DNA from: Rhizoclosmatium globosum
Taxonomy: Eukaryota; Chytridiomycota; Chytridiomycetes; Chytridiales; Chytriomycetaceae
Direction of reading: 5' to 3'
DNA: 64,000 nucleotides
Assembly (NCBI GenBank): GCA_002104985.1
Contig: MCGO01000002.1
Coordinates: 62,001-126,000 of the forward strand
Shown: one piece after another, positions 1-64,000 of the stretch
How the letters are laid out: each line of letters begins with the position of its first letter
Numbering within the stretch: the stretch's first letter is position 1
Notes under the pieces: generated by a model
Databases searched by the model: none
What the model was told of the DNA's origin: nothing
Seen by the model: the letters and a program-made list of their open reading frames with translations, nothing else
Program-made: the position numbers and the translations under genes

Positions 1-204
1 GTTGATTTCTTTTAGCATTTGGGCCCCCTTCTTTGGGTTTGTTGCGGGTGGCTGGTTCTCTGAGAGCTGCATAACACCTCCAAGACTGAATGGAACAAGC
101 TCGAATTGGACGGATGGCCAGCGGGATTTGTATCGCATGAGGAGTTCGACACCGAACCAGCTGTATGGAGATACAACGTCATAGTAGAGCTTGAGCTTTG
201 ACAT
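1..204 (-). CDS. GST kappa / DsbA-family protein, N-terminal part
   Basis: The minus strand is open from an ATG at 204 to the window edge (68 codons), so only the N-terminus is present and the 3' part lies outside. The start reads MSKLKLYYDVVSPYSWFGVE. This is the usual opening of kappa-class glutathione transferases and 2-hydroxychromene-2-carboxylate isomerases: a beta strand followed by the S-P-Y-S active-site turn, with Ser in place of the thioredoxin CxxC. A Gly-Gly-Val-Met stretch and an Asn-Pro-Pro-like segment follow, as in the family. Known members conjugate glutathione in mitochondria or peroxisomes. Location here cannot be judged without the C-terminus. It is divergent from the HIS6 gene, with about 114 bp between the start codons. 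Family call fairly sure, substrate unknown. Confidence 0.75.
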   Translation of the reverse strand, partial: MSKLKLYYDVVSPYSWFGVELLMRYKSRWPSVQFELVPFSLGGVMQLSENQPPATNPKKGAQMLKEIN

Positions 205-318
205 TCTGGACAAGATTTATGAATAGAATAAAAGGTGAAGTAAAGCAAGGAATATTACATATTATACCTTTTAACTCTTCCTTCTATAAATCCGGATAAA
301 TACTCTTCGAAAAAAGGA

Positions 319-1567
319 ATGACACTCTTCCGTCCCTGCATCGACCTCCACAACGGTCAAGTAAAACAGATCGTCGGAGCCTCCCTCAAAGACGACCCAA
401 CATCCGCTCAAACAGACGAGAAAGTCCTTCGTACAAACTTTGTCTCCAGGTTTACTTACACTCTGTCCTCCAATCTTATCTCAACGAACCCTGTCCACAG
501 TTACCCGTCTTCCCACTACGCATCCCTGTACAAGAAACACAACCTCACCGGCGCTCATGTCATCAAACTCGGTCCAGGAAACGATCAAGCTGCGTTGGAG
601 GCGTTGGCAGCGTGGCCCAACGGCTTGCAAGTTGGCGGAGGAATCTCTGTTGATAATGCAGAGTATTGGTTGAATGAAGGGAAAGCTGGGAAGGTGAGAT
701 CATTTGGTTTTGAACCGCGTTGTGGTGGATTTGAGGTCCAAGGCTTGTGTCAGTATACTTGAACCACAACGTCAAGGCTGTATGAAGGATTCAGAAGGAA
801 TATATGATACTCGTAAATAGTATGATTGATAGCGAAGTGTTGAATACTCTGTATCATGGACGATGTCGGATCCTTTGAAATCAAATGACATCACCAGAAT
901 CTCAAGTTCCTAACATCACCTTCCTAGATTATTGTCACATCGTGGCTTTTCCCACAAGCTCGTTTCTCAGAAGAAAGATTAAAACAACTCGTTGAGAAAG
1001 TTGGAAAGGAAAGGATAGTCGTTGACATCAGGTTCGTGCGTCTAAACATCGTGTTAAAAGCCACACGCTGAAAAAAGTCTATTCAGCTGCAAAGTTAAAG
1101 ATGGAGAATGGATCGTGGCAATGGATAAATGGCAGACTCTCACAGATATGAAAGTGAATGCTGGTACAGTAACCTTTCATTTCCTTACCTCAAATAGTTA
1201 ATACCCAGCTTTCATTTTCAATAGAATCAATTCGAATGCTTGAATCGTACTGCAGGTGGACATTTTCTTCTTCACGTATCCCAATTCGCTAACATTTCGG
1301 GGCAGTGAATTCCTAGTCCACGCCGCCGACGTAGAAGGCCTGTGCAAAGGTATCGACTCTGAACTCGTCAAGAAACTCGGAGAATGGTGCACGATTCCTG
1401 TTACATACGCAGGAGGAGGTCATGCTCTTTCAGACTTGCAACTAGTCCATGATTTGTCAAATGGGAAGGTGGATCTCACGTTTGGAAGTGCATTGGATAT
1501 TTTTGGCGGTTCTGGAGTAAAGTTTGATGATTGTATTGCTTGGAATAAGGCAAATGGACAAGTTTAA
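319..1567 (+). CDS. HIS6: Phosphoribosylformimino-AICAR ribotide isomerase (histidine biosynthesis)
   Basis: Six exons give a 265-aa protein: 319-449, 501-693, 928-1031, 1087-1163, 1225-1255 and 1306-1567. All junctions are GT-AG and all phases close. The first intron is 51 bp, a multiple of three, so the reading frame stays open through it. The protein aligns along its length with yeast His6 (about 261 aa). Landmarks are the N-terminal [14 protein letters not shown] strand, [36 protein letters not shown], the YAGGGH phosphate-binding loop and the C-terminal [13 protein letters not shown]. The enzyme is a (beta/alpha)8 barrel that isomerises ProFAR to PRFAR, the fourth step of histidine biosynthesis, in the cytosol. 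Nothing suggests inactivation. The third exon starts after a 234-bp intron, long for this window. Confidence 0.93.
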
Positions 1568-1620
1568 TAAAACGTTTTGGATACAGGAGTCAGTACTTCT
1601 ACGAGGTTTATTTGAGTTAC

Positions 1621-3834
1621 TTAATCTGCTTTTGGCTCTCTCAATGGAGCATATGCCGTACGATCAGCTGCAAGAGCACACCTGAACAACAGCAAAATCA
1701 CTCCTCCCAGGAGAATGATGGTCAGCAGAGGATGCGCCTTAACAAACGTCTAGATGTTGAAGAAAAGTTAGAATAAATAAATGGAAACAGACAGAACACT
1801 CACTGCGAAAGGCATCGTCCATCGCTGTATCATCTTATATCCCCCAACTCCACCATTAGCATGCTTCCCAACCAATTTACCCTTTATCACAAGATCCAAA
1901 TTCTCCAATACCTTATCCCGACTTCCAAACTCCAAAGCCTTCTGATCCACTCCAACATCATAAAACAAATCCTCCTTCGAATCAACCACAACCAACAACG
2001 GGAACTTTGCCGCCTTCACATCAACCCCAAACGCACGCTGCACATAATCCCCTTTCTGCAAGACATCAATCCACGCAAAAACAACCTTCTCCTTCTTCTC
2101 GTCCCAATCCCCTTTCACAAGCGAAACATCATCATCCTTCGAATCCTCCCCACTCTGCCCATTCCACTTCTTCCCCGCCTCCCTCAACACATCAACCATC
2201 GTTTTCTTACTCACCTCATCAGACCCCTTCACAAGCCCGAGAACAACCGTATTCACACCATCCATAATTTTCCTCGACGTAGTCTCATCAAGTTTCATCA
2301 ACACAGCGCGAGCGTGCTTCAAGATCCAGTCGCGGACGTTATTCCGCTGTGCATCGGTTTTCAGGTCCATTGTAGCTTGGAAGACCCGTGTGTCTTTGTG
2401 TCCACGTTCGCCCTGAGAAATCAGGAGGACGGGGAATTTCGTGGAGGCGGGGAGTGTGGGGAAGAGTTTGAGGGCTTCAGGGCCTTCGGGGCATACATTG
2501 ATTTCGTGGAGGTGTGTGATTGTTGCTGAGACTTTCGCGAATTGCTCGAGGTGGGTGAGGGGGGTTGTTTTGTGGTCGTAGAGGTAGAAGACGGATGGGT
2601 TTGTGGATGTGAGAAGGACGGTGTTGATTTCGTCTGGAATAACGGGTTTGAATGCGGGTCTGTGAGGGTGAGGGTTGAATGGTTTAAGTTATAATATCGT
2701 ATGAATGAAGAATACTTACTTTGAATACTGCTTCGCAAACACCATCAGATTCTCTTTTGTACGTACACCTTGGAATTGGTCTTCCAGGTTTGTTCCAACG
2801 TGCATAACTGTGGGATACATTTGGATATCATATTTCTTGCAGAGGTCCATTTCAACAGTGCAGTCAACCTCCCCAACATTCATCGCTCCTTTCAAATCTT
2901 TTGCAATTTCCGTCCACATTGGTGCAAAGGATACACAGTGGTGGCAGTATGGCGAATAAAACTTGACGAACCACGAAGACTGATCGAGAAGAGAACCAAT
3001 ATTCTTCGAATTGATTGGAACTGATTTACCATCTGGGTTGATTTTACTTGAAGAATCACTTGATAAAAGCAGACCGGCTCTGGCAATAGCCTCAGCTTGC
3101 TTCATTGCCTTTGCCCCTTCACCATGTTGTGTTTTGATCCAAGAGTCGACCCATGGCTCAATGAGTTTGATTTCATCGTCTCCTTCGTATTCTTTTGTGA
3201 ACTTCCCGTCTTTGTAGCTGTTGTTGGTTGGTTATAGTTGTTTGTGTGTTGTGGAGTCAGTGAAGGGTGTCATGCTCATGATTGGGACAGCTTACATTCG
3301 AATAGTAGGATAGAATTTGAGAGCAGGTTGGACATTCAGGCAAATCTCTGCAAGTAGTGCGTTCGTTAGAGTCATAATGAGCAGACCCCATTTGAATCAA
3401 CGTACCCTTGAGAGCCGTGCATTCAATCTTTGCCAGCTTGAGGCCAATAGTATTAAAGTCCTTCTCCCTCCGTTGTTGAAACTTGAGGAACTCCGGAGTG
3501 AGTCTGTGCATTAATACCTTGTTAGCACTGAGTAACTGGAACCAACCAAACAACCAAACAACCAAACAAAACAAACCCACTTTTGACAGTGCGGACACTT
3601 GACCGAACCAAAGAAAAGAATCCAGTCGCCGCCGCCAACAACTTTGTGATTGACAAACTCGGCCGCGCTCAAGTGGCGAATGTGGACATCGGCGGCATCG
3701 GCGGCGGCTTTGACCGCGGCTTCGGCGGCACTTAGGCTTGGAATTGGGTCGGAGGTTGAATTGACCGGGTGCCCGAACACGTGGCTCAGCGTCACAGCGA
3801 GAACGAGGACGAGTTGGATCAAGGGCGGCTGCAT
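1621..3834 (-). CDS. PDI-like transmembrane protein with two thioredoxin domains
   Basis: Six exons read on the minus strand (3834-3581, 3503-3406, 3347-3296, 3217-2720, 2659-1804, 1749-1621) encode 628 aa. Residues 1 to about 21 are a signal peptide. Thioredoxin domain 1 carries the active site C-P-H-C at 80-83 and the cis-Pro segment ALKFYPTIR. Domain 2 carries C-H-H-C at 226-229 and the cis-Pro segment IQMYPTVM. A weaker third thioredoxin-like region without CxxC follows. The last exon encodes a membrane segment (about 593-610) and a short basic tail without KDEL. This layout fits ER membrane oxidoreductases related to TMX/EPS1 that act on disulfides or ERAD substrates. That role is inferred from the family. 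The first intron holds an AAC(C/A)-rich simple repeat at about 3541-3575. It is tail-to-head with the next minus gene, 13 bp apart. Confidence 0.82.
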
Positions 3835-3847
3835 TTCAACGAGCGAT

Positions 3848-5804
3848 TTATTGGTTATTTAGGTGAAGGCGCTCCACTGCTGTTCGCAGCTCAGCTTCAA
3901 ACTCACGCCCTTCCTCAGATGCTTTCAAGGCACTGGATGCACGTAATTCATGAACGCGTAGAGCCCGCTTCACTGACTCTTCCCGATTCTCCCCACCTCC
4001 GTGCATAGCCAACACAACACGTAACTCATGCATCACGCTTTTTCGTTCATCTTCCTCCCCACCTTGGTATACCCATTCTTTTCTCCCAGTCTCCCCTTCA
4101 ACGCCATTAGCGGCTAAAGTTGCAACTCTTTGTACCAACTCCTCCACTCCTCGATTACACACTCGCTCCAAGTCTCCTTCAACCTCTTTCAAAAGCTTCT
4201 GCTCTCCCACAATTTTCTGCAATTCACTCTCCCAACACTGTTTCCATCCCAATTTCATTTCCTCAATCCTCTCCCTCTCTTGCACGCATTCCCTCTGAAA
4301 TCTGTTTAATGCATTCACAATCAATTTGAATTCTTCAAGCATCGACGATGTCTGTGTTCTTCGCCGACAGTCTTGTGTAATTTGCTCCATCCAGTCCTCA
4401 AACGAGGAAAACGTGTCTCGAACTTCCTGTAGCCTCAACCCCAACTCCTTCTTTTGATTTTCAAGTGAAATTCTCATGAGGGATTGAAAGGGCGGCAGTT
4501 TTGTTAAATAGTTTAAATGCTTGGTGTGCAGTGTGTGAAGTGCATCCTGCGCTGCTATTTCCAGTTCCAAAATTGTATGACGCACTGAAGTTTTGAGGGA
4601 TGTGTGAAATAGTTGCAAAGAATGAAGTCGGGATTCAACCACAGATAGATGACTGAGATCCGAAGGTTTAGCTTTAATGACCGATGGAGGAGAATCACCA
4701 GGTGCATTCTGTAAGTCGATATCTTGAATATTCTGAGCATCCTCAATCTGAGGCGTAGTGACCATGTTTTCCTTCAATGATGGAAAACTGCCTTCAGTCC
4801 AATCCAAATTCAAACTTGAACTCCAATCACTGCCAAGTCCCTTGAGGGAATCCGTTATACTCCCTAATAAATCAAAACCACTCTCAACCAAATTTGATTC
4901 TGTCTCCAAATAATCCATAGGCACTTGAACTGGATGAACCAAATCCTTCTTTTCCCTCCCATCCTCAACTACAACCTCATGAGTCCTGAATTCCTCTACA
5001 AGAGTCTCATCAGTTTGACATCCAGTCTCAGCTTTCTCTGCGTCATCGTCCTGCACACCACGAAACCTCAACAGAGCCCCAAACATATCCTCCATCCCCC
5101 ACATAACCCGCTCCCCAACCCCACCACCCTCCCTCTCACCTCCACAATCAACTCCCAACTTTTCCAACAGCAACCTGCGCAACCCAATCGTCATTCCCAA
5201 AACCTGTTCCATCGAAACCCCATCCCTCAGTGTCAGGTCCTTCACAGGCGACGACGGAGGAATCGGCGTACAATTCGGCGGCGATACGGCATCGACAGAA
5301 TCTTCTTCTGGTCCCGAGTCTTCAAACAGCGTTAAACTCGAGGCTCGGTGGGACCGCGATAAGTTGTGAGTTGCAGATGGTGCTCTGTGAAGCTGATTGA
5401 GCGACGAGTCAAGTTGGCTTATTTGCTGTGATTCTGACTGATCACGAGTGGCCGAGGAAGGTTGGGCGGCGGCGAGTGTTGGGATAGCGCGTAGAATCTG
5501 GGACACGGTTTGAGCGAGTTTCGCGTCACGCTCTGCCGTCGCAAGATTGTGAACGAGAGGAATATGGATTGTTTCGAGGTGTTGAAGGAGATTTTGGAAG
5601 GGCTTTAGAGGGGATAGGAGGTCATCCTGTCTGTTGGTGTGTCAGTTATACTTGGTCAGATTCGTCGTAAGTAAGAAAGAGGATAGCTTACGCGGCGAGA
5701 AAACACATATCCTCCCATTCCTGTGATCCTGGTTTTGTCGTAAACTTTCCGAGTGCAAAGCTTGTTAGCAGTCGTTTGCAGGCAGCTGTGATTTGTTGGA
5801 GCAT
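3848..5804 (-). CDS. Coiled-coil protein of unknown function
   Basis: Two exons (5804-5692 and 5630-3848) give 631 aa. The start at 5804 was chosen because it opens a short exon joining in phase to the long one; an internal GTG gives no better start. The N-terminal 80 residues look helical. A Ser-rich low-complexity stretch follows, then an acidic region rich in Glu/Asp. The C-terminal half (about 290-631) is almost wholly charged, with heptad-like Leu spacing and no Pro, so a long coiled coil is expected. I do not recognise the family. Augmin/HAUS-like or septum/cytoskeletal scaffold proteins share this general look, but no diagnostic motif is visible. It lies 13 bp upstream of the PDI-like gene on the same strand. 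Confidence 0.7.
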
Positions 5805-6105
5805 TTTGTGGAATTGTCAACTCTTTCAGAAATACAAATGGAAGTGTATTTGCCTCAAAGTGCATTTTAACATTCTACTCTGTAACTCTGCATGACCTCA
5901 TTCCGAGTTCACAATATTTTAGCCTCGCTCATAGGGCCAACTCTCTGAAACTGAAGGCGATTTGCCGTTTATGAAGCTAATTTTAAAATAAAACGTTCAT
6001 AACCTGTATTTCAAACTGCCCGCAGCGTCTAAACATTCCTCAGGTCACCCCATCTAACGAAATCAAAAAACATATAATAACGTAAAACTAAACGAAAAAT
6101 TAAGC
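5805..6105. other. Intergenic, no gene seen
   Basis: A stretch of about 300 bp between the start of the coiled-coil gene and the 3' end of the arrestin/SAM gene. It is AT-rich in its right half, as expected for a 3' untranslated region. No ORF, RNA gene or repeat was seen. Confidence 0.6.
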
Positions 6106-8270
6106 TTATCCTCGAAGCTTCTCAATAGCCATCAAAATCTTGCGACGGAGTCCAAGAGCCGTCACCTTGAGCTCATTACGCAAGTCATCCGCTGTAAGCG
6201 TAACCAAAATCGATCCATCAATTTCTTGGGTCTTGAATGATTGTACGACTTCTTCAGAGGCACCCTTCTGCTTGACCCACTCGGCAACCATCTCAACTGT
6301 CCAGTCCGCAGTTGGTTCTTGTGAAAGGATGGAGTCTGTATCCTCAGCAACAGAACGAGCGCGGAGGACGGATGGATCGTACTGAGACAAGGAGCGGGAT
6401 TGCGGCATCTCAAGCTTTTGGATTTCCGCGAGGAGAATCGAGAGTTTCGCCTGTTCGTCCTTGAGTCTTTGCAGCTCCGCAAGTTGTTCTTCGAATGGCG
6501 AGAGCTGTTGGATTGGTTGCTTAGGGCTGAGAGCAGGGGAAGTTGGAGGATTGGACTTTGGCATTGGGACTTGGTACACTGGCTGAGCCATGGTTTGAAT
6601 TGGAGTTGTTGCGGTTGTTGAGTATGGAGGTGGGGATGGAAGTGGTGATCTAACAAGCGAAGGAGACTGTTGAACTGGCTGAACAGGTTGCATTGGTAAT
6701 GGCTTTGGTGCAGGGGATACTACTGGTGTAGACACTACAGGTGTGGAGAACACAGTTGACACTACAGGTGTGGCGGGTGCAGACTCTCCAGCAGCTGTTT
6801 TGTCGATAGGCTGAGGAAGGATAGTGATTGGAACCTTTTGAGAAAAAAGTGTTAAACGTATTGAAGAAGTTCAATATTACTTACTTCAACATGAACGTTT
6901 GGAGTGTCAGAATCTTCCGTAATGATTTGTAAAAGGAAAATGTTTGTGACACTGATAACAGAGTTAATTTAACAGTCTATCAGAGGTGATATACATACGC
7001 AATCAGTTGAGACCAAAAAGATGCCAAAGCCCCTAAAAACTCAAAATTAAGAACAGCTCTAATTTCGGTTTGAACCAAATAGCAGTACCTTCAGGGTCAA
7101 CTTTAAGCTCGAAAGTACGGAAAATAGGATTTACTCCACCATTTCCTCCAATCTTCACCAATGGGAAGGCTTCCACATACTCCCCGACTTGGCGACGAGC
7201 ATACATAACTTCCTTGTTTGAAGATGTAAATCCAGCAGCCACGTGCAAAGATCCAGAAAAGCCCTTCAAACGACCAAAATCTGGTGTGCTGTTGATGGAG
7301 AGGTTGATCTGAAGTGTCTCTCCAATCTTAACCACAGTTGTAGGCATTTGCAACGAGTATCCGCATACGTTGCTGGATGGAACCACGGACTGGTCCACGG
7401 GGTTTGGAGATCTTAGAAGCTGAAAGATAGAGAAGACAAGATGTTAGATGGAAGCAAAATGGTGATACTGCTCTAACCATGAGCTTTGCCGCTTCTGGCA
7501 TAATAATTGTGACTGGAACTTCCATATCAACAGTCGTTTTGACGAAGCTCTTCCCTTCGAAAAATGAAGCGGAAACTTTCAAAGTGTACCAAACTGAACC
7601 AGATGGATGATTGAATGAGGGAGGCATGTCATTTCCGATGATTTTAAATTTCATAGGGAAAGAAACAGGGGCACCGCTCTAGATGAGTGCGTTAGAACCC
7701 TTCGTTTGGGAGGCCGATCCGACTCACTTGGTCAGGAGAAATAACCTCCTTAGTCTCAAATACGAGATCGAAACTGTGCTGAAAGACACGCGAATGCTTC
7801 AGAACTTTGTACGTATCGCTTTCATATTTGGTTGCCAATTTGGTTGCGTTGGCATTCTCCCTGTCAAACAATCAAACGATTCAGCCTCTCATTCAACGGC
7901 AGAGATGAGTCAAACAAACCATCTAGTTTCACAAGTTCCTTTCAATTCCGTCTACAACAGGTAGGTTAGGCTTCTGCAACAATGCCAAAATCCGAAACCA
8001 ACCTGAATACGAAGTGATTTGAGCTTGCTTTCAACCTTGAGAAGCACCGCGCCTTCCAAGAAGGAGTTGGTAGTGTTCCTACAAACTGAATGAGGATGTG
8101 ATAGCCAAGTGGATAGCGAACGCACCATCCGGCTTCGACAATAATGGATCCCTTTGGTCCGGCTGAACTGCCACGTCCTACGACTCTGATTGGAGGCTGT
8201 TAGCAGAACATCCTGGCATCAATTGCATTCGAATGAAGAGCGGGATAGCTAACCGAATGATGCTCGTCAT
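6106..8270 (-). CDS. Arrestin-fold protein with C-terminal SAM domain
   Basis: Ten exons close perfectly in phase and give 559 aa: 8270-8254, 8185-8126, 8078-8003, 7951-7920, 7860-7728, 7678-7478, 7419-7089, 7032-6999, 6951-6885 and 6834-6106. Residues about 1-320 form two beta-sandwich halves typical of alpha-arrestins: an N-lobe with GSIIVEAGW and a Trp-containing strand, and a C-lobe with VWYTLKVSASFF and VPVTIIMPEA. A Pro/Gln/Ser-rich linker of about 140 residues follows. The last 70 residues are a SAM domain (DWTVEMVAEWVKQKG, then FKTQEIDGSILVTLTADDL). Alpha-arrestins are adaptors in membrane-protein trafficking and SAM domains mediate oligomerisation, so a scaffold role is inferred. I see no clear PPxY ubiquitin-ligase docking motif. 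Ten exons is the highest count in the window. Confidence 0.85.
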
Positions 8271-8695
8271 TTGTGATAGAGAAAATGGGAATGAGGGAGA
8301 TGCAGAAACAGAGATTTTTCTTTGGTGCGTGCCGTATTTGGGTGCGTGCACGTTAATCGCACTTTCTCTTTCGCACTGTGACAGCGGACGGAGGCACTAG
8401 TCATTTGAAGTGAGCCCTGATTTCATGCTTTTTAGATTACATAAGATCCCTCCCAGTAATGTGCGACGCCGTCTCCAAGTCCTTGTTTCACCATTTTGCC
8501 CCTCAATATCCTGCCCAGTGTGTGATCTTAATATTTTCGCCAATGATTAGATTCTATTTAAGTGTAAGTTGGATAAATGCGTACCGTTCTCCGCATTGTA
8601 CTCATTGGACCGATGCTGTTCAATATCTTATGCTTGTTTTTCTTTTATCTATTTCTTTCTTCACCTTCTTACAAGCGATATTAAGCGGGAAAACA
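8271..8695. promoter_or_regulatory. Divergent promoter region
   Basis: This 425-bp interval separates the start codons of the arrestin/SAM gene (minus) and the unknown gene (plus). An open stretch from 8459 continues in frame into the plus gene. It is hydrophobic and Cys/Trp-rich, unlike the downstream protein, and is taken as 5' untranslated sequence. No clear TATA box or binding motif stands out. Confidence 0.4.
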
Positions 8696-9820
8696 ATGGC
8701 TCACAAACAATCACTTTTCAAAAAAACAGCCACCTCCTCTCGAAATCCCAAGACAACAAAGAGAGAGCTGAAAAATCATAAAGCCATTGCCTTCAAAGCT
8801 ATGTCATCATATTCCAGTACTCTTTCGAGACGCGATTCTCTGAAGCTGTCAACAACACCACGTTTCTCTCCTTCAACGTCAGATACGTCACTTCCTTCCT
8901 TCTCCCCAGATCCATCTCTTCTCTTTGAAAACTTGAAGAAAACTGGTGACAAGAATATACGTGACAGTCAAGCAACTATTGTTGAAGATCAAAACCAACC
9001 TGATGATTCCGCAACGTTTTTGGCTGTCCCAACAGCGTCAATCAATCCCCCAGGAAACAAAGGAAAAGAAGTACCCGCATTGCCCATAACACCTATGATA
9101 GCCTCTTCTGCGACACCTCCTCTTACAAAACCACCAGTAGATCCTGGGAAACCAAAGAAAGTTAACTTGTGAGTCGCGTTCTTCCTATATAAATATTGCA
9201 TAAATCTATAACTTGAACTCATTGAACAACATCCAATTAGTTGGGGCTGGGTAGATGTTGGCTTTTCACATTCCACAGATGATTATGACAGGAAACCAAT
9301 TACTGTCGACCCGCTCACAAAAGACGATGCAATTGAAGTTATGGAAATGCGACTCGCAATGAAACTAGAGGTTCAAGAACTCTATAAATGGAGGAATGAA
9401 TATGAAACATCATTCCCAACAGAGACTACATCATCTTCGAGATCTGCTTTCACAGCGAAAAATAACGCAGATGAAAAGAGTAGCGGTGTCATTGGAGTCA
9501 AGAAGCCAGATGGAGTAGTCACGAAGCGCGATTCGATTGCGACACGGTTTCAGCAACTCGGTATTTCAAGGACTAAGCAGCCAAGCGGTAAAAACTGTAG
9601 TTCATCTGCGTCTGGTTTGGTTGTTACAGCGAAACCTGTGTCTTCTCCATACTCTTCCGTGACTGAGAAACCACAAACTGCATCATCCAAACAACCAAAA
9701 GGGGAAGAAACAAAAACTGGGAAATCTAATAGTGCATTTGATGCCAAAACAAGAACGACAAGTCAAGCTAATGGGCCAAGAAAGTGGGCATGGAATGATC
9801 GAAGCAGTACAAAAAAATAA
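8696..9820 (+). CDS. Unknown Ser/Thr/Lys-rich protein, duplication copy 1
   Basis: Two exons (8696-9168 and 9241-9820) encode 350 aa. The ATG at 8696 has a good A-rich context and opens the basic N-terminus MAHKQSLFKK. An upstream in-frame ATG at 8459 would add a less likely hydrophobic segment. The protein is mostly disordered: Ser/Thr/Pro-rich to about residue 150, then a compact segment beginning WGWVDVGFSHSTDDYDRKP. That segment contains a helix with alternating Met/Leu and Glu/Lys. A Lys/Ser/Thr-rich tail ends in PRKWAWNDRSSTKK. I do not recognise the family. The conserved-looking core is the Trp-rich patch around the splice junction. Everything from about 8771 onward is duplicated in inverted orientation at 51.9-52.9 kb, where the reading frame is broken. 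This copy therefore appears to be the functional one. Confidence 0.65.
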
Positions 9821-12479
9821 TGATGACTGGAACGAATTTCTCTTTTAGCCGAGCCCTCTTTCTGTAACTTAGAGACTTTTTACGTAAATAGAAAGATTTT
9901 TAATCACAAAGATTCGTGGGACTTCGGATAATATTGGAGATGGAAAGGTGGCGTAGGAACGGAACAAAGAAACACTCCGAAAATGACCCCTGTCCCTGTT
10001 CCCCCTGTAGCCAAGAGAGAGCCAACTATCCACGCATACAATAGCGGAGTCCCAGACGACTACCACTGGCTGAAAGATACCACCAAAGGCAGCAAGAAGG
10101 ACGACGTTCTCGAGTACGTCAAGGCAGAGAACGAGTACACCAAGGCTGTTGAATTCACGCCCAATGCTGAGCTTTCTGAGACCATCTACAAGGAAATCGT
10201 TGGCAGAATTCAGGAGACCGACCAACAGGTTCCCTACTTCAAGAACGGCTTCTGGTGAGTGGCGTGCTTTTGATTGACAAACCCTAATCAATTATCCAAT
10301 TAGGTACTACACTCGTACTGTCGAGGGACAACAGTATCCAATCTACTGCCGTCGCTGTGAATCCATGGAGGCTGACGAAGAGATCTACTTCAACCCCAAT
10401 GACATGAAGGAGGAGTACATTAGTGTGGGTACTCTTGCCGTGTCCAAGTCAGGAAAGCTCCTCGCATACTCTTTGGACACCGATGGAAGTGAGGCCTACA
10501 AGATCTCTGTCAAGAACCTCGAGACTGGAGAAATTTTGGCAGACACCATTTCCAAATGCTCACCTTCCATCGTTTGGGACACTGAAGATAAAGCGTTTTA
10601 CTACCAATCGCAAGATGACCTGTTCCGTGCTGATAAGCTTTACAAGCACGTGTTGGGATCTGATCCAAAGGATGACGAGATGTAATTACTAATAGGCTTA
10701 ATTTCGTTCCTACATTAACATCATCTATAGGCTCCATCATAATGACGATGAAAAGTTCTTTGCATTTATTGGAAAGAGTGGTTCTGGACGCTTTTTGATT
10801 TTGGGAATGTCGTCACCACAAACCACCGAATTCCATTACTTGGATCTCGAAACCCCAGGTGCAACACTGAAGTGCTTCACACCTCGTCAGCACGGCCATA
10901 GATACTCCATCGACCACCGCGGCGATTACTTCTTGATTCTCACTGACGGTGGCGGCCCATTCCTCAACGGAAAAGTTCAGAAAGTTGGAATCAACGATAC
11001 TTCCAGGGAATTGTGGCAGGACGTCCTCCCATACAACCCATACCACGAAACAAGTGATGTGTCTTGTTTTGCCAATTTCATCGTTCTCCAAGAACGTGTT
11101 GACGGCAACAACAGAATTCGAGTTATCGAGTCATTGGACAACCCAGAATCGTCTTACTTGATTCCGTTTGATGCGGAGTTCTTTGCTGCCTACATGTCGC
11201 AATCGAGTGTCCAAGATTTCAACAGTGACAGTTTCCGTTTGACTTTCCACAGTCCATTAACTCCTACAAAGACACTCGAATACAATGTCAAGACTAAGGA
11301 GTTTACTCTTTTGAAGCAGCAGGAAGTTCCAAGTGGTTTTGACGCGAGCGAATACACTTTGAGACGTGTTCACGTTCCAATTCCAGAGGAGCTCCGTGTT
11401 AAGGCTCCACACGATACTCCAGTCGCCGAAGCTGTTCCAGTTACGCTTGTCTACAAGACTGCTCTTTTCAAGTCAGACAACACAAACAAAGTTCACTTGT
11501 ATGGATATGGATCTTGTAAGTTTTGCGACTGCTCACAACTGTAACTTATGTGTTTGTTTTAGACGGAATCCCAATGGACCCATACTTTTCTCCTGCTTTC
11601 CCATCTCTTATTGACAGAGGTATTGTGTACGCGATTGCTCACATTCGTGGTGGAGGTGATTTGGGACGTGGTTGGTATGAAACTGGAAAGTTCTTGAACA
11701 AGAAAAACACTTTCTACGATTTTGTCAACAGCGCAAAGTACTTGGTTGAGCAAGGAATCACCCAACACCAATTGATTACTTTGGAAGGAGGTTCCGCTGG
11801 TGGTCTCTTGATTGGAGCGTCATTGAACTTGAAGCCAGACGTTGCTGTTGCAGCGATTGCAAGTGTTCCATTCGTCGACGTGATCAACACCATGATGGAC
11901 CCAACTTTGCCATTGACTGTTGCAGAGTACGAAGAATGGGGTAATCCAAACGAGAAGGAGTACTTTGACTATATGTTGTCTTATTCTCCATACGACAACA
12001 TCAAGGCCAACACCAAGGTGAGTCCAGATATCTGTTTTTTGCAATTGATGAAAATATTTAATGTTCCTCGTGCAGTACCCAAGTATCCTTGCCAAAGGTG
12101 GTTTGTTTGACCCACGCGTGGGTTATTGGGAGCCAGCCAAGTGGATCGCCAAGTTGCGTGCCTCCAACACAAACGGTGCTGAAGATGACCCACACAAGAG
12201 TACTTTCATCTTTGATTGTAAGATGGGTTCTGGTCACTTCGGATCCAGTGGACGATATGCTCGTTTCAAGGAGAAGGCATCTGAATACGCTTTCATCGTG
12301 ACCCAGTTGGAAGCATCTGAGAAGCGTTTGGCAGCCGCTGCTAGAAAGTGGAACAAAACCACTACCACCACCACCACTACTGTTACTATTGGAGGTGTGA
12401 CTGCAAGCACCAAAACTGTTGTGAACACTGTCTTCACTCGTATTAACTGATAAAATCCTCTTTTCTTTTCATAGAATAA
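8771..12479 (+). repeat. Segmental duplication copy 1 (inverted partner at 49272-52964)
   Basis: About 3.7 kb matching the reverse complement of 49272-52964 through exons, introns and the gap between the two genes. At the left edge the match ends around the AAAAAT(C/A)ATAAAGCC stretch at 8771. At the right edge it ends around TAGAA(T/C)AA at 12479, just beyond the oligopeptidase B stop codon. Differences are scattered substitutions and a few indels, roughly a few percent by eye, so the event is fairly recent. The duplicated block carries most of one gene and all of another. Confidence 0.93.
9983..12450 (+). CDS. Oligopeptidase B (S9A serine peptidase), copy 1
   Basis: Five exons (9983-10254, 10304-10681, 10731-11515, 11563-12017, 12076-12450) encode 754 aa. 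The protein aligns end to end with E. coli PtrB (about 686 aa). An N-terminal segment with the family HWL-type motif (DDYHWLKD) leads into a seven-bladed propeller, then an alpha/beta hydrolase domain. The catalytic Ser is in GGSAGG (about Ser556), the Asp in LFDPRVGYWEP (about Asp642) and the His in GSGHFGSSG (about His684). The family cleaves short peptides after Arg/Lys pairs, usually in the cytosol. No signal peptide is visible. The C-terminus carries an extra tail with a run of eight Thr, absent from bacterial enzymes. An almost identical intact copy lies at 49298-51759 on the other strand with the same intron positions. Confidence 0.93.
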
Positions 12480-12587
12480 ACAGTGATTTATTGTATTGTA
12501 TTAATACGCTGTGAAGGAAAACAATGCGCGCACGCACGTTCTAAGAAACAAAAATAGAAATATATAGCTTCAAAAAAACAAAAAAAA

Positions 12588-13823
12588 ATGGAGCTTCTTG
12601 TCATACTTGCTGCTGTTGGAACAGTCGCGGCTTGGTCTGGCCCAGAGCACCAAATGGTGGGCCGAATTGCGTCTGCATTTTTGGCTCCAGAAACACAAGC
12701 CGCCCTCAACTCCTTGCTTCCATCTTTTGATGTTCCATCCGATAACATCACCTTCCCAATCAACGGGAATGTTTCCCTCATGACCACTTGGGCTGACACC
12801 GTCAAGGGAAAGAAGGTTTATGGATGGTCTGGTGCTTACCACTACATTGACTACGAGGACGTCACCCTCCTCGACGTCAAGAACATGTCTGCCTCAGTTG
12901 TGGCATGTTCTAAAATTATTGATGAAATTTCTTGCCCAGCGGGAGTTTGTATTGTTCCAGCTATTGCCAACTACACCAACCGTGCCGACTATGCAAATAA
13001 GCGCAGCGACAACGAACGCGCCGAAGCAATCCTTTTCTTGACGCACTATTTGGGAGACATCACCCAGCCACTCCACAACTGTGGAAAGTTCCTCGGAGGT
13101 AACAACTACCTCGTCAAGTGGAACGGATCCATCTTTGAGCCAGCCCCGTACCAGAAATACCGCCACAACATGCACTTTATCTGGGACCAGTTCATGATCG
13201 AGGCTGATATCCAGGATAACTACGGAAACTCATTTGACAAGTACGTTGCCTCGATTATTGGTGACATTATGGTTGGGAAGTACAACTCGGCTGCTGCCTC
13301 CTGGTTAACTTGCCAATCTCCTGTTAAAACTGATTCCGGCCTTGTTGTCAAGACGGTTTGTCCAATTGAGTGGTCTGTTGAAGGAAATGACTTAAACTGT
13401 GCATCTGTTTGGGACAACACTGGTTCCTTGGACCCAGCTAATCCAACTGACGACCTGTACACTAATGGTTATTATGCCGCGAACAAAGATATTGCTCGGC
13501 TTCAGTTGGCAAAGGCTGGTCTCCGTCTTGCTGCCGCTTTGAACACTTTGGTTCCAGCTAAGCCAATTGACACCTACTACTCTGGCTTTGCATCCGTCAT
13601 CCCCAGCAAATGTACTACAACTAGTGCACCACTTGCTATTACTACAGCCGCTGTTGCTCCAGTTACCACTGCTTCTGGAGCCGTAACTGCTGAAGCAACA
13701 ACAACTGCAAGCACTGCTGCCGTTGTTGCTCCTGCCCCAACCACAAAAGTTAACCTTCTTTCTAACGCGTCGGCATTGACCATTTCTGTTGCGATTGTAG
13801 TCGCCTTGTCCCTTACGCTTTAA
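12588..13823 (+). CDS. Secreted S1/P1-type nuclease, likely GPI-anchored
   Basis: An intronless 411-aa ORF starting at an ATG preceded by an A-rich leader. A signal peptide of about 15 residues would leave a mature N-terminal Trp (AAWSGPEHQMVGRIA). This is the signature of S1/P1 nucleases, whose terminal amino group and side chains bind the trinuclear zinc site. Other zinc-ligand segments are YHYIDYED, LTHYLGDITQPLH and HNMHFIWDQFMIEAD. The catalytic domain ends near residue 325. A Thr/Ala-rich stalk and a hydrophobic C-terminus (LTISVAIVVALSLTL) follow, fitting a GPI-anchor signal. The family degrades single-stranded DNA and RNA and removes 3'-phosphates outside the cell or at its surface. 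The start lies 137 bp after the stop of oligopeptidase B and just outside the duplicated block. Confidence 0.93.
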   Translation: MELLVILAAVGTVAAWSGPEHQMVGRIASAFLAPETQAALNSLLPSFDVPSDNITFPINGNVSLMTTWADTVKGKKVYGWSGAYHYIDYEDVTLLDVKNMSASVVACSKIIDEISCPAGVCIVPAIANYTNRADYANKRSDNERAEAILFLTHYLGDITQPLHNCGKFLGGNNYLVKWNGSIFEPAPYQKYRHNMHFIWDQFMIEADIQDNYGNSFDKYVASIIGDIMVGKYNSAAASWLTCQSPVKTDSGLVVKTVCPIEWSVEGNDLNCASVWDNTGSLDPANPTDDLYTNGYYAANKDIARLQLAKAGLRLAAALNTLVPAKPIDTYYSGFASVIPSKCTTTSAPLAITTAAVAPVTTASGAVTAEATTTASTAAVVAPAPTTKVNLLSNASALTISVAIVVALSLTL

Positions 13824-13940
13824 TGAACTATGGTTTGCATTTCTCTTCTAATAAAATTCTTTTATCGAGTTTAGAATTTGTCAATGGCAACTTCCATTAT
13901 TAAGTTACTGTCATCCATTATTTTATTGAGTCGTTTCTTT

Positions 13941-14735
13941 TTACTTGCACACAGCGTTGCTACCAGAGGTAACACATTTTGTACCTTTTGGGCACTGGTA
14001 TTGGTACCAGCTGGAACCACCTCCAAAACCACCTGAAGCTGCCAAAGAAACGCACTGGCTGATGAAACGAGTATCAGCACCACATTGGAAGGATCCAGCA
14101 GGATTGCAAGATTGGTCCCAGTAGTTGGGGGAATCTTTTGGTAAATCTCCGTCAACTCCTTGGGCTAAGAGAAGGTACTTGTTGTGGTCGTTCTTTCCAT
14201 TCGCAGCAACAACGACATCGGCACAGGATCCGAAAGCCTCATTTGCTGGCTGCCCGCCGTTGTTGGAAATGTAAGACCATCTAATCACAGCGTTATACTT
14301 GGTTGCACCAGCTGGAATGACTGGAATCTTGACGGCAATAGAGCCTTGAACAGATGTGTTTTCTGGAACAACGCCACACTTGGGATCACTACCGATAGTA
14401 GACCAGGTCTTTTAAATTCCATGGTGAGCATTCATGATGTTATAGTCGACTGTAGCATCTCCAGGAGCGAGAGTTTGGGTGAAATCAGGGCCAGCTGGAA
14501 GGAAATTACAGAGCTTGTCTCCAGCTGGAGCGCCACCGCCAAGGTTGACGTTAAAAGCCCCCATGTCATACGTGTATCCTTGCTGCTGGTCTCCGGGACT
14601 TCAAATATGATTAGATTTACACCCGAACGTGGATAAAGATTCAACTCACAGAGTTCGCATGATTGGCCAAGCCATGATTCCATGAGCTGAGGCACTGGAG
14701 GCGAGGACAGAAAGAACAGCGAGGGGAACAATCAT
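13941..14735 (-). pseudogene. Broken LPMO-like secreted protein gene (paralogue of next gene)
   Basis: Two exons (14735-14650 and 14598-13941) match the intact neighbour at 14991-15809 over their whole length. Both have the same signal peptide, first mature residue His (ASAHGIMAWPI), intron position and Cys-rich tail. Relative to the neighbour, 27 bp are missing in frame near 14412-14423. The edge of this deletion creates an in-frame TAA at 14414-14412, after the codons for N-A-H-H-G-I. Downstream, the frame remains open to the original stop with well conserved sequence. Decay is therefore recent, or the stop is an assembly error. The lost stretch includes the neighbour's Gly-Gly-Cys-Ile-Val segment right after the second histidine of the putative copper site. 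No GT-AG pair near the lesion could remove it as an intron. Confidence 0.75.
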
Positions 14736-14990
14736 TGAATGCAAGGAACTTTTTTTGTTGGAGGCACTTCATTGAGAAATTGACATTATCCAATTTATCT
14801 GCCGTTTGTGTCCTCGTGATTCAGACAGTGACCTGATCGTGTGACCTTAGTGTGACCAGCCAGAAAGCGACAGTTTCTGCTCTTACGTCAGCACTCGTTG
14901 TGCAAGTAAGTTAAGGCATAGAAAGTTCTCTTTATTCACTTAGATCCACGTATCATGTTAAGGTGATGTGGGGGTAGAGTTATCCAGTGA

Positions 14991-15809
14991 TTATTTGCAC
15001 GCGGCAGTGCTGCCAGAAGTTGCGCAAGAAGTTCCCTTTGGACACTGGTACTGGTACCAGCTGGAGCCTCCTCCGTAACTACCAGAAGCAGCCAGAGAAA
15101 TACACTGGCTGATAAAGCGAGTATCAGCACCACATTGGAATGATCCGGCTTGGCAAGATTGATCCCAGTAGTTGTTGGTGTCTTTTGGCAACACTCCACT
15201 CTCGCTTTGAGACAGAAGCAAGTAGTTGTTGTGGTCGTTCTTTCCGTTGGCAGCAACTACAACATCAGCGCAAGACGTGAACGCTTCGTTTGGAGCACCG
15301 CCGTTATTGGCAGTGTAAGTCCATCTGATGATGGCGTTGTACTTGGTGGCACCAGCAGGGATGGGTGGGAGAGTAACAGGAATAGAACCTTGCTTGGATT
15401 GAGCTTCCGCGTACACTCCACACTTGGGGTCACTGCCAATAGTAGTCCAAGTCTTTTGATTATCCAAGCTGAGGTATACAATACATCCACCTTGGTGGGC
15501 GTTCATGATGTTGTAATCCACAGTGGCAGCACCTGGAGCGAGAGTTTGGGTAAAGACTGGGCCAGGTGGGAGGTAGTTGCAGAGTTTGTCATAAGCTGGA
15601 AGATTTCCACCAAGGTTGGTGTTGTAAGCTCCCATATCAAAGGTGTACCCATCTTGTTGATCCTGTGGACTGCAGATTTGTCGTCAGAAAAGACTATGTT
15701 TGACATACAGAATACAAACTTACAGGGAACGAATGATAGGCCAGGCCATGATTCCGTGAGCAGAAGCATGGGAAGCGAGAGCAGCAAGTGCAACAAGTGG
15801 GACAATCAT
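14991..15809 (-). CDS. LPMO-like secreted protein with CBM19-like tail
   Basis: Two exons (15809-15724 and 15669-14991) encode 254 aa. A signal peptide of about 17 residues ends in A-S-A, leaving mature His as residue 1 (HGIMAWPI). This is a hallmark of lytic polysaccharide monooxygenases, where the amino-terminal His binds copper. A second candidate His lies in NIMNAHQGG. The last 60 residues hold six Cys and end CPKGTSCATSGSTAACK, which resembles CBM19 chitin-binding modules. The likely role is oxidative attack on chitin or another insoluble polysaccharide outside the cell. I could not assign an AA family by eye (AA11 or AA16-like are candidates). It is the upstream member of a tandem pair; the other copy is broken. 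Confidence 0.72.
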
Positions 15810-16045
15810 TAGTATTTATCGTTAACAGATGATTCCTGGCAACAGTGGCATCTGCTATTTATGCAGATTTCTGCGATTATCGTCATGCGGAAAGCACATG
15901 TTGTCGCGTGATTTGGTCACCTCAGCGAGCCTCAGCGTCTCTCAATCACGTGTTCACGATTTCCCTTGCTTCAGTACTTCTCTTTCCCTCATTTGTAAAA
16001 GTTGAACAGACTAGTTCTACATGTTACTTCCACATCTTCCCAAAA

Positions 16046-16933
16046 ATGTCCTTACAATCCATTGTTGTACCAGCAGTGTCAAAGCACACCGCGACCGTCT
16101 TCTTTCTCCACGGCCTTGGAGACTCTGGTCATGGATGGTATAGAGGGCTTACCACCTTACGTGCGAACACTGATCAGTCCAAATGCAATCTAGGGCCCCT
16201 GTGGCAGAGCAGCTCTCCTCACTCTTTCCCCACGTCAAGTTTGTTTTGCCAAATGCACCTTCAATCCCGATTACCTTGAATGGTGGTTACAGAATGCCTG
16301 GCTGGTGTGTGGTTGTTTTCCCGAGCCCTACTCCAACTCACTTCCACATTCAACCAGGTACGACATCATCAGTCTCGACCACAAGAACAGAAAGGAAGAT
16401 GAAAAGGGAATGCTTGAGACTGTTGAGAAGAGTTGAGTGAAAGACATTGGTATTTCCAAGGCACTCATTCATGGACAATAGTCAACAAGCTTATTGCAGA
16501 CGAGATTGCCAGTGGAATTAAGTCCAAACGTATCGTTTTGGGTGGATTCTCGCAAGGCTCTGCCATGTCCCTCTTAACTTCTTTGAAAACCGACATCAAG
16601 CTTGGAGGTATTGTCGGTCTCTCTGGTTACCTCCCTCTCGCGGATAAGGCCGAAGAGTTGGCGACTGACGCTAACCAATGGACGCCTTACTTTATGGGCC
16701 ATGGGGACTCTGATGAGGTTGTTGCTCACGAATGGGGACGATTGTCAGCAGACAAGCTGAAGGAGAAAATGGGACGCCAAGTTCTCTTCAAGACTTACAG
16801 AGGAATGGGTCATTCATCAAGTAACGCTGAACTTTCTGATCTCGCAAAGTTCCTGTCTGATGGTAAGCTTCCTATTCTACTCCATAAGTGCTGAATGTCT
16901 ACTTTAGTAATTCCACCATTGGAAGGCAATTGA
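16046..16933 (+). CDS. Acyl-protein thioesterase / lysophospholipase
   Basis: Five exons (16046-16137, 16194-16304, 16358-16431, 16482-16862, 16908-16933) give 227 aa, the normal length for APT1. Landmarks are the oxyanion strand FFLHGLGDSGHGW, NAPSIPITLNGGYRMPGW with its conserved Trp, and the nucleophile elbow GGFSQGSAMS. The Asp region is HGDSDEVV and the catalytic His is in GMGHSS. The enzyme is a cytosolic alpha/beta hydrolase that removes palmitate from Cys residues of proteins such as Ras and G-alpha. The third intron has donor gttgag and acceptor caatag; without it the frame ends at a TGA. The last exon is only 26 bp and supplies the C-terminal IPPLEGN. Confidence 0.9.
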
Positions 16934-17140
16934 CTAGAAGTTGGAGAAAGTTCGAATGAACTGTGGTTAGCCCCTGGGTTTTTGGCGTTCACGCTTGCTT
17001 CTCTCGTTCTCTTGTTTTTCATGAGGAAATTCCTCAGATAAATCTGTTATTCATTACGCCTTTTTAATTATCAAAGCGGCCTTGGTAGAGGGGCTGACCG
17101 TTGTGGATTGATCTCCACTTTTTGGAACACCAATTTCCTC

Positions 17141-19542
17141 ATGACAGAGGCCGCCACACATCCCCCACCAGATGAGGATTCTGCAGCTGGTAATTCGTAT
17201 TTCATGGCTCTAGTTGAGTACTTAACCACGGAGCAGGCCAGAATCGGCAGCAGCATCGGTCGTGGGAGAGCGGGGACGACTCGTCGCAAGTCCTGGCTGG
17301 CAACAGTGATACTGAGAGCTACAGCGATGACAGCGATGACGACTTTGAGATCATGAGTCCTGTCGCCTTTCAGTTTATGGCAGGATCCCTGGATGACCCT
17401 GTGAATGCCCACATCCAGAAGGAGTTCAAAGAAGTGGGACCTGTCACTTTGGCATTCATGACGTGAGCGGCATCACTGGTTTCTTGTATCTGATACTCAC
17501 TCTTCTTCTATCTCAGTACATCCAAGATCAACATCGAGCGAAAGCATAAAGACTACAACATCTTCAAACTAGTCACTATGTCTAACACACTCCGCCTTGT
17601 GTACCTCCACATAAATCCCGAAGAAGAACCTGAATCTGAAGAGGAGCCTGATAGTCCTGAAGTGCAGGTGTATTCTGAGAAATCAGATATTGAGGAAGTG
17701 ATGAAAGTACTCGATAACGTTCTTGAAAACGATGATGACGATATTCTTGTGATTGGTTCAGTGGAGGATTCTCAGCCAGAGAAGGAATCAGTCACTGCTG
17801 CAACTTTGGCGAAGGCGGCAAAGTCAACAACGAAACCTCGAATCCTATATCTTGGAAAATCAAAGTCTCTGTACGGATTTGCTCGGCAATCTTCTTCTCT
17901 TAGCCATGAACTCAAAGAAAGAGGTTACTCATCTGATGGAGATTCTTCAAAACGAATCAAGAAATTGAGCAAGAAGTTCATCGTGATACCCGAGCGTCCT
18001 AATGCCCCTCCTCAACGAAAAGCTTCAGTTAAACTGTCAGTCTCTCAAATGCCCATCCTACCTCCCGAGGAAGAAATCCCTCCCGTTCCCCCTATACCTG
18101 CAACATTAACGCCATTCGTTATCCCTCCGCGTGCTTCCTCTCGTTACCAACAACCATCTCGCCCGTTACCGCCACCTCCACCTGTAATGCTCGAAAAAAG
18201 CAGCTCTCTCCTCGCCCTCCGTTCCTCATTTCTTTCACGATCCCCTCCACCATCGACACCAACATCACCAACCCCAGTTGAACCAGAAACCATGTTTGGC
18301 AGCGTAAAACGAAGGCTCGAGTCACTAAGTTCATTCATTCCATCGATTCGCTCCGTTACAGGCGCAACAACGATTGTTCCTCGAAAGTCCCTTGAATCAC
18401 ATTCCGAAGCCCCATCACCTCCCCCAAGGCCCCCCGTTATCCCGAGCCGATCTCAAACTTCTCCTGTTCCTGCTATTGCATCTCGATTCACGCTTCCAGT
18501 AAACTCTTTCATGAGGCGGCCGTCAACGGAGGAAACAAAACTTCCTGAACCGATTTCGTCTGGGAAATCTCGACCGACTGGTCTCATGTCGTTTGCAAAG
18601 CCAGGGCCGAAATCGCAGGCAACTGTTTCGCCGATGCCTACACCAACATCAAAGCGGGATTCTGCGTCGTCGTCGGCAAGGAACTCTATTGCAGATTTGG
18701 ATGTACCGCACCTGTTTGACATGGATGATCCAAACTCTGTGGAATCAGAGGTTGCAGTAGTGAACGAAATGAAGAGGAAGTCTGCGGAGAACAAGAAGCG
18801 TCAGTCATCTCGGCTTTCCGTTGTCTCAACCTCCCTAGACGATATCTCTTCATTGACACCAGGCGGCGGTGTAACACGTCAACGAAGTCGAAAGTCCGCT
18901 ACTGCCAAACATAGTCGGTTGGAGTTTGACGGGTTAGAAGGAGATTTCTTTAAAGATGATGATCCGGACCCTATGCCAACGACTTTACCAACGAATCTAC
19001 CACCCTTCCAGCTGCCTGTACGGCGCACATCGAAGCCAGATGAACGGTTGAGTTTAAATGAATCTGCTCCTGTCGACACAACGGCACCCTTCCCTCTTCC
19101 TGTACGAAGAACCTCTAAACCGGACGCTACATTGAGTTTGAATAGCTTGAATGATGGAACAGATGGTGAAGACTCTTTTGACAGTTCGTTCATGTTCATG
19201 ATGCGAAGAAAGTCGAAACCAGAAGGAAAACTGAGTTTGAATAGTGGGAACGACGGTGACTCTGAATCATTGGCTGAAAGTACTACGGCCTCAGTGTCTT
19301 CTTCACGGTCCAAGAATCGACAGGTGGTTGTTGTGGAGGGAGACGCGATCTTGCCTTCTCGATTTGGGTCGATTATCCGTCCCTTCAGTTTGGGAACTTC
19401 TTCAACAGGCAATTCTCCCCCGTCTACTCCTCCCGCTCCTCCACCGCGAAAGTACGCACCGATTGTGAGTGTGACGTCAATGTTGATGGAAATACCGAAG
19501 CGCTCAAGCAGTAGAATATTGAAGACCAGTGAAGAGGAATAA
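17141..19542 (+). CDS. Large disordered Pro/Ser-rich protein
   Basis: Three exons (17141-17189, 17237-17462, 17517-19542) encode 766 aa. The N-terminus is acidic (runs of Ser/Asp). A short conserved-looking globular segment follows (about residues 55-125: SPVAFQFMAGSLDDPVNAHI, then KINIERKHKDYNIFKLV). The remaining 600 residues are low-complexity, with many SH3-type Pro clusters (PPVPPIPATLTPFVIPP) and numerous R-x-x-S basic phosphorylation-like sites. Near residues 590-665 a motif (P/M)-(V/M)-R-R-x-S-K-P-(D/E)-x-x-L-S-L-N occurs three times. I do not recognise the family. A signalling or cytoskeletal scaffold is a reasonable guess but only inference. The first two junctions are less certain than the long third exon. 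Confidence 0.65.
19012..19245 (+). repeat. Three degenerate copies of RRxSKPxxxLSLN coding repeat
   Basis: Three copies begin near 19015, 19099 and 19198. Each encodes two Arg, Thr or Lys, Ser-Lys-Pro, an acidic residue, two variable residues and then Leu-Ser-Leu-Asn. Spacing is about 28 and 33 codons. The DNA has diverged more than the protein motif, suggesting selection on the peptide. The R-R-x-S core matches a basophilic (PKA-like) kinase site. Confidence 0.8.
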
Positions 19543-19620
19543 GGTTATGGATGAAGGAAAATAGATAGAATAGACTTTTTCATTTCTTTTTTCTATTTGT
19601 TGAAACTTGAAACTGGAGTA

Positions 19621-21279
19621 ATGACAGACTACACCGACTGGACGAAAGAGCAGCTTATTGCCCGCCTCCAATCCATCGACAACGAAAGAACCATCTCGGC
19701 AGTTCCTCCCAAGACTGAAAAGAAGGGAAAGGCGGCGAAGACCCAGCGTCCATTTGACTTTTCTAAACATTCGGCGCGACCTGTAGCCTTCAAAGTAGCG
19801 TATCTTGGTGAGTATAAAAGGGGTAATCCGAGTTTGTTTCACTAAGGTACTTGACCAGGCTGGAAGTACCACGGCCTCGCAAGCCAGGACGGCGGCTCGA
19901 ACGTTGCAACAATCGAGAGCGAGCTCTTCAAGGCGCTGCACACGGCGCGTCTGATTCCCGAGCCAAGTGGAAAGGGCTGTGGCTGGTCGCGCTGTGGAAG
20001 GTGAGTGACTTGCCTGTTCTCCTTTTCAAGTTGCATCTTTTAAACTACTCCCGAAACAACTCGCTTCAGAACTGACAAGGGCGTTTCGTCGTTCGGCCAA
20101 GTCGTCGCCTGTCTCGTTCGAAGTAATCTTCCGATCGGCGCAAAGGGAACCTGCGAATGGCCCAAGAAAGACGCAGAGGTTGTCCATCACAAACGGAAAC
20201 GCGAAGAGGATGACGATGACGACGGCGAGGATGGCAATGCTCTTCGCCCAGATTCAATGCAAGGTTTGGAAGAAGACGGCAGGGAATATACGCCTATTCC
20301 AGACAACTTTGAAGAGATTCCATTCGTGTCCAGACTCAATCATATCCTTCCTCCTGATATTCGCATTCTCGCCTGGTCACCCACATCCCCTGATTTCAAC
20401 TCCAGATTTGATTGCACATATCGTCGGTACCGCTACTTTTTCCCTTCAGAAGGCCTTGATTTGGCTAAAATGCAGGAGGCTGCCAAAAAATACATTGGCG
20501 CGAAAGACTATCGACACTTTTGCAAAGTCGACCCATCAAAAAACGTAAAAACGTATGTTCGAACTGTATTGGATGCTAGCGTGGAGCCCCTGGTTGTTTC
20601 GGATGACTTGATTCCAACGTACACGAATTTTGGGCCTCACGCAGACCAAAAGGGTCCTGTTCATCCTGAATCTTTTCTTGTGTTTGAAGTGAAAGGACAT
20701 GCGTTCTTGTGGCACCAAGTCCGTTGTATGACAGCAATCTTGCATCTGATTGGACGTGGATTGGAGCCTGTCAGTCTTGTAGACGATATGACCGACCTTA
20801 GCAAGCATCCTGAAAACTCTGGACGTCCGATTTACGGAATGGCTAGTGAAATCCCGCTAGTTTTAGTCGAGTGTGGGTTCAAGGAAGGTTTATTGGAATG
20901 GAGGGTTGACGGCGATGTTGCCGTTTCTCGAAACGGCCTGAATGGGCTGTCAACTGCGTTCCGCTCTTCTGATGCATTTGCACAATTGATTACTTGTCTG
21001 TGGGATCAGTGGCGTGAACATTCCATCAAAGCAACACAAGTTCAGGCGCTTCTTCAAATGATCACAGAAGACTCTTTCAATCATACTGAAGATGTGAATT
21101 TGAGGAATGTGTTTGAAGAGTATGCAAAGGAAGGGGTGCTTGGAAATGCGTCAATGGAGTCAGGGGGGTATGGAGGAAAGAGCAACAAGGCCTATATTCC
21201 CATTATGCAAAGAAAACGATGCGATTCTATTGAGGAACGTACTGTCAAATATAATGCATCCAAGAAAGGAAAGAAATAA
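19621..21279 (+). CDS. PUS3: tRNA pseudouridine(38/39) synthase
   Basis: Three exons (19621-19807, 19859-20000, 20070-21279) encode 512 aa. The TruA-type fold is clear. The catalytic Asp lies in CGRTDKGVSSFGQV, with the Arg codon split by the second intron. The core continues with LPPDIRILAWSP, FNSRFDCTYRRYRYFF, RHFCKVD and FLWHQVRCM. The extra N-terminal arm and the long C-terminal half match the eukaryotic Pus3/Deg1 group rather than bacterial TruA. An acidic insert (residues about 150-175, Asp/Glu-rich) breaks the first domain. The enzyme makes pseudouridine at positions 38 and 39 in the tRNA anticodon arm. Length and motifs are complete and nothing suggests damage. Confidence 0.92.
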
Positions 21280-21473
21280 AGGTCGCTCTTTAAGTTCATT
21301 GCCATTCATCAACAGAGATTGTGAAAGAACGTTCAATTGTGGTTTCGAAGGCACAGTCTCAGCATGAGTCACAATGACTCAAGGACTAGTCCACAAAATC
21401 TTTGAAACAGTTCGACAAACAAAACCTGTCCTTCTTGACTCACGTTTCATCAACATGCTGAGGCGGGTATTTC

Positions 21474-21480
21474 TATAAAT
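21474..21480 (+). promoter_or_regulatory. TATA box of B12D-like gene 1 (similar boxes before genes 2-4)
   Basis: TATAAAT lies 87 bp before the ATG. Comparable AT boxes stand before the other members: ATAAATA at 22293, TTAAATA at 22957 and TATAAAG at 23467. They lie about 95, 70 and 50 bp before their start codons. Such clear TATA boxes were not noticed before other genes in the window, fitting inducible, strongly expressed genes. Confidence 0.6.
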
Positions 21481-21560
21481 ACCGCCATTGAAAGCAAAGA
21501 CCCTCCTTCATTCAAAAGCTTCCAACACAAGTCCTTTGTAAACAACCAAAACAGCCAAAA

Positions 21561-21788
21561 ATGCCATCCATGAAAGTCCCTCTTGAAGTGTACCCATTGT
21601 TCTTTATGATGGCCACCGCCCTTACATTTGGAGGATACGTTGCTCAAAAAGAAATCCGATCAGGAGAAGACCTCCGACTTGGTTCAATGCTTTACAACCC
21701 AGATACTCACTGGCAAGGACGAATTGACAGGAAACCTTCAGAACGTCAGCCTTTCGGCAACTACTTCTATAGACACATTAAGGACTAG
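21561..21788 (+). CDS. Small B12D/MLRQ-like mitochondrial protein 1
   Basis: An intronless 75-aa protein, first of four tandem paralogues. It opens MPSMKVPLEVYPLFFMMATA, then FGGYVAQKEI. This matches the P-E-V-Y-P-L start and single membrane segment of the B12D / NADH-ubiquinone reductase MLRQ family (NDUFA4-like small proteins of the mitochondrial inner membrane). After the membrane helix come a conserved (L/I)-R-(L/I)-G segment and YNPDTHW, then a short basic tail ending YFYRHIKD. Family members are respiratory-complex subunits or stress-induced mitochondrial proteins. Which role applies here is unknown. TGACTCA sites at 21365, 21375 and 21436 and a TATA box at 21474 lie upstream. Confidence 0.75.
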   Translation: MPSMKVPLEVYPLFFMMATALTFGGYVAQKEIRSGEDLRLGSMLYNPDTHWQGRIDRKPSERQPFGNYFYRHIKD

Positions 21789-22387
21789 TTATGTTTAATA
21801 GTCTTAACTTCGTATTATTTGAATAAACTGTGTTTACATTGCCAAAACAATTGTCGGATATAATGCGTAGCACATGATACTGAATACTACGTCTTCGTCT
21901 TCGCCATAATCAAATCATTCAAATCTGCATTTGCATGTGTATTTGGTAATTGCAATTTAAACCCAACCCGTACTCAGCCCCGTTCGTGAAGGAACGTCAA
22001 CCTGCAATTAAGAGAACATTATCGAAATTATCTCTATTCTCACTGCAAGTATTATTCAAATATTCACTTCAATCGCGTAAATGAAGAAGTACACTCTTCA
22101 TAAATTGGTGGTTCCAAAGTTGTGCAAGCTATAGTTCCAATTAGCATATGCACGTGCTCTGACTCAATCATTATGTTAAGTAAAGCAGTGAGTAATCGTG
22201 ACATGTATTAATCGAGTTCTGGTGGACTTGATCAGAGCAGAGTGTGAGTCATATTTGCATTCCGCCACCCTTACAGCCGCTCAGCAACCCACATAAATAC
22301 CACCTCTTTAGAATCTCAACCAAACATCAAAATCAAAACCTCGAATACAGCAGCAGCAAAAAGCACAACCGCGCCTTTAAGAAAAAA
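21789..22387. other. Intergenic region, promoter of B12D-like gene 2
   Basis: About 600 bp, AT-rich, without a convincing gene. It contains TGACTCA at 22160, the complement TGAGTCA at 22245, a CACGTG E-box at 22151 and the AT box at 22293. An open stretch from 22244 running into gene 2 is read as leader sequence, because the homology begins at the later ATG. Confidence 0.55.
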
Positions 22388-22624
22388 ATGCCAAACATGA
22401 ACAAGATCCCAACCGAAGTGTACCCAATCATGGGTATGATTGCTACAGCCTTGACCTTTGGAACCTACGTTGCCCACAAGGAGCTGACACAAGACAAGGA
22501 TATTCGTCTCGGAAATGTACATAACCCGGACACACACTGGGAAACCCGACTGAACCGAGCAACCGAGGAGCGTCGCAAGTCGTTCCAGAATGTGTTTTAC
22601 CAACACATTACTGAGCCTCAGTAA
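22388..22624 (+). CDS. Small B12D/MLRQ-like mitochondrial protein 2
   Basis: An intronless 78-aa paralogue of gene 1. It opens MPNMNKIPTEVYPIMGMIAT, then FGTYVAHKEL, LGNVHNPDTHWETRL and a tail ending NVFYQHITEPQ. The ATG at 22388 is preceded by an A-run and starts at the same place as gene 1. The membrane helix has Gly/Ala spacing as in the other copies. This copy lacks the Ser-x-x-Tyr before the NPD motif, having Val-His instead. It is closest to gene 1; both keep NPDTHW while genes 3 and 4 lack it, so the array splits into two pairs. Confidence 0.75.
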   Translation: MPNMNKIPTEVYPIMGMIATALTFGTYVAHKELTQDKDIRLGNVHNPDTHWETRLNRATEERRKSFQNVFYQHITEPQ

Positions 22625-23026
22625 AAACATGCAAGCGTTCCTTCCGACTTGTCCTTCCTTGCGAACCTCATACCCCACTCCCTCTTTCAGCCAAAGGCCT
22701 CATACAAGAATGATAAAAAACCAACTTGTTTATCCTTTTTCTTCTTCGTCTTATTGTTTATAGTCAAATAGATTTTAATCTCTCCTTAATTGTCTTTCAT
22801 TTGAGTAATGTGAAATTGATGAATAAGCGGCACTAGTTCCCGTCAGCGTCGCCGACAGGGTGGATTGCAGAAGGGGATACACCGGGAAAAAAATACATTG
22901 GATAGGAGTAGCTCGGATACTCGGCTACACTATCGCCGGGGCCAGCGTTAAATGCCTTAAATACGAGTCCATTATCCCTAACTCACATCCGTCATCATTC
23001 ATAAATTGCCACACCAACACAGCAAC
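22625..23026. other. Intergenic region, promoter of B12D-like gene 3
   Basis: About 400 bp. A T-rich stretch near 22730-22760 fits the 3' end of gene 2. A GC-richer stretch at 22830-22945 and TTAAATA at 22957 precede gene 3. No TGACTCA is present, unlike the other upstream regions of the array. No gene is seen. Confidence 0.5.
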
Positions 23027-23296
23027 ATGTCTCCTTCACTACCACCTCGCGGCCCTAAAATCTCAAAACTCTCAATTCGTGGAATGCCTGTCGACGTGTA
23101 TCCAATTGCATTCATGGTCGGCTGTGCGCTTTGTTACGGAAGTTATGTGGGATACAACTTGATCATGAATGGAGAAGGACTTCGAATTGGATCCAGAGTG
23201 TATAATCCTGATAATTGGCAGGAACGTTTGAAGGGTTCGGAAGCCACACCAAGACCGAGAGCTCAAAATGTTTATTACACACACATTCAGGATTGA
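23027..23296 (+). CDS. Small B12D/MLRQ-like mitochondrial protein 3
   Basis: An intronless 89-aa member with a longer basic N-terminus (MSPSLPPRGPKISKLSIRGM) before the family core PVDVYPIAFMVGCALCYGSY. It resembles gene 4 in having RIGSRVYNP followed by (D/E)-(N/E)-W and a tail ending NVYYTHIQD. The extended basic start could be a mitochondrial targeting signal. The membrane helix contains two Cys, unlike the other copies. It has an AT box 70 bp upstream but no TGACTCA, so it may be regulated differently. Confidence 0.73.
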   Translation: MSPSLPPRGPKISKLSIRGMPVDVYPIAFMVGCALCYGSYVGYNLIMNGEGLRIGSRVYNPDNWQERLKGSEATPRPRAQNVYYTHIQD

Positions 23297-23516
23297 ACGC
23301 AGTTATTCTTCATTATGCTATTTTATCTCATATTCTCATAAAACCCGATTTTGCGACTTTGTTTTACGTAATCAACCATTGTGAAACGTTTGATGTTTGA
23401 AGTCACAAAACATCTCACACTGACTCAGAGAACAGAACGCCACAGAATTTCCTTGTTTCCTTGTTCTATAAAGGGAGAGGAGGAGTCTAGCCTCAATCCA
23501 AAAAACTCTTTCTGAA

Positions 23517-23777
23517 ATGGCTCCTTCTGTCAAACGTGTTTCCACTAGACCTTCTCTCAAGACTGTGCCTGCTGAAGTCTATCCCATCATCTTCATGATA
23601 TCCACTGCTCTTATGTTTGGAGGATACGTCTCCAGAAAGATTCTTTCGACTGATAAAGACCTTCGTATTGGTTCACGAGTATACAACCCAGAGGAATGGA
23701 AAGAACGTTTGCAACAACAAAAAGCGATTCCAGCTCACGCCCAAAACCTCTTTTACAAACACGTTACCGATGTTTAA
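23517..23777 (+). CDS. Small B12D/MLRQ-like mitochondrial protein 4
   Basis: An intronless 86-aa last member of the array. A basic, Ser/Thr-rich N-terminus (MAPSVKRVSTRPSLKTV) precedes the core PAEVYPIIFMISTALMFGGY. It continues with LRIGSRVYNPEEWKERL and the tail NLFYKHVTDV. It pairs with gene 3 by sequence and by N-terminal extension. TATAAAG lies 50 bp and TGACTCA about 96 bp upstream of the start. The basic leader fits import into mitochondria. Function within the family is not established from sequence alone. Confidence 0.75.
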   Translation: MAPSVKRVSTRPSLKTVPAEVYPIIFMISTALMFGGYVSRKILSTDKDLRIGSRVYNPEEWKERLQQQKAIPAHAQNLFYKHVTDV

Positions 23778-23925
23778 TTTATCGAAATTTATGAATATTA
23801 ACGTTTATGCAGTAATAAATTAACTTCTCTCCAATTTGATATTTACTGCTAATTATTGCCTATTCCAACTAATACATATATGTCAAGTTCGGATGAGATC
23901 TACCTTTACACAAAACAAAGGTTGA

Positions 23926-24117
23926 CATCTAATTGGGTTGGCGTTCAAAGGTCCTGCTGTGTTTTCCGAACCGCTCAACTATCAACTATCAGATGGATCT
24001 ATTCTGGGTGTTGGAAGTGATAACGCAATATATCAAAAGTCTACTCTAGATCCAGGTTCACCATGGACTTTTGTTCCTAATTCAAAATTAGTTTTGTCAA
24101 TTAGAACAGCGTATTAG
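23926..24117 (+). pseudogene. Possible fragment of a beta-propeller (tectonin-like) protein
   Basis: An open stretch of 63 codons without its own ATG. Its middle reads DGSILGVGSDNAIYQKSTLD, then SPWTFVPNS, a pattern seen in tachylectin/tectonin-type propeller repeats (Gly-Val-Gly-x-Asp-Asn-x-Ile/Leu-Tyr). An ATG at 23892 could be joined by a very short intron to make a small protein of about 70 residues, but the intron would be under 40 bp. It is more likely a leftover of one propeller blade. It lies between the B12D array and the quinone reductase gene. Confidence 0.35.
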
Positions 24118-24238
24118 GAAATGATTTTGGTTAAGTCTCGTTTCTTTCTTTTGCGTGTTATTCTGATATAAAAGAAGGAAGGAATCTTTGTGTTATTCTT
24201 TCGTACAACAAAGCGAAAACAAAAGAGGAACGTTCGAT

Positions 24239-25161
24239 CTACGCAAGTCTCTTGAGGGTCTTTGCGAAGGCGATTCCTTGCTCCTTCGCAATCTGCTTCT
24301 CACGCTCAGTGACGGCGCGAGAGCCGTTCGAGTCAGCAATGGCAGAAGCACCCCATGGAGTACCACCTATTGTAAAACCGAATGAGTAAGTATTTAAAGA
24401 GAGAGATGTATGAGGGATTAAGGAAGTTACCAGTGACTTCGTCGACTCCGCTAATACCCTTTGGACCAAATCCAAGTGGCACGAAGATGATTCCGTGGTG
24501 AACATAGTTTGGTAAGAAGCTGAAGATGTTTGTTTCTTGACCTGAGTTTTTTCAATTGTCAGTTCGTGTTTCGGATTGTAATTAATTACCAACCTCCGTG
24601 TTGAGTCGCCGTGGAAGTGAAGGCGCCACCAAACTTTCCGGCGAGGGCACCCGTGGCCCAGAGTCCTCCAGTAGAGTCCCAGAAGGCCTTGACCTGGGCT
24701 GGGGCACCTCCGAAGCGACCACTGGATTTGGAATGGACGCGTAAGAACACGGACTAAAGAGAGACAAACGCGTAAATAAACTCACCCAAAACCAAAGAGG
24801 AATCCATCCGCCTTGGTAAGGTCGTCTGGCTGTTGTTTGTTTGTTTGTTTGTTAGAACCCGAGTTAAACAAGCGGGATAAACGACAAAGCATCAAAACAC
24901 GAACCGTAATCACAGGAATGTTGTCGAAGGTGGCCGCGTGCATCTTGGCAAGGACCTCGGCGGGAAGCGTCTCTGGAACGCGGAACAACTTGGCCACGGC
25001 ACCTTCGGACTCGAGACCTGCCACGATGGCTTCTCCGAGCGTCTTTGTGTGGCCGTAGAACCTGTGGTTTAATGGGCACTGGTGTTAGACATCGAGGAGG
25101 ATATAGCCATCTCAAGCACGTACGAGTGGATAACAACGTGGACAATTGGTTTGGCAGGCAT
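24239..25161 (-). CDS. NAD(P)H:quinone oxidoreductase, WrbA type
   Basis: Six exons (25161-25124, 25061-24905, 24829-24786, 24721-24594, 24541-24431, 24366-24239) give 201 aa, the standard WrbA length. The flavodoxin-like fold is clear: an N-terminal strand, the FMN phosphate loop [26 protein letters not shown], and [12 protein letters not shown] in the position of the family's [30 protein letters not shown] and [17 protein letters not shown] follow. The enzyme reduces quinones by two electrons with FMN and protects against oxidative stress. Related fungal proteins sit at eisosomes or in the cytosol. The second intron contains a GTTT tetranucleotide run. The neighbour is a MAPEG transferase, also a detoxification gene. 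Confidence 0.92.
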
Positions 25162-25286
25162 CTGTTTTTTGCTTTGTTTTTTGGGAATAGAAAATGGCGC
25201 GACTTTCACGTATCTCATGGAATATTGGAATATTGGAACAATTTAAACCTTTCTGATTTTTATTCATTATTAGTTCGGTATACGAT

Positions 25287-25869
25287 TTAAGCAGAGACGC
25301 CGCTTCCAAGAACAAGACCCGCAACTCCATTCAAACACAGCCCAAGCACACTGACAATTCCCGCAGCCCACGTTGCAGCTCGATGTGGCTGCAGCGCCTT
25401 TGCGTAGGCAATCGTATGACCCACGCGAGCAGCTGCGAACAACGACACGAGCAATGCGTGAAGAAGCGGCGACCAGGCAGTTGGAAGCGACGTCCATGCA
25501 ATAATGAGTCCAAGCGGAATGTTCTCCAGGTCATTCGATACGATTCTCTGCCAACGCACATCCGCCATTCGTGCCTTGAGCTCCTTTTCGCTGGCCTCGG
25601 CACCTTCGGCTGACACTCCAAAAGTCTGCTTGACTGTAGTAGCCTGGAAAACATATTTAGTACCTGAGATTAAAGTTATATCGCCTCTTTTGGTTGCAAC
25701 TAACCTTCAGCGACTTGACAAGATCTGGAAAGGCATTAGCATCCTCAGGGGGGCGACTCCCAGCGCGGAACCTGGCCCCACCTTGCTTCATCAGAGTAGC
25801 ATAGAACTTGATGAGCAGGACAAGTGTTGAAAGCGAAGTGGCAGTGTGTGCAACAGGGCTAACAGTCAT
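25287..25869 (-). CDS. MAPEG family membrane protein (microsomal GST-like)
   Basis: Two exons (25869-25705 and 25643-25287) encode 173 aa. Four hydrophobic helices are visible: near residues 8-28, 85-105, 110-130 and 145-168. The family signature is present as RIVSNDLENIPLGLIIAW in the second helix region and RVGHTIAYA in the third. This pattern is closest to MGST1. These trimeric membrane enzymes conjugate glutathione or reduce lipid peroxides in ER or outer mitochondrial membranes. It lies 125 bp from the quinone reductase on the same strand, suggesting a redox/detoxification neighbourhood. Substrate unknown. Confidence 0.88.
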
Positions 25870-26096
25870 TTTTGCTAATTCAAATCCAAATCACACCGAG
25901 TTTGTCAGCAGTATTCATATATCACATGAGAGACAATTGAATACTTTATTCATAGCTTCTCATAACTAAACCTCGCGAATCTTCTCCATTTCCCTCCCAG
26001 TGGTTGGTTCTCTAACACAAAGATTAACAGCAGATTAACGAAACCATTAAGATTTTCAATTTATTTACGGATCTTTTTAGTAGTCTACATATTTGT

Positions 26097-28018
26097 TCAC
26101 CTCTCCAGTGATCCTTCTCCCATTGTCTCCTTCATCACTTCTTCAAACCGATCCTTGAGTCCTTTCAGAACACTATTGTATTCATTTTCCGTCCCCCCTT
26201 CTCTTTCCACGCATTCAACGGATGAAACAACGACATGGGAACTCCAGGCAACCCCGCCGACGGAATCTTCAAGTCAAAGTATGGAAGAACGTCAAACTTT
26301 GTTTCTATCGATTTAGCGAGCTCTCCGGAATGGATCTAGAAGGGCGGAGTTAAAGCTACGCCGTCCAAAACAAATTACTCTATTACTGCATCCACGATTG
26401 CTCTCGAGTATTGCAATGGAATCCGTGATCCACCGTTTCCAGGTGCTCCACCGCACCAACCCGTATTCAACAACCAAACTTTGACATCTCCATGCCGCTT
26501 CAACTTCTCCGCGAGCATATTAGCATACAGCCGTGGTGGGTGTACGAGAAAAGGTGCTCCAAAACAAGCACTAAACGTGGCAGTCGGTTCCATGACGCCT
26601 TGCTCCGTTCCAGCAACTTTCGAGGTGTATCCAGAGAGGAAGTGATACATTGTTTGTTCCACCGTGAGAGCTGAGACAGGAGGTAAGACGCCATATGCGT
26701 CGCAGGTGAGGAATATAATGTTTTTGGGGTGACCTCCTCGGGATGGGATTTTCGCGTTTGGGATATAGGTAATTGGATAGCAAACTCTAAGACAAGACAA
26801 AGTGAGTTCATGAGGAAATAAGCTTCTGATTGCTCCTATACCGTGTGTTCTCTGTGATGGATCGACTTTTGAAATCAACTTCGTGTGTGATTGGATCCAG
26901 GACAACGTTTTCAAGAACCGTTCCGAACCGAATTGCGTTGTATATTTCTGGTTCCTTTTCTTTAGACAAGTCTACAGCCTTCGCGTAACAGCCTCCTTCA
27001 ATGTTGAAGACTCCATCATCAGACCAACAATGTTCATCGTCACCAATAAGATTTCGGTTGGGATCTGCAGAGAGCGTGGTTTTTCCGGTTCCCGAAAGAC
27101 CAAAGAAGAGTGACACGTCCTTGTCGACTTTGCCTTCATTTGCGGATGAGTGCAAGGATAGGATTCCTTTCAATGGCATCAGGTAATGCATTATCGTAAA
27201 AATCCCCTTCTTCATTTCTCCAGCACTATATTCAAACGTTATTGATTGTGAAGAGCAACTATGGAGAGACTCACTATTCTGTCCCAAGAATTACAACTTC
27301 CTTCGTCTCAAAAGAAAGCGCTACAAGCGTCTTTGACGTAACTCCTTCGATTGACATATCTGCTTCACACTGTCCGGCGTTATAAATTGTGAAATCAGGA
27401 TCTCCAAATGATTCTAATTCTTCGGTTGTCGGCGGAATCAGCATATTCTGCATGAACAAAGCATGATAACTTCTAGAGCATACTACGCGAAACTTGAGTC
27501 TATGAGCAGGATCCGCACCGGCAAAACCATCGACGGTGTCTGTTTGGGGTGATTGATCGGGATGAATGCGGGTGGCGCTGCACCAACCCGAGTGGGGCCC
27601 ACTCACACAGCTTCTCGCGCGTCTCCAGAAATTCGAACGCTGCTTTCCGTGCCAGACCGAATGCATGCTGGCCCAGTTTCCTGTTCACGTTTCCCCACCA
27701 GACGCGGTTTAGCGACGGCTCTGCTTCCACGATTCGTTTGTCGGTTGGACTGATTTGAATCAACGAACGCACAAGTTACTTCTTTGTTCTTAAAAGACGG
27801 ATGGATAGATCGGCGGTTCACCTGCGGCCCGTCTTTGCACCCGAATGCACAACAAGCGCCCCGGCCGAGGACAGCGTCGTCTTGGCCTCGTGTTGGAGCG
27901 CGTCGACGTAGCAGGACGCGGCCGGTGCGTTTCGCTTGGTTGTCGCTGGGAATGCGAACGTGGCGAGACGGCGGCGGTGGTGGTGGTGGTGGTGGTGGTG
28001 GCGTGGCAGTCGGAACAT
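26097..28018 (-). CDS. PCK1: ATP-dependent phosphoenolpyruvate carboxykinase, 3' frameshift
   Basis: Six exons: 28018-27822, 27749-27607, 27539-27275, 27225-26842, 26786-26387 and 26335-26097. Motifs are typical: [17 protein letters not shown] across the first intron, [19 protein letters not shown], the kinase-1a P-loop [15 protein letters not shown], kinase-2 GDDEHCWSD and INLLNTGW-type [11 protein letters not shown]. The enzyme converts oxaloacetate to PEP for gluconeogenesis. The N-terminus has eight consecutive His. In the last exon the frame shifts by one base at a run of six C (plus strand 26193-26198). As read, the protein ends at a TGA at 26167-26165. One more base would continue the conserved C-terminal helix to 26097. 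This is either a homopolymer error or a recent lesion. A 47-bp intron could also bypass it but would remove a conserved Trp segment. Confidence 0.88.
27977..28002 (+). repeat. GGT trinucleotide repeat (His tract of PEPCK)
   Basis: About eight uninterrupted GGT units on the plus strand. They encode the poly-His tract of PEPCK on the minus strand, while the plus reading gives a meaningless poly-Trp. Trinucleotide runs like this vary in length between strains. Confidence 0.85.
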
Positions 28019-28070
28019 GGCTCGGATTTACAACGAAAGGAAAAGAGTGCATCAAAGTGCCGAACGAACA

Positions 28071-29207
28071 ATGGATTCCTCCAAAACAATGGAAAAATAC
28101 TCTGGGACAATGGCCGAGCTTATTGACATGCAAGCTGGAACACCAGCCTCTCTCAACTTACACCCCTTGGCATCCAAACTCAATCATTTTGGAGCTGGTT
28201 TTGCCTCCATTGGAATCGCAGTTTTGCTTGTGCACATCTACCGGTTCGAACAGAAATTCAACCCTATTAATGCGATTCTTTTCCTCTTGGGTATAACCGC
28301 ATTTGGAATCTGCGAAACAAAAGCTTGGCTTGCATCACATTGTCAATACTCCCATGATGCTCCTGTTGTTTTTACAATAGACCATATCTTGTTGGCTGTG
28401 ATGGAAATCAGCTACATTCAATTCACTTACACGCGCTCAAAAGGAATCATTCAGTCCACTTTCTCCTCGAAAGTGACGAATTGGTTCGAACTACTGGCAA
28501 ATCGCATAGGTCCGGTTTTATTTATTCTGCAATTGATTCCTAGCATAGCCCTAGCTGTGCTTAAACAAAAGGAGTCCCTCCTTCTTGCTTCTCAAATAAC
28601 AGCGTTAGTTTGCGCGCTTATCTTACTTTTCTTTGATTTAACGCTGGGATGTCTCTTTTTCAAGTTCCTACTGAGAAACAAAGTGGAAGGGCAAGACCAA
28701 CCAGCCGATTTTCAAGTCATTGCCAGATTTGGAATCTTTTCCAGTTCTCTTGTTGTCCTTAATATTATTATTTGTGCCGCGTACATCATAATCGGACAAG
28801 ACAATGCTATCGTCCCTCTCTTGATCAGTGTTTCAAGCCTCCTAAATGTAACTACGTTCGGGGTTTTGCTGGGCATGAAGTTACATTTATTTTTTCTTCG
28901 AAAGCAAGAAGCTGCACCTCTTTCAAAAGAAGGCTGCAAAGTATCGATGGAATCTTTGAAGGAAATCCAAAAATCCATCAAAACGTCACATACTTCACTG
29001 AACGAGCATTTTCAGTCATCTCAATTACTACCTCAAATGTCACCCATTATGCCAGCTTCTAGAGATAGCTCTGCGTCGTCTTTGAGAGAAGTTGCTGCTT
29101 GTTCTTCTCCTAATTTGGCAGTAGCCACAGTGGAGCTGGCACGACCACGATCACAGCATGACCGTTTAAACCTCAAATCATTTGAGAGACCCAAAACCAT
29201 GGGATAG
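28071..29207 (+). CDS. Seven-transmembrane receptor-like protein
   Basis: An intronless ORF; the ATG at 28071 gives 378 aa. Earlier in-frame ATGs overlap the PEPCK start and add the poly-Trp shadow, so they were rejected. Seven hydrophobic segments are visible at about residues 37-56, 64-84, 97-118, 145-165, 174-205, 222-245 and 255-282. The order is an extracellular-type N-terminus, a compact bundle, and a 100-residue Ser-rich cytoplasmic tail beginning KQEAAPLSKEG. Loops are short and no known GPCR motif (DRY, NPxxY) is visible, so the class is unknown. It may belong to a zoosporic-fungus receptor family. It is divergent from PEPCK with start codons about 50 bp apart, so the two share a very small promoter. 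Confidence 0.72.
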   Translation: MDSSKTMEKYSGTMAELIDMQAGTPASLNLHPLASKLNHFGAGFASIGIAVLLVHIYRFEQKFNPINAILFLLGITAFGICETKAWLASHCQYSHDAPVVFTIDHILLAVMEISYIQFTYTRSKGIIQSTFSSKVTNWFELLANRIGPVLFILQLIPSIALAVLKQKESLLLASQITALVCALILLFFDLTLGCLFFKFLLRNKVEGQDQPADFQVIARFGIFSSSLVVLNIIICAAYIIIGQDNAIVPLLISVSSLLNVTTFGVLLGMKLHLFFLRKQEAAPLSKEGCKVSMESLKEIQKSIKTSHTSLNEHFQSSQLLPQMSPIMPASRDSSASSLREVAACSSPNLAVATVELARPRSQHDRLNLKSFERPKTMG

Positions 29208-29250
29208 ATTGAGAAGGAGAAATAAATTCGGAGCTCTACATTGCTTTAAT

Positions 29251-30417
29251 TCAAGTCAACCATAAATCAGGAATTTGAAAAGGATATGAAAGATTTAGAT
29301 TGTCACGCAAATCACATCCCCTCAAGTTCATTTGACCCCACTCCGAAGGCACTGGGCCTTCTAATTGATTGTCAGCCAATAAAACGGATGTTAGCGACGC
29401 AAGATGTCCCAATTCCGGTGGAATTCGTCCAATCAAATGACAGCCGCATAGATGAAGTTTTTTTAGTCGAGAAAGGGTGCCAAGTTCAGGTGGGATGTGA
29501 TTGGGCATCGCCGGATTTTCATTTAGGGATAAAGACAAGGTTTCCAGCCTTTTCAAGTTACCGAATTCGACTGGTATAGGGCCCATTATATTGGTTGTAT
29601 TTGCACGAAAGGTCACAAGAGACGTCAAACAACCCATCGTTGAGGGAAGCATTCCGCCAAGCTCTTCGTTCTCGCACAGAACAAGTAATCTTAAGTTCAC
29701 GAGATTACCGATTGATGATGGAATTTCCCCCGTTAGTGAGTTGGCATACAAATCAAGGTTTTGAAGGTTTGAAAGCAACCCAATTTCTTCTGGAATAGAA
29801 CCCACTAAATTACATTGAGGCAACTCCAGCACCACGAGTTTGTTGAGATTTGAGAGCCAGATTCGTGGAAGAGCACAACCCAGTGGATAATTCCATGAAA
29901 TTTCAACAACATGAGACATAAACCTTCGAACGTATTCTGATTGATATAATGCAGGTGCATTGAAGAACAGCACATCCCAGTCATTTACTGATGTTTCGTC
30001 GATATAAGACTTATCCGAGTCCATATATATCCGCTGAGCAGAACGTTTCAAATTCTGAACAATGAATCCAGAGGAACTCAGCAGCGAGTTGAACGATTTT
30101 GATATAGCCCGAAACCTCCAGGCTTCTTGTGGATGGATCCAACTCATTATGTAGCCAACGACTTCTGTTGGAAGACTCGTGATGCGAGTATAGTGTTTCT
30201 TTGAAGGGTTGCGAAGCTTATCAATCTCTTTGAGGACGTGGTAGTGGTTTTGTTGCATGGTTGCTTGGATGGATTTGGTGGATGCTTCGTGGTTACTTTT
30301 GAGGATGACAAGGGATTGTTTGACGGATGCAAGCTCTGAGAGTGTAGCTTGTAAGAGGTTGTATAAATCAGCGTTGGATGGCTCTGTGGCGGAAGGAGCT
30401 GCGTGTCGAGTGTTCAT
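29251..30417 (-). CDS. F-box protein with plant-type leucine-rich repeats
   Basis: An intronless 388-aa ORF. Residues about 15-70 form a coiled coil. Residues about 78-125 look like an F-box (ITSLPTEVVGYIMSWIHPQE, then WRFRAISKSFNSLL). Six to seven leucine-rich repeats follow at about 205-370, with the plant-specific spacing L-x-x-L-x-x-L-x-L-x-x-N-x-L-x-G-x-I-P (for example LQNLDLYANSLTGEIPSSIG). F-box proteins select substrates for SCF ubiquitin ligases and the LRRs would be the recognition surface. That role is inferred. The Gly-x-Ile-Pro repeat type, common in plant receptor kinases, is less usual in fungi. It is convergent with the 7TM gene, 43 bp apart. Confidence 0.78.
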   Translation of the reverse strand: MNTRHAAPSATEPSNADLYNLLQATLSELASVKQSLVILKSNHEASTKSIQATMQQNHYHVLKEIDKLRNPSKKHYTRITSLPTEVVGYIMSWIHPQEAWRFRAISKSFNSLLSSSGFIVQNLKRSAQRIYMDSDKSYIDETSVNDWDVLFFNAPALYQSEYVRRFMSHVVEISWNYPLGCALPRIWLSNLNKLVVLELPQCNLVGSIPEEIGLLSNLQNLDLYANSLTGEIPSSIGNLVNLRLLVLCENEELGGMLPSTMGCLTSLVTFRANTTNIMGPIPVEFGNLKRLETLSLSLNENPAMPNHIPPELGTLSRLKKLHLCGCHLIGRIPPELGHLASLTSVLLADNQLEGPVPSEWGQMNLRGCDLRDNLNLSYPFQIPDLWLT

Positions 30418-30482
30418 CTCCTATTGCTTTTTCGCTTGCACAAAAGTTACACAATTGACACCACTTTATTAAATATACAGAA

Positions 30483-32791
30483 TTAAGAAATGTAAGGATC
30501 CATCTCATCAGCCACGCGGGCCCGCTGCTCCATTAGAGCTTTAACAAAAGGATTATCACTGCCAGATTGAGCAGCACACTTTGCGATTGCCGCGTCCAAC
30601 TCTTCAAGCTCCCTGCGTTTGGAAGGACAAAGCTTGACACTGAGCTTCGTGAATGGCGGTCCAACGATTTATCTTGCGCACGATTCAAGGAAAGCGCAGA
30701 TGACTCTTCACGCGACAGAATAGTCACTGAAGACCGAATACTTTGACGAATCCGCGACATTCCAGGAATATCGATTAATTGTTGTTCACGAGCTAGGTTG
30801 TCCGGTAAATCCGAATCCTGCCAAGAGCCTTTCGATTCTCCCAAATCGAGTGTTTTGGCATTCCAAAATACCTTTTTCGAAGGATGGCGATGGGAGTCTG
30901 AATACGTTTCCATTTGGATGCTTGCATTTACAGGCTCTGGGTCAGTCCCATCATAAGACACAGATTCACTGAACGCACGTGCTGGGGATACAGGTAATGA
31001 CGGTCGTTTCATGGAGCTCTTTCTTGAAAGACTCAGTGCAATTCGTTCAGAACACATCATCCATTGAATCCGGCTCTTCAAAACCAAGACTTGCGATTTA
31101 CGTCTCGGCACGGTTACATTCGCTCCTTTTGGCGACGTTGGAGACATATCAACAACGCCCACAGGATTCAAAGCATTCGCCCCGATTTCGTTTTCATCGT
31201 ATCCTGTTTCAACGCCAATCAGTTTTTTGATGGGTGCCAAGACAAGGCGCTTAAAGCCTGGTCTCTTTCCTTCAGTGTTGAACTGTGTCCGTTCATGGAA
31301 AGTTGGTTCAATGAAGCCAAATGAATCTGGTAGAATGCTGTCGCCGCTGAGACCACTGAGCCACCACCAAGAATATGGAGTGCTTCCGGACATGTACTCG
31401 ACACCGAGACGATCAAGGGCATTCGTACGCGCATTTTTGGGTTGGGTTTGAATGTAGATTTAGGTGGGGATGATGCATCGGATGTTGACCCCTTTTCAAT
31501 ATGTGTGTATGAACGAGTCCTTGAAATAATATGGTGAGAAGTGGACGGTCAAAAGAATGAATATTACCTTGGAATCGATCCTGTGTGTTTAAAATGCTAC
31601 TCTGCTTCCAACACGGCTGCTGATGCTAGTTTCTGTTGATTCGTGGAAATGGAACCGATTGAAACTACTCGTGAATCTCCCAGCACACGCGCTATAGTAG
31701 ATGGCCTCGTCGAGGAAAGGTGAAAGTCTGAGGCATCATAGTATAATGGATGCGGAAGCTCTTTGATAGATTCTGTTGATTGAAGTTGATTCCGAAAAGA
31801 ACTCAGTTTGTCAATATCAGTTAACATCCACCCCAACTTTCGTTTTTGATGGAGAGCTAAGTCTTTGTTGCTGTAGTTTTCTCGCTGAGATTCGTTTCGA
31901 TGGAGTCATCAGTGTGCTTTCTGCAGCAGAATTACGAGCCGTTGCTGCAGAATCCCTCTTTGCTGGAGACGACGACGTGGAACTTGGGAGTGGTGGTTTT
32001 TCAAACGACGTTCTAATTTCCAGAGATAAATTCGCAGGAATGCCGTCATATTCCTCTTCGTTTTCAAGTTCCGCGTCAGGAATACTTTCCAGACTGATAC
32101 TTTGAAGGGTTGATTGTGACTCATACAAAGTATCCACCCGCCTATCAATACTCGATTTATGGGTCTATTCTTTGGTTTGATATGGTATGCAGCGTCACTG
32201 TGTGTAGAGTGGACGTTTTTGACGGGCGAGACTGAAATCTTGACAGCGACATGTCCTCCTCCTCTTCCACCCTCATATCCACACCATTCCTTCTTCCCCG
32301 TTTCGTACTGATGCAGCTGCATATATTTTGTCCAGTTCGGCTTGTTGTCGCTGTGCAGCAGTTTGGCCATCCTTTGATTTGAATAACCTTCCAAACGCAG
32401 CTTTCATCTTTCCCTTGATGCCGGGACAGGAACAGATGGAACAAGCGTAGATGCCTGTTTTCTAGTTCTCTTCTCATATCTTCAAGGACAGATAAACCGC
32501 CATGCCGCTGGCATTCCCAGATATTCCATTGTTGACAACGCTACTCGAAGAGCTGCTTCTACTGTGCCCATTCGATTTTTTAATATTAAGAACGCGTTTG
32601 AAGTTTTCTGTGAGATTGTGGAGGATCTCTTTTGATTTGGATGTGGTGCAGCTGCTGGCGATGCTGATGTCAATACTTTGATGAGAGGTACTGGAACTAC
32701 GAGAGTGTGAAACTGGGAGAGTACCAGAAATAGATGATTGGTGTAAAGATGAGGCTGATGGTGTTCGTTTGTGGGACTTGGTTCGTCGCAT
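30483..32791 (-). CDS. Ser-rich unknown protein, multi-intron model uncertain
   Basis: Several minus-strand open stretches with consistent coding character follow one another from an ATG at 32791 (MRRTKSHKRTPSASSLHQS) to a TAA at 30485-30483. They can be joined by short GT-AG introns. The last intron has donor gttgga and acceptor aaacgcag, near 30613-30667, and leads to the C-terminus DNPFVKALMEQRARVADEMD. Others lie near 31600-31670, 31740-31825, 32165-32260 and 32400-32500. One junction near 31440 fits only a very short intron or a one-base shift. The protein would be about 650-750 aa, Ser-rich and mostly disordered. It has a hydrophobic-aromatic patch PYSWWWLSGLSG near 31380. I do not recognise it. 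A damaged gene is possible. Confidence 0.45.
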
Positions 32792-32971
32792 TGGATGTCA
32801 ATAATTGACAGGTTGACTATTTCTAATCTGAATATTCGTCCCATCCAAAGCATTGAATCAAACATTTTTATATTCTATTCGGGTGAAAAACAAAAGTAAA
32901 TGGTAAAAAGAAAAATGATAACAGTGATTAGCCTCAAAAGCCAGCTTCAGTCCAATTCTTCAAATTGGCTT

Positions 32972-35216
32972 TCACACCTTGGCTGGACCACAGTTCTTCA
33001 CATTCCATTCATCAACCTTCATACGGTTGATGGCCTCAACGTTACGAACATGTTGCATGTTGAGCTGATGGTGGTGAATGAATGCGTCAGGAATTGGCAT
33101 TTGGTACATTCTGTAGCAAGGATCGTTCCAAGTAACGTTTTGTGGGGCTCCATGGACCTTCTTGTATTCGACAGGCTTGACTTTCAAGTGGTGACGAACA
33201 AGGTTTCCCTCTTCGTCGACAGACTCGACGTATCCAGGGTATACATACAAAACCGTCTCGTTCTCTGGAATTACGACGGTCTGGTTTGTCTTTTCGTACT
33301 TTACAATCGTAGAATTGTCTTCCTTGGCGATAATTGTGTGATTGAGCTGTGGGCGAATAATGGCTTCAACTGTGAGAGTTGTGTTGGTTTCCACTGTGGA
33401 GTTCGAAATGACGGTGGAGTTGAAGTTGACGGAAAGACTAGGAAGCGCAGAAACGGTAGACGTGGCATTGACATCAGAGGTAGGGTTGAAAGTCTCAGTG
33501 GCTGAAGGAGCAGCAATCGAAGCGACAGCCGCAGGAGTGGCAACAGCATCATTGGAATCGGCAACAGTACCATTTTCATCTCTTCCGAAGACAATCGCAC
33601 CACTACCTGCAGCAACAGATGTCGAAAGGTTAGGGTTTCCAAACTTCGGGACACCTGGAATTCCAAAAGAAGGAGGAGCAGGAGCGGCGGCAGGAGCCTT
33701 TTTGACCAACGTTTTGAAAGCATTCATCAACCAGATATCATCGAGGACAACAGAAGAAATTGTTGTAGTCGCTGCGGCGACAGAAGATGTTCCTGTTGGG
33801 TCAGCGGTAGCGTTTGGATCAGTAGCACTCGACACAGCTGTTGTGGCTGTTGGGAGAGGCGGGGCGTCTGGACATTGAATCGCAGGCATGGGCAAATCAG
33901 ATTTGGAGCTTGTGTAAGTATAACACAAAGGAGCTCCGTTTTGAGTATCCATCATTTGAAGCACTGTAACGCCGTAAGTGTCAACACGCTGAAGAATGTT
34001 TGCCGTGAGTGTTTGACCAGGGTCCGCAACTATGTCTCCAGGAGTCAGAGGTCCGTCGTACATTCTCTTGAAGGCATCGCAACGATTTTGCCATCTCCAC
34101 CAAACCTAATTCCGTTTTTAGAGAAACTACATCGGGGGAGGAACCAATACCTTGTCTACAAATCCATGGTGCAACCAGAAAATGGGATCGTTGGGAGAAA
34201 CTGCTCCGTTACCCAAATCACACTTTTGTCTGAACCCCAACCCAAATAAGTAAGTGACAACTCAAATTAAAGCATTGACTTACCCGTCTCCACCCATTGT
34301 AACGTGTCCAGATGCATGGTAGAACTGATAGTCATCGTTTCTTAGGTCTCCAGTCATAATATCACCTCTGAACTTAGAGTATAGAGTGGCAGAGTAACGA
34401 GCGTTCAGTTCATCGGGGGAAGTCATGGCGGCTCCAACATATCCACAACGTCTCAAGCAAGTTTCGCTGGATGTGAAAGGACGGTAGGAGGCAATATCGG
34501 CATCCAATTGAGCAACATTGTATTTTCCTTTGGCAAACTGTCCATCCAGCACACAGTTGTTTGGATCATTGCTGCTTGCAGCACCGAAATAGTCTTTGCT
34601 GAAAATGTCAGTGGTCCACCAGTTCTGGTTGACAGCTGGCCAGTCAAAATACACAATTCCTCCAGGCCAGCCAACAGAGTTCATGGCCTGCTCGAATTTC
34701 CACATCATAGCTCTGTGGTATGGATAGAAATCGGCAGAACCGTGGACCCAAGGGGCTGCACGAGAGTGACTGAAATTAGGTTTAGTTTCAAGCTCATTTG
34801 GGGAAGGGGCAAGGAAGGAGACACTTGATGCATGCCCCAAGTGGTATACTAGCACAGCTGCACCAATTGACCACACTCCAAGAGCTCCCGTTAAAGATAC
34901 GGTTCATTGACTGTTAGGTCCCCCAACCGAGACTGAGCAGCAACCAATAACGTCTCCTTCACTGCCCGCCTTCAAGAGTCCCGTTTCAGGCACAAACTCA
35001 CCAGTTAACAAAGTCGGCAATGTTCATTGTGTTTGGATCGGTGTTGTCCTGGCCGATTTGCGGGCGGGCGGCAAGTGTCTTAATGGCTTGAATGTAGCTG
35101 TTCTTCTCGCTGGAACTGAGCTCGTTCCATTCACGGCGCACGGCTGGATTGCTGCACTGAGCAAGGACTCCGATGGCGGCGGTGGCGAGGGTCAGAAGGA
35201 TGCTTCGGAGGTGCAT
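32972..35216 (-). CDS. Secreted tyrosinase A
   Basis: Four exons (35216-35002, 34769-34284, 34229-34151, 34105-32972) encode 637 aa. A signal peptide of about 20 residues is followed by a helical segment. The CuA site has His in C-H-S-R-A, WVHGSADF and FYPYHRAMMWKFEQ. The CuB site has HASGHVTMGGDG and NDPIFWLHHGFVDKVWWRW, the last split by an intron. Residues after about 330 form a Thr/Ala/Val-rich C-terminal region with no clear membrane segment. Tyrosinases hydroxylate monophenols and oxidise diphenols to quinones for melanin. The extended C-terminus may shield the active site, as in other fungal tyrosinases (inference). The first intron, about 230 bp, stays open in the reading frame, so an alternative longer protein cannot be excluded. 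Tandem paralogue of the next gene. Confidence 0.87.
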
Positions 35217-35358
35217 GCGGTGAGTGAGTGGTTGGTGGTGTGATGTTGGAGGTGCAGAGGAAAAATTGCGAAACAAAGACTGCCGCTTCTCTCCTTCCCT
35301 GAATTCATTTGACAAATCATTCTATCTAATCATTTATTCTGAATGGAAAAGAAAGGCT

Positions 35359-37158
35359 TCACTCTGGAACAGGTCCACAGCGATCAATGTTTCGCTGGTC
35401 AACACGCTCTTTCATACGATCTTGGCGATTCAAAAACTGGTTGACATTCATACCGTGCATCATTGGCCACATTTCATCAATCGGAGTTGGATGCATACGG
35501 TAACAAGGATCATCATGGGTGACATTTACAGGAGCGCCCTTAACCCTTTGGTAAGGCACCCTTTCCGTAAGTGGGTGATATCTCTTGATTGTTCCATCAG
35601 CACATTCCGTTTCCGCATAAGATCTGTAAACAAATCGAATTGGACACTCAGGTGGAACAGTCACAGTCTTGTTGCCAGATTCCAAGAGCGTAATTGTAGT
35701 CGAGTTATCGGAATTAACTGAAGTCAAGTACCACACATCGTTGTCAGTAGCGTTGGATGAACCAAGTCCGTCGCGCTTTGTTCCGAACGAAAGTTTGACC
35801 TTGACCAAACTCTGGAACATTGTGTAAACCCAAGTATCGTCGATAGAAGTCGTTGGTACAGTCGTTGGGTTAGATCCGGGAATCACTCCGTCCCATACAG
35901 GGCACGTGATTGCAGGCATTGGAAGATCTCCGCCGCTTTGAGAGTACGTGTAACAGAGTGTACCTCCTTGTGTATCAAGCATTTGAGCGACTGTAACTTG
36001 CCAAGAGTCGACCTGCATTGATGGATTTGCAGTGCCACCGTTTGGAGCAATGGGGTCATTGGCAGTGATTGGTCCTTCGTAATCGTACTTGAATGCTGGA
36101 CAACGAGATTGCCATCTCCACCAGACCTATTGATGAAGAATGCTGTCAATGAAATTGTTGTTCGAATATGATCCTGAATCTTGACCGAACCTTATCAACG
36201 AACGCATGATGCAACCAGAAAATGGGATCGTTTGGGGAAATCGAGGGGTTTGCCATATCACAGGTATGTAAGTCGCCTCCAAACGTGTTGTGTCCACCTT
36301 TCAATTGATAATGATGTTATAATCCTTTTAGTATCCATAATTTCCAACTTACTTGCATGGAATCCCACAAAATCATCGTTACGATCACTAGCGGGAACGA
36401 GAATATCTCCTCTAAATGCTGCATCTGTAAACAAACCCAACGTTATAACTTGAATGATAAACACACCCAACAAACTCACAACTCATAGCCGCATTTCTAG
36501 AATTAATTTCTTCCGCAGGCGTCATAACCGACCCCACAGTTCCACACCGTCTCAAACACTGCGTGGAATCGTGCATTCCATACGAGTACTGCACAGAAAC
36601 AGAATCCAACACAGCAGTCTGAAACCCAGCAAGTCCACCATCCAACACACAATTGTACGGATTATTGTTTGTCGGCGAGCCAAAGTACGTCCAAACATCT
36701 TGTTTGTCCCAATCTTGGTTATGGGCGGACCAGTCCCAATAAGGCACACCACCTTGCCAACCAACTGATTGCATGCCTTGTTCGAACTTCCACATCATGG
36801 CGCGGTGGTATGGATAGAACTCGGCGGATCCGTGGGCCCATGGTGAGGCGAGTGCGTGACTGAGACATGTGATATGGTTAGGGTTGAGGGGTTCAGCTGA
36901 TACGCAATGTAGAATGTGATTACTGAATGCATGGGGAACTTACATAATTGTAAAGTCGTAGAGCGACATAACAGTTGGATCTATGGACTGGACGGGTTGC
37001 TGTTGTGGGCGGGCTGCGAGTCTCTTGATACAGTCAATGAACAGTTGTTTCTTGTCTGCCGAAAGAGTGGACCATTCTGGTCTCACGACTGGATTGGTAC
37101 ATTGCTGTGCCAAGGCGAGAGTCGCTGAGAGAGCGGCGACCAGAAGTCCAAGAAGCAT
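35359..37158 (-). CDS. Secreted tyrosinase B
   Basis: Five exons (37158-36944, 36859-36482 or nearby, 36424-36353, 36297-36191, 36126-35359) encode 513 aa. First-exon length and the last intron position match tyrosinase A; one extra intron splits the CuB region. A signal peptide ends near Ala-Gln-Gln. The CuA ligands are in IIHALASPWAHGSAEFYPYH and the CuB ligands in GFHASGGHNTF and NDPIFWLHHAFVDKVWWRW. It lacks the 120-residue low-complexity insert of paralogue A. The C-terminus keeps the shared segment VNVTHDDPCYRMHPTPIDE. The start codon lies only 34 bp from the left end of an inserted transposon, so its native promoter has been displaced. The gene itself is intact. Confidence 0.87.
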
Positions 37159-37192
37159 CTCCAGATTTCAATAATGAAAATTTCTACTATTA

Positions 37193-37333
37193 CAGCAAGT
37201 TGCAAAACTGTTGGTTTTTCCCAAAAAAACACATTGCCTCGAGTTTACCTTCCGCTGCTGCCGCCGCTGCCACGGTATAGTCCCCGCCCATCCCTTTACA
37301 CCAAACTCATGGCCTAATCATAGTCATCAGTTT
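37193..37333 (+). repeat. Left terminal inverted repeat of the two-gene transposon
   Basis: 141 bp matching the reverse complement of 39957-40097 except at two positions. It contains a run of seven A and a GC-rich CCGCTGCTGCCGCCGCTGCC stretch. The transposase ATG lies 16 bp beyond its inner edge, so the repeat probably also serves as promoter. Confidence 0.95.
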
Positions 37334-37348
37334 TATTGACTCTCAGCT

Positions 37349-38492
37349 ATGGGACATAAGCGGATCACCTCGCGGATCAGAGAACTGGTCATCAACAAGC
37401 ACCTTGCAGGCCTAGACCCAGATGTGATCAAGGAACATCTGGAAGTATCTCTCACATCCATCAAACGAATTGTGGCTCTGTGGCAACATACTGGAAGCTC
37501 CAACACAACGCAGAACTTCTCTGGCAGACCACGCAGTATCAGCCAAGCAGCTCGAACAGTGAGTGCATCCAACCTGACATTATATACATCATATAACAAC
37601 CTCTTCAAAGTACATTATCACGAGATTGAGAGCTGTCCCCTCTTTGTATCTTGCTGAGCTTGCAGCCTTGGTATCAGAGGCCTTTGCCACGGAAATCAAC
37701 ATTTACACTCTACAACGGGAACTCTTGCGAATGGGTATCTCACACAAGAAGGTATGATGTTGTTGTATGTACTTTCACTCACATGTCTTATCGAAGCTTT
37801 CCAAGAAAGCTCAGGAACGTAATGAATACTGCTGGTTTCACTATTCGTATTGCCGGATATCAATCCAATCAACTTGTGTTTGTAGATGAGAGCAGCAATA
37901 ATCGGAAAATAGTGCAACGTTCATATGGTTGGGCACTCACTGGAGAACGGGCTTACGAGGACAGTGAGTTTGTAAGAGGCACAAGGTGTACTCTGATTGG
38001 AGCTTGTGTCCCTGAAGGCTTATTGGCGTATGATGTCCAAGAGGGTGGCCGGAATGGTAATGAGTTCACAGATTGGGTCGAGGACGAGCTTGTGAGTCTT
38101 AGGCAATAATCCTCATCTTATACGTTTGTTTTGTTTTAGTTACCAAAAATGAATGCCTACCCAGCGCCTCGTAGTGTTCTTGTTCTTGATAACTGCTCCA
38201 TTCACAAACAAGATCGATTGCAAAATATTTGTGATGAGCATAGTGTTATTTTGATCTTCCTCCCTCTGTATTCGCCAGATTTCAATCCTGTGAGTGTTGT
38301 AACTTGTTTTACTTGATATTGAGGTTGTTCCAGATAGAGCAATGCTTTTCTTGGATCAAGGCTTGGCTGAGAAAGAATAGAGACTGGGTTGACAATCAAG
38401 AGGATCCAGTGACAGCTATTGAAGGTGCATGTATGAGTCTAGATTCTCGTATTGCTTGTGGCGCTTTCAAACATTGTGGGTATTCTTTATAA
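37349..38492 (+). CDS. DD34E transposase (Tc1/mariner/IS630 superfamily)
   Basis: Exons 37349-37558, 37611-37751, about 37797-38091, 38140-38289 and 38334-38492. The N-terminus has a helix-turn-helix (IRELVINKHLAGLDPDVIKE, then VSLTSIKRIVALW) and a GRPR linker. Catalytic residues are Asp in LVFVDES, Asp in VLDNCSIH and Glu in SPDFNPIEQCF, the last two separated by 34 residues. In the third exon, with the acceptor at 37796, conserved family residues (LSKKAQERNE) run into a different frame from the catalytic Asp, so a one-base shift near 37830 is suspected. An alternative acceptor about 14 bp downstream (ending aagaaag) restores an uninterrupted frame at the cost of that motif. The protein would cut and paste its own element at TA sites. 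Confidence 0.85.
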
Positions 38493-38545
38493 ACTGAATA
38501 AAGCTATATCAAATGAACTAATCATGTACAACTCCTATCACAATT

Positions 38546-39923
38546 TCACAAAACAACTCTTCTTTGCTCAGACAAATTTACCTCAATGTTACCTCCACTT
38601 GGAAAGACAAGAGACAAGTCTTGATTGAAGCCAATCTGCCTTCTTGCCCCTTCAACTGAATATGCCGCCTCAAGTCGCAACGTTGTTCCATCCTCCCTGG
38701 TATAAACACAGCCACTGCAGGGATAATCGAACTCGTTCATCATTGAGGCAAGAGTTGTTCCAGGAATCACATTGACAGCATCCACTATTGCATGGCCATG
38801 AAAGTAGAGAGACACAATCAATGGTTGACATGTCAACGTAGAAGATGCACGGGAAATTGTTTGTGGTGGTAGTTGCGATTGGAAACTTGCAGAATTGGCG
38901 GTGTTATCAAGATTTGATGATGCTTTAGAGAGAGGCTTCTTCCTCTTTGGATCAAAGAGAGGGAGATTAGGGGGAGAATCCAAGGTCACGTTCAACCTTT
39001 CGCTCCGCCAAGTGAAAAGCCCACTGATCATAATGCCCAAACTCTAATTCAAGTGTTCCGCTTTCAAGGAGTATTTTGTTGGATGGGTACTTGTTCCTCA
39101 ATTTCATGACAAAATTGCTCACATTCTCATTGTCGTTGATACTCGACCCTCTCCCCTTCTTTCTACTGTCTGCGTCCTTCCCTCCACGTGCCTCATACAC
39201 AATTAGAGAGCAGCTCAACTTGCCATTTGGTTTTCGTTGAAATGGCGCAAACAGTTCATCCAGATCACTCAAAACACAAATTTCAATAACCGGCCCTGTA
39301 GAGAACGTTTTCCCATTCAACCCATTCTTGAATGGCTTCCAAGAATCACTTGATTCAGCCTTGACTCGAATCAACTCAATGATTTCGTTGAGACTAGTTG
39401 GACGAGAGGTGATTTTAATAGTGATTGACGGAACAGTAGGCTTCTGTCCAATTCCAGGAAGAAGAGTAACAGGAATAGACATTGGAGACCAGTAGTTTTC
39501 CTCGTCGTCTGAATAGTCTGCTTGATTGTCAAAGTCGCGGTCAGAACCAACTGGAGCACCAGTAATAGGTTGCGGATTGGTGCGAACTCGACCTGGCTGC
39601 ACTTCCTTGTCAGCTGTACGCTTGCGTTTTGGAGGTTTGCGGAGTTCTTTGAGTTGTTCCTTGCAATCAATGCAGAGCTTTGTAGAATCACCAACAGTGA
39701 GTCCTAGACTCTGGAAATCGTCAATCCCAAGCTCAGTGGTGCCAGAAAGCCAGTGAAGATCCAATTCAGTCAGGCGTTGGACACCCTCCACCTTGTCCTT
39801 GTCAATCGGAATCGTGTTGTCGCATTTGCAGGCATCATCTTTGTAGAGTAGATCGCATTTGCCATTTATTGATTTGGTGCAGCGAATGCAGTGCCCACAG
39901 ATGTCAGTTGCACCGTTGCCCAT
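38546..39923 (-). CDS. Cys-rich zinc-cluster protein encoded in the transposon
   Basis: Two exons (39923-38997 and 38944-38546) encode 441 aa. The 52-bp intron has donor gttgaa, a CTAAT branch-like site and a pyrimidine tract, and it restores phase exactly. The N-terminus holds a Cys cluster (C9, C12, C15, C23, C32, C34: CGHCIRC, then CKC). A second CxxC pair (KLCIDCKEQL) lies near residue 85. Together they likely bind zinc and possibly the terminal repeats. A basic stretch RKPPKRKR, a nuclear-signal look-alike, precedes a folded-looking central region with few repeats. I do not recognise any domain. It could assist transposition or bind DNA (inference from position only). The start codon lies about 34 bp inside the right terminal repeat, mirroring the transposase. 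Confidence 0.75.
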
Positions 39924-39956
39924 ATGTCTGGCTGCCTTATGCTTGGGAGTAAACAG

Positions 39957-40097
39957 AAACTGATGACTATGATAAGGCCATGAGTTTGGTGTAAAGGGAT
40001 GGGCGGGGACTATACCGTGGCAGCGGTGGCAGCAGCGGAAGGTAAACTCGAGGCAATGTGTTTTTTTGGGAAAAACCAACAGTTTTGCAACTTGCTG
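39957..40097 (-). repeat. Right terminal inverted repeat of the two-gene transposon
   Basis: 141 bp, inverted copy of 37193-37333 (139 of 141 positions equal by eye). Its inner edge is about 34 bp from the start codon of the Cys-rich protein, suggesting that both genes are driven by near-identical promoters in the two repeats. Confidence 0.95.
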
Positions 40098-40137
40098 TAA
40101 ATATTTCAAAGAGGAAGAACATTGCCACAACTCACTG

Positions 40138-41683
40138 ATGGCTCACCCAATGCGAAAGCTATATACCCTAACGTACAAGTTGCGCATCGTCGATGAAGTG
40201 TGAGCACTCTCTGCATCGCTTGTTGCCTCTGCTCCACACCGGAAGATTCGCAGTGGTTCTCTTACTGCTGTTGCTACTAAACATTCCCTCAACAGGTCGA
40301 TGCTGTCCAAGTGGGTGCGATCGGTTGGAACCATCAAAGACGAATCTATCAAGCGAGGTGGGAAGTATCTGCACTGTGGATGGGAAAGTGTGATGGTGGG
40401 TGGTGGAAGGAAGGAACACAGTCAGAGCCCCTCCCTCTCTCTCCCACATTAGCGTAGATTTTGATGGCCACCCCTCTATACTCTCTTCTTCCCTTCTCTA
40501 TGGTACGCTGTATGTTCCTGGAGGAGGAAGTGAAGCTGGTTGGACTGGTGGCGGACCAGAGAAACCGTGGATACGCAGTGTCACCGGCAGACTTGCGGGA
40601 GTGGATGTTGGCATACGTGAAGGATCCCTTGAGTTTATTGGCTGATGCAGCGCTGGGGGTTGGAACAGAACAGCGTAGAAATACCTTCACCGCATCATCC
40701 TGTTGGTGTACAGGATTCATGGAGCGTTATAGACTGAGCATCAGAGCGAGTACTACAACCAGAACTTGTGGGTTGTTGGACCATAGCGACACTCCACCCC
40801 TCCCTCTGCCCATTCTCTTCTCCTCCTTCATCAACCAAACCACACAAAACAAACCAAAAACAAATAAAACCAAAATAAAACAAACAAAAACATTTTTTTT
40901 ACTCATGTTTCGTCTTTTGTGGCTGGTACTGATCCAAAGATCGCTGCCTTTGATGATTTCATTTACAGGCAACAAACGAATGGTCTCACTGTCAAAGATA
41001 TTTACAACTTTGATCAAACTAGACTCTACTTTGATATGTCGCTCAAAAAGACAGTGCATTGGAAAGGATCGACAAATGTAATCATCAAGAATACTGGAAA
41101 CGAGTCGACTGGATTTTCGGTTGGATTGACATGTCGCGGGGATGGACATCGACTTCCTCCATTAGCTGTCTTTAAGGGTGCAAGAACTGGTCGACTGGCT
41201 AAAACGGTGCCTGCTCAAGTCAATGCTCTTGGAGTTGGTGTTCAAGTTTCATTTCAACAAAATGCATGGTTTGACAGCGACGTGATTCTGAAGGAGTGCA
41301 TTCCTCAATTTAAATCTGAAAATTCTGGAAGAAAGGTGATGATGGTGTTGGACAGTTACAAAGCTCACCTGACTCAACCAGTGAAAGGTGCATTCAAGAA
41401 TGCTGCAATAATCCCCGCTGTGATTCCTGGTGGATACACGTCAAAACTTCAGCCACTAGATATTGGAATCATCAAACCTTTCAAGGATGGAATTCGGCAA
41501 AGGTGGACAGTTTGGATACGGAGTTCCATCACAGATGCGAGTGAGTTGAACGCAGACGGCAGAAGAAAGCAGCCAAGTCACGCAATTATTTGTAGTTGGA
41601 TTAGTAGTGCTTGGAATGATGTGGATAACAGTGTGTTTGAAGCTGCTTTAAGGAAAGGGCTTTGGGCAAGAAGAGCCATATAA
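40138..41683 (+). CDS. Pogo/Tigger-like DDE transposase
   Basis: Exon 1 (40138-40199) and exon 2 (from 40254) encode a CENP-B/psq-type helix-turn-helix (KLYTLTYKLRIVDEV, then LNRSMLSKWVRSV). A middle part near 40461-40770 carries a Tc5/CENP-B second HTH (EEEVKLVGLVADQRNRGYAV, then WCTGFMERYRLSIRA). The last long exon, from about 40920 to 41683, holds the DDE catalytic domain: IYNFDQTRLYFDM, VLDSYKAHLTQ and IPGGYTSKLQPLDIGIIKPFK. The intron between the second HTH and the catalytic domain is A- and C-rich and its exact ends are unclear. No stop is seen in the catalytic exon, so the protein may be active. Terminal repeats were not found by eye. Its 5' end lies only 40 bp from the neighbouring element's TA, so the two insertions may be nested. 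Confidence 0.72.
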
Positions 41684-42317
41684 AAAATAAGGAAAGAGAT
41701 CGAGACAAAGATAAGACTCTGTTATTACAAGAGTTCTTTAAGTCTGAACTTTGCTCCCATTCACGACTATTGCATTTGCTGCGCTGGGTCTCCCTCGGAG
41801 TCCCTCCGCTGCAGTGCATTGTCCTGCTGTCTGCAATCGTTGAGCTCCTCTGTCCGAACATCCCACAGCGAACGAATGCTTACATTTGTCCTCGGGTTAA
41901 GTGCATTACAATTTGTATTTCATTGTGACTGTTGATGCCCTTTGTAGCGCCTCTCCATCAGGCGGCGCTTCAACACAAGGTCATAACACCTTCTTCCCTT
42001 CCCACAAAATTCACATGCGACATTTATTGACTGCGTTTATATTAATATCTGCATCAAAATCACGAATTTTCTTTATTGGCGCTATACTGGAGCGATCCAC
42101 ACAATGTCACACCGTTTTAACAACAGAGCCACCAAATGCCTCCACCAGATTTTAAAATTGAGGTATCCTCCACTTACCCTATTATCCTTTCTCTCGCACT
42201 CTCTTTTCTTTGTTGTGTGTTGGAGTGGACCTTCCGAATCCCCCTTCCTTTCGTTTCAATTTCGGCCACCATATCCTCTCTTCAGCTCTCTAACATGAAT
42301 GTTTTAATTGTCAACAT
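41684..42317. other. Non-coding stretch within transposon island
   Basis: About 630 bp between the pogo-like transposase stop and a short Cys-rich ORF. A hairpin-like CCTCGGAGTCCCTCCGCTG stretch occurs near 41795. Open stretches here are short and lack family resemblance. It probably contains the right end of the pogo-like element, which I could not place. Confidence 0.4.
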
Positions 42318-42428
42318 ATGCCGAAACGTAAACTTGACAATATTGTTGACGTCAAAGCCATTGGTCGTGGATTCTTTTGTCACTGCACAGACTGTGCGAA
42401 GAAGTTTGCGACAAAGGTCACAGTGTGA
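42318..42428 (+). CDS. Short Cys/His ORF, possible first exon of an unknown gene
   Basis: 37 codons opening MPKRKLDNIVDVKAIGRGFF and continuing CHCTDCAKKFATKVTV. The C-H-C-x-x-C pattern after a basic start resembles the beginning of a zinc finger, as in many transposon proteins. A donor-like AAG|GTCACA lies before the stop, so it may be the first exon of a longer spliced gene whose other parts lie in 42.5-46.9 kb. Not assigned. Confidence 0.3.
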   Translation: MPKRKLDNIVDVKAIGRGFFCHCTDCAKKFATKVTV

Positions 42429-42788
42429 TCTGACAGCTGTTGCCTAATTGGCTGTTCAAAATGTCCCTTCCAAATTACTCCAAAAAGTTTCCCACAAAAA
42501 ACTGTCATCAAAGTGTGGTTTGTGTTCCTCCGTCCCTATTCCTTCACGAGTGCAGCGCCTCTCTTCCTTGTATATAAACTGTAATGGAGGGCAAACGTTT
42601 GTTGTCTTGTTGCGATGGACTTCCCACACTTCCCCTTCAAAAACCCCCTTCACCAAGTCCTCTTCACAAAAATTCACCCCTTCATCCAATTGATAACCAA
42701 CTACTCTAATGGGTTTGTCAATCAGCATCCTCTTCCTCCACTGGAACCTCCCCCACTCATGAATGCAGTATGTACCAAGCCACACTAA

Positions 42789-43019
42789 TTGCTCCATCAG
42801 AACAACATTATGATTGTTCTAGCTGACCATCATATTGTCGAAGACCAACGGATGAACTGTATCCAGTACTTCCAGATGGGTGCAGATCCACAAGTTGCTG
42901 AAAAAATCGAAACCTTGTCGGCCAATGTTGACCAGTTGGCCACACTGCCACATCCAGTCAGTCACACCGCCTTTCTTGCTGCAGTTTCAGCCCATATTGA
43001 TGGCTACACCACTCACCAC
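42789..43019 (+). pseudogene. Unknown coding fragment left of the inserted 2-kb element
   Basis: An open reading stretch with protein-like composition (MIVLADHHIVEDQRMNCIQY, ending VSHTAFLAAVSAHIDGYTT). It stops exactly where the 2-kb element begins. A stretch of similar character in the same direction resumes at 45016 right after the element. The two may be halves of one gene split by the insertion. Product unknown. Confidence 0.35.
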
Positions 43020-45015
43020 TAATAGTGCCTATGCTTAATTAGTGTCAATTCACTGATAGTGTCGATGACACTATTTAATGTTAAAACTTGAGAACCAGCA
43101 ATCAAGGAAAAAATCGACACTTTTAAATGTAAAATATTTAATGAACTCCGGAGCTAGTATTACAAGAAGGCAATGTCAACATCCATCAATCCCAACTCGG
43201 TAGCACTTGATACACGGAAGTCGCCCTCCCATGGGAGCAGCATAAGTTGAACGTGCCAAAATTACTGTATCCTTGAGCTGAAGCAATAAACCACAACCAG
43301 TGGGATGATCAAGGGATGTACAACCTTCACTGGTCTTACAAGACCAACAATAACAACCAGGCAAGTTGAGTTTGACATACTACTTTTCAAATATGTTTTT
43401 TGTTATTATCAAAATCAGAATCAGAATCAGCCCTTTTTTTGACAGTGCAAACACAAAATAAACAGAAATGACAGCGGAAGCAACTTTTCAAGACAATTCA
43501 AGATAATGCTGATATAAGATGGTCTCGCAAAAGGCAAGGATACATCACATAACAGATTATTTTATTGACAATTAAATGTACTTATATACAGAGCTTTACA
43601 ACAAAACGTTCCACTAGCTTCAAGGAAAGTTATCATGTGCTGGATGTAAAATGAGCAGTTGAAAGGATCCGCCACAATACCTGCACGGGCTATCAAACAG
43701 TTTCCAAACACATTTCGCCAATCATACGGGGCCAACCACAAGAAGGCATGACGCTTGTTCAAGGACTGTGAAGGAACGTTTGATCGTGGATCTCTTCATG
43801 CTTTGTCATACACTGACAGTGGACGAGTCTGAGTTCAACGCAAAGCACGCAGAGGCCGTGGTCGTAAAGTTTTGCCATGGGTTTCTGCCATCCATCTGGA
43901 GCTGAAAGACGAGTTTGAGCGTCTTCAGAAAGCAGGAGTGAAGTTTGATCCCAATTTGTTGAGGACGTTGGCTGTGTCGTTGGTTTCAAGGGGCCTGGAA
44001 TATGTCACTCATTGCCAAACTGGAAAGTTATCAGTGTCTCCTGAAAAACAAGAAGCTATTGAGCAATCTGTTGCTTACCACATGGGTCAACTGAAACAGG
44101 ATTTTGAAAATGGCACATTGGATGAGGATCTGGTACGCAATGCAGACGAAGCCCACTTCGTTATTTGGGGATGAAGAAGTTAAGTACAGTGATGTGACAT
44201 TGGGAGGGGAAGGAATGACTATGGTGGTTTGGATGGGAGGAGGAAAGGAGGCGCTATTGGGGGATCCAATGATGATCTTCCAGAATGCACAGTCTTTGTT
44301 CCCAATCTGTGGAGTTCCAAATGACGTTGCTGGAGTGTCTTACCAGACTGGCCCAAAAGGGTGGATTGATCGCAATGTTTTCCCTCTTTTCATTTCTGAC
44401 CCCAAAAGTTTCGTTCGTCATCGAAATGGAAATTTGCCTGATCCTCAAGGTCAAAAGGTGAATAACTTCGTCTCTTTCTTCTTTATCTAAATTAAACAAT
44501 AGCAACTCTTTTTGTTGATAATTGTGGGGGTCACAACGACTCACCTCTCTTACGTCGTGCACTTGACAACTCCAATGTGAAGCTTCGATATTCCCCCCCA
44601 AATTCAACTCATTTGTGCCAGCCAGCAGATCAATGGCCAATTCAAAAGGTTAAAGAATGTTGGACAAAGATCTGGAACAAGGAAAAACTACGCATGCTTG
44701 AGAATGAAGATGTGTCGAAGCTTCTGGAAAGTTGAAGAATCCTGGAAAGCACTTCGTTCTGCGCACAGCCTCTCAATCCGTGAAAGACGCCAACACCCAA
44801 AAGGACAGTGATGGCCTCTCCTACACCAGAAAAGCTATGATTCGTTGCGGACTAAGTCTTGAAAATGGAGAATGGAAGGAATCCATGCTTTCTAAACAGC
44901 TGCAAGATATTATTAACAAGTATCGCGAGAACTTTGATGGGACACCAGTGGATGAGGTTGTCAAAAGGGACATTTTAGAAGTTACATGAATTAGTGTCGT
45001 CGACACTATTAGTGG
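43016..45015. mobile_element. Decayed 2-kb DNA transposon bounded by AGTGTC palindromes
   Basis: The ends CCACTAATAGTG (43016-43027) and CACTATTAGTGG (45004-45015) form a 12-bp inverted repeat. Subterminal palindromes AGTGTC-GAT-GACACT (about 43058-43072) and AGTGTC-GTC-GACACT (44993-45007) stand near the two ends. A DDE transposase remnant lies inside in plus orientation. No clear target duplication was found, so the exact outer limits could be off by a few bases. Confidence 0.65.
43763..44988 (+). pseudogene. Broken DDE (pogo/Tigger-like) transposase
   Basis: Consecutive plus-strand fragments match one transposase type: VLPWVSAIHLELKDEFERLQ, RNADEAHFVIWG (first catalytic Asp region), GDEEVKYSDVTLGGEGMTMV, GPKGWIDRNVFPLF, DNCGGHNDSPLLRRAL (second Asp) and PPNSTHLCQPADQ (Pro-rich end of the catalytic core). 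The frame breaks near 44172, where a stop follows VIWG and the next motif continues in another frame. Other shifts are needed near 44490-44530 and 44735. The element is therefore unlikely to make its own transposase. This lineage differs from the pogo-like gene at 40.1-41.7 kb. Confidence 0.7.
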
Positions 45016-47518
45016 TTGACTGTGTACCTTGTTCCGTCTTCAAATCACATCAATCACATTTTTGACACTGTGATGCTGGCCAAATCCTTGGGACTTCAAG
45101 TGTCAGGAGTGCATACTCTTGCTCAGTGCTCCTTGGACACGTTGTTTGGTTTTCATCGAGACTTATTCACAGGATCAGTCATATACTTGTCCATGAAAGC
45201 TGTCTGTGTTGCTATGGGTGTTCATGTCTTGGAGCTGTCATTGGCCAATGGTCAGCCCAATCCTGATTACATAAACAAGGTGTGATGTATTCTTTAATTT
45301 TTAAACATACATCACTGATTGTTTGCTCCTTTTTTTAGTTTCATGAGGCAAGAGTGGGAAAGACTCATTTGATTGTTGTGACCAGCTCGGAGGCGGTTGG
45401 AGCGTGCAACAAGTCTATCCAACTGGTGCAGAACAGTGCTTGTTCAAATGTTTGTTCGACTGACAAGGAGTTCTCTCCAACTGTGGTGAATTCTGCTGCA
45501 CGTCACCCACAGCCACAATTCCCATCTCACGTTCGATTCCTCCCAACCAATGACGGACTGCCTGCTTTCTTTTGTCACAACAACCACATATCGCGATAGG
45601 AGCCACCTGCTAGTTACGCAGTCTATTCATCAGAGCAGAAACATTGGTGGATTGTGTCTGATGGGTAAGTGTCATGGGACACAGATGGGTTTGTCGCCGG
45701 CACTGTATTTAATCCAGCTGTTGTCTGGTTAGCGGTATAAGTTGGACCATCAAATCAACAGAGCCCAATACTGGCTCTGACAAGTTTCTTGGAATATTCT
45801 GACGTTCAAATTGTTAGATCAATTGCTACGGAGCATGCAAACGTGATGCCGTTTCTGTCTTCTGCTGGAGTTCAAAAGAGTCTGTTGTTTCCCAATGCAG
45901 CTGTCTTCATCCTGCCAGTTTGACACATACTCTTGCTGGTTTCTTCACTCCAAACTCAGCATTCTTGCACAACTCCACCCACAGTCCCTAAAAGATGGAT
46001 ATCTGCCCAAGCACTTTCAAGAACCATGAAATCAATGGAGAATGATGCATTGGCTCTGTCAAGATGTCTCTCGCTGGTTGTTAATGCCAACCCACCATTA
46101 TCAGTCCCTGTTGAATCCAAGTTCAAGTACACCCCTCCATCTGTTTATTTTATGTCTCAACAGTCACAGCTGTTCAGAATGGAAACTGTTTCGGTGGTGT
46201 TTGTGACCATAAAAAGTCAACAAACCAGATGTGTTTACTCCATTTTGACAACTATTCGGATATGTGGATGCATCCTCTATACAATTGGCTTGAAGTTATG
46301 TAGACTATTTTTTTCATTTTCTCAAATGTACTGACTCACTGTTTTGCAGAATGGAAATTGTCAAACCCCAACCACCCCATCACACCGTTTCTTCAACGTA
46401 ATGTCAACAGAAAAGTTGCTGAATTCTTGTCTGCAATCACTTCCCCTGAATACCAGCATTACTTGAAGCAAGTACTGCAACCAAAGCTTGCCAAGTGGAA
46501 TGCTGCTGGGAAACCCACATACACTCAAGAAAAGATTCTATTGGAGACATATTCTGTTAAACTGCCGATGAAGACTATTGCTGGTGCTGACTGGCTCTGT
46601 CTTGAAATCGAGAGTGTTCTACCAAAGTGAGATGAAACCTCGTGCTTTCTTTGTAATTTTCTGATAATCATGCACAGGATAAACTTGGTTAGCACAATTG
46701 CCACAAAATTTGGAACAAATGTGGGCTTGAGAATGTTCCACAAATCCAAGAAAGGTGTCCCAATGCTTCCAATCAATGAGTTGTTCTTTGTTTCGATCAT
46801 CAAAACTTTTGCCACTGACAGGGGAAAAAGCAACCACGGGTCAGCATCCTCAAATGAAGCAATGGTGGGCTGGCTTCAAAGCTGAGGCTGGTGTTCAAGA
46901 AAGACGAGATAAAATAGGATTAAAAGTGGGAATTCATAGTCATTGTTACACTTGTCATAAACCCCACCTGGAGCCTTATATTGTCGTGAAATTTTTAAAA
47001 GAGTTCCCAATCATAGCCACACACAAATAATCTATTTTAATGAAGCAATGGAAGAAATAGATAGCCTCCCTCTTACAGAAATTACAGATCAATATGAAAT
47101 ATTTCCTAAACGTGATGAACAACTTGCATTGTGGACCTTACACAGAAATAATTTAAATCTTTGCACAGTTGAAACATCTCCTTTAACTGCATGTGCTACT
47201 GCAGGCAATTTGTTGAGTAACTTAATCTTTTTAATTTATATTCACTGAAACATTTAGACATGCTATTTATTTGGGAGCCAAGGAAGACGCATTAGCATCT
47301 ATGTTCTAAACTTTTGACTACTTGTCAAAGGAGGCTGAACAAAATGCAGTCAATATCACAGCTTCAGTTTTAGAAGCAACAAAGCATGTTAACAAGTATA
47401 AATCACGTGCCGAAGATTCTAAGATTCTGAAACAGAAAGAAGGTCCTACAAAGCACAAGGGAAAACACTTGAGAGAGTTATTCTCAATCTACTTAACCTA
47501 CCTGGATCCAGAATGAAG
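45016..47518 (+). pseudogene. Unassigned coding fragments in transposon island
   Basis: Several plus-strand stretches have protein-like composition but no recognised family. They include 45016-45285 (NHINHIFDTVMLAKSLGLQ, YLSMKAVCVAMGVHVLELSL), about 45340-45600, 45775-45925, 45933-46334, 46358-46630 (ITSPEYQHYLKQVLQPKLAK), about 46670-46885 and the AT-rich 47048-47518. Intron-like GT...AG intervals connect some of them, for example 45285-45340 with a T-rich tract before the AG. They could be exons of one large gene or of another mobile element, partly decayed. A complete model could not be built. Confidence 0.35.
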
Positions 47519-47587
47519 TTAACACTGCAGGCTTTTTATGTTGGCTTCAGCAGAGTTAAAAACAGCAACCATTTGGTAGTCTCCAAG

Positions 47588-48538
47588 CAGACCCCGTCGA
47601 AAAAAATGGTTCCCTCTGTTTTTCTGTAGGGGTCTGCACCGTTTCAATTGATGAAAAACCACCACCCAACGGCGAGTTGATACAGAGCCCCCACTGTCCA
47701 TCGCAGCACCCTACAATTTGGCACAGGTAATCTTTGCCCCAACGCGGAGGTTTCCTCTGTTGCCGATTTTTGATATTTTCACCAGATGTCTGCTTCCTCC
47801 ATCACAGCCGCTCTTGTTGAAGTCACCCAAGAGGGCTACTAGTCTGCAAAGCTCGCATTGGGTGCAAGATACCGCTTTGGCGTTGATATAGCACAAGGAT
47901 GCGTTGATTGTGATCGAGACAGGAACAGGAAAGACTTGGACCTTCTTTATAGGCCCTGGCCACTTGGCAATTCAACTGACTGGATGTTAACTCGATCCAA
48001 AAGGAAACACGACCCAAGATTTAGTGACTGTGATTGACTGCGAGAGAGTTTCAACCCGCGAATTAGACGGTGGGTCGCAGTTGGATTGCTTCTAATGCCC
48101 CTCCTCACGTTCACTGCCGCCTCCATCCAAAACACTCTGGATAATTTTGTTCAAGTATTCCAATCAAGCTTCAATCAAAACAAAAGTTCCTCTCTTTGTA
48201 CTGTGTTAAACTGGAATTTTAGCTTGTTATGCATCATCCCCTTCTTCCTTCTCTGATCTGATTTAAATAATACACTTTACTGTCAATTTATTCAATAATT
48301 ACGATTTTCTTCCTTAGTTGGAGGCATTTGAAAGGACGTGTAAATTGCACAATATCAAAAATCGGCAACAGATGAAACCTCCACGTTGGTGCAAAGATTA
48401 CCTGTGCCAAATTGTAGAGTGCTGCGATGAATGGTGGGGACTGTGTATCAACTTGTGGTTGGGTGGTGGTTTTTGTCAATTGAAACGTTGCAGACCCCTA
48501 CGGGAAAAAGACGGTTCCGATTTTTTCAACGGGGTCTG
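47588..48538. mobile_element. 951-bp foldback/MITE-like element with CAGACCCC ends
   Basis: The two ends are inverted repeats about 190 bp long (47588 to about 47785 and about 48335 to 48538), roughly 85 percent alike by eye. Each end contains a 47-48 bp unit that itself begins CAGACCCC and ends GGGGTCTG, so each terminus can fold back alone. The centre (about 550 bp) has no recognisable transposase, so the element is non-autonomous. Flanks AAG and AAA do not give a clear target duplication. Open stretches crossing it are shadows of the repeat. Confidence 0.8.
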
Positions 48539-49271
48539 AAACGCAGACTAACCATTTGGCTCGACTTCCATTGAACCAAATCTCTCTTGACCATTTGCTC
48601 AATTTGACCACCCCTACTATGCTTAAAGAATGGTTGAGACAACATGTATTGCAGGTTTTGTTCGCTTTTTTCATTTGCGATTTTCAACATCCCCGCAACC
48701 CCCAAAACTGCGGAGATGGCCTAGCGCTACAGCACCACCTTTGGCAGATATCCAAGCCACCGCAATAGCAAGAGAACCTATGAATTCATTAGTACAAGAA
48801 GTATTAGCACTCTGCCATGTTCCGTGACAGAGAACAGATCTATAGTAGTTGAGATCAACAGCCTCAAGTTGCGACTTTGAGCCAGGCACTCCCCAGCGCT
48901 TACCAGTTAGCATAGAGCTTTCCAATTAAGTGTTTTATTCAACTTAAAAGCGATTTGAGTCAATTTGGAGTCAGTTTCAACGGAAGTCCATTTGGATCAT
49001 TTCCATGTTCTTCTTATGATAACTTGTTCTTTATTATTTATTCATCACATATTGTGCCATATTAGTTGGGTTTCTTGACAAATACAGTTACGATTGGAAC
49101 TGATGTGCTGATGGAACTCCGCAACAAACTCGCAAAATGAAAAATTTCAAGGAAAACAACAATATAAATATCTTCTTTTGTAAACAACTTTGTTTCTCTC
49201 TCTTTTCTTGATTTGTTTCACTCTCTTTTCTGGTTTATTCAGAAACAGTGCGAGGTTAATTAAAAAAACTT
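48539..49271. other. Intergenic sequence next to the inverted duplication
   Basis: About 730 bp between the foldback element and duplication copy 2. A minus-strand open stretch at 48671-48925 contains MLTGKRWGVPGSKSQLEAVD but matches nothing I know. The rest is AT-rich. No gene is supported. Confidence 0.45.
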
Positions 49272-49297
49272 GTTCTAAGAAAAGAAAGAGGATTTTA

Positions 49298-51759
49298 TCA
49301 GTTGATACGAGTGAAGACGGTGTTCACAGCGGTCTTGGTGCTTGTAGTCACACCTCCAATAGTAACAGTAGTAGTGGTGGTGGTAGTGGTTTTGTTCCAC
49401 TTTCTAGCAGCGGCTGCCAAACGCTTCTCAGATGCTTCCAACTGGGTCACGATGAAAGCGTATTCAGATGCCATCTCCTTGAAACGAGCATATCGTCCAC
49501 TAGATCCGAAGTGACCAGAACCCATCTTACAATCAAAGATGAAAGTACTCTTGTGTGGGTCATCTTCAGCACCGTTTGTGTTGGAGGCACGCAACTTGGC
49601 GATCCACTTGGCTGGCTCCCAATAACCCACGCGTGGGTCAAACAAACCACCTTTGGCAAGGATACTAGGGTACTGCACGAGGAACATTAAATATTTTCAT
49701 CAATTGCAAAAAACAGATATCGGGACTCACCTTGGTGTTGGCCTTGATGTTGTCGTATGGAGAATAAGACAACATATAGTCAAAGTACTCCTTCTCGTTT
49801 GGATTACCCCATTCTTCGTACTCTGCAACAGTCAATGGCAAAGTTGGGTCCATCATGGTGTTGATCACGTCGACGAATGGAACACTTGCAATCGCTGCAA
49901 CAGCAACGTCTGGCTTCAAGTTCAATGAGGCTCCAATCAAGAGACCACCAGCGGAACCTCCTTCCAAAGTAATCAATTGGTGTTGGGTGATTCCTTGCTC
50001 AACCAAGTACTTCGCGCTGTTGACGAAATCGTAGAAAGTGTTTTTCTTGTTCAAGAACTTTCCAGTTTCATACCAACCACGTCCCAAATCACCTCCACCA
50101 CGAATGTGAGCAATCGCGTACACAATACCTCTGTCAATAAGAGATGGGAAAGCAGGAGAAAAGTATGGGTCAATCGGGATTCCGTCTAAAACAAACACAT
50201 AAGTTACAGTTGTGAGCATAGCAACACTTACAAGATCCATATCCATACAAGTGAACTTTGTTTGTGTTGTCTGACTTGAAAAGAGCAGTCTTGTAGACAA
50301 GCGTAACTGGAACAGCTTCGGCGACTGGAGTATCGTGTGGAGCCTTAACACGGAGCTCCTCTGGAATTGGAACATGAACACGTCTCAAAGTGTATTCGCT
50401 CGCGTCAAAACCACTTGGAACTTTCTGCTGCTTCAAAAGAGTAAACTCCTTAGTCTTGACATTGTAGTCGAGTGTCTTGGTGGGAGTTAGAGGACTGTAG
50501 AAAGTCAAACGGAAACGGTCACTGTTGAAGTCTTGAACACTGGATCGCGACAGATAAGCAGCAAAAAACTCCGCGTCAAACGGAATCAAGTAAGACGATT
50601 CTGGGTTGTCCAATGACTCAATAACTCGAATTCTGTTGTTACCATCAACTCGCTCTTGGAGAACGATGAAATCGGCAAAACAAGAAACATCACGAATTTC
50701 GTGGTATGGGTTGTATGGGAGGACGTCCTGCCACAATTCCCTGGAAGTATCGTTGATTCCAACTTTCTGAACTTTTCCGTTGAGGAATGGGCCGCCACCG
50801 TCAGTGAGAATCAAGAAGTAATCGCCGCGGTGGTCGATGGAGTATCTATGGCCGTGCTGACGAGGTGTGAAGCACTTCAGTGTTGCACCTGGGGTTTCGA
50901 GATCCAAGTAATGGAATTCGGTGGTTTGTGGTGACGACATTCGTAAAATCAAAAAGCGCTCAGAACCACTCTTTCCAATAAATGCAAAGAACTTTTCATC
51001 GTCATTATGATGAAGCCTAAAGAGGATGTTAGGAACGAAATTAAGCCTATTAGTAATTACATCTCGTCATCCTTTGGATCAGATCCCAACACGTGCTTGT
51101 AAAGCTTATCAGCACGGAACAGGTCATCTTGCGATTGGTAGTAAAACGCTTTATCTTCAGTGTCCCAAACAATGGAGGGTGAACATTTGGAAAGGGTGTC
51201 TGCCAAAATTTCTCCAGTCTCGAGGTTCTTGACAGAGATCTTGTAGGCCTCACTTCCATCGGTGTCCAAAGAGTACGCGAGGAGCTTTCCTGACTTGGAT
51301 ACGGCAAGAGTACCCACCCTAATGTACTCCTCCTTCATGTCATTGGGGTTGAAGTAGATCTCTTCGTCAGCCTCCATGGATTCACAGCGACGGCAGTAGA
51401 TTGGATACTGTTGTCCCTCGACAGTACGAGTGTAGTACCTAATTGGATAATTGATTAGGGTTTGTCAATCAAAAGCACGCCACTCACCAGAAGCCGTTCT
51501 TGAAGTAGGGAACCTGTTGGTCGGTCTCCTGAATTCTGCCAACGATTTCCTTGTAGATGGTCTCAGAAAGCTCAGCATTGGGCGTGAATTCAACAGCCTT
51601 GGTGTACTCGTTCTCTGCCTTGACATACTCGAGAACGTCGTCCTTCTTGCTGCCTTTGGTAGTATCTTTCAGCCAGTGGTAGTCATCTGGGACTCCGCTA
51701 TTGTATGCGTGGATAGTTGGCTCTCTCTTGGCTACAGGGGGAACAGGGACAGAGGTCAT
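49298..51759 (-). CDS. Oligopeptidase B (S9A serine peptidase), copy 2
   Basis: Five exons (51759-51488, 51438-51061, 51016-50232, 50185-49731, 49672-49298) encode 754 aa, the same length and splice pattern as copy 1. All catalytic residues are kept: Ser in GGSAGG, Asp in LFDPRVGYWEP and His in GSGHFGSSG. Scattered amino-acid changes are mostly mild (for example GIPIDPYF for GIPMDPYF, FADF for FANF, FKEMASE for FKEKASE). One site in the last exon became CCTAGT, a stop only in the unspliced frame. Both copies therefore look functional. The copy carries its own upstream gap of about 160 bp to the neighbouring gene, so it probably kept a promoter. Confidence 0.92.
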
Positions 51760-51924
51760 TTTCGGAGAGTGTTTCTTGTCGTTGCGTTCCTACGCCACCA
51801 TCTCCAATATGAACTGAAGTCCCACGAATCTTTGTGATATTAATTGGATCTTTCTATTTACGTAAAAAGTCTCTAAGTTACAGAAAGAAGGCTCGGCTAT
51901 AAGAGAAATTCGTTCCAGTCATCA

Positions 51925-52934
51925 TTATTTCTTTGTACTGCTTCCATCATTCCATGCCCACTTTCTTGGCCCATTAGCTTGACTTGTCGTTCTTGTTTTG
52001 GCATCAAATGCACTATTAGATTTCCCAGTTTTTGTTTCTTCCCCTTTTGGTTGTTTGGATGATGCAGTTTGTGGTTTCTCAGTCACGGATGAGTATGGAG
52101 AAGACACAGGTTTCGCTGTAACAACCAAACCAGACGCAGATGAACTACTGTTTTTACCGCTTGGCTGCTTAGTCCTTGAAATACCGAGTTGCTGAAACCG
52201 TGTCGCAATCGAATCACGCTTCGTGACTACTCCATCTGGCTTCTTGACTCCAATGACACCGCTACTCTTTTCATCCGCGTTATTTTTCGCTGTGAAAGCA
52301 GATGTCGAAGATGTCGATGTAGTTTCTGATGGAAATGATGTTTCATTTCGTTCCTCCATTTGAACCTCTAGTTTCATTTCAAGTCGCATTTCCATAACTT
52401 CAATTGCATCGTCTTTTGTGAGCGGGTCGACAGTAATTGGTTTCCTGTCATAATCGTCAGTGGAATGTGAAAAGCCAACATCTACCCAGCCCCAACTAAT
52501 TGGATGTTGTTCAATGAGTGCAAGTTATAGATTTATGCAATATTTATATAGGAAGAACGCGACTCACAAGTTAACCTTCTTTGGCTTCCCAGGATCTACC
52601 GGTGGTTTTGTAAGAGGAGGTGTCGTGGAAGAGGCTATCATAGGTGTTATAGGCAGTGCGGGTACTTCTTTCCTTTGTTTAGTGGGGGATTGATTGACGC
52701 TGTTGGGACAGCCAGAAACGTTGCGGAATCATCAGGTTGGTTTTGATCTTCAACAATAGTTGCTTGACTGTCACGTATATTCTTGTCACCAGTTTTCTTC
52801 AAGTTTTCAAAGAGAAGAGATGGATCTGGGGAGAAGGAGGGAAGTGACGTATCTGACGTTGAAGGAGAGAAACGTGGTGTTGTTGACAGCTTCAGAGAAT
52901 CGCGTCTCGAAAGAGTACTGGAATACAATGGCAT
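51925..52934 (-). pseudogene. Truncated, frameshifted copy 2 of the unknown gene
   Basis: This matches the gene at 8696-9820 but begins only at the codon for its internal MSSYSS region (here MPLYSS), because the duplication end cuts off the first 33 codons or so. In the first exon GGAAAAG of copy 1 is GGAAAG here (near 52667-52672), shifting the frame to an early stop (NKGKKYPHCL). The intron and the second exon are otherwise well preserved, apart from a short deletion near 52345 that removes the LYKW-type residues. Loss of the start plus the frameshift make a normal product unlikely. Confidence 0.82.
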
Positions 52935-53064
52935 AGCTTTGAAGGCAATGGCTTTATTATTTTTGTGATTATAGTTTATTTAGACGGATAAGCTGAGAAA
53001 CCGCAGTTTCAACTACTGCAGTTCACCAATCACCCTTTCTTCTCCAACTCCAAAGCAACGATGT

Positions 53065-53817
53065 TTATGCAGAAGGAGTCCTACACATGACAAGTTAGTT
53101 ATTAACAGCGAATTATGCACTAAGAAAACGAACCAAGAAGGGAAACAGTCCTTGATAGTCTTTCCAGAGTGTTTGCTGTCAATGTGCTCATTCAGGGCCT
53201 TTTCTCTGATGGTCAATAAGAAAGTTTGACGGCAAATTGAGCATTGAACGTTCTTTGCTGATTCGTTCTATTTGTTGTAAATACCCAAAAGTTAGATTCT
53301 TCTGCTTGAGAGACACATTGATTCCGAAGTGAAGCTTCCAAAGCCACCATATTCATCCAGTGCATATTCCAGCATTGATCCATAGTTTCTTTCAATGAAT
53401 TGAGGATGAGATCCATTGAGTCATTGACTAATCCGAGTGCATCTCTACACTCCAACACAAGATTCCGTCAACAAAGCAAACAGATTCGGTATGTTGTTCA
53501 TTGGCCATTCGAATGCATCCACAATGTTTCGCCCTCTGAGTGCATGTTCATTCAAAGTGAGTCCCTCTGGAACTTCTCAGGCCGTCAAACGATTCCTCCA
53601 CTCATTCGACTGATTTGAATATACTGAAGTTGGATACTCACAACTTTGAGCTGGGACTTTGCTTCAGCACCGGCTTCCTTGGCCTTGCGGGCACGAGCCA
53701 TAGCAGACTTTTGAGCCTGGTGTGATTCAGTGTCAGAAAGAGCAGAAAGTGAGTAACCTGGTAGGTTGATAGTGGAAAGGGCAGCTAAGGCGGATTACTT
53801 ACGTTTCCTCCTCCCAT
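53065..53817 (-). CDS. Small zinc-binding protein of the At2g23090/zf-met type
   Basis: Four exons (53817-53803, 53716-53642, 53267-53134, 53080-53065) encode 79 aa. It opens MGGGNAQKSAMARARKAKEA, the Lys/Ala-rich helical start of this small conserved eukaryotic family. It continues SQLKV, then a C2H2-like zinc site (CSICRQTFLLTIREKALNEH, IDSKH) and DCFPSW. Plants, animals and fungi have such proteins of about 75-80 aa; their function is poorly known. The third intron is long (374 bp). The last 16-bp exon gives the C-terminal TPSA and is the least certain part. The 3' end lies about 100 bp from the break of duplication copy 2. Confidence 0.82.
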
Positions 53818-54133
53818 TGTGACTTTGTGTTTGTTGTTGGACTGAAAGAAAAAAGTGAAACAGAAGCAGAACTTTCTTTTCCATTCCTTTTGATAAATTT
53901 CAACATATTATCTGCAAAGTTGTAAGAAATTATTGGTAATAATCCCGTATCTTTATTGATGTGCTTCAGCTTAAATTCCTACACCTTTGACGAGTATTTG
54001 GAGGAAAGAGAGACATCGAAGCAAAGAACAAGGCTATTGTCATCGTTGAGAACGCCGAAAATCAGTTTATTTTGCAGATAGAAGAAAAGCCAAGCATTCC
54101 CGTCTTTCCGAAATAACGATTTCAAGCAACTGA
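53818..54133. promoter_or_regulatory. Divergent promoter region
   Basis: 316 bp between the start codons of the zinc-protein gene (minus) and the GH36-like gene (plus). No ORF, repeat or obvious TATA box was noticed. Confidence 0.4.
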
Positions 54134-57114
54134 ATGCACCTCCTCAAGCGAGCACGGCAGACAGTACAGCTGAGTATCGGAGCCGTTCTAGGATACTTTG
54201 TACTTTGTGTGTTCTTCTGGGGCCCAGGGGACATTGACATTGGATCGATGATGAGCGCAGTAGTTCCAGGCAAGATTGAGACGAATTCAAAGGCGGCCGA
54301 GGAAACCGACGCACGACCACCACTCGAATTCAAAGTGACGCCATCGCTCGGGGCAGTTCACTCGGCACCGGCGAATTCCACGTTTGTTGTGCGAGTGACA
54401 CTGTCGACATTCGAGTCCGTGGTGGACGATGCAACGACCGCCGAAGTCTGGACAGATCTCGGACACGGCGACACGGACAGAAGGTGGCACAGCGTCGAAA
54501 TGCACGCGTGTTCGGACGCATCGACGACAGTTGTTGTTCGCAGCGACAGCGACAACGACCACGCTCGGTCGCGGCCGCGCTGCTTCGAGGCCCGGATTAA
54601 ACTACCCCAAATTCAAACTGCCTTTGAGTACACGGCGAGACTGGTTCAGTTAGGATCCACTGAGCCATTTGACGTGGATGCTGACAATATCGAGAAGGCG
54701 ACCGTGAAAGTCAGTTCCCCTTCAAAAGTGATTCAGTGGCTCAACAAGGGCGATGATGCAAAGAATGCTGACGTGGTTGTCGTGGACTCAAATGATTCCC
54801 TGCCCAAATCACTTAAAGACCTCTTCAACTTCCACACTTCAATCACTTTCCCAGCCATCGACATTCCTGCTGACTCTCAAATTCTGTTTGCAGGATCAAT
54901 TAATGCTGCCAAACTCACTTCAAATTTCCTTCAGCTCAAAGTCCCAAATACCACCACTCTTGTTCTTGAACGCAGAAAACAACATTGGCTCCAACCTGCA
55001 CACGGAAAAAATGGATGGCCGCATACTGCAATCTCAATGAAAAAAGAAGTCTCATTTGCTCTGTGGAGTATTCAGTCTGACGCGTCGTCAGATATTACTA
55101 CACCACCACTTTTCGCCGTCCTCATCCCAACTCCCCCACACGTACTCGCCGTTACTACAAATGGTTATTTTGGTATCACGCCCACCCACAGTGCATACCT
55201 CTGGCCCCATGAATTCAAGTCGAATCCAGTTCGTGCATTCGTAGCTGTTTCGCGAGACCCTGTCGCCGCCGTCCAATTCATTCTCAAGCACATGAAAGCC
55301 AATATTCCTAAATCTTCTGTTGCTTCTCTTTCCAAAGTCGTTCGTCATTCTTTGGAGGATTCTGCGAACCAGACCCAATCTGATGAGTCTAAAAATGTCG
55401 TTTCGAACAAGGTCGTTCCGAATAATCCCGTTGCGGCTCCTGCTTCAAATCCACAATCTTCTGTTAGATTTTATGACAGGTTGGGATGGTGTACGTGGAA
55501 TTCGTTGTACCAGAATGTTTCAGAGAAGGATATTGTTCTAGGGTTGAATTCATTTAAGGATCACAAAATGCCAATTGATTGGCTTTTGATTGATGATGGG
55601 TGGCAGAATACCGATGCTGACAAGTTTACTTCTTTTGGATTGGTAAATATTCCTTATTTACTTCTCTTCTCAAACACTTTCTGATGTTCAACAAAATAGA
55701 ACGCCAAAAAGTTTCCCTCCGGATACAGCCTCATCAAAAAGCTCAAAAAAGATTACAAACTGAGCCTCATTGGCGTATGGCATTCACTGGTTGGCTATTG
55801 GGGCGGCATCCACCCCGAAAGCGAAATCTCTGAAAAATACCCTCTCCGCCAACTCACACGCAAACCAGGTTACTCCGAATGGTACCAACACACTCTCGTC
55901 GTAGACCCAGCTGCCTACCCTACGTATTACTCTGACCTTCACAAGCAACTAACCGACGCCGGCGTTGATTTTTTCAAAATCGACGATCAGTCTGTATTCG
56001 AAGCGTCTGACAACATCAACAGTCCTTCCGAAGTCATGTCCATATACCAAGACACGCTTGTGCGCGAGTCCAAGACCCGTCCTGTCATTTGGTGCATGGC
56101 GCATAACATGGAAGTTCTGTATGGAACGCTTTTGATGCGGTTTGGTGAGTCTGTGCCGTCGGGGCAGGCGCCGCAACGAACCATGAGGACAAGTGACGAC
56201 TTTTTCCCGGATGTTCCTGACTCTCATACGTGGCATGTTCAGAGCAACGCGTTGAATACGTTGTTGATTGGGAACTTGGATCCATGGACGCTTGTTGATT
56301 GGGATAGTAAGTATTTTTTTTATTCTTTCAAGTTTTGTTGTGACTTGTGTTTTTTGAACAACTTCTTTCAGTGTTCCAAAGTGACCATGCGTATGCCCAG
56401 TTTCACGCGATTTCTCGTGCGCTTTCGAATGGGCCTGTGTATTTGAGCGACGTGATTGGGAACCACAGTCTTTCCGTCGTGGCTCCTCTTTTATCCGCTG
56501 ACAATCGGTTGATCCATGTGACAGGCGTACCCAACACGGCTCCCATGCCGCTTCCCAAAAGCTTGCTCGTGAACTTGACCAACGGCGACGGTCTTCTGTT
56601 TGTGCAAGCGTATGCAGCGGGGAGTCACGGTGTTGTTCTTGGGGTATTCAATTGTGCCAAGATTGGGACGGGGAAAGTGAGTGATTCTGTGATACTTGGG
56701 CGTGACGTTGTTCGTCATGGTGTAGATGGATGGGGTAGTGGGAAACTTGCTGTTGCGTTTTACGCGAATTTGGCGGGTGGTGCTGAAGAGGTTGATTTGT
56801 TGGATGATGTTCCTGGAGCGGAGATTTTGGTTTCGTTGGGGGAACGGGAGGCGGATGTTGTTACTGTTGTGCCGCTATGGAAGAGCGCCATGAGTGGAGT
56901 CCTTGTTGGGTGTTTGGGGTTGCAAGGAAAGTATTATGGGGTTGCTGGGGTTCGTGGGATTGAGTTTGAGGACGTAAAAGAGGGTGGGATTCGGGTTCGG
57001 CTGGACGCGGCGTTTGCTGGGGTGTATAGTTTCGTGACTGTGCAAAAAGGTGAGAAGGTGGGTAAGGTTGTGAATGTGGAGTGTTCGGAGGGGTTGAAGA
57101 AGTATGTGTTATAA
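54134..57114 (+). CDS. GH36-like glycosidase (raffinose synthase/alpha-galactosidase type), membrane-anchored
   Basis: Three exons (54134-55642, 55700-56306, 56372-57114) encode 952 aa. A hydrophobic segment at about residues 15-32 with basic residues before it makes a type II signal anchor, so the enzyme faces the secretory lumen or cell surface. After a disordered linker (about 35-60) come a beta-rich N-domain and the catalytic barrel. Its signatures are FYDRLGWCTWNSLYQNV, DWLLIDDGWQ and the nucleophile region GVDFFKIDDQS, then RTSDDFFPD with the likely acid/base region, and GNLDPWTLVDWDMF. A C-terminal beta domain ends at 952. Plant raffinose and stachyose synthases and alpha-galactosidases share this pattern. 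Which activity applies here is not decided by the sequence. Confidence 0.85.
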
Positions 57115-57447
57115 TTGTTTGTATAATAAAGGTTGTTTTGTTTAAAATTGATCAGTTAAAATTTTATACTCTTAACGGATGGATTGAATATTAATCTTGA
57201 ACAGTGACGTCCCAATCTCATTCATTGAACAAGTGGAAGACCCAAAATCAGCATTATTGGTCAAAAAGACCCCTTCAATTCAAATTAGTTGCTGAATCTG
57301 CAAAGAAGGGATTTTTCGCAAACGTTTCGACGAAGACGACTGCCATATTCATTATGTCGAAAATGACGTTGCTATGCAACACGCGGATGTGCCAGAATTT
57401 TGTTTGAATATTGTCTTTTGTGAGCTGTTAGCCAAGCAACCGAAACA
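57115..57447. other. Intergenic, 3' end of GH36-like gene and crtYB promoter
   Basis: About 330 bp. AATAAA-like sequence at 57124 fits polyadenylation of the upstream gene. A plus-strand open stretch at 57204-57407 lacks any family likeness and is not called. Confidence 0.45.
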
Positions 57448-59687
57448 ATGTAAGACCCACGTGTTTTTGGCCCGTCCTTGCTCATACAGCTCACTGCCTG
57501 ATTGAAGGAGTTCACGGACATCCTCGAACCTAACATACTTTGGCGTCCACTGTATCTACACCTTACCACCTATTCTTGTGCTGTATACAGCACTGCGTCC
57601 GTTTATCACAGCGACAGAAATCGCTAAAGTAGTTGCTATTTGTTTGCTTGCAGTAGTATACACTACTCCGTGGGATAACTATATTGTGGTGAGTCAAACT
57701 GTTTGGTTAACTTGAACCTGTCAAACGCTAATTCAAAGATTCAAAGGCCAAAGGCGCGTGGACTTATCCGAAAGATAGAGTTCTGGGAGTAATTGGTTAT
57801 GTTCCAGTTGAGTTATCGCGGCCGGACTCATTTTGACAAGACTAATCATATCGATTTCAGGTCGAAGAGTACGCATTCTTTATTATTCAAACCGTCTTTA
57901 CGGGGCTAGTTTACACAGCTATAATTCCATGGAATATGCTGGTGTTTCATTTGAAGCCTGCTTCAGGCTTTGTTCGATACGGACCTATAGTTATGTTGCT
58001 TTCAGCAGCAACGATTGGATTCGCACTGGCTATTCCAGGAACAAAGAATTTTTATATTGGTGCCCTTTTAGCTTGGTCACTTCCGATTTTGGCTCTCGAA
58101 TGGGTAAGGAGAAGAAAGACTCTCATCCACAACCTAACCATTTCGTAGTTGTCCGCCGGTCCATTCATCTGGAGCCTCCGAACACCAGCATTTGCAGTTG
58201 TCGGAGTTTCAACCGCGTATCTCTGCTTTGTGGACCACACTGCCATAAAAGCAGGTGTCTGGCAAATCAGCCACAAAGGAACAACTGGTCTCTTACTTAC
58301 ACCACATCTTCCAATCGAAGAAGCTCTTTTCTTTCTGATTGTAAACTGCATGATTGTATTTGGCCTCCTCGCAATCGACCGTGGATTTGCTGTTGTACGT
58401 GTCCAAGAATCTCGTGTGGGAGGACGTGAAGAACGAATCCAAGCCTTTTCGCTGGATTTGTACCAAAACGAAGAAACAGATAATGTACACGGACTATCAG
58501 ATTGGACATTTAAAGAGGAAGCTGAGCTCTGGATTCGTTCAGCGTTCATGGCAGAAAGCCTTATAGACCAACTTGCTGTCAAGGACTATGTCGCTGTGTA
58601 TAACCTTATTTGTTCTCATAGCAAAACTTTTGCGATGGCTACAATACTTTATCCACAATCCTTGCGCGAAGATATCGTAGCACTGTATGGTTTCTGTCGT
58701 GTCAGTGACGATGTGGCGGACGCAGTAGAATCCGGAAACCCATTCGCAAGGCATTGGAAAGAAGCCTGCATGACCATGCTTGACGAATATGTTCACTTGT
58801 GCTACGAGCCTACAACTATAGAAACGAATCGTGAAAGAATGGAGAACTTGATTTCAGGAATCAGCGCAGTATTAAAGCAACTTCCTACCCCAAGTAATAC
58901 GGAATCTACAAAATCGGTGCTGCGCCTGTTTTCAAATCGTATTCCACGAAGTGTTCCAAAGGAATGCATCTTGGAGTTATTGGACAGTTACAAATGGGAC
59001 TTGGCTGGAAAACATATTATTACGGAAGCAGACTTGATTGAACATTCTGGGCACGCTGCTAGTTCGGTTGGAGAAGGATGCACGTACTTGATGATGCGAC
59101 ATGATGCTGAATGCAACTTTTTCCATGCTGTTGATTGTGTCAACAAACCACACAAGTATGTCAACCCTCCTCGAGATTTGTTGGAGCAGGCAAGAGATAT
59201 GGGATTAGCTTTGCAGCTTACGAATATTGCGCGTGATCTGATCGCTGACGCGGAAGAGCTTGGAAGGACTTATATTCCGCATGCGTGGTTCATTGAAACC
59301 ATTACTCGTTCAAATTCTGTGAAAGGGAATGATGATCTGGTTGATGGACTCAGGAAAAGAAAAGGGGACGACAGCGCAGGGAAAATCCTCAAATCCACTG
59401 TTGATGTGACGGTTCTTCGAACCAACTTCATCAAGAATCCAACCGGGAACCCAGCCGCGCTCAAAGCTTACTCTCAAAGACTTGTTGAGATGGCATCCCC
59501 AAAAGCAGAATCTGCCTTGATTGGAATCTCTCGTCTACCCAAAGCACACCGTTCAGCAGTCAAAGCAGCTCTGAAGATGTACATGCGTATTGGCGAGGCA
59601 ATAGTCGAGGCGAAAGAATACCCTCGTCGTTCTGTGGTTTCAAAGAAGGACAAGTTGCTGATACTCTTGGCAAACCTCTACAATTAA
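57448..59687 (+). CDS. crtYB: Bifunctional lycopene cyclase / phytoene synthase
   Basis: Exons 57448-57449 (AT), 57508-57688, 57747-57806, 57861-58103 and 58149-59687 give 674 aa, the family's usual length. The cyclase half (about 1-240) has six membrane helices in two repeats, each with the conserved P-x-E-E motif (GYVPVEEYAFF and PHLPIEEALFF) and TTPWDNYIV. The synthase half has the Asp-rich motifs FCRVSDDVAD and NIARDLIADAEELGRTYIP, which bind geranylgeranyl diphosphate through Mg2+. The protein makes phytoene and later cyclises lycopene to beta-carotene in membranes. No ATG exists in frame ahead of LTYFGVH. Joining AT at 57448 across a 58-bp GTAAG...AG intron to G at 57508 makes ATG exactly in frame, so the start codon seems split. 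The coding body is certain, the start less so. Confidence 0.9.
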
Positions 59688-59800
59688 TCGTAATTGACAC
59701 AAAGATCCAATAAACTATCAGAGGTATTTACTCAAAAACGAAAACAAACCAAACAACAAAAAAACTCGCCATCTACTGTCTATCACCCGTTTGCCATCCC

Positions 59801-62800
59801 TTACTCTGCTTTCTTCTTGAACAAGTCTGGCGACACTCTAACCAAAACTCCCAAAGGAATTGAGAAAGCCGCCAATCCAAGACACAAAGCCCAGTCAGCA
59901 CCATTCAGTGAAACAGTCTTGAAGGCTCTGCTTCCAAATTCCACAATAATGACTTGAACAATCACAGATCCACCAACAATCGCAATAAACATGGGGTTCT
60001 TTTGAATGTTTTTGAAGATGTTAAGTTCTGTTTACGAAATGAAAGTTAGATTTTGAACTGCATGAGTCAAAGGTACAAAAAAACCCACCTCTTCCAATCA
60101 CACGGCAGTTAAGTTCGTTAAACAACTGACAGAACACAAAAGTGTTGAAGACAAGCGTTCCCATGCGTTCATAAGATTCAGTGTACTCATCCGAGTTGGT
60201 TCCAACAATGACATCCATTCCATCACTAGTCCAAACAACCTGCGTACAGTACAATGCTGCACAGACGACAATCTGGTAAACACTCTGCACAGAAATCATT
60301 TTCCACATGTCATAGTTAATCAACGGATCAGACTTTCTCGCAGGTGGTCGGTTCAGCAACTCAGGTGTAGGTGGATCCGTTGCTAATGCCAAAGCCGCAA
60401 ACGTGTCCATAATCAAATTCACCCACAACAACTGAACAGCAGTCAGAGCTGATAAAGGAGTCTTGGTCTCAGATGAAACGGCTGTCATGAAGGAGGAAAG
60501 AACAGTCAAGACTACAGCCACAATATTAACAGTCAACTGGAATTGCAAAAACTTGCGGACGGAATCGTAAACGGATCGACCCCAGATGATGGCTTTGGAG
60601 AGGGAGGCAAAGTTGTCGTCAAGGAGGATAATGTCGGATGCTTCTTTGGCCATTTCAGTTCCTGCAATGCCCATACTGAATCCGACATCGGCACTCTTGA
60701 GGGCTGGAGCGTCGTTGGTACCATCTCCAGTCACAGCGACAGTTTCTCCAAGACGCTTCAAGTTCTGAACGAGAATCTGCTTATCAAGTGGCGAAGAACG
60801 AGCCAAAACGCGGAGTTTGGGAAGGATGCGGTCCATCATTTCTGGGGTGAGTTTACGGAAAGTTGGGCCATCCATAACAGCTTCTGGGTCAAAACCCTCG
60901 TCAGATTCAGGGAGGATTCCGGCGTTGATGGCGATGGAACGAGCAGTAGTAGTGTTGTCTCCTGTAACCATTCGTACAACGACACCGGCGCGTTTACAGT
61001 CTGCAACGGCACCTGGGACTTCTGGACGAATAGGGTCACGGATACCAACAATACCAGCTAGAATCAAGTTCTCGTCATCTGTGTTTTCTCCCGATTGACT
61101 TCCAACAACTGGCTTAAAAGCCATACAAATGGTTCTCAAAGCGCATGCGGCCATAGTGTCAATAGCCGATTCATATTCCTTACGAACTTCATCGGTAATA
61201 GGAACAACCTAAATCACAAATTTAAGCTAAAACCCAAACAAATTCACCAAACCCTTACCCGTCCTTCCGAGTTCACATAACGATCACAAAGCTTCACAAC
61301 AATCTCAGCAGCACCCTTACAAAACAACCACTTCTTGATAACTTCTCTATCGCCAAACAAAGCACCTTCCAATTTTCCGTTACGGTCCTGACGCTGAATT
61401 TTAACAATCGTGCTCATACGCTTACGGTCTGACGAGAACGGAATGACTTCCACAACATCAGTGTTCTTACGATCATCCACATACTCCTTGCCCAACTTCC
61501 CACGTGTGAATTCCAACAACGCAATCTCAGTCTTACTTCCAACAAACTCGGCTGCAGGTTTATCAGCCTCTGCGTCTGTGGAGTTGTTAGCTGCGCCAGT
61601 GGCCTTACGGAATGGAGAGCGTCCACGACGGCGTGGGGATTGCTCTTGTAGCGCTTTGGTTGCAGCGGCCGCTTTTGCGAGTTTAGCAGCTTCTTCGGCG
61701 TCGGTAATAACTTCTTCAGCGGTGCTGTTGAGGTTGATGGACCGTGCGATAAAGTCAACGACAACGTCAGGAATATCGCCAAGAACGTTTTTGCGGAAGA
61801 TTGTGCCAGTTTCACTGTTGATGGTGTTGCTACGGGAGATGGCGTCGGAGTCGTCTGCAGTCGCTAGAAGGCCTAATTGAGAGGCGTAGGTGTTGACTCG
61901 AGATACGGGTTGAGAGTCGACGCTGAGGGTTGTGTTGGAGCGGAGGACGGACGTGGATTTGACGTCTGTAAAGACTTTCATCAAGTTGGCTTCGTGCTTG
62001 CTGTTTGTGCTCAGGTTTTCGGAACCGAATGTGTGACAGGCGACAACTCCAACAACGACTTGCATCTTGTTTTGAGTCAAGGTACCAGTTTTGTCACTGC
62101 AAATTGTCGTAGCGTTACCCATAGTCTCACAGGCCTTAAGGTGACGCACAAGGTTCTGATCCTTCAACATTTGTAATGTGGCGTAAGCAAGAGAAATAGT
62201 GACAGCTAATGGAAGTCCCTCTGGCACAGCAACAACCACGAGAGTAATAGCAATAATCACCAAATTGATGACATCATTGACGATAGTGATAGTTGAGCTT
62301 TGTCCGTTGTGGTGGTTGATGACATAGACAATGACGAGGGTGACAAACATCCCAATAGCGATGTAACCACCCCATTTAGCAATCAAGTCCGCAAGTCCAC
62401 CCAACTTGACTTGCAAAGGTGTATCTTCAGGCTCCTCGGCATCCAACGCTGCCAACAAACGACCATTCATGGATTGACGTCCAGTGGCAACCACAACCAT
62501 TCTTCCAACACCGTTCGTCAACTTTGTTCCAGAGAACAAAAAGGGATCGTTTACAGTATCTTTGTTCAAAGCCACACTTTCTCCAGTCATGCTCGACTCA
62601 TCGGCACTCAAGTTGAATCCTTGAATCACAAGTCCATCTGCGGGAATCAAATCTCCAGCTTGAATATGGCAGATGTCACCGACAAGAAGTTCGGTGGTTT
62701 TGATTTGGATGTTTGCGCCTTCACGAAGGACTTGGACGCGAGACAAGTCTTTGGAAAAGTCAGAGAGCTGGTGGAATTGAGCTTGCTTGCGATAGTCATT

Positions 62801-64000
62801 CACGGCCTGAATCAAAACAATGACGACGACTGTGACATTTTTGAGAGGAGGAAGGTTAAGTTTGGATTTCCAAGATCAATCAAGTCACATTACCAGCAAC
62901 GATGATAGCAAGACCATCTACGAAACCCAAGGGATCTCCGGGAGGAGTGACAGTTTTGTAGATACCAATCGCTACGTCAGTACCAGCCGCAATCATCAAA
63001 ATAATCAAAGTCTTGTCTTTGAGAGCTTCTCTGGCAAAGTCCCAAAGAGAATGCTTTGGAGCCTCTGGCAAAACGTTTGTACCAAAGAGTTGTTTACGGG
63101 CATAGAAAGCCTCTTTTGAATCATCTGAAGAGTGGTGGACTTTGGATGTGGGGTAGGAGTCAAGTGGGTTGGGTAATGGGTCTTTGGAGATGAAGTGGTC
63201 CGGTTCAGTCTCTGTGGTTTTGATGGACACATTTCGGGAGACACTGTTTCCAGTTTCTTCGTCAGCATTAAAGTGATCAGGCTCTTGGGTAATATTAATC
63301 TCTGGCACATTGAGAAGGGGTGCGGGAATGAGCATTGGAGAAACATTTCCATCAATGAGACGCTTCTCATTCGATTGACCTTCAATTTGGTCGTAGGAAG
63401 TTCCAGTCCATGAGATTGGAGCAGCATCTCTCCCCTCGGTAATACCAGTTGTGACACTAGAACGCAAGCGACGGACTACATTGAATACACCGCCGTACTG
63501 TCTGAGCAATTCAGGAGACTTTGGATCGAGCATTTCGTGGATCTGTTCTGGAGTGAGACCAAAAGCGGCGTTGGCATCAGTGGCGTTGGGGTCGGAGTCA
63601 GAAGGGTGAACAAGCACAGTGGTAGAGAGGACAGTTGACACGCCCGAGTAGTCCGATACATCTGAGACATTTGAGTGCATGGATACGGAACGCTGTATTG
63701 GAAGTGTTTAGAGTGAGAGTGAGATAATGGCGGGGTTAGTGAGAGAGTAGGTACACTGCAGTGAACACGCACCCGTCCCGAACCCGGAACCGCCAGTCCC
63801 GCACCGGGTGGAAGCGGAAGCGAAAGCAGTTCGTGCGAGAGAGAGCGGGTTGGCCGGGCCTTTGAATTAGAAACGGTTGGGTCTTGGGCGGCGTGGTCGA
63901 CATGCAGCCACGAATCAAATGTGGCGCCTGATGCATTCGAGGCATTCGAGGCGTTCGAGGCGTTCGAGGCCGTCGAGTTGAGTCGCTGTGGAAGACGGCC
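59801..64000 (-). CDS. PMC1: P-type Ca2+-ATPase (type IIB, PMC1-like), 5' end outside window
   Basis: Five visible exons: 64000-63773 (continues beyond the edge), 63692-62894, 62829-61259, 61208-60089 and 60027-59801. Phases close; at least 1,314 codons are seen. The N-terminal part is cytosolic and Ser-rich with Asn-Ala-Ser repeats. The pump core shows M1/M2, TGES in SSMTGESVAL, PEGLP in M4, the phosphorylation site CSDKTGTLTQNKM, KGAAE for nucleotide binding, and MVTGDN and TGDGTNDAPAL in the hinge. M5-M6 include WVNLIMDTFAALALATDPP, typical of Ca2+ pumps. Fungal relatives move Ca2+ into the vacuole in exchange for H+. The insert between phosphorylation site and nucleotide domain is long (about 100 residues, Ala/Glu-rich with RRRGRSPFRK). 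A C-terminal calmodulin-binding tail is absent; regulation may lie in the long N-terminus. Confidence 0.92.
63932..63977 (-). repeat. 9-bp tandem repeat encoding Asn-Ala-Ser
   Basis: About five copies of (G)CNTTCGAGG on the plus strand. On the minus strand they read as Asn-Ala-Ser triplets within the N-terminus of the Ca2+-ATPase. Such repeats create several N-x-S sites, though these lie in a region expected to be cytosolic. Confidence 0.8.

Follow-up and report, generated by a model that had tools for sequence, protein, structure and literature searches.

Tc1/mariner elements are the textbook case of one-gene, self-sufficient transposons, and a branch in which a second gene has long been conserved and travels with the transposase would differ from them. 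Does the transposon at 37–40 kb of the window (the whole 64,000-nucleotide stretch of Rhizoclosmatium globosum DNA analysed here) belong to such a branch, and what would its second gene do?

The window holds a degraded element with two convergent genes

We found a TA-inserted unit with long inverted repeats, containing an intron-bearing transposase gene and a convergent second gene, hereafter gene 2 (Table 1). A preliminary description of this DNA had proposed a TA-flanked element with near-identical long repeats, and the arms indeed differ at only 2 of 144 positions, with a TA on both sides. The transposase gene lies on the forward strand and gene 2, also correctly predicted, on the reverse strand, tail to tail within the arms. 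Their ATGs (37349 and 39923) stand 15 bp and 33 bp inside the arms, close to the 16 and about 34 bp given previously. Assignment of the transposase to the DD34E class agrees with the exon pieces in the window and with the domain match and D–E spacing of its relatives (see below).

Table 1. Coordinates of the two-gene element, numbered from the first nucleotide of the window
Feature	Position	Strand	Remarks
Left terminal inverted repeat	37190..37333	+	144 nt, outer bases TTACAGC, 2 mismatches vs right arm
TA target, left end	37191-37192
Transposase exon 1, HTH region	37349..37558	+	ATG 37349; aligned to C223 exon 1
Transposase exon 2	37611..37751	+
Transposase exon 3, first catalytic D (FVDES)	37797..38091	+	Lacks 5 nt near 37.83 kb, which breaks the frame
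Transposase exon 4, second catalytic D (LDNCSIH)	38140..38289	+
Transposase exon 5, catalytic E (IEQCF), stop	38334..38492	+
Gene 2 C-terminal stretch, second frame	38546..38998	-	150 aa; 44% identity with C223
Gene 2 first open stretch	38967..39923	-	318 aa, Cys-rich N-terminus + core
Right terminal inverted repeat	39957..40100	-	144 nt
TA target, right end	40098-40099

Is this copy intact, as had been implied? Both genes turned out to be frameshifted relative to C223, C257 and C407, three related copies elsewhere in the genome. The transposase gene lacks 5 nt near 37.83 kb compared with all three, after which the frame hits a stop, a deletion that had been overlooked. In gene 2 the frame shifts by 1 nt near 38.99 kb, through an extra base that is absent from the same three copies. 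On either side of this shift the window gene aligns with C223 gene 2, at 45% identity over 316 codons in the first part and 44% over 150 codons in the C-terminal part, which is read in the other frame.

The preliminary description had joined these parts by splicing into a 441-aa product, which requires removal of a 52-nt GT..AG stretch, 38945-38996 (the product has 440 aa if counting starts at codon 2). Such an "intron" would remove a stretch that is coding in C223, where it holds a conserved PPN..FDP motif; a similar PP...FDP stretch occurs in C113. Five GT..AG choices restore a long frame, and none of the five keeps the PPNLPLFDP stretch. Because this stretch codes in C223 with a conserved motif and the extra base is missing from C257, C407 and C223, a single-base frameshift is simpler than an intron. 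With both genes frameshifted, the window copy looks dead. It is nevertheless a real, if degraded, R. globosum member of a two-gene type within the known superfamily IS630-Tc1-mariner.

Both flanks contain further coding sequence. Beyond the right end lies a pogo-like transposase (40868-41683, + strand; Pfam DDE_1, 2.3e-20), and an ORF beginning MAHPMRKLYTL starts at 40138, about 40 bp past the end of the two-gene element; by eye, an ORF start of the form MAH...YTL also adjoins the element end in C223. The left flank (36940-37167, - strand) encodes the start of a secreted-looking protein, with the insertion just upstream of that start. We take this protein to be tyrosinase-like, a likeness for which a Pfam search gave no confirmation.

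Gene 2 moves together with the arms

Is gene 2 a regular part of the element? We searched the R. globosum (Chytridiomycota) genome (56.9 Mb, 420 contigs) and found three more copies of the same lineage, lineage A, with both ends. Both genes are open in C223 (L034), which encodes a 318-aa transposase in 5 exons and a 494-aa gene 2 product in 1 exon, the latter an exact match to protein BCR33DRAFT_779865. They are also open in C113 (L037), a 3.56-kb element with arms of about 198 nt, encoding a 316-aa transposase in 4 exons and a 526-aa gene 2 product in 5 exons (four introns). The third, C371 (L038), repeats the C113 element at another site: the two have 3561 bp in common at 99.69% identity but no flanking sequence, and gene 2 of C371 contains one stop. 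When the C371 flanks were joined at one TA, a continuous 264-aa ORF resulted. Because the joined flanks read through, the thing that was inserted is the two-gene unit. The product of the split ORF (L038 2310-2798 and 6384-6869, - strand) resembles a GDSL-type lipase.

A TA is found at both ends of all four elements (the window, C223, C113 and C371). The arms measure about 198-203 nt in C113 and C371, and 43 nt at 86% identity were detected in C223. The C223 and C113 transposases are 35% identical (109/312 positions) and by eye have three phase-0 intron positions in common, out of 3 or 4 phase-0 introns in lineage A transposases; their gene 2 products are 25% identical (110/434). Copies lacking gene 2 had been named as what would argue against a two-gene lineage. 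None was seen among the lineage A copies with both ends found, all four of which keep both genes.

Other copies have decayed further. Tail-to-tail remains of both genes persist in C257, C407 and C365 (267 kb), and C101 shows a weak tail-to-tail pair, its match to gene 2 covering 25 residues at E 0.004. C235 retains an arm and the start of gene 2; C89, C124, C377 and C409 retain arms with little or nothing more, and C385 and C7 give weaker arm matches. The copies at C257 (L035) and C407 (L036) have the same flank, and therefore one relic seems to have been duplicated together with its surroundings.

Divergent lineages also carry a convergent partner

Pfam DDE_3 gave 19 matches on the genome contigs, corresponding to 17 loci (two of the matches fall in C223 and two in C365). 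A convergent partner gene was present at 13 of these 17: C112, C223, C113, C371, C380, C365, C360, C13 (325 kb), C229, C334, C366 (71 kb), C82 and C90; C405, C177, C13:232k and C410 are left out of this count. At C82 and C90, the latter a fragment, the match covers only a C-terminal coiled-coil-like stretch (tblastn 5e-5 and 1e-3).

The C13 transposase is 26% and 28% identical to those of C223 and C113. A genome search with C13 gene 2 gave 20 matches at 12 loci, and at 11 of the 12 it faces a transposase of opposite orientation, tail to tail; the gap between the matched stretches ranges from none to about 150 bp, except at C229, where it is 283 bp. Only one of the 12, a fragment on C359, has no transposase match nearby. 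Among the partners of this group, C13 gene 2 matches those of C334 at 2e-11, C229 at 0.0018 and C82 at 0.006. Loci with both genes or their remains number 22, distributed over lineage A (8), lineage B (C380, C365:275k and C360) and lineage C (11, without C90), or 20 without the two weakest, C101 and C82. Because only the best candidates were scored in the genome search, all of these counts are lower bounds. The proposal of a two-gene lineage with a conserved partner has thus held, and more broadly than it was made, since divergent lineages also have a convergent partner.

Transposase relics without a gene 2 match also occur. Over the genome contigs, C13 gene 2 gave no match at ten transposase relic loci (C157, C231, C377:62k, C404, C192, C49, C352, C370, C399 and C229:7k). 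Reading the DNA directly, we saw no gene 2 beside the transposase relics C362 and C113:313k, and none was seen at small fragments on C368, C145 and C379. The C362 and C113:313k relics each consist of a transposase N-terminus with inverted repeats (L068 1156-1241 and 2053-2138; L048 949-1034 and 1846-1931), which align over about 88 columns at 77-78% identity.

Two loci have unusual surroundings. At C380 (L067), a direct repeat of about 43 bp (1006-1048 and 3213-3255) flanks the transposase and a truncated gene 2; inverted arms were looked for at this locus and none found. Beside the C90 element, a 564-aa ORF with Cys motifs (L069 3-1694, - strand) gave no Pfam match at E 0.1, and we take it to be possibly a LINE ORF1.

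The transposases are DD34E enzymes with fungal relatives

DDE_3 matches the transposases of C223 at 1.2e-27 and C113 at 8e-24, and 34 residues separate the second D from the E in each of C223, C113 and C13. HTH_33 is above cut-off in C223 and C113, and HTH_23 in C113. By these features the elements fall within Tc1/mariner; the single transposase gene that is usual there, though not a strict criterion, does not describe the four lineage A copies with both ends.

How old is the pairing? Of 1179 candidates, 149 matched the transposase at E 0.001 or better. Among the best 120 of the 149, the nearest come from Rhizophagus irregularis (44-45% identity), followed, among named ones, by basidiomycetes. 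We built a tree of 26 rows, 23 hand-chosen among the relatives plus C223, C113 and C13, with a midpoint root. C113 groups with the two Rhizophagus rows (84/82), and C223 is the next to branch (89/98), both forks being below the support threshold; C13 forms a long branch that is not safely placed. If the tree is right, the ancestor of the C223, C113 and Rhizophagus elements probably had gene 2. With Rhizophagus transposases falling among two-gene ones, the pair of transposase and gene 2 may be old.

Gene 2 is under constraint and has a shared core

Does selection act on gene 2? Between the window and C223, pN was below pS in both stretches of gene 2 (0.378 and 0.743 over 316 codons; 0.418 and 0.654 over 150 codons in the C-terminal stretch), in line with the dN/dS below 1 that had been suggested as a check. 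The corresponding values for the transposase pieces were 0.231 and 0.785 over 294 codons, and gene 2 of C223 and C113 is too diverged for use (pN 0.563, pS 0.699). Because silent sites are near saturation, these estimates are rough and give the direction only, which alone is safe: they point to purifying selection on gene 2 and, stronger, on the transposase.

What kind of protein does gene 2 encode? No Pfam family matched the C223, window or C113 proteins at E 1 or better, and the PDB held no sequence relative of C223 gene 2. Outside R. globosum, neither a single sequence nor a three-row profile found a relative among about 5.8 billion proteins, with the 7995 best word-sharing candidates scored each time. 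IMG/VR scans returned no relative of gene 2 and none of a Rhizophagus transposase. Five cysteines are identical in all three lineage A sequences (C14, C17, C34, C36 and C86 in C223 numbering), and basic stretches are present that we take to resemble nuclear signals.

Lineages A and C have a core in common, L+..Y ... W ... PP ... F. Its profile score, 26.8, was reached by none of 200 column shuffles (maximum 19.0), in a profile whose C229 row joins two frames; for the same match, HH-suite gave a probability of only 11.8%, with E 0.0025 in one comparison. Whole-length profile comparison gave E 0.025, with the C229 row in the wrong frame. In lineage B (C380) the core motif can be seen by eye, and its score was reached by 1 of 100 shuffles in the comparison with A and by 6 of 100 in that with C, so that kinship of its core to A and C is suggestive only. 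Some hypothetical proteins of mushroom fungi may have a similar W...PP core and a SAM-like end.

The C-termini differ between lineages. The structure model of C223 gene 2 is confident only at about residues 400-490, the last 90 or so, and the central region, at a mean pLDDT of 34.3, yielded no usable fold. Many of the 50 Foldseek rows for this model were beta-grasp domains (Ubl, UBX, RBD, PB1), staphylococcal superantigen-like proteins and others also appearing; none matched at E 0.001 or better, the best being 4.5e-3. These matches hint, weakly, that lineage A gene 2 ends in a beta-grasp-like part. In lineage B, SAM_1 is above cut-off in C380 gene 2, and the lineage C C-terminus looks coiled-coil-like by eye. 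Beta-grasp, SAM and coiled-coil modules often serve self-association, and we propose this role for the gene 2 C-terminus for that reason.

A probable accessory factor for transposition

What does gene 2 contribute? We give a probability of roughly 0.7 to the reading that the window element is a degraded two-gene IS630-Tc1-mariner (DD34E, DDE_3) cut-and-paste transposon whose gene 2 would aid or regulate the transposition complex. Each arm would act as the promoter of one gene, since twin promoters fit the anatomy, and the transposase would cut and join DNA. The gene 2 protein, most likely a nuclear accessory factor for transposition, would enter the nucleus, use its Cys-rich and core regions to bind DNA or the transposase, and self-associate by means of its C-terminal module. 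It would thereby help to assemble or regulate the transposition complex, like the accessory proteins of other two-gene DNA transposons.

A wider proposal is more tentative, and we lean slightly against it: a large fungal DD34E (DDE_3) clade may be truly two-component, its obligatory partner combining a core that is conserved with a self-association end that can be swapped between beta-grasp, SAM and coiled coil. The pair would then be older than the split between Chytridiomycota and Glomeromycotina, and would have escaped notice for want of an annotated domain in the partner's core.

Alternatively, gene 2 could stand outside the transposition machinery and counter host silencing of the element, as VANC proteins do for plant Mutator-type elements. 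Consistent with this, gene 2 evolves faster than the transposase gene and its C-terminal module varies between lineages, as conflict with the host would lead one to expect, and it has nuclear-looking basic stretches. However, the constant tail-to-tail pairing and the common core fit a role in transposition at least as well, and we consider anti-silencing unlikely. A self-regulator that limits transposition is less likely again. Both genes would be read from near-identical arms, where a DNA-binding gene 2 product could compete, but the purifying selection seen on gene 2 would be expected of other functions as well.

Could gene 2 be a mere passenger, acquired from the host in a single capture, which was the second condition named as arguing against a two-gene lineage? 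The C359 fragment without a transposase nearby would suit such an origin. Against it, the other 11 of 12 loci matched by C13 gene 2 have a transposase as partner, no intact copy standing alone appeared among the genome matches of these lower-bound searches, and database matches were R. globosum proteins only (7995 candidates scored per search); capture is therefore very improbable. That most Tc1/mariner elements are single-gene might suggest a one-gene element beside an unrelated neighbour with a chance ORF, an idea refuted by the C113/C371 pair, in which the arms enclose gene 2 and the whole has moved as one.

An accessory role in transposition is thus the reading we prefer. Sequence comparison shows a partner gene kept across divergent DD34E lineages of one chytrid genome. 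Such a two-gene branch would let one test, within a single superfamily, why certain transposons depend on a partner, and it points to a role for proteins annotated as hypothetical in fungi. It also provides a rule for finding more of them: on the other strand, 3' of DDE_3 transposases.

Comparison with known two-gene transposons

The R. globosum elements resemble Tc1/mariner (IS630-Tc1-mariner) DD34E elements in their TA target, CAG-type ends, inverted repeats, HTH and DDE_3 domains and 34-residue spacing. They differ in having a second, convergent and conserved gene and, in lineage A, introns in the transposase gene. A transposase and a second protein between inverted repeats are also found in MuDR, En/Spm and PIF/Harbinger, and in MuDR the two genes converge and are transcribed from the arms. 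These systems have their own transposase families and target sizes, whereas the elements described here combine a DDE_3 transposase with a TA target, and gene 2 matches none of their domains.

Accessory genes have been described in Sola1-1_Ec32 of Ectocarpus and in giant KDZ elements; that of Sola1-1 lies on the strand opposite the transposase and is a predicted DNA methyltransferase (PMC12477816). These elements resemble those of R. globosum in having an accessory gene, in Sola1-1 likewise opposite the transposase, but belong to other superfamilies. Within Tc1/mariner, a fungal two-gene element appeared in none of the titles and abstract beginnings of a literature drawn mostly from outside subscription journals. 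Elements of this superfamily may hold additional ORFs (PMC7325037). The same source describes ciliate Tec/TBE elements with a DD34E transposase, arms of about 700 bp and three ORFs, one of the extra genes being on the other strand; the second ORF of Tec encodes a site-specific recombinase (PMC7325037). Tec/TBE differ from the R. globosum elements, which have two genes rather than three and a gene 2 without a Pfam match at E 1. With their DD34E transposase, long arms and extra gene on the other strand in common, the ciliate Tec/TBE elements are the closest precedents that we found.
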